Under the pieces are notes generated by a model. It saw only the letters and a program-made list of their open reading frames with translations. It ran no database searches and was not told the origin of the DNA. A stretch of DNA of 64,000 nucleotides from Daedaleopsis sinensis. Lineage: Eukaryota > Basidiomycota > Agaricomycetes > Polyporales > Polyporaceae. The DNA lies in the NCBI GenBank assembly GCA_033807695.1, contig CM066302.1, forward strand, positions 3,162,001 to 3,226,000, in the 5' to 3' direction. This document shows, piece by piece, positions 1-64,000 of the stretch. The stretch's first letter is position 1. Each line of letters opens with the position of its first letter. A program made the translations under genes and the position numbers.

Positions 1-1619
1 AGCTAATCTCACCTGCATACCTAGCCGGGGGATGGCGTACTGTTTGCTCGCGATCAGGATAAGTAAGTAAAACATAGTGTACCATATAGCGTACGTTCTT
101 ACAACCCTAATACAGCTTGAGGGACGCGTTGCGCGACGATTACGATTGGGTGAAAGAAGATTTTGTGTTGAAGTCGTGAGCGCGCAAGCGAAGAACAGTG
201 AAAAGAAGGCGTCGATTTTGCCAAAACAATGTATTCTTGGGCCATATACGGTACACTACGTACAGTATGTTTAGAGGTGCTATATTGTATGACGTCATAA
301 GCTACTTTGACCGATTAGCGCTCATTCCCGTCCGTGTCTGTCTCTGTTTTCCCCCTTGCAGGCAACTCATCCATCCTCGCTCGCCTCGGTAACTCAACGC
401 CATCGGACGCGACCGGGAAAGAGCCGAATGGGCTAGGCCTTTGCGCTGATGCCGCATCACCCGTCCTGACACCAACCCACCGCCGGCACCGTGCTGGTCT
501 CATCGCTCCCGCCCTCGGCGCCGTTCTCCACTGAAGGTGAGCCAATCGCTCACCTGCGTTCCATCATATCGAGGGTGTAACATCGATTCTGGCTGGAGAG
601 CCGGAGGATGTTACACCCTCGGTGTATATGGCTCTGGGCCGGATTTGAGGCGTCTATACATACTAACCGACGAAGTTAAGGTTGGGCTACCACCATGTCG
701 GTTCACGTTGCTACCCAGAGACATCGCTCAATATTTATCCATACTCAACGCCTCGGTCTCTCTCTATCTTCGACAATACTAGTCTGTGTCTATCTCTTTA
801 CTTGACGTCGCTAGGTATCGCAAGCCCTGAATTGGACCATATACTCAGACTGACCGACCACGAGGTTGCATTTAAGTGCTTACCTGCGTTCCTGGCTGCT
901 GTTTAGATCGATACCAGAATTGATGGTATGTACCCGACACTCCGCGCGCTCCGCCTCGTACTCATTGGATTCTCCCCGATTTTCCCGCTCAGTACATATG
1001 GTGCGCAGGGAAACCGAGCTCTCTTTCCTCCCTTTTCCCCTTTCCTGCTTTCCTCATTCGACGCCCCAAACCTCGCTCATCCACTGCAGGTGCACACTCG
1101 CCGAAGACCATACCCAGGGCCTGCGGCAAGCCCAGGCGTGCGCTCGCGCTCAAAATATACCGGGCGTTCGTCCATGTCTGCTTTCGGCCCCTAGTCCATG
1201 TCGAACTTGCCTGAGCTTCTCGAGGATGCAATTTCGAGACTGCAACTCTTGAATTTGACCAAGGTGCGACGACTTTCACTCTCGCTTCCTAGTCTGAGCG
1301 TGCCGGGATCTGACGCCACATCCGTAAGGGCGGAGGGTACGTGTCCCATAGATTCGGTTTCGCAGGTCGCTGAATCGACTTTGGCATATCTCAGTGGCCT
1401 CCTTGACATTCCTCGTGAGTTTTCATTTTGATTCTATTCTACTTGGGCGACACACAGGAAGCGTCGCGATGCCTCGACTCTCTCAAGTACATCTCGCGTG
1501 CTTAGTCGGGTGCATGTCGATGCGCTCCAAAGGGTCATGCCTTACTGCAAACATACGCCAAGCCTTCGTCTTTGGAATCAGCACTCTGACAAACCCATGC
1601 TTTTGCTATAGGTAGCAGA
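1..1619. other. No confident gene; possible exon remnant
   Basis: No recognisable protein domain was found. A short open stretch starting at ATG 1198 (MSNLPELLEDAISRLQLL...) is followed by a possible donor at 1264 and could be the first exon of the DUF6533 gene that follows, whose family often begins with a similar short acidic leader. The link is not proven because the intervening 400 bases do not give a clean reading frame. Confidence 0.25.
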
Positions 1620-1701
1620 GACGCTATCGACCTTAGATGACGAGGTACTACAGAAGCAACACTATCCTATGCCGTCCTAGTGCTCATAGTATGTCGACGC
1701 G

Positions 1702-3199
1702 CAGATCAACTTGATATGGCCTTCACGACTCAGCTTCATGAAAATTATATTCCTTTTCAATCGTTACTCTCCATTCGTTGATTGTATACTTGGTCAGTTC
1801 GGTGAGTCTCTCCTCATTTGAAATGGATTGGTGGGCAGCAATCCTGATCGCTTTCACAGTGATGTTAGTCACTCACTCTCCAGAGGTAAGCCTTGAGTCA
1901 AGTACCCATAGCTGCCTTGGAAGGGCCTGACGAGAATGGACAGCAATGTCGTTGGCAATGGACTGTATTAAATGGTGAGTCGGCTCCGCAGCTTCACGAT
2001 GCTGGTGCTGATTTCGACGCAGTCTTTTATACCGCCGGGAGCTTTGCATCCGAGGGTGAGCCACCTTGCGTCTCTCAGTGCAGCGTTGTGTGATCATACT
2101 TATGCTCGACGCAATCCCAAGCCATCCTAATCATGCGAACGCTGGCGTTGTGGAACTTCGACAAGACCGTGTGTATGATTCTGGTGTTCCTAACGAGCGC
2201 AATTATGGTACGACTCCAATTCTCGTCGCTCGATGTCTATATATCAACTCACTACATCCAGGCGATGTGCATATTCGCGGTGCAAGCCATATTGCGAACG
2301 TTGACATGTAAGCCGCCATGCCGCTGCAGCCCACCACCCCGGTGTCTTATGCTTTCATCCACATACTCCTTACAGATCCTGGGCCCGAAACTCTCGCCAT
2401 AACTGGGTGTGTTCCCTCTGTTGCCGACCTATATGGCTGGGCATTTTACAGCGGACTCCTCTTACTCGAGACCAGTGAGTACCTGCACTGACTGCGTCAT
2501 ACCACTGACAATCGACTGCTGTACGCCACAGCGATCGCCGCATTCACGATTTACCGATTAGTGACGACACGGTGTGAGCATCTTCATCCACAGGGTTAGT
2601 GTCGCCTACTGACCTCGGACATACCCCCAGCGAGAGGACACAGCCAATCATATACACGATGTATCGAGACGGTAAGGTCGCTCTGCGCCATATCATTTAG
2701 CAAGTAACCCTGACTTCTCGCCCCAGGTGCCTTGTTCTACGTCTTCATCGTCTTACTCTCCGTAGCCAACCTGTGCTGCATGGGTCTTGCACCGGTAAGT
2801 TGTCCACATATCCCACCGGCGTCCACTTGTAGCAGAAACGATCTCATCCCCATGCGCCCCCCAACAGAACCCCGCCAGCTCGTTCTTCCAGCAGTACGTC
2901 ACCCCTTCCTTCCCCACGCATGTCCCCTCTCCGCTCGCTTACCGTCCGCTCGCTCTGCGCGCGTCACCAGACTCCTCCGGGTCGTGCACAGCACGCTCTG
3001 CTCGCGCGTGCTGCTCAACCTGCGTAAGGCCGCGCTCCACGGCAGCTCGAACTTCTCGCTCGGGGACGACGAGGGCCAGGCACAGACGAACATCGTGTTC
3101 GAGCTCACCGGCTTCAGCTCGTACCACGCCACGCCCGGGCCTGTCACCGTCGAGCTCGAGACGTTCGTGCGGACACCACGCGCACGCCATCCGTCGTAA
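1702..3199 (+). CDS. DUF6533-family fungal multipass membrane protein (5' end unresolved)
   Basis: This is a many-exon gene read from splice sites. The exon at 1702-1801 gives QINLIWPSRLSFMKIIFLFN followed by RYSPFVD, the core of the fungal DUF6533 domain. Further exons (about 1860-1885, 2122-2207, 2262-2307, 2376-2474, 2532-2571, 2632-2672, 2728-2794, 2868-2894, about 2970-3199) supply ILIMRTLALW, ITGCVPSVADLYGWAFYSG, TIYRLVTTR, LFYVFIVLLSVANLCCMG and SRVLLNLRKAALHG, in the order seen in this family of about seven membrane segments. The stop is TAA at 3197. Function is unknown for the family; it is presumed a membrane protein. The domain start, upstream of 1702, is not clear: frames there suggest a small deletion or an exon I cannot place, so the copy may be 5'-damaged. 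Introns are about 50-75 nt. Confidence 0.7.
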
Positions 3200-4399
3200 A
3201 CTGTACCTATGCCCTTGCCGTAATCGTGCACGTCTTATGCCCTTCAGACGGGCCGAGTCCTGGGCGAGCGCTGCGCTGCAAGAACTCAAGCTCGAAGATG
3301 AACACCATCAAGTAATGCAGGCCATGCATCAAACAACGCCGAGCGAGTGGCAAGCGACGCGTCAAAAGACAGAAGATTGACAACTGTCGTATGCGTGCAG
3401 CAAGCCTATTCCGATTCGACGCTGTGTTTGACCGTGCGCACAACGCTTACTCGACAAGCAGTGAAGTTCCCTCGCGAAATTCTTGATTCTGTTCCCTCGA
3501 GCCCCCGAGATCAAGGTGTAATATGTACCTCCGCACTGGGTCTGCCCGTCTCCCAGCTTCTAGCTACCACAACTTCCCAGCGCTGCTGCTCATCCCCGCT
3601 CCCATATTAACTCAATATAGAAGGTCCGCCTCAGCTTCAGAGAATACTATACCCTACTTACTGTCCCTCGGCAGCGTCGCCACCGGTCCTCATCATGTGA
3701 CATGACTTACGTCCCGCACGCCGCACGAGGCCGCACGCCGCAGACTAGTCACTACGGCGCAGAAGGCCGCTTACAGCGGGACCTGACTCACCTGTGGTTC
3801 TGATGGCGGCGGGCGTTGAATAGCGCGACCTACCCTGTTTCGCCTTCCGCAAACAGCGATCCTCCGCACACCGCCGCACGCCGTGACTAGGCTCGGTACG
3901 AAATCAACACGCGTAGAAGCGCCGCCTGAGGCGTCTCGTAACGGCTAACTAAGTATCGCACATGCATCCAGCATCCAGGCGGGCCTGAATCCCCTATTTT
4001 AATGTATAGCAAGTACATACTCTATACCCCGGGTGAGTGTCAATGTCACGGCACCAACAACATAACGCAACGTGCACCAGAACCCAGACGTAACGAACTC
4101 ATTAATATGGCAGATCTGCTAAGTAGGCTCGTTGTATGGCCGGCCGCAAGTTTTGAGGGATAACGACGTACTTTCCGACTACACGTTATCACTCCCGAAA
4201 CTCATCAGATTAATTGGCGCAACCATCCACTTGCAAAAATACATAGTCGGCGATGGCGGACAACGAACGAGTTTGAAGGTGCGTACTGCGCGGGCCTGGG
4301 TGTCGCTGCCAAGATTCGAAGATCGTCAATAGCGGAGGTCTCCAAGCTTAATGTGGCTTTCGGAGTCCGTAGTGCGTGTATTTTGTCACGATAGGCCTA
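3200..4399. other. Intergenic, no gene seen
   Basis: Only short shadow frames are present. Around 3710-3900 there are short GC-rich repeats of the type CCGCACGCCGCA. No RNA gene or recognisable domain was found. Confidence 0.5.
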
Positions 4400-5156
4400 T
4401 CGTCATGAGCTAATCCTTGGTAAGTGCCGGCGTCGCTGCATCTCCTCGCGCCGATGAGATACTTATAGCCAGCACCGGCGGGCTCTTCTTCGAGCTTCAA
4501 AGCTTCAAGTTGGTACCCTGGTACCCTAGTTGGCGACATTGGGGCCCCGTGCCTCGCAGGCGTGCCAGTGGTCGAATATCGTGCGTGCGGGCAACGCGGC
4601 AGTGCGTACTACATAGATGGGTCCGCCTCTCGCTTCGCTGCCCAATCAAGTTCTCGTGCTGATCCATCGGCATCGTCACAGTCGCGCTGCTCGCCCATAT
4701 ACCCCGTATGTTGTACAGATGTGACATTGACCGCTGCTACTTAACTACAAACAGACGACGCGATGGCCGTCGGGACCGTGCTTGGACAACTCTTCCGCGG
4801 CGTCTGGCCAAATCGGAGGAGTCGTGATCCCCTCGGCACTCTTCCAATCCATACTCACCGAGCTCCATAACTTATAAGCGCATCCACGGCGACGGTGCGG
4901 AGAAGGTACCCTTCTTAGCTAGCTCACAGTACAATGCTCGAGTCTCACCGCCGCCTTCGTGTCTGTATAGATGATCAGTAAAGTCCGCCACACGTCGACG
5001 CTCGTTGCGCAGCTTCCGCTGGACCTGCAGCGCGCCGCACGCGACTCGTACGCGATCGGTCTCCGCTCGGTCTTCATCATGGTTTACGTCTCGACGCTGC
5101 TCGCGTACATCGTCCGCTTGCCAGTGCGTCGCAGCCTCTCTTGTCCGCTCAAGTAA
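4400..5156 (+). pseudogene. Remnant of an MFS drug/azole-resistance-type transporter (C-terminal part)
   Basis: Three blocks match the C-terminal third of fungal major facilitator transporters, in the right order: MAVGTVLGQLFRGV (about 4763-4804), GQIGGVVIPSALFQSILTEL (4806-4866), and, after RIHGDGAEK and an intron, ISKVRHTSTLVAQLPLDLQ and ARDSYAIGLRSVFIMVYVST (4974-5102), ending in LAYIVRLPV. A weaker upstream match (GTLVGDIGAP, about 4505-4540) suggests an earlier segment. The first two blocks are in different frames, separated by one extra T at 4805. A second shift with an in-frame TAA lies at about 4870-4880, between TEL and RIHG. The N-terminal two thirds are not found upstream. I infer a dead, truncated gene. 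The family exports small molecules across the plasma membrane. Confidence 0.7.
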
Positions 5157-5542
5157 GTCGCTATAGCTGCGACTTCAAGTTGGTGCTGTAGCGCGCTCTG
5201 CGTCTCAGTCGTCGTTCTTGAGATAGTCCTCGGCAAACTGAACTTGGAGATAGCTGGGCAGGATTAGACGTGTTATGCAACCCTAGCTGTGGTATACGGT
5301 GAGTATAGTGCATCGTACTCGAATTAAATGCGCTACAGTAACCTACAGGGACCCAGCGAACTCAGGCTCGACCCATCTCTCCCTTCTTTGCACCACTCGC
5401 CACTCTGCCCTCGCACCCCCGTACCGCGACCAGGACCGCAACTGTGGCACTCCGCGCGCTGCTGCCCCCGCACCTCGTGTCCCTCTCCCTCTCCCTCACC
5501 CGCACCACCCGCCACAATTGCACTCGCACTCGTACCGCGACC

Positions 5543-5590
5543 GCGACTGCGACTGCGACTGCGACTGCGACTGCGACTGCGACTGCGACT
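5543..5590. repeat. GCGACT hexanucleotide microsatellite, 8 copies
   Basis: Eight uninterrupted copies of GCGACT lie between the MFS remnant and the transcription factor gene. They create long open frames encoding DCDCDC or TATATA on one strand and RSRSRS or QSQSQS on the other, which I do not regard as genes. A short GACAGGGACT duplication lies nearby at 5747-5765. Confidence 0.95.
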
Positions 5591-6051
5591 GAGCAAGCAA
5601 TTGACAGAGAACACAGACACCACAGCGGAGCTCCCGAGAGGCCACTGCCGCGGCAGACGACGCGGCTACGCCGTGAAGACGAGGAACCAACAGTGCGTCC
5701 CGGGGGCCGATCCGAGTCGGCGATCGCGATTTGAGGGCCTGCGTGACAGGGACTGACAGGGACTGAAGGCCGTCGAGGAGTGTGCGCTTAGCAGGTTGTC
5801 GAGTGCCGAAGCAGACCCCGGGCTCCTTGTCGCGAAATTTGCCATCCGCGCGTCAGAAAGAATGTAACGAGTGGATTGCCAACAGTACTAGTTCGCCTGG
5901 TTCAAGTTCGTCTTCCTCGATCTACTTCCGCACGCTCATATTGACCGACCTCTTCCTCCGTCAGCTAACCCGCCTCCGACTTGTTCTCGCCTCTTGTACC
6001 ATACCTCTCTGGTCCTCGCCTGATTCGTACTCCCATCCTACCCCGACCATC

Positions 6052-9000
6052 ATGACCTACTCCCCCACCCACGGCGACTACTCCGCCGCCCGATATGCGC
6101 ACAACCAGCTCCAGTCCTCAGCCCAGCAGCTCCAGTCCCCGAGTCAGCTTCAGCCTGAGCTCCAGGCACAGCACGCGCCCCAGCACTCGCACCATCATCC
6201 GGCGACACATCATCCCAAGTCGTCCTACCCGCACCTCCACTCGCAGATCCCTGCCAAGGTCGAAGAGTCCTCCGACCTCCCCCCGGTCTCTTCTCTCGCA
6301 AGCTACGACAGCCACAGCGTAATCGCGTCCGCCTCGTCCGCCTCGTCCGCCTCGCTCCCAGTCTTCCGCGTCGGTGCGGACTTATCCTCGAGCGCGTCCC
6401 CGACCACCCCACCTTTCACATTAATGTCGCACCAGCCGTGGTCCTCCTCGTCGGCCGCGTCCTTGTCCTACGCGCAGCAGCAGTCGCAGCACCCCCTCGA
6501 CCGCTATCCGATGCCCGGGTCCCCCGTGTCTCCCGTAAACGAGCTCGGAGACCTCCCGAGTGGAGGCATCGGCGGCATCTCGCTCTCCCCATACGACGCG
6601 AGCGGCTCGGGCAGTGGCTCGAAGGGAGAGAAACACTGGCAGGTCCGGTGCCGGAGCAGCAGGGCGTGCGACCAGTGCCGGAAGTGCAAGTGCAAGTGCG
6701 AGCGGAGCAGCCCCCAGGAGCCCTGTCGCCACTGCGTGATGCTCGGCACCAGTAAGTGTTACGTTTCCTGCGCTCCTCCGCCGTGCATGCACGCGCCCCA
6801 CCATTACGGCCGCCGCGCGACCCTGCACGCGCCTCCTGCCTGCCGCCTACCCTCCTCGCGTCGTGTCGCGCTGTGCTGACTTGTGTCGTTCCTGGCAGAG
6901 TGCACCTTCCTCGGGCCGTCGCTTAAGCGGGGCCCACCCAAGGGCTACATGGACGCCATCGAAGCGCGCCTGCACCAGGCCGAGGCCCTCATCGGCATCC
7001 TTCTGGGCAGCAAGGACAGCCGCGCGCAGGGTGTGCTGCAGGACCTGGCCAAGGTGAGTCTACGTCCGCTCTCGCCCCGCTGGATCCGCGTGGAGCGCGT
7101 AAAGGGAAGGCCAGTCGCGCTGACGGGGCCGACGCGTACGCGAGGGGCGCAGGGAAGCCTCGCGCGACTTCCATGACCGCTCCGCGCCAGACAAAGAGCC
7201 TCGCGAGACGGTGCTGCCCTCTCGGACGATTCAGAGCTCCCGGCTGCTCCCGGGAGCTGCGCACTACCCGCGTCTGCGCTCGCGTGACGTACGTTCTGAC
7301 CCTGTTCGCCGCTTTTTTTCCAGGAGCCGCTGGCGAAAGAAATCATCAACCGCGTCGACAATTCGCCATATGGTTACATAGGCCGCAGCCGTGGCGCGGA
7401 GGCTCCGACCAGCCGCACCAAGGCGCCTAGTACAGAGTGCGACGGCAAACCAAACTTGAAAGCTCTCCAAGCAACCCAGTACGTCCTCCACTCATATCCT
7501 GGTTCATCGGCCCTTCGTTCTCATCCACGCCCTTCTTCCCATGCACCAGCCCGACGACCGAGTGGCAGGACCAGGTCATTAGGCGTCTCAACGCCGCCGC
7601 CGCGTCGCACAACGCACTTCTGCCTGGGGACCAGGTTGTCTCCCCCACCGACGACACGGACGATGAGGGCGGCTCGCACCCGCCGACGACTTCGCAGCCC
7701 GCACGGCAACAGCGCAGACGCCTGGACGAGCCCGCTAACTACCGCTCCCCATCCTCGGCGTCGTCGCGCTCGCCGCTCCCCCCGCACCGGGAAGAGAGCA
7801 TCGAGGAGTCGGAGAGCGGCGAGAACGAGATCGCAGTCGCGGTCGGCCAGCTGAGCCTCAACGAGGACGAGCAGGTGTGCTACCACGGCAAGATCAGCGG
7901 GCTGCACCTCCTCGGCGCGAATGAGCGACCGGATGGCCGCAACGAAGGAGGACTCTGGTGCGTGTTTCCCCGCGCGGCGTGTCCCTCCTGCAGTGCTCAC
8001 ACGGGTGTTTTTCTATTTCCAGGCGATTCCCGAAGGCGAGGGTGTGGCCCCCCCTCCCGCCCGCGGCGCGCAGCAGCGCCCGACCGCTGGGCGAGTTCGT
8101 GCCGCGGCTGCCCGACATCGACACCCAGGAGCTCCTGCTCGAGCTGTACTTTACGTACGTGCACCCCGCGCTGCCTATCGTGCACAAGGCGACGTTCATG
8201 GAGGACTTCCGCACGTAGTAAGTGACTCACCCTCTGTGCCCCTCACGCGCTCACGACGACCCTCCGTCTCCGCACCGTGCAGCAACATGTCCGAGTCGGC
8301 GTCGACGGACTCGCGCTGCTCCGGCGAGTCGGGCTACTCGGACTCGGCGTCCCCGTACCCCCGCTCCCGGCGACGCCACGTGCCGACGGTGCTGCTGCTC
8401 GCCATGTTCTCCCTCGCGGCGCGCTACTCGGCGCGCACGGCGGACGTGGACGTGCCCCCGCCTGGGGACGGCGCGGCGATGTGGGTCGCGGGCGACGAGT
8501 ACATGACGGACGCCAAGGTGCTCCTCGACCGCACGTACGCCGCGAGCCGCCCCAGCACCTGCCAGGCGCTGCTCCTACTCGGGCACCGCGAGGTCGGGAT
8601 CGGCGCGATGGCGCAGGCGTGGCTCTACGTGGGCATGGCCGTGCGCATGGCGCAGGACCTCGGCCTGCACCGCTGCGCGGAGGAGTGGACGTGGACGTGG
8701 ACGGCCGCGGGGCGCGGCCTGTTCTCCGCTGCGGAGCTGCACGAGCGCCGCCGCATCTGGTACGCGTGCGTCGTGATGGACACGTACGTGTGCGCGTACA
8801 TCGGCCGCCCCGTCGCGATCTGCCTGCGCGACTTCGACACGCCGCTCCCCGCCGTCGAGGACGCCGAGGAGCTTGAGCTCTGGCGCCCGCACCCGCACCC
8901 GGCCCCGCAGGTGCTCCGCCCCGGGATCGAGGATGAGGACGAGGACGACGGCGCGCAGGCGGGCGGGGCCGCCCCCGTCGCGTCCCGTGCGATCTCGTGC

Positions 9001-10609
9001 TTCAACGCGTCCGCGATGCTCTGTGAGTACTGAGTACTGTATTCCGGACGTCGTATGGCAGCACTGACACCGCGCACGGACACGGACAGCCATCATCGTG
9101 AGCGAGCTCTGCCAGAGCATCTACGCGATCCGCCCGGGGCCCGCGGCGAGCCGTCTCGCGGAGCTCGCGCAGCTCGACCAGCAGCTCACGAAGTGGTCGC
9201 TCGAGCTGCCCGCGCACCTCCGCTTCGACCCCGCCGCGCCCAAGAACCCGCCGCCGCCGCCGCCGCACGTGCTCACGCTGCACATGCAGTACTGGTGCAC
9301 CGTGCTGCTGCTGCACCGCCCGTTGTACGTCTTCCGTCTGCGTGTGGCTGCGTTGCGAAATGAACTGCTTATCTCCGCTGCAGCATACGCCATATCTCAG
9401 ACTCGACCAAGACGTAAGTGACTCTAGCCCCTAGCCCTGATAGCTCCCTCATAGTGTCGCGCGTTATTCACCGCTGTCGCTGATCTGGCACAGGATGTCC
9501 CCAAGCACGTCTTCAGTAAAGGCTGCGGAAATCCGTGCCAATTCCCGCCAGCACTACGACATGTGCGTGCAGGCGGCGAACCACATAACGCTGATCGGTA
9601 CGCGTCTCGCGCCGTCGTATAGCGGTCTTCCCACGCATAACTGACGGGCCCGTCTATGCAGTCTCCGTTTACTGCGAGCACTTCCAGGCGCAGCGGGCAT
9701 CGGTCTTCCTCTGCTACTACGTGTTCACCGCCGCGATCATGCACGTCGCATCCAGTGAGTAGCCCCTCCTCGTCGAGCCGACGACACACGTCTCACCCCG
9801 GCGCAGTCCGCACGTACCCCGACGATCCCCAAGCCCGCCGCGGGCTCGCGAAGACAATGGACATCCTGAAACGGATGAGCGTGATCTGGCCGAGCGCCTG
9901 GCGCGCCCTGGAGCTTCTGGCGGGCGCGAAGGGCGCGCTGGCCCGCGCACCGTCGGACGTACCCTCCGTGCGCAGCTCCTTCTCCGAGCCGAGGCACAAG
10001 CGCGCCGCACAGGAGGCCGTGGACGCGGACGACGTAGCCGTATCGGGCGCCGGGCGCTCCTCGCGCGTGCCCGCGACCAACTCCCCCGTGCTCCGCCAGG
10101 AGCTGCGCTACCCGGACCCGGACCCGACAGCCGCAAGCCATAGCCACGCGCCCGCACCCGCGCCCGCATCCACCGAGCCTCACCCCCAGAGGCAGCAGCA
10201 GCAGCAGCAGAGCTACGCGATGGCGCTCGACATGCTGCCGCAGGGCGGGGCAGCGGCCGCAGTGTACCAGTCCCCCGCGTACGACCGGTGGGCGCCTGTG
10301 GAGGCGAGCTTCAGCGCGTCCGAGTCGCTCTCGACGTCCGTGCTCCCGCAGCAGTACAGCACCGTGACGAGCCTCGACGGAGGGCGGAGCGCGAAGCGAC
10401 AGCGGTCCCCGCAGTTCTGGTACGACTACTCCGCACTCGGGCACCCCCAGCACTCGGCGGGCGGGCACGCGCCCCCGCTGTACGTGCCGGACCAGTACTC
10501 CATGTATGGTGAGTGTTGTCTGTACGCTGGCGGTGCGCACGGCCTCGATGTCTGATAGGTGTGGTTGCGTGCATTTCCAGGGAGCATGCCGCCGTCGGGT
10601 CCGAAATGA
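6052..10609 (+). CDS. Gal4-type Zn(II)2Cys6 transcription factor with fungal-specific middle domain
   Basis: Twelve exons: 6052-6751, 6899-7053, 7324-7478, 7550-7957, 8023-8217, 8283-9022, 9090-9324, 9384-9413, 9494-9597, 9662-9754, 9807-10508, 10581-10609. Together they make 1182 codons with consistent phases and GT-AG borders. The first 200 residues are rich in Gln, Ser and Pro and probably disordered. Residues about 204-236 hold the binuclear zinc cluster (CDQC, KCKCKC, CRHC, with the last Cys after the first intron). It is followed by GPSLKRGPPKGYMDAIEARL and LHQAEALIGILL, a linker and coiled dimerisation segment. The middle holds the fungal transcription factor domain (LYFTYVHPALPIVHKATF, ALLLLGHREVGIGAMAQAWL), and the tail is Gln/Pro-rich. 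It should act in the nucleus as a DNA-binding regulator; the target pathway cannot be read from sequence. The ATG at 6052 has a good context (ACCATCATGA). Confidence 0.88.
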
Positions 10610-11649
10610 GCGCCGCGCTGGTGCAGGCTGGCGGGCCGGGCATCCAGGTCTGCCCGATGTGTGGGCGGACCTTGGTGCGTGGCCCCGAGTATCTCTATCT
10701 TGCCTTCCATCTGCAACGCGGACTATCTCTCTGTCGTTCCATCTATATTCTCTGATCCCTCGATTGGGTTTCGGTGTCTCTTGCTTACCGCTGTTCGCAA
10801 TTCGTTTGATTTCAAGTTCTCTCTTCCTTCTTGAGTTGACTCCCCGCCGTCTCCTGTTTACCGTTCAAAAAGTCCCGCCCGCTCTCTGTCTCGCCGTCTG
10901 TCCGTTCAAGTTCGTCTTGTTGTGTCTTCAAATAGCTCTCGTCCTCGTCCTTGCAACGTCAAGGTGTTGTGTCCCGTACTAGCTTTCCCCGCGACGAACT
11001 CCCACCCCGAACTCCCGCATATACTCGTAGCACACCCTCCTAATCAGTACCTCCTGGGCACGTAGACAGACGTCCCCGCCCGCCGTTTAACAAGCCGAAT
11101 TCAATTTTTGGCTCCGTCAGCTGACATTACTTTGTTCAATGCACTGTTCCCGCATGCCGTAACCTCCATGAGTGCGCCTGCGGATTACAGTGCGTTGGCT
11201 CGGCTACTTCAAGCCCGTGCATTGCGCCAGCAATAGGCAGGGCATGGTTGTCGAACTTCCATTTACATGCTGTTGTCTGGAGTCATACGTAGAAGGACTA
11301 ATCGTTTCTTGCTCGAGTGCCAGTACACGCGATAAGTAGTTGTATCCAAAGCCATCCAAAGCTTCTTAGGAATTCCTACCGTGAGCTGGGAGGGCGAAGT
11401 GACGGAGATGAGCGCGCGGGTCCAACGGGGGTGGGCGAGCGGACGAGGCTGACGGATAGGAAGGGGAGGAGGCCAAGAGCCGGTACATATGACACGGCCG
11501 GGGTCATATCCCTCTGACCGGGATGGGCGCGCGGGCGAGAAGATGTGGGCGACAAGGTCTACTCGCCCGTGCGCGGTCCGATGAGCTGAACCGGCGTGGA
11601 GGGCCAAGTTGCCAGCTGAAGCGCTTCGCGAGGCCTGCCAATAGCCCCC
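10610..11649. other. 3' flank of the transcription factor, no gene seen
   Basis: The sequence to about 11000 is pyrimidine-rich and is probably 3' untranslated region. Beyond it nothing recognisable was found. Minus-strand open frames that run from here into the GC-rich repeat at 11650 are attributed to base composition. Confidence 0.5.
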
Positions 11650-12032
11650 ATCGTGGCCTCGTCCCGCCAGAGACGTCATCGCGACCCCGCTGGCCTGCGC
11701 ACGTCGTCCGGATCTCGCTGCGCATCCGCATCGGACAGCTGGAGCCCGACAGTCTCCATCGGCGCGCCGCCCTCGGCCAGCCGGAGCAGCGCGCCGCGTC
11801 CGCTCCAACGCCCCGCGACGGCTCCCCAGAGCTCCGAAGGCACATCGTGGTCTCCCGTCGGAGACGTCGTCGCGCCCCGCTAGCCTGCGCCCGCCCCCCG
11901 GATCTCGCTGCGCATCCGCATCGGACAGCTGGAGCCCGACAGTCTCCATCGGCGCGCCGCCCTCGGCCAGCCCGAGCAGCGCGCCGCGTCCGCTCCAACG
12001 CCCCGCGACGGCTCCCCAGAGCTCCGAAGGCA
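11650..12032. repeat. Two tandem copies of a 190-bp GC-rich unit
   Basis: The block starting CATCGTGG at about 11650 recurs at about 11842 with a period near 190 bases. The internal stretch GGATCTCGCTGCGCATCCGC occurs at 11710 and at 11900, and both copies end in GCTCCGAAGGCA. The copies differ mainly in their first 60 bases. Open frames across the repeat on both strands look like by-products of the GC content. Confidence 0.9.
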
Positions 12033-12173
12033 ACCCCATAGCATTAAACCAATCCAGCAGCTGGAGATCGGTGCTTATAATGATCTTATCATCAAATATC
12101 TTGTATGTCATTTTGATCTTACTTTCTCACAGGTCTCCGCGCATACCCGGCCACTCCCCGGCGTCCGATGTGG

Positions 12174-12899
12174 TCACCCCAACCCGGTATGTAGCTCAAA
12201 CACCGCCGGGAGAGTCTTCCATATCTCGCGCTGCTCCTTTTTGAAACGGTCCTCGCGAAACTGGCTGCAGACCGTGCACATCTTGACTGTCGGACAATCC
12301 TCGCACTCATCACACCCAGAGTGCGAAGTAGACCAGCAGGGGCTCCTTGAACGGAGTCCGGCATCAGCCCGAGCTTTCTTGCTGGCACGGTCGTCCGGGT
12401 CGGCATCCCGAGATCGTTTACCGAGTCGCCAGTTATCCAGATGCTTCGCGACCGAGTCTGCGAGGACCTCGAACCCATCCGGAGACGGGCGCGCAGGCGG
12501 GCGCGCATGCCGGGACGGGGGTGGGGCTTTCCCATCGCGAGCTTGAGGAGGTGTGGGGAGCGCGCGTGAAAGGAGTACCTCATTGAAAACATCATCGGGA
12601 ACACGTGTGTGCATCCTGCATCCACCAGAAATCGCGCAGTGTGTAGCACACTGACCCCGTTCGCAAAGCCCAGCTATCCTAGATGCATGGCACGTTGTGA
12701 ACTTGCACTGTCGGGACCGAGACTTGTACGTGATGATTGAGTCTGGCGCCAGGTGTGAACGTTCCGGCGAGGACCTAGTTGCGCTGGAGGATTGAGGGCT
12801 GGCAGAGCCTTGTGAGCTCCCTGAGAGTGACACCGTAGAGCCGCGAGAGGTGGGAGGTGAGGGTGACTGGGATGGTGTGTGGGAGTCCTCACGGGGCAT
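12174..12899 (-). CDS. Short protein with N-terminal Cys/His cluster, possibly a truncated transposon-associated gene
   Basis: A single open frame of 241 codons. Residues about 1-50 are Ser/Pro-rich. Residues about 64-96 contain a Cys cluster with spacing C-x4-C-x8-C-x4-C-x3-C followed by CRMH. A second cluster near the C-terminus (CDECEDCP, CTVC) is followed by a charged helix (FREDRFKKEQREIWKTL). The first cluster has the same C-x4-C-x8-C-x4-C-x3-C spacing as the N-terminus of the gene at 48065-49087, so the two probably belong to one family, but the longer C-terminal region of that gene is missing here. Function is unknown; zinc binding is inferred from the cysteines. It lies directly beside the repeat-rich edge of the transposon region. 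Confidence 0.45.
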   Translation of the reverse strand: MPREDSHTPSQSPSPPTSRGSTVSLSGSSQGSASPQSSSATRSSPERSHLAPDSIITYKSRSRQCKFTTCHASRIAGLCERGQCATHCAISGGCRMHTRVPDDVFNEVLLSRALPTPPQARDGKAPPPSRHARPPARPSPDGFEVLADSVAKHLDNWRLGKRSRDADPDDRASKKARADAGLRSRSPCWSTSHSGCDECEDCPTVKMCTVCSQFREDRFKKEQREIWKTLPAVFELHTGLG

Positions 12900-12953
12900 C
12901 CATCGGAAGTAGGCTGTGTCACCTTTGTCGCACCGACACTACCAGGGCGGGGT

Positions 12954-14692
12954 TACATCAGGAAAACGGTCACTCTACGATAGATGATGGGAACATACTA
13001 CGGACAATGGTAGAGAGTGATAATCCCGCGTAGGGGTCGTCGGAGCTTGATCATCTATGCTAATGAGTGATCGTGTCGGACATATAATTGGTAAGTTGTG
13101 ATCTTGGCCTTCGACTTATGGTAATATATTGTAGATTAAAGCACCATAAAGATTAAATTCTATAGAGGTCTATTAATTTGAAGGCACGAAACAGTGCTAC
13201 TGGTGGTAGCATAGTAGCACTACTGTAAGTACTGCAAGTGAATGAACAGGATCGTTTTTCACTATCTGAGGGCCAGCGCTCAGCCAGTTGACCAATATAG
13301 TATGTTTGGCCGGCCCTAAATCAATGCGGCGGTTTCCGGGTCGCCTTGACGCTGAGGTTCGACTTCGGACTTGGTCTCCTCGCGACCGTCACCCTCTCAG
13401 AAGATCTCTGACTCTGCGTGCCCTCTTTGTGCCCTCTACTGTTGGTCTCTGTGTCTAGGTCTTGTGCTACATCAGGAAATAGGCACAGTACATGGGCATG
13501 GATTATCATGGTGGTAGTTATCTGTAATATTGGTAGAGACTGGTCATTTGTTGATGAAAGCTGTCAAAGATTCGTCTTAGGCTGTAATGCATGCTAGAGG
13601 AGACCGTGTGAGTCTGACATGCTCTAGCATAAGCCACCGGCGCTATGATCATGGGTCGTCTCGTACGATCACATTCTAGCACTCACGACGAGCATTATCG
13701 CTCATGACAGCGTTATACGAGTGCAGGGGGTGGTATTTTACTTCGGGGCTTGCTTCTGGTAAGGATAGACCATTCACAAGAGAGGGAAACAGCGGCCAAT
13801 CATATTCAAACTAGTACGAGTACTGTACAGGGATAGTAGTACTACTACAGCATGGTAGACGTGTCGACATGCTCATGTCGGATGCGGCCCTGGGAACCGG
13901 TGACTTGAGGTGCTGTCGCATTGGAATGAGCAGAAGACCGGGAGGATGCCTATGGCAAGTCGGGACACATACCTCATGAATCCATGGATGGCTACATCGT
14001 TGTCGTGCAGGTACTTGCCGTTCGAAACCAACAAGAGACTCGTAGTCAGCTGCCACAGTAACCAACAGACATGAAGCCCCCACAGATAGCAGCCTAGCCA
14101 GCATAGGTAGACCAGCATAGGTAGACCAGCATAGGCAGACCAGCATAGGCAGACCAGTAGCCCCACAGTAGCACAAGACCTAGACACAGTGAACAACAGT
14201 AGAGGGCACAAAGAGGGCAGAGTCAGAGATCTGAGAGGGTGACGGTCGCGAGGACACCAAGTCCGTAGTCGAGCATCAGCGTCGACCCGGAAACCGCCGC
14301 ATTGATTTAGGGCAGGCAAAACGTACTATATTGGGCAACTGGCTGAGCGCTGGCCCTCAGATAGTGAAACACGATCTCGTTCCCCTCGGCTCAAGCCTCG
14401 GATTCACTTGCAGTACTTACAGTAGTACTACTAGGCTGTCACCAGTAGCACTATGTTTCGTAGCTTCAAATCAATAGAGCTCTGTATAATGTAATCTTTC
14501 TTGTGCTTTAATCTACAATAGATTACCATTAGTCGACGGACAAGACCACAATTTACCAATTATTTGTCCGACACGATCACTCATTACCATAGATGATCAA
14601 GCCCCGACGAGCGCTACGGAAGACTATCACTCTCTACCATTGTTCGTAGTAAGTTATCATCCTCTACCGTACAGTGACCATTTTCCTGATGT
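12954..14692. repeat. Inverted repeat U: arms 12954 to about 13500 and about 14166 to 14692
   Basis: The left arm begins ACATCAGGAAAACGGTCACT; the reverse complement of the right arm begins ACATCAGGAAAATGGTCACT. Similarity continues through blocks such as ACAATGGTAGAGAGTGAT, GTAGATTAAAGCAC and CCGGAAACCGCCGCATTGAT, interrupted by small indels. The arms differ at scattered positions, so the duplication is old or evolving. The spacer is the minus-oriented copy of repeat L. Confidence 0.85.
13501..13620 (+). repeat. Left copy of a terminal-inverted-repeat-like sequence
   Basis: This stretch, starting GATTATCATGGTGGTAG and containing TTTGTTGATGAAA, GTAGGCTGT-like and ATGCATGCTAGAGGA words, matches the reverse complement of 35205-35314. 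I estimate roughly three quarters identity over about 110 bases with small indels. Its orientation relative to the copy at 35.3 kb is what is expected for the two ends of one large element. Confidence 0.6.
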
Positions 14693-15255
14693 ACTGCGGG
14701 GCTACTGGTCTGCCTATGCTGGTCTGCCTATGCTGGTCTGCCTATGCTGGTCTGCCTATGCTGGTCTACCTATGTTGGCCAGGCTGCTATCTGTGGGGGC
14801 TTGACTATGAGTCTCTTCTTGGTTCCGAAGGGCAAGTACCTGCACGACAACGATGCAGCCATCCATGGATGCATGAGGTATGTGTCCCGACTTGCCATGG
14901 GCATCCTCCCGGTCTTCTGCTCATTCCAATGCGACAGCACCTCAAGTCACCGGCGGTTCCCAGGGCCGCGTCCGACGTGATCATGTCGACACGTCTACCA
15001 TGCTGTAGTAGTACTACTATCCCTGTACAGTACTCGTACTAGTTTGAATGTCATTGGCCGCTGTTTTCCTCTCTTGTGAATGGTCTATCCCTACCAGAAG
15101 CGAGCCCCGAAGCAAAATACCACCCCCCTGCAATCGTATCACGCTGTCATATGTTATAATGTTCGTCTTCAGTGCTAGAATGTGATCGTGCGAGACGATC
15201 CATGATCATAGCGCCGGTGGCTTATGCTAGAGCATGTCAGACTCACCAGTGCATG
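13595..15255. repeat. Inverted repeat L: arms about 13595-14165 and about 14697-15255
   Basis: The segment with four to five tandem CTGGTCTGCCTATG units (plus strand from 14706; reverse complement at 14098-14160) is present in both orientations. So are CATCCTCCCGGTCTTCTGCT and the block ending GCATGTCAGACTCAC. One arm of L sits in the loop of repeat U and one arm of U sits in the loop of L, giving the order U+, L-, U-, L+. Open frames across these arms (for example LVCLCWSAYAGLPM) come from the short tandem units and are not considered genes. Confidence 0.85.
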
Positions 15256-15433
15256 TAGTAAGAAACCTCACGTCAGTGTGCACTTTTCGTTGTTAAACGC
15301 TCACTGCCATGGGCCGTTTTTCCTTATTAATGGGCTCTAATGCCTCATCTCGGTGTGCCAATTGTTACTGGCTAAATCCCCAGCTCAGTGTGTTAATAAT
15401 ACTGTGTCAGCTCACAACTGTACTCTACAGTTG

Positions 15434-16520
15434 GGTGCATCGATTGACGACATTATTTCACAGTCAGGTATGTCAATTAACGACTGCATTCTGCACTTGG
15501 GTGCGTCAATTGACGACCATATTCTGCATTCGGGTAGGTCAATTAACAACTGTATTCTGCAATTGGGTGTGTCAATTGACGACTGTATTTCACAGTCCGA
15601 TGTGTCAATTGACGACCATATTTCACAGTCCAATGTGTCAAATGATGACTGTATTCTGCAGCCAGGTGCGTCAATTGACCGCTGTATTTCACAGCCAGGT
15701 GCGTCGATTGACGACTATATTTCACAGTCCAATGTGTCAATTGACGGCTGTATTTCACAGCCAGGTGCGATAATTGACGGCCATATTTCACAGTCGGGTG
15801 CGTTGATTGACGACTGTATTTCACAGTCCGATGCGTCGATTGACGACTGTATTCTGCAGCCAGGTGCGTCAATTGACGGCTGTATTTCACAGCCAGGTGC
15901 GTCAATTGACGGCCATATTTCACAGTCCAATGTGTCGATTGACGGCCATATTTCACAGTCGGGTGCGTTAATTGACGACTGTATGTCACAGTCCGATGTG
16001 TCAATTGACGACCATATTTCACAGTCCAATGTGTCAATTGACGACTGTATTCTGCAGCCAGGTGCGTCAATTGACGGCTGTATTTCACAGCCAGGTGCGT
16101 CAATTGACGGCCATATTTCACAGTCGGGTGCGTTAATTGACGACTGTATGTCACAGTCCGATGCGTCGATTGACGGCCATATTTCACAGTCGGGTGCGTT
16201 AATTGACGACTGTATGTCACAGTCCGATGCGTCAATTGACGGCCATATTTCACAGTCGGGTGCGTTAATTGACGACTGTATTTCACAGTCCGATGCGTCG
16301 ATTGACGACCATATTTCACAGTCGGGTGCGTTAATTGACGACTGTATGTCACAGTCCGATGCGTCGATTGACGACCATATTTCACAGTCCAATGTGTCGA
16401 TTGACGGCTGTTGTATTCTGCAGCCGGGTGCGTCAATTGACAACCATATATCACAGTCCAATGTGTCAATTGACAGCCGTATTTCACAATTGGATGTGTT
16501 CTGGGCCACAATTGACACAT
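15434..16520. repeat. 33-bp minisatellite, about 32 copies
   Basis: The unit is about GTGTCAATTGACGACCATAT plus TTCACAGTCCAAT (33 bases), with variants GACTGT or GGCCAT and TCACAG or TCTGCAG. Each unit contains the palindrome GTCAATTGAC. Because the length is a multiple of three and the unit lacks stops in several frames, open frames of 270 to 390 codons exist on both strands, with 11-residue periodicity (for example SIDDHISQSNV). One copy near 16405 carries three extra bases. No gene is called. Confidence 0.95.
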
Positions 16521-16600
16521 AATAGGCCATCATGATATGATACAGTTGTGGAACTCTTGCCTATCATGGCCTTGACATCTTCTTCTCTCTTGGTGATATG

Positions 16601-16722
16601 CATTCAGTATTGGGTCAATTGACATTCTGCACTGGGCATCATGCCCCTCTGTCTTTCACCTCATTCAGTATTGGGTCAATTGACATTCTGCACTGGGCCT
16701 CATGCCCCTCTGTCTTTCACCT
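16601..16722. repeat. 61-bp direct duplication
   Basis: Two near-identical tandem copies begin CATTCAGTATTGGGTCAATT at 16601 and 16662. They share the TCAATTGACATTCTGCA word with the upstream 33-bp array, so they may be degenerate flanking members of the same satellite family. Confidence 0.9.
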
Positions 16723-16867
16723 CGGGCTATATGCATGGGCTGCCGGTTTTCATTCAAGGTGACACAAACTAGCCTCACTTTTGCACATGGCTGACCACTG
16801 AGCACTGTCTAAGTATATCAAAAACACTAACATCGTACTGTACACAGGGCCAATCCTTCAACTCCCT

Positions 16868-17085
16868 TCACCTGGCTTCACAACCGGTTTCGCAACACCG
16901 CCGGGTTTCGCAACACCGCCAGGCTTCGCAACACCGCCGGGCTTCACAAAACCGCCGGGCATCACAACACCGCCGGGCTTCGCAAAACCGCCGGGCTTCG
17001 CAACACCGCCGGGCCTCATACCTCTGCCGGACTTTGCAACACCTCCGGGTTTCACCCCATCTCCAGGCTTCACATACCCACCGGG
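16868..17085. repeat. 18-bp tandem repeat, about 12 copies (PGG-rich)
   Basis: Units of about TTCGCAACACCGCCGGGC repeat across this stretch. On the minus strand they read as GGVAKP-type hexapeptides. They lie just past the last recognisable exon of the KDZ transposase and could encode a repetitive tail if the reading frame passes the CCG/gtaagg site at about 17098, or could be its 3' untranslated region. Confidence 0.9.
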
Positions 17086-17095
17086 CATTGATCCC

Positions 17096-20000
17096 TTACC
17101 GGGCATTGTCTTCATCTACAGCCACTGCCAAACCACGAGGTGCACCGCTACTTTCGCCTGCTGTGGCTCCAGGGAGGGCGTCGCCGCGAGGTATTCCGGT
17201 AATAGCCATCGAGGTCCTTGACTGGTGCCCCTCCTCCTCTGCGAGTTGGGAGCGGAGAGTGAAGCCCTGTACGGTCTGGTTGTGGCTGACCGCTTGAGCA
17301 AACCCGGCGATGTACATGAGGTCGGTGGTTGATGTCGGCACTGGCCGAAGCTACGATGTGTGTCAGTCACATCTCTCAATATCATTAATGCACATACCAC
17401 AGCAGCAGGTGGATGTAACCACCAAGGCGGGGGACAGAATTCTTGAGAGGCTTGGTCGGGCCATTCCCACCACCGGGCATGTGGATACGGCATGTTGGAC
17501 ATGTTCTCCGCGGTGTTCAGGTGTTCTTGACATGCCCGGCGGTCAATTTTGAGGATATCCGCTCGAAGGGAAAGCCCGCGGAACTCGGTGTTGTAGATGG
17601 CCTGCTTTAATGGCTCCGCAAGGAGATATATTTCCATTGCCTCCTCCGTCTTGACTGCCGCCAAAGCCATAATGCCGAATGCCGAAGTGATACTCCACTG
17701 CAATGCACTGTTAGTCAAAGTCCGGGCTCCGCAAACCCCGACTTACTATCTCCTGGGCCAATCCCGCATTCCACCTCCCCAAAGTCAGGCGATCTGCATT
17801 CTCTGGCAACGCGAGCACAGCTTCTGCCACCCTCCATGTGATGATTTTTATCTCCTTGTTCATTGCATTGGTGATGGTGTTGGGTGATACCGGGTTCATT
17901 GAGGGCGAGGCGGGCGGTGGTAACAGGGAGAGGTGTGGCGACGGACATTTGACGCTGGAGAAATTTGTGTTCGCTTTGCCAAAACCGGCAGCAGCCCGGC
18001 CATCACAGCCGGCCCGGAACTTTCCTTCCCCTCCCTTCTGGCTCGAGTTTCATGAGTTTCCGGCTTTCACCCTGCATTCGTTTAGGCTCTCAAAGTTATA
18101 TGTTAACCATGAAGCTATTTGGCTACATAAGAAACATGTTGGCTGGGGCTTTGTACTTTGCCTTTCCTTCATTAAACAGTCCTTGAGCATGCACCCGCAA
18201 TCCTTCCCACAAGGCTGCCTGTCGAGCGGCAAAAGCCCGATACCCGGGGCGGGCATCGAGCAGGCCCCGCTCAATCCACTGCTCCTTCCAACACTCAAGA
18301 GATACGACTGTTCGGTCCATCTCATGCCACACAATGACCACCTCCTCCTCCCAGCGAAGCTTCCTAGCATGTGCTCGCAACCATACCACGCGGTACACTG
18401 TGCTCGATTTGTCAACAAGGAGAGCAATGAAACCCGGCGAGACTCACTCTCGGCCATCCATTCGCTGTCATCAGAGTCACCCCCCACGTCCATACTCCAG
18501 AACCAGGGAAGATGAAGTTTACGAACTCCCCGGACACCCTGCTCAATGATGGCGGTGTTGGCCTTCAGATCGGGCTTTGCTAACACCCGGTACCGGTCTT
18601 GGACCCTGCTAAACCCGGGAGCATCCGATTCGTCCCGCTCATCGTATAGGGCAAGACAGGCCGAGCGTGCGGTGGTATACACCCGGGCATTGCTGAGAAC
18701 ATTAGCATCCGCCAAATGGACATCGTCAAAGCTGCGGAGCCGTTGGCGATATGATGTGGCCTTCCGAACACCGTGTCGAAACAGAAATGATTTGTACCCA
18801 ACTGATACCCGGACATTGTGAAGTGAGTCGTTCATTTGCCCCTCGCGTAGTTGTCGTTCGGTTTCCACAAGGTCCATGAGCCCATGTGTCTTGCAAAATT
18901 GAAGCCCTAGACTTGACGGCAGGGCAATCCGGAGTCGTTCCGGAACGACGGTGGGGGTAGGATCCTGCTCTGAGCTGCCGGGGTTGGTCAACCCCGATCC
19001 CGGGGTTCTCTCGATGCCCGAGCTTGCACCTGGATCCGGGTTTGAAGAAACACCGCGGGAATCTTGCTCGTCTAGAGTGTCCCATTCCATCCCCATTGAT
19101 GATAGGTCCGGTGTGAGAGCCAGAGCCACTGAAAGGGTACCGGGGGCCATATACGTTGGTAACTTCTTGTTGAACTTCTCGATGTCCTTCAGCAGATTCG
19201 AACGCATCTGTTCTAGCGCCAGCTTCTCGGTCATCGGGCTATGGGCTTTCACCGCCCGGGCTTTGGCTGAGACTGAAAGTCTGGATAATGGTTGGTCAGT
19301 AAACATGGTGGTGTTTATTTGTTAGGCTTACCTGCTCTCCTCTAGTCTGAGGCCTTGACTGATCCACTCAGCGGCACCCTTGAGGGCTTTGTGGCTTGTG
19401 TTCTCTTTGCGTGCAAGATCGAGCTGAATTTGTTTCCGGGTTGGGGCTTTAAAAACAATTTCTTGGTAAGTGCATGTTCACTAATAAGTTCACTGCCGCC
19501 CACCTTTTCGCCCTTCGGGCTCATATATGTCCATAGCTTTCACGTTTGTGGAGCGCTCAGTTGCAGCTTTCTTAGCCATGGTCTCCCATTGAATGACCAT
19601 TGCCGGGGAGACGTTCTCCTGGGCAGCCTTCAACGCCTCGCGAGCGGGCTCGACCTCCAAACAAGCTGTCTTCCACTTTCTTGCCAAAGCCGGGGCTGAC
19701 GAGGGACCACAATCAATATCATTTTGAGGACGGTTGTAGAATTCGGGCTTGTTCTCTACATACCAATCTTGAGTAGTTTGTTCCAGTTAGAGTCCTCCAT
19801 AATGTCGTCAATTGACTCTTGCCGATGTCCGGTAGTCATCCCACGTGTGCTGCTTGAGATCTCATTGGTATTGACCCATAGTGTTTCTAGAACATCCCCG
19901 TCTTGCACGCCTGCCCCGGGAATGAAGTTGGGTGAAAACCGGGCATAGCATTCACGGACATGGCCATGGACATGGAATTGGTCGATTCCGCCGGTGACAG

Positions 20001-22776
20001 TGAGTCCCTCGGGCTTGTGCAACCCCGGGCTTCGATCAAAACGCTCATCGAGGTGGATGTGATAGTGACACCAGACATCGTAGAGGATTAGCAGAAGTAG
20101 AAGGCCAAACAAGAACAGCTGAAGCTGATAGACACAGTAGTCAATGTTCGGCTGGCTGTGGGCCGTTCAATTTGGGGAGGGGAAGGATGGCATAGCCCGG
20201 GCATCAGAAAGAGCGGGATTCGCGAAGCCCGCAACCATGAAGACCGAGGCCGGGTTTAACAAATAACGGCAGTCATGCAGGGTAAGCATCTGATACAGAC
20301 ATACACATTGGCAGAGAACGCACCCCTCTCCCTTTTGGAAATCCACAGTGGCGTGGGGGATGAAGAATCCGTGACGACTACAGGCCGCTGATCCTATACC
20401 TGTGGACTCCAGCGGGGCTCGTTCTAACCCGGCAGCCAGTATAGCCCGATGATCGTGGCATGCCAGTTTCTAAGACATAGCCCAGTTAACACAACCCGTG
20501 AAATCGTCAGAAAACCCCACCTGTCTAAATGTGACAGCAGTGCGCAGGTGCTCCTTGTACGGGGCATCGGTGACCATGAACCCATGCCCGTCTGCCAAAC
20601 GAACATCGGTCTCCGGATGCTTCATGTGCTGGTGTTGCGCGCTAAAGTTTCCATCCAATATGACTGTCGCCATGTACTTCCAGCTAGTGTACAAATCAGT
20701 CAGCAATTCAGTGTTGCATGAGTTTGACTAGAGTCCTTACGGGTCTGGGTCGTCTTTCCAGCCTTCCCGGAGATTGATGCCCGGCCGTGGGCAGGCCGGG
20801 CATGAAGTCACAAGCCCGCCGGGTTTAATCGGTTCTTCCCCAACGTAACCGACACCGTTTCTCTTTCGCGCTTTCAGATTCCGCCACTGGCGTGAAACAC
20901 GTAGTAGGTCTCGATAGCGGTCCTGCAGTGAGCACTTATAAGTGCCAGATTCAACCAAGTTCTCCATTCCCCAGGGACTCACCGGGACCATGTGCGGAAA
21001 CGACTCATTAGTGACCCGCCTAAGCTTGTTAAAGTAGTTCATAGTCGTAGTATGACACTCTTTGTTGGTTAGCAAAAAATTGTCGAGAGCTCGCGAAGTG
21101 AAAACTGTTCTCGGTCTTCGTGGGGTGGCTGGATAGAAACCCATGCGAAGCAGCTGGATGTCGAGGCTTTCACACCCGGGACATGTGCAGAATACAAAAG
21201 GGATTTCATGGACTCCAGAGGTGTCAATGACAACCATCATGGTCGAAGCCCGGAGATGCGAGTTTTGTCGGGTTTCAGCATGACGAAGACTTGGTGGATG
21301 CAGCACCTCCTCTCCAACCCGTGGCATAGCGGAGAAATCTTCCTGGTGAGCAATGTATGGACATTCGGTGTACTCCGCCTCGTCTTCAGGATCGTCATCC
21401 ACGATATCCACGGCAAGGGGGCCCTCCGAGTGATCGGGGTTCGTAGCCGCCCGGGTTTCGGTAATCGAGGTTGGATGCTCGGAGGAGTCGAGGTCCTGTT
21501 CGGCTGGACGCTTGTTCTTTCCCAAAAGTCTGGTCACAGGTGAGCTCTCAACAGAGCTTAGAAGAGTCGGGGTATCCGCTTGGTTTGTGCTGGGAGTGTC
21601 GACGGCTGGTGAGCGATAGCGGCTGATTTGTGCTCGGGGTGTTGTTGGTGCTTGGGGTGTTGCTGGCTGGGGATCTACGGATGCTTCTCCCTGTTGTGAT
21701 CCGGGGTTCGACCCGATCACCAGACGTGGCAGCTGTTGTCTCTGCATTGTTCTTCCAACAGCGGCAGTGAACGCCAAATTGACAGCACCTACAGGAATTG
21801 ACCATGTCAGTACATCCGTGATACCCTAAGCATGCTGCAATCACATACTGCGCCGAAAAGGGAGTGGGTGTATGAATCGGGTGGGAGTAACCGGGTTTGG
21901 TGACGGTGAAGCTACATTCAGTCAATTACAGCTGTATTCAACATCACAGAATAGATTAGCCTACCAGGAGTTATAGGACTACTAGGTGCAGTTCCATCCC
22001 GACTGTATATAGGAGAAGATGGAGGTGGCGTGGGGGCTGGTGAGATGTCCGGAGAAAAAGGGGATGTTCGCAGGGATGCCGGGCATCGGTTGCCACCATG
22101 CCCGAGGTTAACACAAACACCGAGTGTACGAAGCCAGGCAGGTTGGTAATGAGTACCGGTCCAGACTTCAACACGGTGAAATGGGTTCAATTCATGTAGA
22201 GTTGCGCAGCATTTGGAGCAGTATTTTCGGGTACCTAGGCAGTCGAGACAACGCCATAACGCTGGACTGCCGCATTTGCATTCTGCTGTTTCGCCACCGT
22301 CCTCCTGGCTATATAGCACATCGAGATATGGGTCCCGATAGTGGGCTTTCCACAGCCGCAGGTACTGGTTTGGAGTCTAACAAACAAGGGTGTCGGTGAG
22401 ATTGTTCAACACCAGCCGGGCTTCATGAAATCCGGGGACCGGGCTTCATAATACCCGGCGTTCAAAAAGCTGAGCCGGGCTTGGTTCAAGCACGCACCCG
22501 GCAAGGCATGTTCAACAGGTCTTGTTCATCATCAAATGTAAACTGTATCCCATTTTCAAAGTAACCACCGGGCCCAAATCGGTGAGGTGTGGATGGTGTT
22601 TGAGGTGCTTGAGGAAGAGGCGGTCTAGAAGGTGTGCCCGGGGCTGTAATGCCCGAGCTGGAAGGTGTCGGGGTTTGCACTTCACGGAGTACATACTTAA
22701 CACCACGGGATGTCCTCTGGGCAGTGACCTCGTTGACCGTGAACGATTTGAAAGCCTTCGTACAGGGACGGGCCAT
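17096..22776 (-). CDS. KDZ-family transposase with N-terminal CxC2 cysteine cluster
   Basis: A multi-exon minus-strand gene. Exon 1 starts at ATG 22776 (MARPCTKAFKSFTVNEVTAQ) and ends at a donor near 22500. Its intron is filled with CCGGG palindromes. The next exon gives CKCGSPALWRCLDC and YCSKCC, the CxC2 cluster associated with KDZ transposases. Further exons give FCTCPGCESLDIQLLRMGFY, ATPRRPRTVFTSRALDNFLL, CPACPRPGINL, VILDGNFSAQHQHMKHP and VRLADGHGF, then YDVWCHYHIHLDERF, GGIDQFHVHGHVRECYARFS and LETLWVNTNEISSSTRGMT, all family landmarks including catalytic-core acidic residues. The C-terminal half is a helical region rich in charged residues. It should bind element ends and excise or insert DNA. 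Open frames abut with plausible splice sites throughout, so the gene may be intact. Exact exon borders in the C-terminal half, and the stop, are uncertain. Confidence 0.85.
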
Positions 22777-22825
22777 AAGAAGGCAATGGTGGGATCAAGA
22801 GAAGGTAGGGTTATGGATTTACTGT

Positions 22826-24101
22826 CTACATGTAATAATCTGTACTCATCCAAGGCACCGGATCGATATCATGATTTAGATGTGTCGCATCGGTCATGAA
22901 CCACGAATAGCATAGTCTGTCAGGCTCCACCTCTGCAACCCCATGATGGACCAGTACCCCGCTCATCATGACAACCGATCCGGGTTTGTACCCCACCTGC
23001 ATTCCGAGGTTACGAAGAACCAGCGTGGCCTCTCCGTAATCCTCCAGGGACATGAGACAATCGAACCACGTTGCCTGCCCTGATGTATCCCGATGGAAAG
23101 GGGTTTCGCGATTGCTGATAACCTGCACGGCATTATAAACCACGGGCCAGAATGATAGGGCTTCGGCTATCGGACTGTGCACGGCCATGGCCCGTAGACA
23201 CGCCCTTCCTGCTGCATAGAGTCGAGGGTGTGCCACACTCAACATGGCACCAATCAAGGCCCCAGTCTCCTTCATCGCATATGCCCATTCTCGGGCTTGA
23301 GGTGTGCGCAATGTCCGGCTAGGGGCTGGAAGGAACACCCTGGTCTGAACAGCAGTTAACACCGCCGGGCCGGGGTCTGAGTCATGCACGGCCGGACATA
23401 CTTTGCGACCAACACAATACCCGGCCGGAGTGGCGGTCCAACAGCCCGGGGGCCATGTTTTCCCTCCGGAGTAGAAAGTAGGAGCTTCCCGCCACTTGAG
23501 GGAAGGATCTGAGACCTGTGATGCCATCGATAGCTTTGTCTTGATCAGGCTAGTAGCGGTAAGAATGTTGGCCTTAAACGCGACCACGAGGTCAGCGGCA
23601 ATCTGAAACCGGGTTTCAAACCGTACCTGCCGGGTTTCAGAAAACAGCTCTGGAAGAGCCCACACCAGAACGTGTCCTGAGCTGTCGATAACAATGGCTG
23701 GTCTGTTGAGCAGTGGCAAGTCCCCTTCCCGGACTCTGTCGACCTCGATGAAGGGTGAGAATATGTCGAGCAGGGCATCCTCCCGATCCCAGTTGAGCCC
23801 GCGCTGGTGCTTGGAGAGGGAAGCCGCAAGATCAGCTGCGTCCCACTCCATAGATACTAACATCCCCCATCAGCCACGGGTCAACTGGTGAAGTACAACA
23901 CGCACCTGGGAAGGACCACGCTGCTGCCAGCACATGGGCGGTCCTCACGAGATCATCCTCGAGCTGGCTGGACCACGGGTGTTGTAACCCGGAGGCATAT
24001 CGGTGATGCATGCCCGGGTTTTGAGCCCGTGCTCGGACTTCGTGAAACAAGGCTTGCAGACGACAGGCTACCTGGTCTTGAAACTCAAATGCGGCCTCCA
24101 T
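22826..24101 (-). CDS. TET/JBP-like 2OG-Fe(II) oxygenase, KDZ-associated
   Basis: Two exons, 24101-23906 and 23856-22826, joined in phase to give 408 residues. The C-terminal third carries the double-stranded beta-helix signature: HRD (H320, D322) within TPFHRDTSGQATWFDCLMSL, a distal His in GVLVHHGV (H369/H370), and the 2-oxoglutarate-binding Arg in PDRLCYSWF (R379). YKPGSVVMMSG matches the turn before the distal His. All metal and cosubstrate residues are therefore present. The N-terminal half is helical and lacks a CXXC finger. TET/JBP enzymes oxidise 5-methylpyrimidines in DNA, and fungal copies next to KDZ transposases are a known expansion. Activity on 5-methylcytosine here is inference. 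It starts 307 bases from the divergent gene at 24409. Confidence 0.85.
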
Positions 24102-24408
24102 GAGGAGTTTTGGATAGAATGAGCTCGGCGCAACGATAGTGAGTGTGTAGAAAGAAGTAGATGTAGCGTACGAGTGCCATCAGTCTCGGGGTTGCAAAAA
24201 TATGATACCCGAAACAATGAGATCTGTGCAGCCAACAGATTAGTTGTCTTTTCCCTGATACAGTCTAGTCTGCCGGGCTTGTGTGATCTCCGCATGTCAG
24301 GCTCACGGTAAGTATCCTGCTAAGTTCGTCCCGCCGAGTTTCCCATCTTCCCTCTGACGTCCCCATCCCCTACTGCTCTATTCACAAACCCATTGTCTAC
24401 CTGTCACC
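24102..24408. promoter_or_regulatory. Shared divergent promoter region between the oxygenase and its neighbour
   Basis: The 307 bases between the two opposed ATGs contain no gene. Pyrimidine-rich sequence just before ATG 24409 (CTACCTGTCACCATG) fits a fungal start context. No TATA box or specific operator is obvious. Joint control of the two genes is inferred from the spacing only. Confidence 0.5.
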
Positions 24409-27400
24409 ATGCCCGACGATTTCGATTTGACTAAGGAGGAGATCTCCCGCCTCGGAGACCTGCTGAAGGGGTGGTCTACCATGAGCAAGCTTGACAGAAC
24501 CACTGCGAAGAACAAGTTTATAAGCGAGGTCCTTGATGCCCGCCAGGTCGCGCAGGACAACAAAGCTTACCTTTCATACTACCGCTCGGTGTGTTCGGAC
24601 TTCAATGAAACCCGGGATGTTAGCTGATTCTTTCCTACAGAAATTCAGCTCATACGTCTCCGCACAAAATGTTGACCAGCCGATCCGCATGCCGCAAGGC
24701 CTCAAGACCTCCTGGACGCCATATACGGCCTTTGGTCTGGTCGAGGACAATAAGATCCGGACCTTGCGAGACCAGTTGGTCGCTCAGCAGAAGGAAGCCC
24801 CGGGGGCCACAGAGGAGGAGATCGACAAAAAAATCATAGGAGCTTTCAACACAGCACACTCGCAACTGTTCAATGCGTTGAGCGAAGACGAGCGATTGGC
24901 ATACAAGAACATCGCAGATGCATGGATCGCCCAAGGCCCGGAAGAAGAAGACCGTCTGAAGTGCGTTTCATCAATCCCGAACCAGCGTCATCGGTCTTGG
25001 ATGCTGATTGCCTTGTTGCTAGAATCGCCATCGGGCGGCTTCCAGGGTGGGGGAAGGGTATTGTCGACTCCGCATGGAAGCAAGCAGGTGCAGTATCTAT
25101 GTTTATCTACTGCTACAAGGATGCCCAAGGCTCAATCCAAGTGGGAAGGTGGGTACATGTCATTTGTCCATGTATCCCGGGCTTCGCAATGCCCGGGGTC
25201 TTAGTGACTTCCGGGTATTGTGCCCGGACAGCCGGGGTTCGCAATCCCCGGGCGCGATACCCGGATGTTGAGGATATTGTGATCACCGGATAACTCAGGG
25301 CGCGTTGGAACTAAGTGTTCACAAGATTCTCATACACAGGTTTGACACAAGCCAGCTCCCGGGGATGAAAGGGCAGAAGTTCACCGACGCACAGCCCCAG
25401 TGGGAACAAAGCACAGTGAAGTGTCTCGCTCGCTTCGCCGAAAACTGGTTAACCCCGGGAGAATACGCCGAGACCACGGAGGCCAAGTCTAGCGCTGCCT
25501 ATGAGTTCGCGCAATATGATGATGGCATTCCGATACTGCCTCAGGAGAAGGATGGAAAGGTCATCACGAACTGGAAAGAGATGCGCGAGATTCTACGGCC
25601 ATGGTTCAACCAGAATTACGGTAAGTGGACAAAGCCCTTCGGTGTTCATAAACCCCGTTGACTCTTGGGCAGCTCTTGCATGTGGTGTTCCAAATTCTCT
25701 CGTCCCATGGACCAAAGTCATCGCCAAGCCGTCTGAGTTCTTTCCTGAGGGCTTGTTTGACGACACGTTGCTCTCATCACTCAAGCAGCCTGGGCAGATG
25801 GACAAGGCGACTGTAACAGGTGTATGGGGGGTCATCCAGGGGATTCAGTGTCAAGGGGACGGTTCCCGGTTCCGCTTCAAGTCTGTCATCGCCGGCAAGA
25901 AGATTGTTCCTGCATCCTACACGCCGTCAGCCCCAAAGCCCTCTGGCAAGGGAGGCAAGAAGAAGGGCACCACTGCAACCAATGTTCGTCTCCCACCGGT
26001 ATTTGCTGAAGCCCCGATCGGTCATCTTCCCCCCGGGGTTCAAGGCCCGAGACTCCCTCCTGCCCCACCCCGTAAGCGCAAGCAACGGTCAAAGCGCAAG
26101 GGCAAGGGCAAGGCCAAAGCTCTTTCGGATGACTCAGAAGAGGCCTCCTCGTCATCTGACTCTGACTCTGCTGACGACGTACCTCATCTCAGCGACGGCT
26201 CGGGTAGTACCTTGGACGACAACAATGTCCAACCGGGCATGGCATCCCCGGCCGGGTTTCCCCAAACCCGCTCTCTGCCCGCTGTTCCTCGAGCTGCCAC
26301 CCCTGGACCCAGCAACACCCAGAGCCGCCCGCCCGCCCCCCGTGCAGTGGTCAAGTCGACTGCCGAGCTCATATCTGCGACCGCCAACATGGTTATTCCC
26401 CCATCTCAAGCTGCCATCGACGAGGCCAAGAATCAACCGCCTTGCTGGGTTGACAGGGATGAACGAGTCTTTCCATACCTGTGGACATTAGGCCCAATGC
26501 CCGAGTATCGTACTCTGCTCGCCTCGTGGCGGCATGTGGTACGTCCACGGCTTCTCATTTTTCGCTCTCTTCTTATGAAAATGCCATAGATGCTCCGCCG
26601 AGAGAAACTGGATCCTGAGATCCCCATGCATTGGGGATCTTGGAAGACCAACGACGTCTCATGCCCGGCTTTCGTTCACCTCGACGAGCCCGGCTGGATG
26701 GGGGTCTTGTACTGGATCCGGCATCACTGCCCGGAGCAGAAGAAGAACTGCACCCCCGTGGATGTTCAGACCTGGTTCCTCATTACCGGGATGGCCATGC
26801 GTGACATCTTGATCACGATGGAGATAGAGCCCGATTGTCCAGTCGTAGGTGGAGCTGAGTATCTTCATAATAGTCCGGCCGACGTCGCACATATCCACGA
26901 GATCATCGAACCCATTGCCGCAGGAGCATATCACCCGTTGCCTCCTCAAGGTCACCCTTCAAAGTCATCCCCTGGTCAGGGTACCAACAGCAGCCGGTCT
27001 GGATCCAGCATGCCCGGGGTTCCGCAGGCAGATGTCCCCCATGGACGATCGGTGTCCGTCAAGCCCGGCAATTCGGGGTCGGTTAAACCCGCGGTCAAGC
27101 TGATCAAAGGCCGGAAGGGCAACCCGCCAGGTGTTCGTGCTAGCGACGCCAAAGTATTATCTCTTCCTCTAGCTGTCGACGAGAACTCGAAGGACCTTGG
27201 AGGAGAGCTGGCGGACATCGTCATGGATGATGAGTCCGGCACCGGTGAGCCAGCTTCACTAAGCCCGGGACCGGGCTTTACCAACCCCGGGGGCTTGAGG
27301 GCTTCCGTCACTGATCTGGACGTTTGGGCTCAGGTTTACAGTCCCGAGACCAAGCTGGTCCCAGTAAAAAGGCAACTCCGTATGTTCTTGTTCCCACCCT

Positions 27401-27686
27401 CGCAGATGTCAGAGCGGCAGCAAGGTCCACGACACCTGCCGGACAGTCTCAAGGCCGGCCTGAAACCCAGGGAGACAAACACAGTGCTCACGATGCCCAG
27501 GAACCAGCATATCATGTCCCGGACCAAGGCACTGCCAATGCGAGGGACGTCGATGTGCCCATGGAGATTGCTGGCGATGAATCGAATGACAGTGAGGAGG
27601 AAGTGCAGGCGGTAGCACAGGCCCTCGCAGAACCCGTTCAACCTCGTCGTTCTACCAGGGCAAGGAGGCCAAAGGTTAGGGGTTAA
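24409..27686 (+). CDS. KDZ-element companion protein, HMG-like N-terminal segment, function unknown
   Basis: A multi-exon gene starting at ATG 24409. Exon 1 (to about 24588) reads MPDDFDLTKEEISRLGDLLK. After an intron, exon 2 (from 24642) has RMPQGLKTSWTPYTAF and ends with LSEDERLAYKNIADAW-IAQGP, which resembles the end of an HMG-box-like fold. A further exon has AWKQAGAVSMFIYCYKDAQG, and the exon at about 25340-25620 reads FDTSQLPGMKGQKF to LRPWFNQNYG. The exon at about 25673-26539 has TKVIAKPSEFFPEGLFDD and a Lys-rich, Ser/Asp-rich, probably nuclear segment. The last exons, from 26590, end in EEVQAVAQALAEPVQPRRST-RARRP. I recognise this as a recurrent basidiomycete transposon-linked family of unknown function. 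The intron at 25150-25340 is largely CCGGG palindromes. Borders near 27380 are uncertain because two frames overlap there. Confidence 0.6.
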
Positions 27687-28193
27687 GATATGGTTGGACT
27701 GCGCTATGTACAAGTAATCTTCTATGGTAGTTTACACTTGTAAAGGAGATGGGAAGAAATACCCCATTGATGCTGCCTGTGGGATCCAAGTATGGGTCAG
27801 TTACATGAATAAGACCAACGGAACTTCAATTGATCAGCCGGACATTGAGGAAGTCCGGGCTTGGTCCAGCGGTCGGGCTTCATTCACCGGGTTTGATGTT
27901 ATAAAGAGCTTGGAATCGATCGGTTGTCTGCTGTGTGAGTTGAGATATTGAACATGGCAGACTTGGCCAATTGAGGAATAATCTTAGGGTTTAGCAAATG
28001 TAGCGCACCTGAAGCCGGGCTTTGCATTATCAGTGCAGTGTAATACTCGGGGTTTGGGCCGGGGTTCAAGAACCCCGGCTATCACTTGTATTGAAATGAC
28101 ACTCATTATACAGATAAATGCAGCAGCCAATTAACTTGAATAGTACAGTACTACAGGTAATGATAAAGCAAATGGTCTATAGAGGCAGCGAAA
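27687..28193. other. Intergenic between convergent genes
   Basis: Contains a short plus-strand open frame (27724-27951) of doubtful status and two CCGGG palindromes, one of them (28059-28078) with 9-bp perfect arms around AA. It probably holds the 3' ends of the two convergent genes. Confidence 0.5.
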
Positions 28194-31100
28194 CTAAGCA
28201 GAAACATCCATATCCTCTTCCACCTCCTGGTCGTCCATTAAGCCTCTGGGGACTAAATCATCCACCTCGGGCATTGAGATGTCCGTGTCAGGGGCATTCG
28301 GAACTGCAGGAATGGAGGGTCGAATGTGGGCAGAAGCCGGCGAGGCAGGAGCAGACACAGTGGTAGGAGGGGGAGGGGTGGCAGGATGCGGGGCATCGGG
28401 GACAGGAGCAGCTGGACAGTGCAGATCGTCCGGAGCAAGAGAGGTAGGAGCGGGAGGGGGAGTAGAAGTCACAACGGGCGGTGCAGTAGATGATGCGCGG
28501 GGAGCGTCGGCGGAGTGTCCGGGCATGGTGTTACCCGGGGTTGGGCTTTCAGCCGGACCCATCTCGACGTCCGGTGTCTTGGTGCTGTCATCCCCAGGGC
28601 TGTCATCAGCAACCTGTGAATCCTCGGTGTCTTGCCTGGAATCGCCATGGGAAAGGGAGTGTGATCGAGTGCGAGACGAGGGCAGATGTGCGGGAGACGC
28701 CGTGGGAGTGCCCATCGAACCAAACCCGGAGGCAGATGATGGTGTCGGGTTTCGGATGCTCTGGGGGGGTGTTCGGCGATAAGTCGGGGTTGGAGAGTCA
28801 TTGCCAGGCAGGAAAAGGGGAATTTTACTTACCGACTGCTGTTTGTGCAAGCCCACCTGTTCCACGAGCTGGTTGATGAGCTCTTGTTGCTCATCGAAAT
28901 CCTCCCGCAGCTCTGCTAGGGACTCCTTGACCTCCTTGACGCTCTCCTCCATCGACGCAATTGCGGTGTAGTACTTCTGCTCCATCGACGCAATGGCAGA
29001 GTCGTACTTCTGCTCCATCTCGTTCAGACGGAGGAGGATGCGGGCCTCAGGGTTCAAGCTGAGGTCGGTAGGGTCGAGCGTGAGATCCTCTAGCTGGAGG
29101 AATTCCACTGGCTCCAGATTCCCTAAAAGCGATCCCCGGGTGTGAGCCAAACCCGAGCTACCGAGCCAGGTAATGGACGTACCTTCGTCCGCCGGTTTCT
29201 GAGACCGCCGGAGCTGTAAAAGCTGCTCCACTGTAGGAATAGAGTCCCAAGGCCCTGATTAGTACATGAGGACCTTGTAATGTGAGAGAGGAAGGGGTAG
29301 ATCACGTACTCTGCTCGCGAGGGACGCGTATCGCGAGCCGAGTGCGGTTGATGGGCTCTGGATGTGGCTCACCTCCATCATCTTCCACGATCTCATGGTC
29401 CTCGGTCCGTGGACGCTTAGCTGCGGGCATGTCACCGCGATCTTTGGACCGTCCACGCTTGCTGCTTGCTTTGGAGCGCTCGGTCTTGGTAAGCTCGGGC
29501 TTGGAGGGTTCGGGCTTGGAGGGCCCGGGTTTGGAGGGCTCGGGCTTCAACTCCTCGGGCTTCGATGAGCCGGGCTTGGGCTTGGCAGGCTTGGAGCCGT
29601 AGATCTTGGACGGTGGCTTGGTCTTCATTGACTTCGCCGGCTTTGGAGGGGTGGGGAGGTCATCAGACGGGAGGTGGGTGAGATCGATGACGTGCTTGGA
29701 ACCGGCCTTGCGAGTGAGCTTGTGGTACGCTTCACGGTACCACTCCGGCGGCTGGTAGTTGAGTTGCATGACGAAGGACGGGAGTTGCTCACAGGGGTGG
29801 TCAGACTTGGTGTTCGCGGTGTTCGCCCACTTCCACAGGATATACGCCTCCTGGACGCGCTGCCACCCTTTGAGAGTCCTCAACGAGCCTTCTGCAATAG
29901 CAGGCTGCACCAGACGGAAGGAGCACTTGCATGCCTTGTCCTTGCACATCGAGCAAGTGACGCCTCGGGTGAACACCACAATGCAGTCACGGCCATTGCG
30001 CTGACATGCCCGGCACTTAATTCTCTGCATATTTAAAGTTATTAGCCTCCTGGAAAAAAAGGGGACAAAAACGTACCATTCGAACCCCGGCACCAACTAA
30101 ACCATGCGGCTTGCTCTGCTCCCACTCAACAACTTCCTCCTGAATCTCCCCCTCCTGATCCTCCTCGTCCTCGCCCTCATCGTTGCTGGCCTGATCGTCG
30201 CTAGCCGACTCTTCCTTGGAGTCCACAGCAGCCCTCTGCTTGCCCTTGTCCTTCTTCGGGGTTGAGGGGGCGGAATCTGCTTTGTTCTGGGATCGGAGGG
30301 ACCTAGATGTCCGGGTTTGGGAGGGCGCGCGGGGTTTGACGGACGCCTCGGGCTTCGACGGGCGCTCGGGCTTTGAGGCCGCCTCGGGCTTTGTCTTTGT
30401 CTTCTTCCGAGGGGTGGTGGGTATCACCACGCGGACAGCGGTTCGCCGTCGACGGATTAGGCGGTTGGCATCGGAGTCAGATTCGGATTCAGAGTCCGGG
30501 GGGGGTGTTTTGGGGGCGGATTGCTTGGGCGGGGTGGAATCGGAGGGACGTGGAGGTTTGGAGGGTGCCGCTTTGGGCTGAGGGGGTACGACAGGACCCG
30601 GGGCTTTGGGCGGGGTAGAATCGGAGGGACGTGGAGGTTTGGAGGGTGCCGCTTTGGGCTGAGGGGGTATGACAGGACCCGGGGCTTTGGGCGGGCGGTT
30701 GGCAGGGGCAGAAGGCCCGGGAACCGGGTTTGAAGGAGGAACAGGGGGCGCTGTATGAGAAGCTCAATGTTAGTATATCATATGAGTTGAATAGGATAAT
30801 GACGCACCTTCATATTCACCCCACCATCCAGTCCTCACAACCACTGTGTGACCCAAAGACTTCGTAAAGCTCCCAAGGATATTGGGGGCCAGCGCCGGGT
30901 CGAGACGGTCATAGTCGAAGACCGCTCCGGGTTGCCATGAGCGGTTGTGCTCAGCGATCCACGATAACACAAAGGCCGGGACTAGGTGGGGAGTGCCGGT
31001 CTTCATTGAGTTGAGCGTATTGACCAGCTCACCCATGCGGTCCAAGTCCTCTTCAAACCGGGCTTCCCATTCACGGAAGCGAGGTGTATCGCGGCTTGGA

Positions 31101-31198
31101 CGGAGGAGCCATGCGGAGTAACAGTCGTCGGCGCGCTGGTGAAGCCTGCCGAGAATGGTGTAGAAGTCGGCAGTTGAGGTAGAGGTGGGCAAAGACAT
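28194..31198 (-). CDS. Cys-cluster and coiled-coil protein of the KDZ element, function unknown
   Basis: A minus-strand gene from ATG 31198 (MSLPTSTSTADFYTILGRLH). Exon 1 is a globular helical segment ending GWWGEYEG at about 30807. The next exon is Pro/Lys/Ser-rich with an internal duplication, then acidic (SDDQASNDEGEDEEDQEG). An exon from about 30029 begins with a cluster CRACQRNGRDC, CSMCKDKACKC that resembles a compact zinc-binding module, then LKGWQRVQEAYILWKWAN. It continues into a Lys/Pro repeat (KPEPSKPGPSKPEPSKPE) and a basic KRGRSKDRG segment. The last exon (from about 29230) has a coiled coil with two copies of SMEQKYxxAIA and ends in an acidic tail. Nuclear, DNA- or RNA-associated function is inferred only. 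Exon borders are approximate. Confidence 0.55.
30531..30694. repeat. 81-bp direct tandem duplication inside the Cys-cluster gene
   Basis: Two nearly identical copies, each containing GGAGGGACGTGGAGGTTTGG and ending CAGGACCCGGGGCTTTGGGC. The period of 81 bases keeps the frame, giving a duplicated 27-residue Pro/Lys/Ser segment (APGPVVPPQPKAAPSKPPRP). Both copies carry the CCCGGGGCTTT word seen across the element. Confidence 0.92.
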
Positions 31199-31711
31199 TG
31201 CGAGCAGAAAGTGAGGAGAAGAAGCTGTTAGAGAAGGAGACGAGGTGGTGGGGAGTGAGAGAAGGTGGTCGAGTACTGCCGGTGGCAGAAGCCGGAAAGC
31301 GAAAAGATCGACGAAGTTCGCGGGCGTCAATGTGTCGCGGCGTGGGAAAGGGAGTGTTCGTGCCCGGGTCTGTCGCGCTTGCTGTTTGAATGCCCATGCA
31401 ACGGCCTCTACGTTGTTCTATGAAGTTTTCTAGCCTGAGCACAACGTAGGTCTTAGAGTAGCTGAGCCCACCAATACTAATATGACAACAAGAAGTAGGA
31501 TCAGCAATACGGAAGCAGGATAACATTTCAACGCGCAGACTACCTGTCGGACATGGTAACAGTATCCGCTGCGACAATGAGAATCGCTATACTGACACTA
31601 TCTCATCTGTGACAGGACAGGACCGTTAAAACAGGGACATTTGTGCAGACAAACCCTGCAAACAGAGGGACAGGAAGCCCGGGCACCAACCCGGGGATCA
31701 CAAAGCCCGGG

Positions 31712-33068
31712 ATGGACTCCATGGCCCCGTTGTCAACTGTAGGGCAGTTTGTGAGTATTGCTCTCGCTGCATGCTAACGATGAGACTAGAAAAGGCACCG
31801 TTTGCCACCAATTGGTGTTGATGATGTCCGCCCACCCGGGGATGGGATGTCTACAAACCCGAACGTGGGTGAAGCAGAGCAGCTCCCTCCTGTGAGTGTT
31901 ATCATATGCCGGTATGCATTGTACTGCACTGACGTTATTCAGAAGCGCCGCCGTCTGCCGCCAATTGACGTTGTCCAAGACAGCGTGGCCGGGGATGGGA
32001 TTTCAACAAACCCGAGTACGGCAGGAGCCCGGCTGCCCACTCCGGTAAGCGTAACTGCTACTACTTTGCGTCTCTTGCCATGGTTACTTGGTTCAGAACC
32101 GTGCTGATGTGACCCAGAAGCGACGCCGCTTGCCACCAATTGGTATGGGTGAAGACAGCATGGCTGGGGATGGGACTTTTGCAAACCCGAGTGTTATAGA
32201 AGCACGGCTGCCTGCCACGGTAAGCCTAATCCCTACTACTCGGAGTCTCTTACCATGCTTACTTGGCTCAAGGCCATACTGATGTGACCCAGAAGCGACG
32301 CCGCCTGCCGCCAATTGGTGTGGGCGAAGACAGTATGGCTGGGGATGGGAGTTTGACGAACCCGAGTCTGAGAGAAGCCCCATTGCCCGCTCCGGTAAGC
32401 CTCATTGCTGTCATAGATGTTTTGTACTATGCTGACTGACTCAGAAATGACGCCGTTTGCCCCCAATTGGGGTTGTTGCAGATGGCATGCCCGGGATTGG
32501 TTTGGCAACAAACCCGAGCAATGGCGAAGCCCGGCCAGCGGGTCCGGCTACAAACCCGAGCAATGGCGAAGCCCGGCCCATGCCGGTGGTTGAACGCGAG
32601 ATGGTAGCACACCATCCCGGGATCGCACGAAAGCCACGTTTACCGCCAATTGCTCTAGAGACAGCAGTCCCCATTACACCACCGCAGGGAGAACCCAGCA
32701 GGAATTTAAACCAGTATCCCGTTGAACCTGCGGCGCAAACAAGCAGCCAGCCTGTCCCCGGTCCTTCGACCGCCACCGTCCCGGTAATCCACCCCCGGCG
32801 GCCTCCTGTTCACATCGAGCACCCTGAGCGGTCATCCATGACTTCGGCAGACCCTAGGATTGCTGTTTGGAGATCCTTGGCGACTGACTGCATGATCACA
32901 GGAGTTCACCGAAGGGTGGTTATGGCAGGAAACATAGACGCATGGGAGCAGGCTGGGAGAGATGCCCGGCAGATCGTCAGGGGGTTTGGCCGCCTCAACG
33001 CACAAGGATGGGGCGAGTACAACGCATGGTTGATCCAGAGCACACAGAGGGAGGAGGAAGAACTCTGA
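31712..33068 (+). CDS. Gene built from tandem 102-nt symmetric exons; last repeat has an in-frame TGA
   Basis: Exon 1 (31712-31750, MDSMAPLSTVGQF) is followed by exons 31790-31891, 31943-32044, 32118-32219 and 32293-32394. Each is exactly 102 nt, phase 0 at both ends, and encodes a variant of KRRRLPPIGV...GDG...TNPS...EARLP. Introns are 39, 51, 73, 73 and 50 nt. The fifth repeat (from 32445) merges into a long last exon ending at 33068 with SRNLNQYPVEPAA, IDAWEQAGRDARQIVRGF and LIQSTQREEEEL. In this copy the second codon is TGA where its relatives have CGA or CGC, so the frame is broken unless splicing or decoding bypasses it. I do not recognise the family. The C-terminal 75 residues look folded; the repeats look disordered with a basic KRRR start. 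It lies inside the KDZ element. Confidence 0.5.
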
Positions 33069-33269
33069 TATTTTGAAATAAATTTCTGTATCTGTATTCA
33101 TATGCGTGTAACGAATCAAACGAAAGTTCACGGAAGGGAATGTCAGGCTCCAAAGAGTCTCTGGTTTATGGAGCGATATGAGTTCATCCAAGTTAGTCTT
33201 AGCTGGTTAGAAGTCGAGTGTGGAGAGGGCTCTGCCCGGACCGGAGTTAGCATACCCGAGCAAAAAGAG

Positions 33270-34230
33270 TTTGAACTCCGGGCTCTGCAAAGCCCGACCG
33301 GATTTGCAGAGGCCACAACTGAACCTGTACCGGCTTCAGCGATCTTTTCAACTCCTTGTTGAGCATTTGACGCCGCTCGCGCTCCGGATGCCTTGAGCTC
33401 TAACTCATCTTCGTCACCGTACCGATAGTTGCGTATGACACCCGGGCTTGGTGGCGCCGGGCTTTGCAAAGCCCGACCAGATTTGCAGAGGCCACAACTG
33501 AACCCGTACCGGCTTGAGCGATCTTTTCGGAAAAGAGTTTGAACTCCTTGTTGAGCATTTGACGCTGCTCGCGCTCCGGATGCCTTGAGCTCTAACTCAT
33601 CTTCGTCACCGTACCGATAGTTGCGTACGACACCCGGGCTTGGTGGCGCCGGGCTTTGCAAAGCCCGACCAGATTTGCAGAGGCCACAACTGAACCCGTA
33701 CCGGCTTGAGCGATCTTTTCGGAAAAGAGTTTGAACTCCTTGTTGAGCATTTGACGCTGCTCGCGCTCCGGACCAGATTTGCAGAGGCCACAACTGAACC
33801 CGTACCGGCTTGAGCGATCTTTTCGGAAAAGAGTTTGAACTCCTTGTTGAGCATTTGACGCTGCTCGCGCTCCGGATGCCTTGAGCTCTAACTCATCTTC
33901 GTCACCGTACCGATAGTTGCGTACGACACCCGGGCTTGGTGGCGCCGGGCTTTGCAAAGCCCGACCGGATTTGCAGAGGCCACAACTGAACCTGTACCGG
34001 CTTCAGCGATCTTTTCAACTCCTTGTTGAGCATTTGACGCCGCTCGCGCTCCGGATGCCTTGAGCTCTAACTCATCTTCGTCACCGTACCGATAGTTGCG
34101 TATGACACCCGGGCTTGGTGGTGCCGGGCTTTGCAAAGCCCCACCAGATTTGGAGAGGCCACAACTGAACCCGTACCCGCTTCAGCGATTTTTCGGAAAA
34201 GGGTTTGAACTTGCCGGGCTTTGCAAAGCC
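33270..34230. repeat. Long-unit satellite, period about 192 bp, about five copies
   Basis: The word GAGCATTTGACG recurs at 33361, 33553, 33745, 33849 and 34028. Two intervals are 192 bases; the shorter ones reflect internal deletions. Most units contain the perfect palindrome CGGGCTTTGCAAAGCCCG. On the minus strand the units read as 64-residue repeats (LNKEFKLFSEKIAQAGTGSV in one frame), which may once have been coding. They lie just downstream of the tandem-exon gene, and I call no gene here. Confidence 0.9.
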
Positions 34231-34330
34231 TGGGCTTTATTTACTTATTTGAGATGCGCTACAGTTATGATCGGACGTGGATGTTAGAAGGTGCCCGGTG
34301 TTAGCACACCCAGGCTTTGTCAAAGCCCCG

Positions 34331-36124
34331 TCAGATTTGACCGTTATCATGTTCATGTCTCAATATGTCTGGGCTTTCATGTTCCCTCATAATAATGGAG
34401 CGAGTAACATATAGACTCGATGTCATTAAGTTAGTGCACATCTCATCTTCGGAAATGACACAGTATACATTCTAGGATTCTATATAGGAGCTTGAGCTAG
34501 CAAGGGCAATTGTGCAAACGAGGGCACAAATGACCGAGCTAGCATGTCAAGTCGCCTACATCTGTTGAGATTGAAATAGGTCCTGCGAATCTGTAATGGA
34601 GTGCACACACCGGTTCTGATAGACAAAGCTGAGGAGGTTGAAGTTTGCCTGGACTGTTGATTAGCCCGTGTAATCTGTTCTGCAAAATGGGAAGCCCGTA
34701 GATGGACATTAACTGACTGGAATCCACTCATTCCTGTGAGGATTTGTGCTATATAAATGAGACACTACAGTGGTGTTTTACTGACTGCATTCAACCCATT
34801 CTGGTGAGCATTTGTGCTATATGAGTGGCATACTGAAGCGGTACTTTATTGAGAACAATTGGCTCACCATAATATGGATTCAGAGGAAACTGTATGTGGT
34901 CAATTGGGCAACTCTACTGTGTAATAGTATCTCTAAATTGATACAGCATACTGGAAGAATAGAACAAACAAAATGACATACTCCAGCGGGATTTATACCG
35001 CGGCAATTGCTATACCTACCAGAGTATATGACTTCCGGAATGGATGTAATTGTCACACTTTACTGTGAACTATGGCAACAGGAATCGGACTAGTATGATG
35101 TAGCTTTAGGAAAGGTTATTAACAAATAATGGTCCACCGACACTGGGCCATTAACAAGTGTTAATGGTTAGTACAGTAGGGTATTTATACTGAACTGTGT
35201 GGACTCACACGATGTCCTCTAGCATGCATGACAGCCTACGATGGGTCTCTGGTAATTTTCATCAACAAATAATCACAATCTACCAGCATTACAACTATCT
35301 ACCGGCATGATAATCTACATCAGCAGAGGTGCGAAAAGCTTAGAAGCTTACCGCGCTTATTGAGATTTGGCTGTGTCTGCCACGATCGGCTCACTGCATT
35401 GCTGCATGTGGTCGGATTGGGTCGAGACTTGGTATAAACATAGCCAAGCATGTTCCAGTGCTGTGTGCAAAATATCGCAGTAAGCGGTCAAGACGGCGCG
35501 GAGTTATGGATGGTTCATTGTTGGGGAGAGAAAAGCAGTATTTCAGCTGTGATAAGTGTGCTTACTGATTAACACCTTATCTACGCTTATTTGGCTGAAA
35601 TAAGCGCCACTAAGCGAAATAAGCTTTTCGCAGGTCTGCTGATGCTATGTCCATGTACTAGTATGTGGCTATTGTGGTACACCTTTGGACTCACAGTGAC
35701 ATATTCCCTCCCAAAGGTTTTCTTTGCGCGATTCTTGACCCTCCGGATCCCCAGTCGCTTGTTGCAATTGAGGCACTTTCGACGGTATTCACGCTCAGAG
35801 GCGGTTTCGTGATCGTGGTTGTGCATAGTGTAGGCTCAAGGAGAAGGGCAGGTCTCAAGTTGGCAGACGAGGAGGCGGAGAGGGAGAGGTGTCGCGTACG
35901 GCAGGACAGGCAAAGGGGGGTGGAGGGTGAGAGGTATCGCGTGGGTGCCATTCCGTTGGGGCGGGCTTGTTTATATAGGCTCCAAAGGCGTGATTGCAGG
36001 CCACGGACAACACCAATGCGGCAGGTACAAGGACATTTTGGGAGAGTACAGGGTGGAGTAATCACACTACTAGTGACGTAGTGACGTATGAGTACAGGAA
36101 GGACTATGACATGCTCAGTAAATA
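34331..36124. other. AT-rich region, no gene called
   Basis: Contains a diverged direct duplication around TTTGTGCTATAT (34742 and 34807), the right end-like sequence at 35205-35314, and several ATAAGC words at 35530-35630. Open frames are short and show no recognisable domain. No RNA gene was recognised. Confidence 0.5.
35205..35314 (-). repeat. Right copy of the terminal-inverted-repeat-like sequence
   Basis: The reverse complement begins GATTATCATGCCGGTAG and continues through TTTGTTGATGAAA, GTAGGCTGTCATGCATGCTA and GAGGACATCGTGTGAGTC, closely following 13501-13620. It is the only other copy I noticed in the window. Confidence 0.6.
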
Positions 36125-36241
36125 CTAGTGGGAGCGCGGCGGCCATGTCGTCAGTGTCCGGCGCCATAGACCCCAGCGGCCCGCCTGGGTCCTTGGCTGG
36201 CGGGATATTTGTTCGCGTTCACTGTCGGCGCAGTCCCACCA
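36125..36241 (-). pseudogene. 3' end of the Cys-cluster gene split by the LTR element
   Basis: Reading the minus strand across the target duplication, this segment continues the frame that stops at 46518 on the far side of the retrotransposon. The stop is TAG at 36127-36125. The joined end has the Trp/Arg-rich character (GRWGLWRRTL) of the family's C-terminus. It is separated from the rest of its gene by 10.3 kb of inserted DNA. Confidence 0.7.
36237..36241. repeat. Target-site duplication CACCA, left copy
   Basis: Five bases directly before the 5' LTR, identical to 46518-46522 after the 3' LTR, as expected for a Ty3/Gypsy integrase. Confidence 0.95.
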
Positions 36242-36488
36242 TGTAAAGGCCGCGAGGCGTTAATACCCCGGTATTAACGCCTAGTGGCTGTGCTGGCGTC
36301 TCGAACCATGGACTACCGCTTATATCATCACTGTGGCTGAAGTACTGTACAGTTATCATGTAGTGTATCCGCGTATCAGGGGAAGAGAGAGGACAACTCT
36401 CTCTTCACCCCCCGTTGTACACGTCTCCTGAATATACAGGCTTGGACGAGTCACGACTAGGGCGAGGAGTAGACTCTGTGCATTTACA
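36242..36488 (+). repeat. 5' LTR (247 bp)
   Basis: Begins TGTAAAGGCC and ends GCATTTACA (TG...CA with a 6-base inverted end TGTAAA/TTTACA). By eye it is the same length as and appears identical to the 3' LTR, indicating recent insertion. It contains the inverted repeat GCGTTAATACC-CC-GGTATTAACGC near its start. The primer-binding site after it was not recognised: there is no TGG directly next to the LTR. Confidence 0.95.
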
Positions 36489-36525
36489 TCTTTTTTGACT
36501 CGCCTCGTACTCAATTCTAGGCGAC

Positions 36526-39500
36526 ATGTCTTTCTCAGGCGACGCTTCGAATTCCCACCAGGCCGGCAATCCAAACGCGGATCCCACGACGAGGACCAAT
36601 CCCTCGTCGCGAAGCACTCCGGCCGGAAGCTTCGCCACCGCCCCGACAGCTCCCCGGGCCCCGTACGTAACAGACGTACCGGACCAGGAACTGAGCCGGG
36701 GCGACAACTCAACATCAACGATTTCGCCGACTCCCCGAGGAGGACGGACCACCCCGCTGATCCGAGGCGCCCCCGGTGAGTCCCCCGAAATCCATCAACC
36801 AAATCCAACCATATCCCCGGCCGCGTTCGCGGCCAGTGCGTCGCAGATGGAAGCGGCGGCAGCGTCGAGTGATCGACGCCCCGCCCATTCCCCTGCGACG
36901 ACCGAGGAAAGACAGAACCGGGTGGCAGAAGTTGTCACGCAAAGCCAGTTAGCTTTGCGTGAACAAATGTATCTGCGCACCCAACAGCTTACCGAGCATG
37001 GCCACGAGTTAAATCAACTTCAAGCCCGCTCCACGGTAGTGATCCAGGAGTACGCCGATGAGGTACGAGCCGCACACGCCCGTACCAATCGCGCACTCCA
37101 GGACAACCAAAACATGATCCGCGATGTCGAGCAGACCATCGCGGAGGCGCGACTGCTACTAGGGCTACCTCCACTTTCGGAGATAGCCCAGCGCCGCAAC
37201 ATGGAGTTCAAGCCAGGCCCCCCAACTAACAATACGGAGCAAGACTCGGCGTCGCACGCGGTAGCCGAGTCTACGAGCTCGCACGCGCGACAGTCTGGCG
37301 AGAGTCTTGACGAATACGACGCGCGAATCACGCGCGCCGTACGACATCAAGGTCGCAACCGGCAGGCCATCCAGCCGAATGTGGACGAGGTGCTCCATGC
37401 CGCGAACGCATCGATACCGTCCGAGAACGAATCGTCGCGCTCAGTAGTCCCGCCGCCCGCGTTTGATGAGTCGAACGTAGATAGATATGCGTATCTACGT
37501 CCCACGTACAATGATATATTAAACGAGCAGCACGACGCTGCACGTATAATGCGCGACGCGCCTAACGCGCCGCGCGGCGAGAACGCGCATAGGGGGGAAC
37601 AAAATAATGTCAGGTTTGTTGCCCCCTCCGGCGAGACAGACCACTCGCGGCAGCCGGCGGGGTCCATCTCGGATGCACTCCGCCCAGGAGCTGCGAGGTA
37701 TGGCAATGTCACAATATACACGGCGGGACAGCCGATGAGCGTGCTTCAATCGACTGCCCCGCGCGCGGACACCACACCTACGGCGAATCCAAGAGCGCAT
37801 CTCGACGCGCTCTTGGAGCAGCTTGTCAATAACATCAGACACAAAGTAGGCAAGAAACTGGTCATCCCGGAAGGGATGAAGCATCCAAAGATTGAGGTAC
37901 CATCTAAATATGATGGTGCTAACAACCACCAAGTATTTTATACTTGGTTGGATGGAGTACTGGATTGGATGCGAGCATACAATGTATGCGGTCCGGACGC
38001 GGACGGATATCGACTGATATACTTGCGCCAGCATCTGAAAGGAGATGCTGACGACTGGTATGCTCAGGAGATAGACCATCCCGACAACTCGCGCACGCCA
38101 TCGTTCGAGGAGGCAGTATGCCTCCTGCACGCAAGGTTCGTGCACTCGAGCACGGCTGCCCGCGCGACGGAGGAGTTCATAAAGTGCGCATATCGCTCTC
38201 AGAATGGAGTGGAGCGATATGCAGCGGACTTACGCCGCCGCGCGCGCGAGATGATCGAGCATCCAACGGAATATGAAATGAAACGGAAGCTATTCAACGG
38301 GCTGCCTGATAACATCCGACGTAACCTCAGCATTAATCGAGGGATTACTGCTGAGTATAATCGTTGGGATACAATCGTGGAGAACGCTCGTCAACTCGAG
38401 GAGGCATATGCGGGCGCGGACGCGATTGGTCATCGCAACGCACCCACATATGTCCGCCCAACGACGAGCGCGAACCAGACAAGCCAGCACCGTCGAGACC
38501 GCGAAACGGGACGCAATCGGCACTCCCGCGAGCGACCGCGATCGCAATCGCGCGACCGCGGCCGTCGCGAGGAACCACGCGAATCGAGCTCGCGCACACC
38601 GACTGCAAAGACGCCTTACCGTCCTCCTACCCCCGGAGCAAAACCGCGTGATAACGCGTGTTTCGCCTGTGGCCAAGTGGGGCATTTCCGCGGTGACCCG
38701 TCATGCCCAAAAGCATCGCCGGGACCCGCGAATGCCCGTCCTCGACCCCGTTTCCACTCGCAACGAGTAGAAGACGGCGAGGAATCCGAACTGGGACCCG
38801 GCCCCGAGCAATGGGGCGGATCCCAGTACGAGAGTGATCATGGCTCACAGGGCGAGCCAGAGGAGGAGGAAAACGGAGAGGACGATGCAAGCTCGGAAGT
38901 AGTACGGGCGCAATCAATGCGAATCATTGATTGCGACTCGGAAACCGAGCCAGAAGAACCATACGTCCGTGTTTGCGCAATGCGTACGGAGCCCGGTGCA
39001 AAGGAGCGTGTGTATGCCATGAAGGCACACACGCCCCCGCAGGCCCCGAGAGAGCATTCGGCAACAGTACGGCGTAGGTCTACCACACCGCTCATGGTAC
39101 AACCCAACCGAAGCGCGAAAGAGACGGCGACGTTGTGCGCACTAGTCGACGTGAACGGGATCATGGCGTACACCCTGTTTGATACAGGGAGTACGACTGA
39201 TTCGATCACGCCGGAGTTTGCACATATATGCCGTGCTCCAAAAATAATACTGGAGCAACAAGTCACTCTACAACTTGGATGCTCCGGTAGCCGATCGAAG
39301 ATCAGCTATGGCACTAGAATACCGGTAAAGCTGGGGCCAGTGGACGATATCGTATACTTCGACCAAGTTAACCTTGATCGATACGACTGCGTCATTGGCA
39401 CACCATTCATGGCAAAGTATGGAGTAGTGCTCGATGTGCAGAGGCGGAACATTATAGTGAACGGCACTATAATCCCCGCCTTCAGCCATGAGCAGGACTC

Positions 39501-39540
39501 GGAGTACCGAAGCAACAGAAAGCGTGAAAGAAGTCCCTGA
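36526..39540 (+). CDS. Gag-protease polyprotein of the LTR element
   Basis: 1004 residues from ATG 36526, 37 bases after the 5' LTR. The first 130 residues are disordered. A coiled coil follows at about 140-230 (LREQMYLRTQQLTEHGHEL). A capsid-like helical domain at about 440-640 contains FYTWLDGVLDWMRAYNV and YLRQHLKGDADDWYAQE. A basic Arg/Ser segment precedes a zinc knuckle at 712-727 with C-x2-C-x4-H-x6-C spacing (the usual last gap is four). The retropepsin-like protease has its catalytic triplet DTG at 886-888 (YTLFDTGSTTDS) and the closing YDCVIGTPFM. Gag packages RNA and the protease cleaves the polyprotein. The frame ends at TGA 39538, directly followed in frame by Pol. Confidence 0.93.
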   Translation: MSFSGDASNSHQAGNPNADPTTRTNPSSRSTPAGSFATAPTAPRAPYVTDVPDQELSRGDNSTSTISPTPRGGRTTPLIRGAPGESPEIHQPNPTISPAAFAASASQMEAAAASSDRRPAHSPATTEERQNRVAEVVTQSQLALREQMYLRTQQLTEHGHELNQLQARSTVVIQEYADEVRAAHARTNRALQDNQNMIRDVEQTIAEARLLLGLPPLSEIAQRRNMEFKPGPPTNNTEQDSASHAVAESTSSHARQSGESLDEYDARITRAVRHQGRNRQAIQPNVDEVLHAANASIPSENESSRSVVPPPAFDESNVDRYAYLRPTYNDILNEQHDAARIMRDAPNAPRGENAHRGEQNNVRFVAPSGETDHSRQPAGSISDALRPGAARYGNVTIYTAGQPMSVLQSTAPRADTTPTANPRAHLDALLEQLVNNIRHKVGKKLVIPEGMKHPKIEVPSKYDGANNHQVFYTWLDGVLDWMRAYNVCGPDADGYRLIYLRQHLKGDADDWYAQEIDHPDNSRTPSFEEAVCLLHARFVHSSTAARATEEFIKCAYRSQNGVERYAADLRRRAREMIEHPTEYEMKRKLFNGLPDNIRRNLSINRGITAEYNRWDTIVENARQLEEAYAGADAIGHRNAPTYVRPTTSANQTSQHRRDRETGRNRHSRERPRSQSRDRGRREEPRESSSRTPTAKTPYRPPTPGAKPRDNACFACGQVGHFRGDPSCPKASPGPANARPRPRFHSQRVEDGEESELGPGPEQWGGSQYESDHGSQGEPEEEENGEDDASSEVVRAQSMRIIDCDSETEPEEPYVRVCAMRTEPGAKERVYAMKAHTPPQAPREHSATVRRRSTTPLMVQPNRSAKETATLCALVDVNGIMAYTLFDTGSTTDSITPEFAHICRAPKIILEQQVTLQLGCSGSRSKISYGTRIPVKLGPVDDIVYFDQVNLDRYDCVIGTPFMAKYGVVLDVQRRNIIVNGTIIPAFSHEQDSEYRSNRKRERSP

Positions 39541-39589
39541 CTCGCACACCCTCGCCGTGGTATTTCCAAAAGAAGTACCACGGTCGAGG
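39538..39589 (+). promoter_or_regulatory. Candidate recoding site 1: in-frame TGA plus bulged hairpin between Gag and Pol
   Basis: The TGA at 39538-39540 is the only stop between Gag and Pol in their shared frame, and the context is TGA-CTC. Nine bases on, CCTCGCCGTGGTA (39550-39562) pairs with TACCACGG-T-CGAGG (39576-39589): 13 base pairs, one bulged T, a 13-nt loop. A stop, a short spacer and a stable downstream structure is the layout of known readthrough signals. Readthrough itself is inference. Confidence 0.65.
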
Positions 39590-42500
39590 AAGTTGAAGAT
39601 CAGGACCTACGAGCGCAACGTGCTAAACCCACGTTACGCCATGATCATCCGTCAATATTTATCCCCTCGGACGAGGAGGATAAATATGAGAAAAAGAAGG
39701 CATCGGCAGACCGTAAAACTAAGAAGAAAAACAAAGTAAGTATCGTTGAAGAGGAAGATGAGGACATCAAGCGACAACGAGATGTTCCTCACCTTCCTCC
39801 ACATCATCCTTCCATATTCATGCCGACGGATGAGGAAGACAAGGAGCCTTCCTCACCCCGTATGAAAAAGAAACCAAGAAAAACAACGCACCGCTACAAG
39901 TCGGCGCAAAAGGGTCGACCAGGTAAAGAGCAGGAGACGGACTCACCACCGTCTCCCTCTGAACCCCGATCAACCCAAGCTGAGCCTTCAAATACGAGTG
40001 CGAATACCACTAAACCGAGGATCGTGCATATACGATACCCGGACAGTGAGCACGCTACACTATCCCGGATGGAGCCACGTATCAAGACACGGGACTCTCG
40101 CAACCCGACGCCTCCGCTGAAGTATCGCGATACTGTCAGTCGGAAGTCGAGCGAGAACGTTCGCAGGGATCGGTTTGGACGAGAGGATCCGTACGGAATC
40201 AATGACGCCATGGAGGATGAGATAGTTAATCAACTGTCTCAGCCCCAGCTAAAAGAAGAAGAACTGCCTCATATACGGAAGAAGTGGATAGAGGAGGTAT
40301 CCGATTTACTCGGAGACATCCCCCTAGTACTTCCTCCGTGGCGAGAAGTCAATCACCGAATACCGCTTGTTGACGATAACAAGCGGTATAACTACCATCA
40401 TCCTCGATGCCCGGATGCGCTCAAGGGCGCCCTCCGGGAAAAGATGGATAAATACATCAATGCGCAATGGTGGGAAATGAAACCCGCCACGCAAGCCGCA
40501 CCGTTGCTTTGCATTCCCAAAAAGAATGGAAAGCTACGTACGGTGGTCGATGCGCGACAACGGAACGATAACACGTTGAAAGACGTCACACCGTTCCCAG
40601 ATCAGGACAACATTCGATACGATGTCGCACGTGCAAAATATCGCACAAAGATCGATATGTCCGACGCGTACGAGCAGATCCGGATAGAGGCAGAGGACGT
40701 CTGGAAGACGGCGTTCTCTACCATCTACGGAACTGCCATTTCACACGTCATGCAGCAAGGCGACTGCAATGCTCCCAGTACGTTCCAACGACTCATGACA
40801 TGGATATTCCGAGAATACATCGGAATATTCGTGCACATATATCTTGATGACATATTCGTGTTCTCGGAAACTATGGAGGAACACGAGAGTCACTTGACCC
40901 TCGTGTTCCAGCGTCTCCGAGAGCAGCGAATGTACCTCAGCAAATCCAAACTAGACCTATACTCCGAGAGCATGGACTGTCTCGGCCATCTAATAGATGA
41001 CAAGGGACTCCACGCTGACTCGGACAAGATGGCTCGCATCCGCGACTGGAGGCCCATGAGATCGTTGAACGAAGTTCAACGATTTCTCGGACTCGTACAG
41101 TATCTGGCCCATTTCTTGCCCGACGTATCTGCATATACGTCGCCGCTCGAATCTATATGCCGGAACGGGCAACCTTTCCACTGGAGGCCGATTCATCAAG
41201 CGTGCTTGAATCGAATCAAGGCTCTGGCGTGCAAGGTGCCCATACTAAAGCCCATAGATCCCAAATCGGACGAACCGATTTGGGTGATCACGGACGCTTC
41301 AGTATATGGGGTCGGAGCCGTCTATGGACAAGGACCCGACTGGCGAACGTGTCGCCCAGCCGGGTTCATGTCCAAGAAATTCTCATCAGCGCAACGATCA
41401 TATCACACCTATGAGCAGGAAGCACTGGGTGTGATTGAGGCGTTGATGAAATGGGAAGACCGGCTGATTGGCCGCAAGTTCTTCATCGCGACTGACCATG
41501 AGGCTCTCACGAAGCTGAAGACAGCCTCGAGAGAGACCAAAAGTGGCCGGATCATACGATGGACCGAGTTCTTGGATCGATTCGACGCGCAGGTAGTGCA
41601 CGTCGAAGGCGAGCAGAACAAGGTCGCGGACTGTCTGTCGCGGTACTACGAAAACGATGGGGCAGACGATTTCCATCCAGTCGAGGAGTACGTCAACGCA
41701 GACGTCCGCCTCAACCCGGAATTAGACGATCTGCCCGAAGCGCGGAGAAAGGAATTGACTGCAGACGTGGAGGTTCGAGCTATGTCGCTTCGCCCGCCAC
41801 GTCCCCGTAAGGTCGATCCAAATAATGCCGCCGAGTGGCCCGTGAAACGGACTCGGAAGCCGCGCGACAAGGTCGAACCGCGTGAAGTGGAGGCGGCGGA
41901 GATGCACGACGTTGTCAGCGCCGTGACACTCCGCCACATTCCTACCGATACTGCGACGCTGAAGCAGCGCTACGAGCTATCGGAAGTCACGGTAAAAGAC
42001 GCCATGCAGGATGGACCTCCACTCGTCACCGCGCTCCGGACCAACGACGAATTGATGAAATCAATTCGCGCTGGTTACGGAGCGGATGCACTGTTCAAGA
42101 AGGTAGTAGAAAAACCTTCTGCATACCCGAACTTCACGGTCGAGGACGAACTACTATACGTCCGTACTCGACTGGGGTTCCAATGCCTGTGCATACCTCG
42201 AACGAAGCTCAAGGGTCGGCGACGATTGAACGAGATCGTCATCGACGCTGGGCATCGCACAATTGGGCACCTGGGACCTAGGAAGACCATCGAATATTTG
42301 CGTCGATGGGTATGGTGGCCCAGAATGTCAGTTGAAATCCAACAGTTCTGCGCTACATGCGAGACCTGCCAGATGTCAAAGACGAGCCCACAACCGCCCG
42401 CGGGATGGCTGCACTCGATGCCAATTCCACTGTTCCCGTGGCAGTCAGCGGGAATGGACTTTTTGGGCCCATTCCCCGACGCCAACGGGTACAACTACAT

Positions 42501-43578
42501 ATGGGTGGTACTGTGTAGACTGACCAGCATGGTACATCTGATACCATGCCGCGTCACAGACACGGCTACGGACCTAGCGTACATATACATCCGCGAAGTC
42601 ATACGACTTCACGGAGTACCCGAAACAATCGTATCGGATCGTGACTCTAAGTTCACGTCGCGATTTTGGCAAGAGGTACAACGTCTACTAGGAACGCAGT
42701 TGCTCATGTCAACTGCGTTCCACCCGCAGACGGACGGAGCGTCAGAGCGTGCTATCAGAAACGTAGGACAGATCCTACGTTCAATAGTACACCCAGACCA
42801 GTCCGACTGGCAGGAGAAGCTCCCGCTAGTCGAATTCGCTATAAATTCAAGTGTCAGCTCATCTACGGGGTACGCACCTTTCGAACTAATATACGGATAT
42901 ATGCCCAAGATGTCGTCATTCCCGACGATATCTAGGGCTCTACCCGGAGCCAAAGCGTTTGCAGAGCGCGCCCGACTGAACCTGGAGCAGGCGCACGACG
43001 CGATCATCGAGAGTCGCGTCGTGGCGGCCCACCAGGCTAACCGGCGGCGTGCGGCGGACCCTCCCCACTACAACGTTGGGGACTTAGTGTACTTATCCAC
43101 TAAGAACCTGGCGTTGCCAAAGGGCAGGGCACGCAAACTAGCCCCAAAGTACATTGGACCTTTCGAGATAAAGTCAGCGCATAATGATACATCTCATTAT
43201 ACGCTCGAATTACCGGAAGAGCTAAAGAAGCGACGAGTGCATCCATCGTTCCACTCGTCACTTCTGAAGCCCCATAATGCGAACGATGACGAACTATTCC
43301 CCGCTCGGGAAACCAAGAAGTTTTACGACTTCGGTATGCCCGACGATTTGGAGTGGCAGGTGGACGAGATAGTGGGACATCGATGGCAAGGAAATGCCAT
43401 CGAGCTCCTCGTACACTGGACAGTAGGCGAGCACACTTGGGAACCTGCGCACGAATGCGAGGATCTCAAGGCACTCGACGACTATCTAGCCGTACTCGGC
43501 GTAAGGGACTTGGCGCAGTTGCCGCGTAGGGAGCGCGATGCGCCCTCTACGAGTGCAAATGGTCCAAGGCGAGAATAG
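39541..43578 (+). CDS. Pol polyprotein: reverse transcriptase, RNase H, integrase, chromodomain
   Basis: Open from directly after TGA 39540; the first in-frame ATG is at 39820. Counting from that ATG, RT spans about 190-400 with IYLDDIFVFSE (catalytic YLDD at 341-344). RNase H follows (WVITDASVYGVGAVYGQ, ATDHEALTKL). The integrase has an HHCC finger (HRTIGHLGP...CATCETC), then the catalytic core (GMDFLGPFPDANGY, IVSDRDSKFTSRFW, AFHPQTDGASERAIRNVG). At the C-terminus EWQVDEIVGHRW and HTWEPAHECEDL form a chromodomain, which in chromoviruses steers integration to marked chromatin. There is no alternative start just after the Gag stop, so expression as Gag-Pol through the stop is the simplest reading. 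It ends with TAG 43576-43578. Confidence 0.95.
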   Translation, partial: LAHPRRGISKRSTTVEEVEDQDLRAQRAKPTLRHDHPSIFIPSDEEDKYEKKKASADRKTKKKNKVSIVEEEDEDIKRQRDVPHLPPHHPSIFMPTDEEDKEPSSPRMKKKPRKTTHRYKSAQKGRPGKEQETDSPPSPSEPRSTQAEPSNTSANTTKPRIVHIRYPDSEHATLSRMEPRIKTRDSRNPTPPLKYRDTVSRKSSENVRRDRFGREDPYGINDAMEDEIVNQLSQPQLKEEELPHIRKKWIEEVSDLLGDIPLVLPPWREVNHRIPLVDDNKRYNYHHPRCPDALKGALREKMDKYINAQWWEMKPATQAAPLLCIPKKNGKLRTVVDARQRNDNTLKDVTPFPDQDNIRYDVARAKYRTKIDMSDAYEQIRIEAEDVWKTAFSTIYGTAISHVMQQGDCNAPSTFQRLMTWIFREYIGIFVHIYLDDIFVFSETMEEHESHLTLVFQRLREQRMYLSKSKLDLYSESMDCLGHLIDDKGLHADSDKMARIRDWRPMRSLNEVQRFLGLVQYLAHFLPDVSAYTSPLESICRNGQPFHWRPIHQACLNRIKALACKVPILKPIDPKSDEPIWVITDASVYGVGAVYGQGPDWRTCRPAGFMSKKFSSAQRSYHTYEQEALGVIEALMKWEDRLIGRKFFIATDHEALTKLKTASRETKSGRIIRWTEFLDRFDAQVVHVEGEQNKVADCLSRYYENDGADDFHPVEEYVNADVRLNPELDDLPEARRKELTADVEVRAMSLRPPRPRKVDPNNAAEWPVKRTRKPRDKVEPREVEAAEMHDVVSAVTLRHIPTDTATLKQRYELSEVTVKDAMQDGPPLVTALRTNDELMKSIRAGYGADALFKKVVEKPSAYPNFTVEDELLYVRTRLGFQCLCIPRTKLKGRRRLNEIVIDAGHRTIGHLGPRKTIEYLRRWVWWPRMSVEIQQFCATCETCQMSKTSPQPPAGWLHSMPIPLFPWQSAGMDFLGPFPDANGYNYIWVVLCRLTSMVHLIPCRVTDTATDLAYIYIREVIRLHGVPETIVSDRDSKFTSRFWQEVQRLLGTQLLMSTAFHPQTDGASERAIRNVGQILRSIVHPDQSDWQEKLPLVEFAINSSVSSSTGYAPFELIYGYMPKMSSFPTISRALPGAKAFAERARLNLEQAHDAIIESRVVAAHQANRRRAADPPHYNVGDLVYLSTKNLALPKGRARKLAPKYIGPFEIKSAHNDTSHYTLELPEELKKRRVHPSFHSSLLKPHNANDDELFPARETKKFYDFGMPDDLEWQVDEIVGHRWQGNAIELLVHWTVGEHTWEPAHECEDLKALDDYLAVLGVRDLAQLPRRERDAPSTSANGPRRE

Positions 43579-43615
43579 CAATCAGGCCGCGCGCGTGTAA
43601 TGACGCGTCGCGGCC
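43576..43615 (+). promoter_or_regulatory. Candidate recoding site 2: TAG-CAA-TCA plus bulged hairpin between Pol and ORF3
   Basis: The Pol stop TAG is followed by CAATCA, which fits the UAG-CAR-YYA leaky-stop consensus known from tobamoviruses and from the plant element SIRE1. Immediately after, GGCCGCGCGCGT (43585-43596) pairs with ACGCG-T-CGCGGCC (43603-43615): 12 base pairs, one bulged T, a 6-nt loop. The frame stays open into ORF3. The structure mirrors that at the Gag/Pol stop. Confidence 0.65.
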
Positions 43616-46152
43616 ACGTGACAGGAATTGAGGCTCCGCCCCAATTCCACATGCGTGGGATAGCGCCAGCTCAGGACGCTGGCGGACTTCGAATCATTTT
43701 CCTGCATCTCTTCTTCTCGACTATCGCCTACTCCCACCCACCCGACCCGATGAACTCCCACAACGCCCCAACCGCCGGCTCGCCGACAACAAGATCCACC
43801 GCCGGAGACTCGTGGGGCGCTGCGCCCACCAATACGTGGGGTGAGCCGTCCTCTCACGGTGGCTGGGGACCGCCGCCGCCACAGGACCCGAGTAGCGTGT
43901 CCAGAAGGGGAGGATCGGTGGCGGAAGCCCCCCCGCTTCCGCCGACCGTCCATGCCCCCCCGGCACCTCAACAACAACTCCCCCCGATCCCGCAATACTA
44001 CCCGGGGCCGATGTACGGGCAACAGCCCATGTACATCGGCGCCCAGGGGTACCCAGTCCCACAAATGATGACTGCAGCCGCCACCCCGGAGGACCCATGG
44101 CGCATTGCATACAATGCGTCATGCAAGACCGTCGAGGCGCTGCAGGCGCGCATCAACGATCTTGCAAAACGGAACGACGAGGTCGAGGCCGAGCTTCGCG
44201 AGACGCGGCAACGAGAACACTCGTTGCGCGAACGCGAGGCTGAGGTCGCGAGGCGTGAGGCCGACTTGCAGCAACGTCAGTTGCAACTTGTCGGCCCGCC
44301 GCCCCGCAATCGCGACCTTCGCGCGTCGTCGCACGCACCGCCAAGGAGGTCCGACTCGGGATGGCCGCAGCGTCAGTTCGTGGCGCCCGCCACCGCCCAG
44401 CCGGCCGGCCCCTCGTCGTCAACTTCCACCGGCCCCTCCTCCGCAACCCAGAACTTCGGGCCCGCTGCTCCGCCCAACCAGACGGTCGAGACTACTGTCC
44501 CGATCGTCCAGCTGGCGGACCAGGACACCCCGATGACGATCGCCGAGAACGCCCCGGCCGAATCGTCATCCGGGATCATCCCATTAAAGCGCGCCAACGA
44601 GGATGGGAACGCTATGGCAGTCGTGCCCGCGCCCGCGATCGACAACGCGCAGCTCCAGCGCGACGATTTGGGCCAGCGTATTCCCAACGCGCTCATCTCG
44701 TCGCACGCTGTTGGCCCAGGGCCTGACCCTTCAGTCGAGGGCCAGCCCTGGTCCAAGTGGTATATATGGTGGCGCGGCTCGAACGTGGGCGAGCAGATCG
44801 ACAAAGTGCTCGACACCACTCCCTCCGCGAACGAGCATGGGCCAGTCCCATTCGAGATCCCGGAGTGGGCAGAGAACGAGTGCACGACGGAGGGCGAGGA
44901 AGAGGAGGACAAGCGTGTTCGTCGATCGGCTCGCCGACCGAAGAGCACTCCTCCTCCCAACCCCCCCAAATTCGGGCAGCTGCCGTGTGGTCCTTGGGAG
45001 GGAGTGAAGATTGTGACGCTCCACCAAGCGCACAACCTTCGCTGCCTCGCCATCAACGAGAAGAACGTCGAGGCCATGCGCTTTTATACGCGCTTGACGC
45101 ACGTCGCGCACGAGCCCACTGCGCGCCGAAATGAGGGGCTTCGCTACCTCATTTCGGCGTACCCGCACGACCAGAAGTACATCGCGCCTTTCAAAGCGCA
45201 GGCACTCGAAAATGTCCCTCCCGTTCCCGGACCATCCTCATCATCATCATCCCTTCCTGCTCCCGTCGCCCCTGCCGAGCCGCAGATCCCCGCGCTCCGC
45301 GTCATCCCCTACGAGACCGATACCGCCCAGCAGTGGCTCACGCGCTCGAGATCGGGCCGTGACCGGTTCATCTCGAGCCTTGGGTCCACCGGCGAGGTGA
45401 TCCGTCACTTCGCGGCGAAGCCAACCGCGGAATGGCCGCTTGGGATGCGCACGCGCGAGAACCTTGTTCCGGCTCCCCCGACGGTCCTCGCGATGCCGCA
45501 GGCCGCCGACGTCGTGGCTGAGACGTTTCTCTCCACGATCCTGCCATTCGTGCCGCCCGGTGTCGTCGAGCGGTACGAGGAGTCCTCATTCTTCCGCGGC
45601 GCTATCGAGCTCCTCTCCATCGACGGCGTGTACGAGTGGATCGTACAGCAAGGGCAGTACGACATGCTGCTAGTGGAGATGACCCCGGCGCCCTACCCCT
45701 ACGACTGCCGAGGCCTCTGCTACCACCACATCGCGGCCTGGATAGCGGCGCATTCGGCACCCTCGCTCGGCGAGCTCACCGCGGCCCTCCACTCCTACGC
45801 GCGCCAGACCCGTTGCCGTCTCGAGGACCTCCCTATCGGCACTACCCGCTTCCCCTCCGTGCCCCGCGACACCCTCGACATCTGCCACGAGTCGTACGCG
45901 TCTCGCATACCACTGCGCGAGCATGCATTCGCCCGCACGGAACGCGACTACAACACCCCGCCGGCTGAGGACATCATAATGGGAGAAGCGCCCGCGCGAA
46001 TCGCGCCGCCGCCCACTACCCCTTCCTCCTCCTCATCCGCCGCTCGCGCCGCCGCTTCCGCCGCCGCACCCTCGTCGTCCGCACCCGCTGCCGCCATCGC
46101 ACCGTCCGCCGCTGCCGCTCCCACTTCCGCTCCCGCTCCCTCCACGGACTAG
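43600..46152 (+). CDS. Third ORF of the LTR element, function unknown
   Basis: 850 codons from ATG 43600, in the same frame as Pol and 21 bases after its stop; an alternative ATG lies at 43750. Residues about 45-170 are Pro/Gly/Tyr-rich. A strong coiled coil covers about 175-235 (RNDEVEAELRETRQREHSLR, REAEVARREADLQQRQ). The middle is Pro/Ser-rich with an acidic patch and RRSARRP. A conserved-looking globular part (about 570-770) has RFISSLGSTGEVIRHFA, TFLSTILPFVPPGVVERYEE and CYHHIAAWIAA. The last 60 residues are Ala/Ser/Pro repeats. There is no signal peptide and no membrane segment, so an envelope role is not supported. A Gag-like or host-interacting role is speculative. I do not recognise the family. 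Confidence 0.85.
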   Translation: MTRRGHVTGIEAPPQFHMRGIAPAQDAGGLRIIFLHLFFSTIAYSHPPDPMNSHNAPTAGSPTTRSTAGDSWGAAPTNTWGEPSSHGGWGPPPPQDPSSVSRRGGSVAEAPPLPPTVHAPPAPQQQLPPIPQYYPGPMYGQQPMYIGAQGYPVPQMMTAAATPEDPWRIAYNASCKTVEALQARINDLAKRNDEVEAELRETRQREHSLREREAEVARREADLQQRQLQLVGPPPRNRDLRASSHAPPRRSDSGWPQRQFVAPATAQPAGPSSSTSTGPSSATQNFGPAAPPNQTVETTVPIVQLADQDTPMTIAENAPAESSSGIIPLKRANEDGNAMAVVPAPAIDNAQLQRDDLGQRIPNALISSHAVGPGPDPSVEGQPWSKWYIWWRGSNVGEQIDKVLDTTPSANEHGPVPFEIPEWAENECTTEGEEEEDKRVRRSARRPKSTPPPNPPKFGQLPCGPWEGVKIVTLHQAHNLRCLAINEKNVEAMRFYTRLTHVAHEPTARRNEGLRYLISAYPHDQKYIAPFKAQALENVPPVPGPSSSSSSLPAPVAPAEPQIPALRVIPYETDTAQQWLTRSRSGRDRFISSLGSTGEVIRHFAAKPTAEWPLGMRTRENLVPAPPTVLAMPQAADVVAETFLSTILPFVPPGVVERYEESSFFRGAIELLSIDGVYEWIVQQGQYDMLLVEMTPAPYPYDCRGLCYHHIAAWIAAHSAPSLGELTAALHSYARQTRCRLEDLPIGTTRFPSVPRDTLDICHESYASRIPLREHAFARTERDYNTPPAEDIIMGEAPARIAPPPTTPSSSSSAARAAASAAAPSSSAPAAAIAPSAAAAPTSAPAPSTD

Positions 46153-46256
46153 TTCCCCGGTTACGTTCGTTACCATCTTCCTTCGCACGCGCATCCTGCG
46201 CGATCCACTCATTCTATTTCTATTGGTTTACGTATATGTTACGACCGCTGCTCGGT

Positions 46257-46270
46257 CGAGAGGGGGAGGA
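46257..46270 (+). other. Polypurine tract
   Basis: A purine-rich run (GAGAGGGGGAGGA) directly abuts the TGTAAA start of the 3' LTR, the expected primer site for plus-strand DNA synthesis. Confidence 0.85.
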
Positions 46271-46517
46271 TGTAAAGGCCGCGAGGCGTTAATACCCCGG
46301 TATTAACGCCTAGTGGCTGTGCTGGCGTCTCGAACCATGGACTACCGCTTATATCATCACTGTGGCTGAAGTACTGTACAGTTATCATGTAGTGTATCCG
46401 CGTATCAGGGGAAGAGAGAGGACAACTCTCTCTTCACCCCCCGTTGTACACGTCTCCTGAATATACAGGCTTGGACGAGTCACGACTAGGGCGAGGAGTA
46501 GACTCTGTGCATTTACA
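46271..46517 (+). repeat. 3' LTR (247 bp)
   Basis: By eye this matches the 5' LTR base for base over 247 positions, beginning TGTAAAGGCC and ending GCATTTACA. It is followed by the right copy of the CACCA duplication. Confidence 0.95.
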
Positions 46518-46522
46518 CACCA
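46518..46522. repeat. Target-site duplication CACCA, right copy
   Basis: Identical to the five bases before the 5' LTR. Confidence 0.95.
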
Positions 46523-46987
46523 CACCTTCCAATTAGCATAGAACGTTGAAGAATGGAAATGGACACCAGGAAAGACACGCGCGAAGCCCTCCTCTTTGGA
46601 TCCTGCGCGGGTGTTGTTGGCTTGAAGGTCATCCTGGCCAAGTGCAATTAAGCGGAAGCCCATGGCGATATCGCGGGCATAGAATCCGTCAGGCCACCGT
46701 GCGCCGTCCAGCACATAGACACGGCCGTGAGCCCAGAGGTTGTCGCTTGCATCGCCCGTGGCCAGTCGTGTGTTTTCTATCCCTAGCCCGATGACTATTG
46801 AATGCTGATGCGGTTCCGGTGTAGTAGTCGAGGTAGAAGGCAAAGGGGAGTAGACTGAGGGCGGTGTAGCCGACAACGACTCGGACGACGGGGTAGGACA
46901 ATCAAGAGGATATTTCCGGTTTGACGAGCGCGGGAGCTTTGGAGCAACGACGGTGATCGATGTTGGGCCTCCTCTCGGCCCAAGCAT
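46518..46987 (-). pseudogene. C-terminal half of the Cys-cluster gene, broken by the LTR element
   Basis: The minus strand reads a Ser/Pro linker, then WAHGRVYVLDG, RWPDGFYARDIAMGFRLIA, EGFARVFPGVHFHSSTFYAN and W at the insertion point. This motif series (Trp-Pro-x-Gly, Ala-Arg-Asp, Val-Phe-Pro-Gly, then an aromatic-rich end) is a recurrent C-terminal domain of unknown function in basidiomycete repeat-linked proteins that carry an N-terminal Cys cluster. The matching N-terminal half is at 48065-49087, about 1 kb away. Removing the LTR element and one CACCA copy makes the frame run on to the stop at 36125. Confidence 0.75.
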
Positions 46988-47499
46988 GCACGGAGCTCTA
47001 TTACAACCCCGACATCACACCGGTACATCGCTGACACCATCGCCGACAGCAGCCCGATAAACCTCACTTCACGCACCTTCCCCTCCTATTCCTATCCACA
47101 CGGTCTACCAGCAGTGCACCCCCGACGCTCCCCTTGCATCGGCGCAGCACCGAGATTCAGTGACCCACAGTAGTATCACCGACATCGGCACCCACCAGAC
47201 AGGTTCGGCGGTCTGCGCAGACAACTCGGCCGAGGGCTGTTTGGCGATGTGCAGGGCACAGCCACTATGGGTCTAGAGCTATAGACACAGGCCTCTGGGT
47301 CTCGGCCCAGTATCTCCAGCAGTATCACGTGTTCGGCGGTATGCCGATGCATCGGAGATCAGTAGCTTAGTTGTGGTCTGTATATCTTTAGAGTAGGTGC
47401 CTCAGGAATGGAGCTCCCCCCTTGGCCCCAGCAGTGTTCAGTTCTCAGTGATGCTAGCAGGGTCTAGACTTCTTGCCAATGCCTTTTCCATCGCCGATA

Positions 47500-47605
47500 T
47501 CGTGTTTCCACTCGCCGACATCGGGTTTCCACTCGCCGACATCGGGTTTCCACTCGCCGACATCGGGTTTCCACTCGCCGACATCGGGTTTCCACTCGCC
47601 GACAC
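47500..47605. repeat. 21-bp minisatellite, about five copies
   Basis: Tandem copies of about TTTCCACTCGCCGACATCGG plus G. It lies in the 1-kb stretch separating the two halves of the Cys-cluster gene, together with the GACGCTTCCCC-type array that follows. Confidence 0.93.
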
Positions 47606-47659
47606 TGTGCGCTTATCGGCGCTCTTCTTATGCCTGACTCTATTGCACATACTGCCATC

Positions 47660-47925
47660 CCTTCCTCGACGCTTCCCCCGACGCTTTCCCTGATGGTTCC
47701 CCCGATACGTTCCCCGACACTTCCCTCAACACTTTCCCCGATGGTTTTCCCGAAACGTTCCCCGACGCTTTCCCCGATGGTTTCCCCGACGCTTTCCCCG
47801 ACGCTTCCCCCGACGCTTCCCCCGACGCTTCCCCCAATGGTTCCCCCGATGCTCGCCCCGATGCACTCCCTGATACGTTCCCCGACACACTCCCCGACAC
47901 GTTCCCTGACGCACTCCCCGCAGGG
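47660..47925. repeat. Short-unit tandem array (about 10-15 bp units, CGACGCTTCCCC and CGATGGTTCCCC)
   Basis: Many imperfect units of the pattern TTCCCCGAC/TGCTT or GGTT. Both strands stay open by composition (for example GEASGEASGKASGK). I treat this as non-coding repeat, although it may lie in an intron or linker of the split gene. Confidence 0.88.
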
Positions 47926-48064
47926 CTTGCCAGTGGCCTTTCGGCGCTCTGCGCACTCTTTGTCGATGGTTTGATGCTTGCCTGGTGTGTTGCCCTGGTT
48001 GGGAATCAGCTGGACTCCCTCCTTTTGTTTTCCTGTGGTCTTTTGGTTGGGTACAGCCTTAGAT

Positions 48065-49087
48065 CTACAGTAGACGCATCATCGACAGTGGGGATAGCGA
48101 CTGATTTGTTTGGAAGGGGGAGCCAGCGCCCTGGGCTTCGTGGATCACTGAATCGATCCCATTGCAGATAGTGACCCCACGTCGTCTGACCAGTATAAGC
48201 TGCCCAGTGGTGACTTTGAACGGCTTGGATGCCCTCTGTGTTTGCCAGTAGCGTGCAGCGAGGATGTACATGTCTATATAGCCGTCTGTGGTCAGGTCAA
48301 GGAGGTCGAGCAGGTCGCTACACTGTGAGAGGGCGACAGTGGGCCAGGTGATGATGTTATCCACCGTGGTACGAAGGGGTGCAGTGTTAGAATCCTGTTC
48401 GAGGACCTCGTCACTTAGAAACCAGCGTATGGCAGGTGTATGACCACTCACCGAGCCCCAGTAAGCTACACCAATTGAGTGCCTCATCGCGAGCATGTTC
48501 TCGCGCTTCAGAGTCTCCCCGTCCGCCCACTTCTGACGCTCCAGACGAGACTGGTCCCAGGATTGCTTCCACGGTCCGTTAGCGGGCTTCCTGAAAGACG
48601 GAGCTGCGGTGCCAGTGGCCTGCGAGAGCGGTGTTGCTTGCGTAGACGGTGATCGTGTGTATTGCGTACCAGCATACGGCTGTGTAAGTGCCGGCTGTGT
48701 GAGACTCGGAGCGTGGGGATGTTGTGTCAGAGTGGGAGCTAACAGCGACTGAGTCGGGCCAGGAGAGGATGCCTGAGGAGAGACATGCTGAGCTAGGGTG
48801 GAGGCATGGGGGGTGATGTTGTAGCCTATAGGAATAGTTGGCAGGGGATGGAGGATGGTGTACGGTCCTAATGGCCGAGTTGGCTGTGTCTGTTCAACTC
48901 TGAGCCGGTTCTCGTCTGCACGTTTGCGGTCGTGAGATGAGAACCCGCAGTTGTTGCCAAGGTTGCGCAGGCAGCATGTCGAACAAAGGCGGCGAGTACA
49001 AGTCTTGGGTATCTTCGTACGTTTGCACGCTCGGTTCGCACAGGACAAGGCAGGGTTGACAAAATCGGTCTGTATAAATGTGGTCAT
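48065..49087 (-). pseudogene. N-terminal half of the split Cys-cluster gene
   Basis: Open frame of 340 codons from ATG 49087. Residues 15-49 form a Cys cluster with C-x4-C-x8-C-x4-C-x3-C spacing followed by GFSSHDRKR. A Gln/Pro/Thr-rich linker carries several ALTQP-like repeats. A globular part follows with WKQSWDQSRLERQKWADGE, WPTVALSQCSDLLDLLDL and GYIDMYILAARYWQTQRASK, then ILVRRRGVTICNGID. The last part matches the place where the family normally continues toward the C-terminal domain found at 46518-46987. Here the frame instead stops at 48065 inside repeat-bearing DNA. I infer one gene broken by a minisatellite-rich insertion and by the LTR element. Biochemical function is unknown; zinc binding is inferred. 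Confidence 0.65.
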
Positions 49088-49700
49088 CGCGAAGGCTAGA
49101 ACGCAGATAGAGGATATCGCGAGTGTATCTCAGGGAGGGAGGTGATAATAGGAGAGAGGTTGCCTGCCCGCCGCCCGCCGCCCGCCCGCTCCTGTCCCGC
49201 CCTCTGGCATAGTTGTTCGGTTCTGTCTTCTGTCGGGGGGGCGACGTCAATGGGCGTGAAGGGAGGAGCGGGCGTCTACGTGCCGCGCTTACCAAGGCCC
49301 AGGCGCCTAACTGCCGGGGGAGCGCCCGAACGGGAATCACGAATACACGTACTTTCTGCATGCAACGTACTCTCTTTCGATGTTCGGAGGCTGACCATGG
49401 ATGTGCCAAAATCAACCAAGGAATTACAATTAGAACTAGATGAGCGTGACAATAGTCTACACGAGAGAACAAGACGAACGAATGTCAGTGCGCGAGTGCA
49501 ATGCATATGAGGACAGTGGCGTGGTGGAGGTCAATTGGAGGTCAATGAGTGATGAGGGGAAGGCGAGTACATATCCTGGTCCGTTCTGCATCGACTCAAG
49601 TGGCCCATCGGGGTCGAATAGTAGGTGTTTCGTGAGGAATGAAGCATTAGCCGCCATGGGGGAAGCATGGATGGAGGGGTATCGTTACGTTGTACATACA
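49088..49700. other. Intergenic, no gene seen
   Basis: Short frames only. The region between the split Cys-cluster gene start and the end of BUD6 probably holds promoter and 3' untranslated sequence. Confidence 0.5.
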
Positions 49701-52700
49701 TTATGAGGTCTCGGCAGGGGCCTCCGCCGCGTCTCCCTCTGCTGGTGCCAGCGGTGCCTGCGGGGCGACGGGCGACGAGAGTGCAGAACCACCGCCAAGG
49801 ACAGGCGACGTTGTGCCCCCGCCGTTGAACATCGCCTTCAGCGTAAGCTCGTTTTTGCGCTGCCGCAGCCGGTCTGCCTCCTCGGTACCACCCGTCATGC
49901 GCAGCTTCTTCCCTCCGACGAACCCAGAAAGCTCCGTCTGGAACTCGTCCGACCGCGATGCGAGCTGCTTCTCCCTCGACTTCTCGTTCGCGGCTATCGC
50001 CTTCAGTCGCCGTTCCTGGTCCACCGCCGCGCTCCGGATCTCCATCATCACCGTGCTCAGTCCGCCATGTCCTTCCTCCACCGGCGGCGGCCTGAACGCG
50101 GGCGCTCGTCGCTTGCCCGACGCGGAGCCGCGGAGGGAGATGACCTTCTCGACATGGCCGAAGATCTCGACGACGGCCTTGTGGTCCTCGAACAGGTCCT
50201 CGAGGAACTCCTCCTGGTGCTGCAAGAACTGCTGCTCCTCGACGATGTTCTGCAGCTCCTCCTCCCACGTCTTCTTCCACATCGGCTTGATCGTCTGGAT
50301 GTGCTCCCGCAGGCTCTCGAGCTCCGCCGCGGCCGCGTCGATGTCCGCCCGGACTTGTTTGAGCAGGAGCGACTTGGGGGAGACGTTCCGCTTCAGCACG
50401 TCGTCCTTGATGCCCTCGACGGTGTCCTGCAGCTCCTCCATCCGCGTGAGCACGCTCGACGAGCGCGTGTCGAGCTTTGTCTTGCCCGTGTCGATATACG
50501 CGCGTGCGCCCCCGACCTTCGCCGTCGACAGCTGCCGCACCGTATGGGTCTGCTGCCGGAGCGTCCCGAGCGACTCCTTCGTCTGCTTCATGAACTCGGT
50601 GTACAGCTGGCGCATGATTCCGAGGTCGCGGCGGAGATTCTGGACCTCGTCGAACTGCGTCTTCAGGTCGCTCACGACGCGCGTCGTGTATTCGGAGGAC
50701 GCGACCGACATGCCCGTCATCTGTGGGAGTAGCGTAGCGCCGGTCATCTGCGGCTGCAGCGGCTCTGGTGCGGGGGATGGACTCTCCTCGCGAGCAGGGA
50801 GGATAACGCTGTGGTCAGGAAGCAACCGCGATATCCGCCGCGCCGCGTCGCGGAAGGTGCGTTCTGCAGGCCGGTGGGCGACAGGTGTGCTCTCTGCGAG
50901 CGGGTGTGTGAGGATCATCGATGTCCGCCGATTGCTCACGACCGCCGTGCGCAAATCTTTGATATCTTGCTGCAACGACGACATTTGGGAATCGATGTGT
51001 TGCTTGATCTGGTCCAGAGCTGCAAAATATATGAGTTCACGTGCCATACACAAAGAGAGTTCTGCGTTGACTTGCGTTCGATGTTCAACGACAACAGCAC
51101 CTTCTCCTTGACTTCGTCTACATCCTCCAGCTCATACTGCACCCCGCTCGATGGATCTCGTATATAGATGGAGGGGAAGTTGTCCTGCCCAGGGCTGTAC
51201 GCAAACCGGTCGACGAAGAGCATCCGTAGGCTGGACAGCGAGAGCCCAGGTTCGATAATGACTTTCTTGACTTCACGTCCAACTTGCATGAACACGGGAA
51301 ACGGCTTGCCCGGCTCGTTTACGGTCTCCGACTCGGCAGTCGAAATCCGTACTTCAGGACTCGCCCGCTCAGCCTCTTTGACAGGAGGCTCACTGGTGAC
51401 GGCAGGTTCATTGGTAACGGCGCCCGGTTGAGTTGATGGAGATTTGGATGGTAATGGTGGGACTGGCGGCGGCTCTTCGCCCTCCGTGATCGTGGAGGGA
51501 CCGCGATGGCGTCCTGAGCGAGTGCCTTTCTTCCGCGGACTCGGCGAATCGCTGTCTTCAGCAAGTGCGGCAAGGTCTCCGGGAGTCAGCGCGCCGTTTG
51601 CAGCTAGCAGGGATCTTCGATTCCCAGCATTGCCGCCCGAGCGGTCGCGTACTGTCCCCCCCGTCATCTTGGAGATGTTGTATGTCGAGAATCGCTTAGA
51701 CGCGCGCCGCTCGAGGGTATCGTGCTGCTTCAACGCAGCGAGATGGGCCGCGCTCGCTTCATTGTTAACGTTCTCCACCGGGAGGGGACTGTTCGGTGTT
51801 AATGGAGGCTCAGGGGTAGCGTTAGTAGAGGAAGTGGCAGTAGCGGTAGGGCTATCGTTCACGATTACCGCTGGGGGTGGTGGTACAGGACTATCGATCA
51901 ATGAAAAACGTTTGATGTGACTCGGCACGGGGGGCTGAGAAGTAGGTGGTGGAGGTAATGGCTGATCTGGGGGTGGTGTTGCAAATCCATTGATATGGTT
52001 GCGAGCATCGCGGGAGAAGTTGGGATCAGCAGAGGAGGTCGAGTACGCACGAGGAGCAGGGAAGTTATTTGACTGCCCTGGTGCAGGGCGTGATTGTATC
52101 GGTGTTGAAGACCGTGAAGGACGGCTCCCGTCGAGATCCGGAACTGCACTTGGAGGTGCGAAACCACCGATGAATGGCTCGGACAATCCATTGGGCATGG
52201 GAGGCTGTAGGATGTTCTCTGTCTGAGAGGGTTTCCGTCGCGACGAAGGAGTTTTGCTTCGTGGAGGGATATCGTTGGAAGGCGTAGTCCCACGGGAGGG
52301 TTGGCGGGCGATAGCGTCCTCCCGTGGGCGGTCTCCGACGCGAGATGAGCGTGACTCACGATCGCTACCGTCCGACCGTTTCTGATCTGACACAATACGG
52401 CGATAGATGGATTGCTTTCCACGAAGGCCTTGTAAGAGATTGGTGATTATCTTGCGCACTTCGGGGAGAAAGATTTCGAGGTTCTCCGGTGTAGCGTCTT
52501 CAGAGAGACAGGCCTCGAGAACAGTGCGGAGGTCTTCGGGAACAGAGACAAGTTCACTACAGCCATGACTTATGTAGTGCATGTGGAGGACGGGTGGCCT
52601 AGGTGAGGACATACCTCATGTCAATCCCGAACGCACTGAAAGCAGCCACTGCTGCATTGAAATCGTTCCCCAGGCCAACATAGACGTCGCTAACTTGGTT

Positions 52701-52982
52701 TTCGTCGACTGCCTGCTTGCTCCATTGCGTAAGTGATTCGAGAAGGGTCTTGATGGACACAAGTAATCTCGTAACGGCGGATTCTACAGCAGGCTGCGGG
52801 AACAGATGTTCAGCGACGTGCATGTAGCACCACGAGGAAGGGCCGCGGTAGCCTCGTGGCTAGACAAAAGTACTCACAGTCTGTTGTGGACGGGATCTCT
52901 CGCTGCGAGAAGAAGAGGCCGAAGCATTTGAAGACACGGACTGGTTCATACGTCGCGAATTGTGGGATGGCTGCCTTGACAT
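49701..52982 (-). CDS. BUD6: Bud6/Aip3 actin-interacting polarity protein
   Basis: Four exons, 52982-52878, 52793-52615, 52556-51076 and 51019-49701, total 1028 codons with matching phases. The third intron (51075-51020) uses a GC donor (GCAAGT). The N-terminus has the family block ESAVTRLLVSIKTLLESLTQ and SDVYVGLGNDFNAAVAAF. A long Ser/Pro-rich disordered region follows. Then come FMQVGREVKKVIIEPGLSL and LRMLFVDRFAYSPGQDNFPS (start of the AIP3 domain), and long coiled coils (RMEELQDTVEGIKDDVLKRN, IQTIKPMWKKTWEEELQNIV, EDHKAVVEIFGHVEKVI). In yeast Bud6 binds actin monomers and helps formins nucleate cables at sites of polarised growth; the same role at hyphal tips and septa is inferred. Length is somewhat above yeast Bud6. 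ATG 52982 was chosen as the first in-frame start. Confidence 0.92.
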
Positions 52983-54223
52983 GTCGGGGAAGTAGAAAGG
53001 ATAACGAGGGCAACCAACAATGAGTGCGGCACCAAAGACGATGAGAACAACGGCGGAGACGATGAGAACGGCGAACGAAGATGTCGAGACTCGCAGAGTC
53101 GGGACACGGACCCTTAGCGAGGCCTCAGTTCTGCCGCTGCGATCTATTCCCAGCAGATTACGTAAGTAGTACTTTGAAGCAGTACTACAAGTGCTACTAG
53201 TACGATCATTACTACCACTTACCTTCAGCCTGGTACCACCTCGTGCCTCTAAAACAATATCGACTCCCTCGCCCGGCAACGACGCAATGAACCTGGATGC
53301 GATTCTCCTTTATGTACACAAGACAGTCAAGTTAGTTATTCACCGTCGTATTTTAGTAATCAGTAACGCTGACACCGTTCGCTGTTCCCTGACCTGAGCT
53401 GAAGCAAAACTCGATCACTTCTCTAACGGAAAAGAAGAGTCGTCGTCTTATTCCTCAGGTTTCTATACTCAGCCTGGGAGGTTCTCATTCGTGACGTCAC
53501 ATTCGATGCCGTCGTCAAGCTGCCTGTCGACGAACGTTCAATTGAGGCCCGCCCATATTCGACTCGTCCTTTGACAAGCCCCCGCAGTATTCGGCGAGTG
53601 AAAACTTAATCCAACTAAACGACTGCCAGGTCACTGTGGAGGGTACCTGGCCATGCACCGGAGCAATGCATGGTCTCCCCTTTCTCCGGAAGGTAAGTCA
53701 TCTGGGCCGTCCATAGCTTTGTCCGGGTAGCTACGCAGGTCCCAGGATACCCCACATAGTGCCATTGCTGGGTATAACTAAGGGAGATCAGCCTCAGAAT
53801 TGCTATAGGCGATTGTTTTCTACCTTGGTGTCACATTATTGTCCGTGTGGCTCTTGAGTCGTGCGGATAACGCGCCGAAGGCTGTAGGATCATTTCGAGG
53901 GCCGCAGTTGCGAAACGAATGAACTCGATCATCAAATGACATGGTAGGTTAAAGGATATCAGCGGTAGGAGATATTGGTGTGGACGTTGGGCCCCGGTTT
54001 GGGGCAATAGAGCTCCAGGTGCTAGTGAAGCGAGTGGTTAAGTAACAAACCGTGACACCGCGTATATAATGGCGCAGCAAACGCGTGCAGTCACACGGTG
54101 ACATACGGCCGACGACTTCTGGAGATCATCGGACTTGTTTCTGCTCTTGACACTCACCACCTTCGCCGGCCAGGGAATTCTACTACTTATATCTCTCACA
54201 CAGTACCACATCGGAAGGACAGC
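52983..54223. other. Intergenic between divergently transcribed BUD6 and the Nudix gene
   Basis: About 1.2 kb with no recognisable coding segment. An imperfect repeat of GACGATGAGAAC lies at 53037-53070. It presumably contains both promoters. Confidence 0.6.
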
Positions 54224-55486
54224 ATGTCTGGTCCTACACCGACTCCCCCGCAATCCTTCCTCCAGGTCATCGCGGCCTGCGACAACTATCGCGTCGGATC
54301 GTCAGGGGACGAGAAGGTCGTTCCTTGGCTTCTCTTCCCGACCCAATCTTCCCCAGCCGTTGGCCTCCTTCGCCCCGAGATCGTCGCACAGCTCCAGAAG
54401 GAATCCCAGTCGTCCACCACGCCCTCATGGGAATTCGGTACCGATGCGAGCGGGCAGTGCCAGTGGGTGAGCTTCGCGTCTGGAATCAAGACCCCTGCGG
54501 CGCGCTCGCGTACTATGAAAGAGCTGTGCGAGCGTTGGCGGGATACCGGGCTTTGGCAGGACGAGGTCGGCCCTCGCAAGTGGCGCGCTGAGCTATACCC
54601 TGTCTACCGGAACCCGTTCGGTCAGCGCGATTACCCAAAGGATGGCGGCGGCGCGAAAGACGATACACTTAACTACGCGTTTGAGATGGAGAGGGCAGCA
54701 AGCGGGTTATTCGGCATCGTCACGTTCGGAATCCATATGTCAGTCTACGAGGAGGTTACTGGGGACGACGAGCCGAAGATGTGGGTTGCCCAACGCGCAT
54801 TGACGAAGCAGACTTGGCCCGGATACCTGGACAACAGCGTCGCAGGAGGTATACCCGCAGGGCTCAGCATCTTTGAGTGCGTGGTGAAGGAAGCGATGGA
54901 GGAAGCGAGCATTCCAGAGGATGTTGTGCGGCGATACGCTCGGCCCACGGGGAGTGTGAGTTACTTTTTTAGGTGAGCTGAACGTCTGCCTAAGGCTGCC
55001 CTTGTCTTCAAACACATACGGTGCTTTATAGAACCCCCAAAGGATGGCTTCAGCCCGAGGTCGAGTGAGAATATTTCCGTTGACTTGAGGATTACGACTG
55101 ACGATAGGGCTCTCAGATACACGTATGACATATGTTTACCCCCGGGTTCCGGCGTGAACCCGAAACCACTCGATGGGGAAGTCGCGTCTTTCAGGGTTGG
55201 TTTAACGATGCATACGCGCCCGCGTCTTCGCCTGATGTTATCAACGTAGCTCGAACCGTTGTCGACTGTTGTAGGGTTACTTCGTACAGGACTTTTCAAG
55301 TATAACTGCTCCACTGGTACGTGTTTCGCTTTGCAGCATCGTAACGCAGCATTCACGCCTTCGACAGTTATCATAGATTTCATGATCAGGAAGGGCTTCA
55401 TAACCCCAGATAACGAGCCGGATTATCAGGAGATCGTCACTAGACTCCATGGAAGGTTTGACTATGACAAATGGGTTTCTCGATGA
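54224..55486 (+). CDS. Nudix hydrolase with DUF4743-type N-terminus (thiamine pyrophosphokinase-related)
   Basis: Five exons: 54224-54972, 55032-55064, 55117-55195, 55250-55316, 55368-55486, giving 348 residues with all phases consistent and introns of 51-59 nt. The N-terminal half ([31 protein letters not shown]) is the DUF4743-type region. Then [39 protein letters not shown], and the Nudix box [22 protein letters not shown] with its Glu pair follow. The C-terminus ([26 protein letters not shown]) is typical. Related yeast and plant proteins hydrolyse oxidised forms of thiamine diphosphate, a cytosolic or mitochondrial sanitising role; this is family knowledge. The Nudix metal-binding Glu residues are present, so it should be active. 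Confidence 0.9.
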
Positions 55487-55489
55487 TAC

Positions 55490-56105
55490 GTGGTATGGAA
55501 CGGAGAAGTGCGTGCAACTACGTCTTTCGAGGTCAAGGGCGAGACTCACTGTTTGCCATGCCAGATGTGTATCAAGACCGCGCAGAAACAAGATCAGCAT
55601 TTAGACAATCACAAAATACATGCGCTACAGACTTGCTTTTTTGTTAAATCTCATGTTTTCTTCGGTCTTATCACGACAGTGGGCTGGAAGTGATTCTTCC
55701 TAATGCAACGCCTCATGAAGCGCACGCCGCCGCTCGACTCGAGAAACGCAATCAGCCTCAGCTCGACCATGTCAATGACGAGAATCGGCCACCTCGTAGC
55801 TCGGAAGAGTCGGCCTTGGATATCCCGAACGAGGGTTTCCATGTCGAGACTGTTATACGACAAATAGATCTGTTGTGAAAGTGCGTGCAATTCACTCTTT
55901 CAAGGTCAATGGCGAGCCTCACTGTTTGCCAGATGTATATCAAGATCTCATCAAGATCAGCATTCGAATAATCACAGACTATGCATGCGCTATAGAAGGC
56001 TATAGTACCTCGTGCGCGTGAAATGGCATCTTCCATTCATCCCTCCATTCATCATGATGGCCGATAGTGGGCTGGAAGTGGTTTTTAATTTAATGCAACA
56101 CCGCA
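55490..56105. repeat. Diverged tandem duplication downstream of the Nudix gene
   Basis: Two blocks about 375-385 bases apart share, in order, GAAGTGCGTGCAA, TTTCGAGGTCAAGGGCGAG or its variant, CTCACTGTTTGCCA, CATGCGCTA and AGTGGGCTGGAAGTG. Start points are about 55503 and 55878. No coding function was recognised. The remaining bases to 56297 show nothing further. Confidence 0.75.
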
Positions 56106-56297
56106 CCAACACCGATATTACAGCCGGATGAGCCACCTCCAGCGGCTGCTTTGCCATTTAGCTCGACGGCCCGGGGTCAAGAGACTGCATGGGTCAAGTC
56201 CATTTACGGACGAGTACGAGATACACGTCAAACGCATACTTTATGAACGGCCTCTGCCCCAACTACGGCGTCATTCCGCCCCTTCCTCCTGACCACC

Positions 56298-57405
56298 ATG
56301 GGTCATACTCCATTTGCTATCCTCGCCGGCAAACGCGTCTTCCTCGGTCTTCTGTCCTCTCTTGGAGGCCACTTAGTGAACTTGGGGATCTTCCTGGTCG
56401 ACTCCATTTTCTTCATCTACAACCTGATCGCTCCTGACAGGCGTATCGGCCACGTCGTGCCTAAAGGCCATCCTGGTACTGGAGGACAGTGGCCCCAATA
56501 CGTCCCACCAAAGCAGGGTGACAGTCGCTGCTCCTGCCCCGCATTAAACGCGATGGCCAACCACGGTGCGTGACGCCCTCTAATTTAGCGTACTCTACAC
56601 CTTACCTGACTCATCTTACGTTATTATCGGATGGTAGGCATCCTCCCTCATTCGGGGCGAAACATCACGTTCAAGGAGCTGTCGCATGCAGTTAACAAGA
56701 CGTACAACTTTGCGCCGACGTTTTGTATGTTCGTCCCGAAGTACGCCGCGGACATGCTCAACAGGAACTACTGGACGGACGCGTTGGATCTCGCGGACCT
56801 TGACGCGCACAACTGTATCGAGCACGACGGCTCGCTCCTCCGTAGGTCCTTCATGACGAGAGCACTAATAGCTCGGTGCACTAACATCAGACAGGCGTCG
56901 ACAGCATGCAGGAACCGGACCAGGGGAAGATCGCGCTGCCCCTCGTCGAGCGCGTCCTCGCAGCAGGAACCGGGCCGAATGGGGATCTCACCCCCGCCGA
57001 CCTCTCACGCCTGCTCGGCCAACGCCGCGTCGAGGCGAAGAAGGCAACCCCGTCTTTCAGCCAGGCGACCATCCACCGCTTCTTCGGCAGTTCCAAGTGA
57101 GTGTTTGGCAGCAGCGCGCAACTGGAACGCCGGCGGACACTGATTTGCGGCGTCTGTCTGCCAGTGCAGCAACGCTCTTGACTATTTTCGGGGGCAAGAT
57201 GCGGGATCTGCGCCCATTCCTCACGGAGGAGCGTCTCCCGGACGGGTGGGAGCCATACGTGCGCCACCAGATGGGCCTGACGATGATGGAGTTCAACGGA
57301 GTGGCGTTGAAGGTCGAGCTTGGCATTCAGGAGGAGGTCGACGGGTCACTGGAGGCGGCAGGTCGGGAGCGGTACGCAGCGAACGGGGAGAAGAAAAATG
57401 CTTGA
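56298..57405 (+). CDS. Heme-thiolate peroxidase (chloroperoxidase / unspecific peroxygenase family)
   Basis: Four exons: 56298-56565, 56638-56841, 56895-57096, 57165-57405, 304 residues with phases consistent. Residues about 75-92 give SRCSCPALNAMANHG, which contains the proximal Cys-Pro heme ligand motif. After the first intron ILPHSGRNITFKELSHAVNK follows. HNCIEHDGSL carries the conserved Glu-His-Asp. Toward the end, LTIFGGKMRDLRPFLTEERL, DGWEPYVRHQMGLTMMEFN and ALKVELGI match the polypore branch of the family. Such enzymes use peroxide to oxygenate or halogenate small substrates. The N-terminus has long hydrophobic stretches (FLGLLSSLGGHLVNLGIFLV, DSIFFIYNLIAP) and no clean cleavable signal peptide, so membrane attachment or an intracellular site is possible. 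Confidence 0.88.
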
Positions 57406-57802
57406 TGGTTTTCATCCCGCGCTTTTGCGATTGACGTCGGATCCAGGCTATCTATATATCTTCCCCTTGCTTCGTTAACCGAGTCTATTCTTCATATGCG
57501 ACCTAGCTCCAGATACCATTAAGTACAACTTGAAGGGCAGAACACCCTGTGCGGATTGCCATCATCGTGTACGGCAGACCGCTCCTAGTGTGGTACTCGA
57601 TGTCTAGAAGAAGGCTTTAGCATTCATGGATCCCTGGATCAGACACATGATAGATGTGCCATATGTGCTCCCCATTTAGGCAATACAGACGCCTGTGGGG
57701 TTTGGCGCTAAAGCTTAGCTACGGTTTCGGATGTTGAAAGTTTCATCATCCTATGTACCTTTCTGCGGTCGAAAGCCTGTGTCATCTCAGGCCCCCTTTG
57801 GA
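57406..57802. other. Intergenic, no gene seen
   Basis: Contains an AT-rich stretch with TATATATC at about 57450, which may be 3' untranslated sequence. No domain was recognised. Confidence 0.5.
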
Positions 57803-58890
57803 ATGGCTTTCTCCTATGTAATAGGTACGGTACGGCTTGACTTCAAGATGGCCTCCGTACTTAAATACTATCACAGAGCACATGGAGGAAGATGAGGATA
57901 CGACGAAATCCATACCCAAATGGGTAGAGCTAGAGTACATGGTAAGTGACTCCAATTATGAGCATATGCTACAATTACTCTGATGTACTGATCCCTTCCG
58001 CATCAGCATATGCGGACTCTCGCTGGTTCTGGAGCTGCGGTCCATTTTACTCATCTCTCCAAAGCCTCGAGCAGCACGCTCTCCTCATTATTCGCACACG
58101 AGAGTCAAGGGTCTTCTCGTGCTGAAGCTTATGCCCACCAGACTTCAGTCATGGAGCTTATGAAGGCCAGTGGTGTTCCGATCGAAAAGGTCTGTCTGTT
58201 GGATCCGAAGGCGGAGAAGGAGCTAGCGCCAGAAGATGGCGATGGGCGTTTTGAATGGTTTCTCTTCGGGGTACGTTCTGCATCATGCAGCCGTCTTCTG
58301 CGGTATGAAATCTCTGTCTGATATGTAGCTGACTTTTTTCTGGTTGCAGGGGATTCTCGGTGCGTGGTCGCGGAGTCGCTGAACATCCACATCTAACCGT
58401 AGGTTGTACGACAGGGGATGACCCACCCCGCGATCGTACATCGGAGTTGCGCGTTCTTGGCTTCCCGAACAGACATCTTGGACCTGTTCAGATGACGACA
58501 GACACTGCACTCGGTGTGACCAAGATTGTAGTCCAAGACAAAAGTATGTTCACGCCTTCACACACTTTAAGGAATGGATCTGACAAGTTGACCGTCGCAG
58601 CACCTCTCTCACAAATTCCGTTCATCGTAAGATTTAGAAATCCATCTACAGCATGCGTGCTCTTCTGATCACTCCCGCCACTCTTCAGGATTTTCCAACA
58701 ATCGTGTTCAACCCCAAGGAGAGCGTCGAGATGCCGTTCAGTGAGTCCTTGTCGTCTCTCCGGCTTGGTATATGCTATGACGTTACAAATTTATGTTTCA
58801 GGATACATTGCGAAGGACAAAGAACCTATTCTTCCCCCTGGAATGCGCGAGCATTTGAAAGATGACTTGGATAAGAGCTTCGACTTCTGA
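57803..58890 (+). CDS. SFM1: SPOUT-type SAM-dependent methyltransferase, SFM1/DUF431 family
   Basis: Eight exons: 57803-57824, 57877-57941, 58007-58270, 58350-58359, 58415-58543, 58601-58626, 58689-58740, 58802-58890. They give 218 residues with every phase matching, against 213 in yeast. Landmarks: MAFSYVIEHMEEDED, WVELEYMHMRTLAG, FTHLS, VCLLDPKAEKELAPEDGDGR, FLFGGILGDDPPRDRTSELR, LGFPNRHLGPVQMTTDTALG and PLSQIPFIDFPTI, ending in a short acidic tail. Exon 4 is only 10 nt. Yeast Sfm1 methylates an arginine of ribosomal protein Rps3, and the SPOUT knot residues GGILGDDPPRDR and LGFPNRHLGPVQ are retained, so the same job in ribosome biogenesis is likely. Start 57803 was chosen because it splices in frame to EHMEEDED. 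Confidence 0.9.
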
Positions 58891-59748
58891 TGCTGAATCT
58901 GAAGTACTGTCCGAGTCTTTCACCTGTATACGGAGTACTGTTTCTTGCTACACGTTGGTGACGCCCATTACTCACGTCAATAGCTCATCGTCTGCCTACA
59001 CCGCCATACACAAGTACTACTGTAGTACACCGGTACTGTGACAACTCTCTCAGTCGGCGCAAAGATTCGGAGAGGGCGATGGATAGATGACGTCATGAGA
59101 TGAGCGGGCCGCTCGAAGCCGTTCGTAAGCGCTTCAAGTGGCTTGGCAATATCGTCGACGTGCTCGGAGTCGCGCTCGTCCACCTCGAGAGACTCGACTT
59201 CGATATCCTCCTCCTCGCCGGCCTGTTCTGATCATGTACTGGATCTATGCCATATGTGCTTACACAAGGCGCAGTACTTCGCGGAAGCATCGACAGTACT
59301 AGCTGAAGCGGGCTACTGAAAGTGCTTGTCTTCAATACTGTGACCAGAATCCACCCCCAGCGCTCGACAGGCAAATGGAACTCTTCGACCGTCGCAGGCA
59401 GGTCTGTGGGATGGTATATGTGCTTGGAGGTCTGTGACAGTGGTGAGTGTGTTGCGGTGGCCTGCATGCGGCAGGCGGTGCGAGAGCCGTGCGCCCATCC
59501 TTTGTGCAGCTTTGACTGTCTGGCCTCGTGTCCCTTGTTACAATGGATCTGCTTTGGCGGAAAGGTGTGGCCCATCAGTCGCTTTGGCCTGCCATGCAGA
59601 GCTATATATCTCCCAGCTCGCTTGAAACCATCTTATCTCAAACCACCGCTCCTCGTCGCGTCTGCATAGTGAGTCCACCCCCGCTACGCTCTCTGCTCTT
59701 GATGGTTAGGTTGATACCCTGCCTACTATCCGCAGTCTTGCCCCTACA
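58891..59748. other. Intergenic, no gene called
   Basis: Short frames on both strands lack recognisable motifs. The last 100 bases are pyrimidine-rich before ATG 59749 and are probably promoter and leader of the kinase gene. Confidence 0.5.
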
Positions 59749-61923
59749 ATGTCTCGTCGGCCATCCTTCTTCAACCCATTCGCCCATCCCTCGTGGAGGA
59801 AGGGTGAAGAGGTGGCCGACCGTGACCTCTCAAGCCCACTGGATCCCGGTCCATCCTCTCGCGCGGTGCACCATAGGGCCCCTTCGATCCCGGACGCGGA
59901 GGGGCGCGTGCATGCCAGTGTGGGTGTGCAGACCGGGGTGGACGACCTCGTCGCATCCTGCGCTGCGTCTAGGAGAGGCTCGCTGTCCAAGCTCAAGGGC
60001 GCCGGGGTGGTCTTGCGGCCACAGAACGTGTTCAAGAAGTTCGTCGGTCTGTGGAACCACAAGCGTGCAGACGTCTCGACCACGGATCTGAACGCTGCGA
60101 GCGCGCCAGTGTCTCCTAACCAGCCAGCGGAGGCAGCACGAACAGCCCCGCCGCGTCCCCCTCGGCCCGCACCCTTGGACGTCGAGTTCTTGGAGATGGT
60201 CGGGAACTGCGTGAATCTCTTCAAGGATGTGGCTTCGCGATCAGAATTCTCCAGTGACTCTGAGGCCGTGTCGGTGGACGGGGTGGCGCCTCGACCCACA
60301 AGGAACGCGATTCCGTTCCCCAAGGTTATCACGGCGGCACCAGTGCATTCGTTCTGCGCTGAGATCCACGATGAGCCCCAGTCTTCACCGTCTCCCCCTC
60401 AAGGTTCGCCGGTCTCCCTCTCTCCACCGTCATCTCCCTCTCCCGGAGATCCACTGCCCACGTTCAAGATCGGCATCGCCCCTGGCCCTCGCTCTCCTCT
60501 GCCGCCAGTGCAGACGTTCTGGTCGGTGCTGCAGCGTAACAACCTGCATGTCCCTCCGGAGCGCGTCGCAAAGTGGGTCACGGGCGGCGTCTTGGGCACA
60601 GGCGGGTTCGGCCGGGTGTACCTCGTCTACAACACAACTACGAGGGCGCAATGCGCGATGAAGGTCGTCCGGCACGCAGGGCGCATGTCGAAGCCGTCGT
60701 GTCGGGGTCTGATCAACGAGCTCAGGGTGCTGTCGGTGCTAGGCTCTGAGCCCGAAGCGATGCCGTTCCTCCTGCAGCCGTATCTCGCGGACTCTCTCTG
60801 GGCGTGGCGGTCGACGGCAGGCTACCTACACATCTTGACGGACGTGTGCACCGGGGGCAACCTCAGTGTCTACAAGCGCAAGCTGGGATTTGACAGTCTG
60901 GTCCTCGTCAGTGCGGAGATAGTAAGCCTATGCTCCCTATTCTATGATAGCTCGCTCACATGGTACTGTACGTGCGCAGATTCTGGGATTGAGCCATCTG
61001 CATCGGCATGGAATCGTCCATCATGACCTCAAGCCGCACAACGTGTTGGTCCACGCTGATGGGCACTGCGTGATCGCCGACTATGGCGGCACGCGGTTCC
61101 TCAACATCGAAGGCAGGCTGGTGCGCCGTGCCGACACGTCTGCAATCATGACGACAGCTTTTGCTGCGCCCGAGCTGCTCGTCGACATCGAGGAGGGTAC
61201 GGTACGGGAGTACGACGAGTGCGTGGACTATTGGTCCCTGGGCACAACGCTGGTCTCTATGATCATGGAGGATGTGGGTCCTCGTTCGCTCACCTTCGCA
61301 TGTGCTCAGAAGGGCGATTGGCTGACTTGCATCCGTCTCTACAGGAGTTCCTGCCTGGCACGTCCGACATCCAATTTATGGGCTACCGCGTGCAGAAGAT
61401 CCGCGCTCGGATGGTGAAGATGCAGACCCCGCTGCTGCTGCATCAGTTCATAATGGATGTGCGTCAAGCCCTTCGTTCTCATGTTGCTCGTTGTTGACGC
61501 CGGCCTTGTAGCTCCTGCAGATGGACCCGCAACTCAGGCCGAAAGATCCGGGCGTAAGAGAACACCCCCTCTTCGAGAACATGTAAGCAGAGCGCTATAC
61601 GTGTCATGCTCCGCACGAACTCATCGCGCACCCATCAGTGAATGGGAGGATGTTCTCAAGCGCCGGTATATAGGTCAGTTCACGTCCGCCCCCCTGTGAC
61701 TGCGTGATGCTGATGCTGAGTTGTGTGTTCTTCAGCCATCCCCTCTGTCATGGAGGTAGGGCCTACCGGGTATGGCTGGGACTACGACACGCCCAAAGTC
61801 CACAAAACGCGCGACGAGCCTGTCACCTTTCTGCGGGTCCTGAGGGAGGACCGGCTGTCCCTACCGGTCAATGACACGTTCGACGTTGAGACGCATCATG
61901 CTACCCTGACCAACGCTCTGTGA
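59749..61923 (+). CDS. Serine/threonine protein kinase with variant HHD and DYG motifs
   Basis: Exon 1 (59749-60921) has about 270 disordered Ser/Pro-rich residues. The kinase domain starts with the glycine loop GTGGFGRVYLV (Gly at residue 283) and lysine K305 in CAMKVV. Exon 2 from 60980 gives LGLSHLHRHGIVHHDLKPHN (HRD replaced by HHD), VIADYGGTRF (DFG replaced by DYG), TAFAAPELL and YDECVDYWSLGTTLVSMIME. Later exons give a segment of the form LHPSLQEFLPGTSDIQFMG, then RPKDPGVREHPLFEN and WEDVLKRRY, an AGC-kinase-like end, and finally VPTGYGWDYD-type tail to the stop at 61923. Catalytic Lys, Asp of HHDLK, Asn and Asp of DYG are all present, so activity is plausible. Borders near 61270-61315 are uncertain (a very short intron or frameshift) and around 61460-61735 approximate. 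The pathway is unknown. Confidence 0.8.
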
Positions 61924-62409
61924 CGTTGCTGACGGATGGACTCGTAGTGGATGTCAAAAAGCTTCGGTTCATTTATTTGTTTCAGTACCAGTGCTAACTC
62001 AGGCTTGCTATCGTACCGTATCTGTTATTCATGCTTTGCTTGTTTGTTGTGCTATTCGTTTACCTTAGACTCCTCATACTATGTACCAGTCAATAATGAT
62101 TCGCCGGATGCCTGCTTATCGCTGTCTGTTACTTGCTCGTCGTAGTATGTGATGTGCAGGCAATGTCGCGCGCTCGATATGGTCACGGTATTGGGCCATG
62201 TTAGGCCTAGAGGGTGCGGGCGTCTAGAGCGCATGCCACTTGTACCCAAACCATCAAGTCACCTCAACCTTTTGTTCTCCTCTTCTCGTCGTCTTTTAGT
62301 ACATACCCTTTCTGATTCAGTAAGACAATGACTTCCAAGTTTTATCTTAATGCTCAACAACCTGGCATGATAGCGCACGACCAGAAACCACACCGTTAAC
62401 ACGAGGCTA
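61924..62409. other. Intergenic, no gene seen
   Basis: AT-richer than its surroundings, with short frames only. Probably the 3' region of the kinase and the promoter of PPX1. Confidence 0.5.
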
Positions 62410-63807
62410 ATGGCGAGAGACAAGTTGTCCGCTTTTTTGAAGGAGAGGAAAACGGCCTATATCCATGCTGTGAATGCAGGAAAAGGGAAGGACTGGACAG
62501 TCGTCATGGGAAACGAGGCTGGCGGTCAGTAGCACGATGCTCGCGTGAACGTCGACGATCGCTAACGCACCACGCGCTCGTCCACTAACACAGATCTTGA
62601 CTCCATCGCCAGCGCGATCGCCTACGCGTGGTACGCGTCGAAACACCAGAGCATCCTCGCTGTCGCGCTCACCCAGACCCCCCGCCCCGAGCTGCATCTC
62701 CGCGCGGAGAATCTGCATGCCTTCGAGCTTGCGCGCATCGACCCGACCACCGACATCCTCTGCATTGATGACGTCACAGCCCTCCTCTCGGACTCGGACG
62801 CACCCTTCCCGTCATCGACGTTCGCGCTCGTCGACCATAACAGGCTGCAGCCACGCTTCGCGCGTGCAAACGCGGACGCGCGCGTCGTCGCCGTGGTCGA
62901 CCACCACGCGGACGAGGGCCTCTATCGCGACACCGCGAATCCGCGGCGCATCGTCGTCCCCACCGGCAGCTGCGCATCCCTTGTCGCGCAGCTCTTTGAA
63001 GAGCGGTTGGTCACTCCCGGCACTCCTGGCCCGGACGGGGAAGAGGAGATGCCGCCGGAGCTGGCGACGCTGCTCCTTTGTAGCATCCTCATCGACACGG
63101 GCGGGCTCAAGCCTGGCGGCAAGGCTGAGGCCGCCGACCATCAAGCAGTACAGTTCCTTATCCCGCGAGTACATATCAAAGACGAGTCTCCGGCCTCGTT
63201 ACCAACCACTACACTGATTGGGGATGTCAAGCAAGAAGCGCTGCACGAGACATCGGGACTGCAGGAGCTGCACGCAACTCTACAAGAGAAGAAGGCGTCG
63301 GTCGCACATCTCGGGACTGCCGATTTGCTGAAGAGGGACTACAAGGAGTACACGATGGCCCCGGCGCAGACGCCATCGCGAGAGGTCGCCGTCGGGCTCT
63401 CGTCCGTGCCCGTCGGCTTTGCGTCGTGGCTCCCGCGGCACGCAGACTTCTGGGCGGAGACGGAGCGATTCATGCAGGAGCGCAGCCTGGCCGTCCTTGG
63501 CATCCTCACGTCCTTCCGCGATACGGAGACGCCGGGCAAGAGCGGGAGGGGGAAGCACAGGCGGGAGCAGATGTACGTCGTGCGTGGGGAAGAGGACCTC
63601 GCGGCCGCCCTGTTCGAAGCGCTCGAGGACGCGGAGGAGCTCAGACTGAAGAGGAAGCGGTTTCCGGAGCTTGGGGTGCACAACGGGTTTGGGGATGGCT
63701 ACCGGGCGCGGGTGTGGAAGCAGAAGAACGTCGATGCGACGCGGAAGGTGACTGCGCCTCTCGTAACGTGTATCATCGAGGGACGGCAGAGAGGCGCAAG
63801 CTTGTAG
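62410..63807 (+). CDS. PPX1: Exopolyphosphatase, DHH superfamily (PPX1-type)
   Basis: Two exons, 62410-62524 and 62594-63807, giving 442 residues (yeast Ppx1 has 397). Motifs in order: GNEAGDLDSIASAIAYAW (motif I with metal-binding Asp), ILCIDDV, FALVDHNRLQP, VVAVVDHHADEGLY (the DHH motif) and VPTGSCASLVAQL, LLLCSILIDTGG. The DHHA2-like C-terminal domain covers about 290-440 (DLLKRDYKEYTM, VGLSSVPVGF, ERSLAVLGILTSFRD, MYVVRGEEDLAAALFEALED). The enzyme releases phosphate from polyphosphate chain ends and hydrolyses related substrates in the cytosol. All metal ligands are visible. Residues about 215-270 form a longer insert than in yeast; an unrecognised small intron there is possible but not required, as the frame is open. 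Confidence 0.92.
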
Positions 63808-64000
63808 AGCTTCGGTAGTCCGCGCGTATATGCTTGTGAGTGTAGTCGTCACATCCGATACTGTGGTTGCTGATCGTTTCGAGCGCAGTCACGGGATTAT
63901 CGGAAATACTCGAACCGCTGCTATACTTGTGACATGTTCGTTTTTACACAGGTTCAAGGAAAAATTCTCATCGTGTTGGGGACTCGCTCGCAGGGGCCAT
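63808..64000. other. Downstream flank of PPX1, nothing recognised
   Basis: Short stretch to the window edge without a coding signal. Confidence 0.5.

Follow-up and report, generated by a model that had tools for sequence, protein, structure and literature searches.

A conserved in-frame stop codon between Gag-protease and Pol, a proposed readthrough site, in a fungal Ty3/Gypsy retrotransposon with a third ORF

The window analysed here, a 64,000-nucleotide stretch of the Daedaleopsis sinensis genome (assembly GCA_033807695.1, contig CM066302.1, positions 3,162,001 to 3,226,000), contains a young fungal retrotransposon of the Ty3/Gypsy group, whose features are listed in Table 1. The initial annotation had placed it at 36526..46152, an extent that starts only at the Gag ATG; with its LTRs the whole element covers 36242-46517. 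The order RT-RNase H-integrase in Pol, between direct LTRs, is that of Ty3/Gypsy (Metaviridae) elements. The Pfam scan of Pol gave RT, RNase H, H2C2 zinc finger, integrase core, SH3_Tf2-1-like and chromo-like domains; RT, RNase H and H2C2 exceeded the Pfam cut-offs, whereas the integrase core, with 28.0 bits, stayed under its cut-off of 32.6. A C-terminal chromodomain marks the chromovirus branch of Ty3/Gypsy; the chromo match was in the expected place but weak (E 0.005), its 17.2 bits falling short of the cut-off of 25.1. In Gag-PR, matches to RVP_2 (E 5.3e-4), Retrotrans_gag (0.0055) and zf-CCHC (0.026) were obtained, all three under the Pfam cut-offs. The three stop-to-stop frames (36499-39540, 39541-43578 and 43579-46152) adjoin one another in one shared frame, with the Gag ATG at 36526, and the ORF map agreed with the earlier reading that only the TGA at 39538 and the TAG at 43576 interrupt it. 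The other sequence features first described were also found again: the first in-frame ATG of Pol lies 279 nt past the TGA, the TAG is followed by CAATCA, and refolding returned a hairpin 9 bases past the TGA and another 6 bases past the TAG, each with a single bulge in the 3' arm.

Table 1. Features of the retrotransposon, in window coordinates
Feature	Position	Strand	Basis
Target site duplication CACCA	36237..36241, partner 46518-46522	.	Read off the sequence
5' LTR, 247 bp, TGTAAA...TTTACA	36242..36488	+	100% identical direct repeat; ends from TG..CA and the target site duplication
Gag-PR ORF, terminated by TGA	36526..39540	+	ORF map and Pfam scan
Aspartyl protease inside Gag-PR	~39136-39462	+	RVP_2 match, sub-cut-off
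Stop 1, TGA CTC, at the PR-RT border; putative readthrough site	39538..39540	+	
Pol ORF, terminated by TAG	39541..43578	+	ORF map and Pfam scan
Pre-ATG segment of Pol, 93 codons	39541..39819	+	A/B protein-level constraint
Hairpin past stop 1, single bulged base in 3' arm	39550..39589	+	Folding, A/B comparison
Stop 2, TAG CAATCA, fits UAG-CAR-YYA	43576..43578	+	
Pol-ORF3 interval, 171 nt, Pol frame open; proposed promoter/5' leader of ORF3	43579..43749	+	
Hairpin past stop 2, single bulged T; no counterpart found in family B	43585..43615	+	
ORF3 from proposed own ATG, MNSHN..., 800 aa	43750..46152	+	No Pfam family
Polypurine tract	46258..46270	+	Read off the sequence
3' LTR, 247 bp	46271..46517	+	Identical to 5' LTR

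Relatives of the element were sought in the same genome, a 51.6-Mb assembly of 24 contigs, and the Gag-PR/Pol/ORF3 layout proved to be common to six families, A-F, A being that of the window element. From the 94 matches that were listed, 30 were extracted as loci (L032-L061). Junction 1 (Gag-PR/Pol) was read in 24 loci, L032-L055: it is present in 17 loci of A-F and lacking in L049, a fragment of A, and the remaining six (L050-L055) are of G/H type. L056-L061 were used in the tree only. These 17 loci consisted of nine copies of A, three of B, two of C and one each of D, E and F; junction 2 (Pol/ORF3) was read in eight A copies and in the same numbers of the other families. Family B is about 63% identical to A in the first third of Pol. 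In D, about 33 kb of one contig separate the two junctions, which were assumed to belong to one broken copy; its parts, G000:C5:1412381-1415713 and 1377600-1379765, are on the same strand, as if nested insertions had split the element.

In the RT tree the families paired as A+B, C+D and E+F, and the split between A-F and the more distant families G and H had a support of 83/92, under the tree tool's own mark. G and H have a related RT, and their integrase C-terminal region is 41-47% identical to that of the element, but their Gag and Pol are mostly fused: five of the six loci had no stop and a frame open for 1500 nt upstream, and the sixth, L052, carried two TGAs, 747 and 1470 nt upstream. At three G/H loci, on contigs C1, C10 and C3, a probable polypurine tract and LTR start followed directly past the Pol stop, and ORF3 was not seen in the 208-357 nt read past that stop. 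Relatives sought among viral contigs gave none, only 10 pattern matches, and a loose DNA pattern search returned 324 and 365 matches compared with 245 and 218 in the reversed control and was uninformative.

An in-frame stop at the PR-RT border, with Pol in the frame of Gag, was present in all 17 inspected junction-bearing loci of A-F. Its context was TGA CTC in A and D, TGA CTA in B and C, TAG AGG in E, and TAG GAG in F; of the 2009 TGA triplets on the two strands of the window, 111 precede CT. In five of the nine A copies the TGA lay between full-length open frames of Gag (1013 codons) and of Pol (1345 codons). Extra in-frame stops upstream were found in six of the 17 loci (many in L037 and L043, where Gag is broken, one each in L038, L039 and L042, and two in L040) and in none of the other 11 over the 1500 nt seen. 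Among these six, one A copy had a TGA 30 nt ahead of stop 1, and Gag was out of frame farther upstream in two copies, one of A and one of B.

The start of Pol is devoid of ATG over 279 nt in A, 315 nt in E and 453 nt in D. Over the 93 codons between the TGA and the point where A has its first ATG, A and B differed at 47.9 of 61.7 synonymous sites, which is saturated, and at 90.1 of 217.3 non-synonymous sites. Because B has an ATG after 40 codons, the comparison was repeated on just those 40 codons, in which neither family has an ATG; this gave pS 0.74 and pN 0.33, with 13, 13 and 25 changes at codon positions 1, 2 and 3. This protein-level constraint on the pre-ATG part of Pol implied that the stretch is translated, and in the Gag frame. 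Between E and F, dS was 1.36 and dN 0.44 over the 105 codons that precede the first ATG in E; the only 29 codons that are ATG-less in both gave pS 0.47 and pN 0.41, with no clear constraint. C and D offered just 19 testable pre-ATG codons (pS 0.23, pN 0.15).

The hairpin downstream of stop 1 was more stable than any of 200 dinucleotide shuffles (z -7.27), and with 300 shuffles its z was -7.39, whereas none of 160 background windows along the element, scored with 60 shuffles each, fell below -6.3. It could be folded in all nine A copies, one of which had a C-G to U-G change and one a broken pair. Although B differs from A at 26 of 60 positions, the stem and its single 3' bulge were kept, with one compensatory pair, and the A/B stem scored z -5.6 with none of 500 column shuffles reaching it; a pair-count shuffle of the same alignment gave no significance (134/500). 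The A/B hairpin was not unique, since lower scores occurred in 2 of 135 Pol and 1 of 68 Gag windows, and 3 of 135 Pol windows were at or below its score in a separate run. E and F have a different stem, which starts from the sixth base past the TAG (z -3.4, 2/500 column shuffles), and nothing convincing was found past stop 1 in C/D (z -1.5, 41/500 column shuffles). Single-sequence folds of this junction in B-F were weak, with z from -1.5 to +0.1. Structure past stop 1 was thus conserved in A/B and in E/F but not in C/D, and the second hairpin was not found in B.

With the stop in 17 of 17 loci, the A/B constraint, and the hairpins of A/B and E/F, production of Gag-Pol by readthrough of stop 1 is well supported as the probable use of this junction. 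Other origins of the pattern were weighed. Plant Ogre elements have an intron between protease and RT, the position that stop 1 occupies, and fungal introns are short, so that a spliced intron might take out the stop in some transcripts; we consider this very unlikely, because one locus per family (A-F) showed no GTRNGY donor within 200 nt upstream of the stop, the 180 nt downstream contain no YAG that aligns between A and B, and the A/B flanks that such an intron would take out are constrained as protein. Non-consensus donors were listed for A and B only. Splice sites around the stop, by which Ogre-type elements are defined, were not found at this junction in these searches for consensus donors and aligned acceptors. 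Internal or non-AUG initiation, by which Pol would be made separately, could account for the long ATG-less starts in A, E and D, but Pol keeps the Gag frame in six of six families while ORF3, the natural comparison, drifts, and this route seems highly improbable.

Two further explanations hold the least probability. A-to-I editing would turn UGA or UAG into UGG and make ribosomal readthrough unnecessary, and the facts that stop 1 is TGA or TAG and never TAA in the six families and that a hairpin is close by are in keeping with it; the UGA-CUN context, however, is expected from readthrough and not from editing, and editing appears barely credible. Decay of a fused frame, for which the fused Gag-Pol of G and H could have provided the starting point, is just as hard to credit: the LTRs of the window copy are identical, both Gag and Pol are open in five of nine A copies, and the stop position is common to 17 of 17 loci, so that this explanation is already contradicted unless all copies were mobilised in trans. 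Readthrough of stop 1 is the reading that we retain for the Gag-PR/Pol junction.

The junction of Pol and ORF3 behaved differently. Relative to Pol, ORF3 is in frame (0) in A, C and D, shifted by +2 in B and E, and by +1 in F, so the TAG, its context and the ORF3 frame did not prove to be conserved, C and D being in frame behind TGA CTA and TGA CTG, respectively. In all three B copies a TGA in the ORF3 frame lies 22 codons ahead of the ORF3 ATG, and in E the interval is open in the Pol frame too, yet ORF3 is in another. The Pol stops of the out-of-frame families are TAG ACG or TAG ACA in B, TGA CGC in E, and TGA CCG in F, and the folds past stop 2 had z -1.6, +0.6 and -0.45 in these families, respectively. 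The distance from the Pol stop to the ORF3 ATG was 155-215 nt across the six families. Between -70 and -20 of that ATG the pyrimidine fraction was 0.68-0.80 in all six, and the pyrimidine-rich 50 nt before the ATG ranked 1st to 10th among 166-300 local windows. Between C and D, the interval gave pS 0.336, pN 0.299 and omega 0.86 over 55 codons, compared with an omega of 0.29 in ORF3 (399 codons) and 0.19 in the Pol C-terminus (93 codons); its changes were spread evenly over the codon positions (14, 19 and 18 of 56), and 21 of 1000 random 55-codon stretches of ORF3 reached its pN/pS. The C/D interval looks like an untranslated leader or an unconstrained linker. A splice acceptor before ORF3 was also considered and is not favoured: no AG lies nearer than 54 nt to the ORF3 ATG in A, B, E and F, while C has an AG at -37 and D at -12.

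The initial annotation had proposed two successive readthrough steps, giving Gag, Gag-Pol and Gag-Pol-ORF3. The step at the TGA is the one retained above; as a conserved strategy the two-step scheme was rejected, given that B, E and F carry ORF3 in a frame other than that of Pol and that protein constraint is lacking in the C/D interval. A restricted form, in which such readthroughs occur at least in A and C/D, has several observations on its side. TAG CAATCA was present in eight of eight A copies, and only 2 of 1066 TAG triplets in the window, stop 2 among them, are followed by CARYYA. The second hairpin of A had z -2.98, with 1 of 200 dinucleotide shuffles as stable, and the interval is open in frame. 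The Pol stops of C (TGA CTAG) and D (TGA CTGG) are likewise followed by an interval open in frame up to the ORF3 ATG, a 6-nt indel between the two preserves the frame, and a stem from the fourth base past stop 2 scored z -3.55 (1/500 column shuffles) with two compensatory pairs. In-frame ORF3, in A and in C/D, thus goes together with a leaky-looking stop and a hairpin, a pairing that a purely separate ORF3 does not predict. Apart from the frames of B, E and F and the interval omega, the evidence against it includes structure scores similar to that of the C/D stem in 2 of 59 C/D ORF3 windows, a pair-count shuffle of that stem of 122/500, and an A copy on contig C7 with a 1-nt deletion 9 nt ahead of the ORF3 ATG, its ORF3 otherwise open, which also has a premature Gag stop. 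Compared with background windows of the element, hairpin 2 (z -3.04) was not outstanding, at least 8 of 160 windows being lower.

Translation of ORF3 from its own AUG is more likely than translation via readthrough. Two independent lineages cannot settle the matter, and only a low weight was given to the second readthrough: that A and, independently, C/D would add to an ORF3 made from its own AUG a low-level Gag-Pol-ORF3 fusion via a second leaky stop is rather unlikely, and readthrough of stop 2 in A, C and D could be a minor route. If it did occur, three nested proteins would come from one mRNA by way of two stop codons, each accompanied by a stem-loop of its own.

The model that we consider likely as a whole, on the sequence comparisons described here, combines a leaky stop 1, which would give Gag-PR-Pol, with an ORF3 made mostly from its own AUG. 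Most ribosomes would terminate at the UGA past Gag-PR and so produce the structural protein, and a minority would read through it to make Gag-PR-Pol, presumably aided by the UGA-CUN context and the stem-loop 9 nt downstream, with an efficiency that we can only infer. ORF3 would most likely start at AUG 43750, probably on a short mRNA of its own begun from a putative promoter in the pyrimidine-rich interval after Pol, and the common frame of Pol and ORF3 in family A would be mostly coincidence or a minor side route.

Known leaky stop contexts include the TMV-type UAG-CAR-YYA and UGA-CUA, and several systems that use such stops resemble parts of the element. Gammaretroviruses such as MLV make Gag-Pol by readthrough of an in-frame stop with a downstream RNA structure, and the window element resembles them in this arrangement. 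A single in-frame Gag/Pol stop is common to the families studied here (with extra Gag stops in some copies), and a structure downstream of it was conserved in A/B and E/F but not in C/D; unlike MLV, they have UGA (A-D) or UAG (E-F), a protease upstream of the stop, a predicted stem-loop in place of a demonstrated pseudoknot, and a fungal host. Tca2/pCal of Candida, a Ty1/Copia element, uses UGA readthrough for Gag-Pol, again with a downstream structure. It resembles the present element as a fungal LTR element with an in-frame UGA between Gag and Pol and structure downstream, but the latter is Ty3/Gypsy and has the additional ORF3. In SIRE1 of soybean, UAG-CAR-YYA readthrough leads into an env-like ORF, and family A has the same TAG-CAR-YYA past Pol with a frame open into a third ORF; unlike in SIRE1, the motif is not kept in the sister family, the C/D interval is unconstrained, and a plausible start ATG is available to ORF3 itself. 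UAG-CAR-YYA together with an in-frame third ORF across relatives was not found in A-F. If readthrough of stop 1 is confirmed, a fungal Ty3/Gypsy lineage would set its Gag:Pol ratio by stop-codon suppression. UGA families, UAG families and fused relatives in one genome, the G/H elements having a related RT but a mostly fused Gag-Pol, would form a natural series on the origin of the strategy and on how the stop codon changes while the function stays. The ORF3 junction supplies an internal contrast, its frame drifting as expected from a separate translation start.

ORF3 of A and B was 38-48% identical, that of C and D 62% (over part of D), and that of E and F 30% over 300 aa. Profile comparison linked A/B with E/F (E 1e-4) and C/D with E/F (E 4e-5) via the C-terminal domain, with no direct link between A/B and C/D. 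The Pfam scan of ORF3 from A, B, C and E returned sub-cut-off matches only, and the AlphaFold model of the C-terminal domain had a mean pLDDT of 50.6. Derivation of ORF3 from a detached tail of an ancestral fused Pol was not upheld, as two G and one H Pol tails showed no significant similarity to it (best E 2.2). Five ORFs of 210-246 aa (L026-L030, at G000:C2:67045, C11:2231, C2:4971070, C4:4675462 and C11:3475823), all within about 70 kb of contig ends, were 35-37% identical to ORF3-frame residues 374-535; they may represent a captured gene or ancient relatives of the element that sit close to chromosome ends.

On contig C4, at about 1834588-1875320, copies of the element and a distant minus-strand Pol match recurred every 16,009 nt exactly (1841977 and 1857986; 1834588, 1850597 and 1866606), a spacing that looks like recent tandem amplification of a block containing the element. 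In the window, two adjoining tandem arrays with 21-nt and 12-nt units lie just downstream of the element, at 47463-47956. Among ten ORFs scanned, two neighbours of the element carry domains that indicate a fungal host: Aip3/Bud6 in one and, in an ORF at 20740-21825 on the minus strand, a CxC2 cysteine cluster of the kind linked to KDZ transposases.
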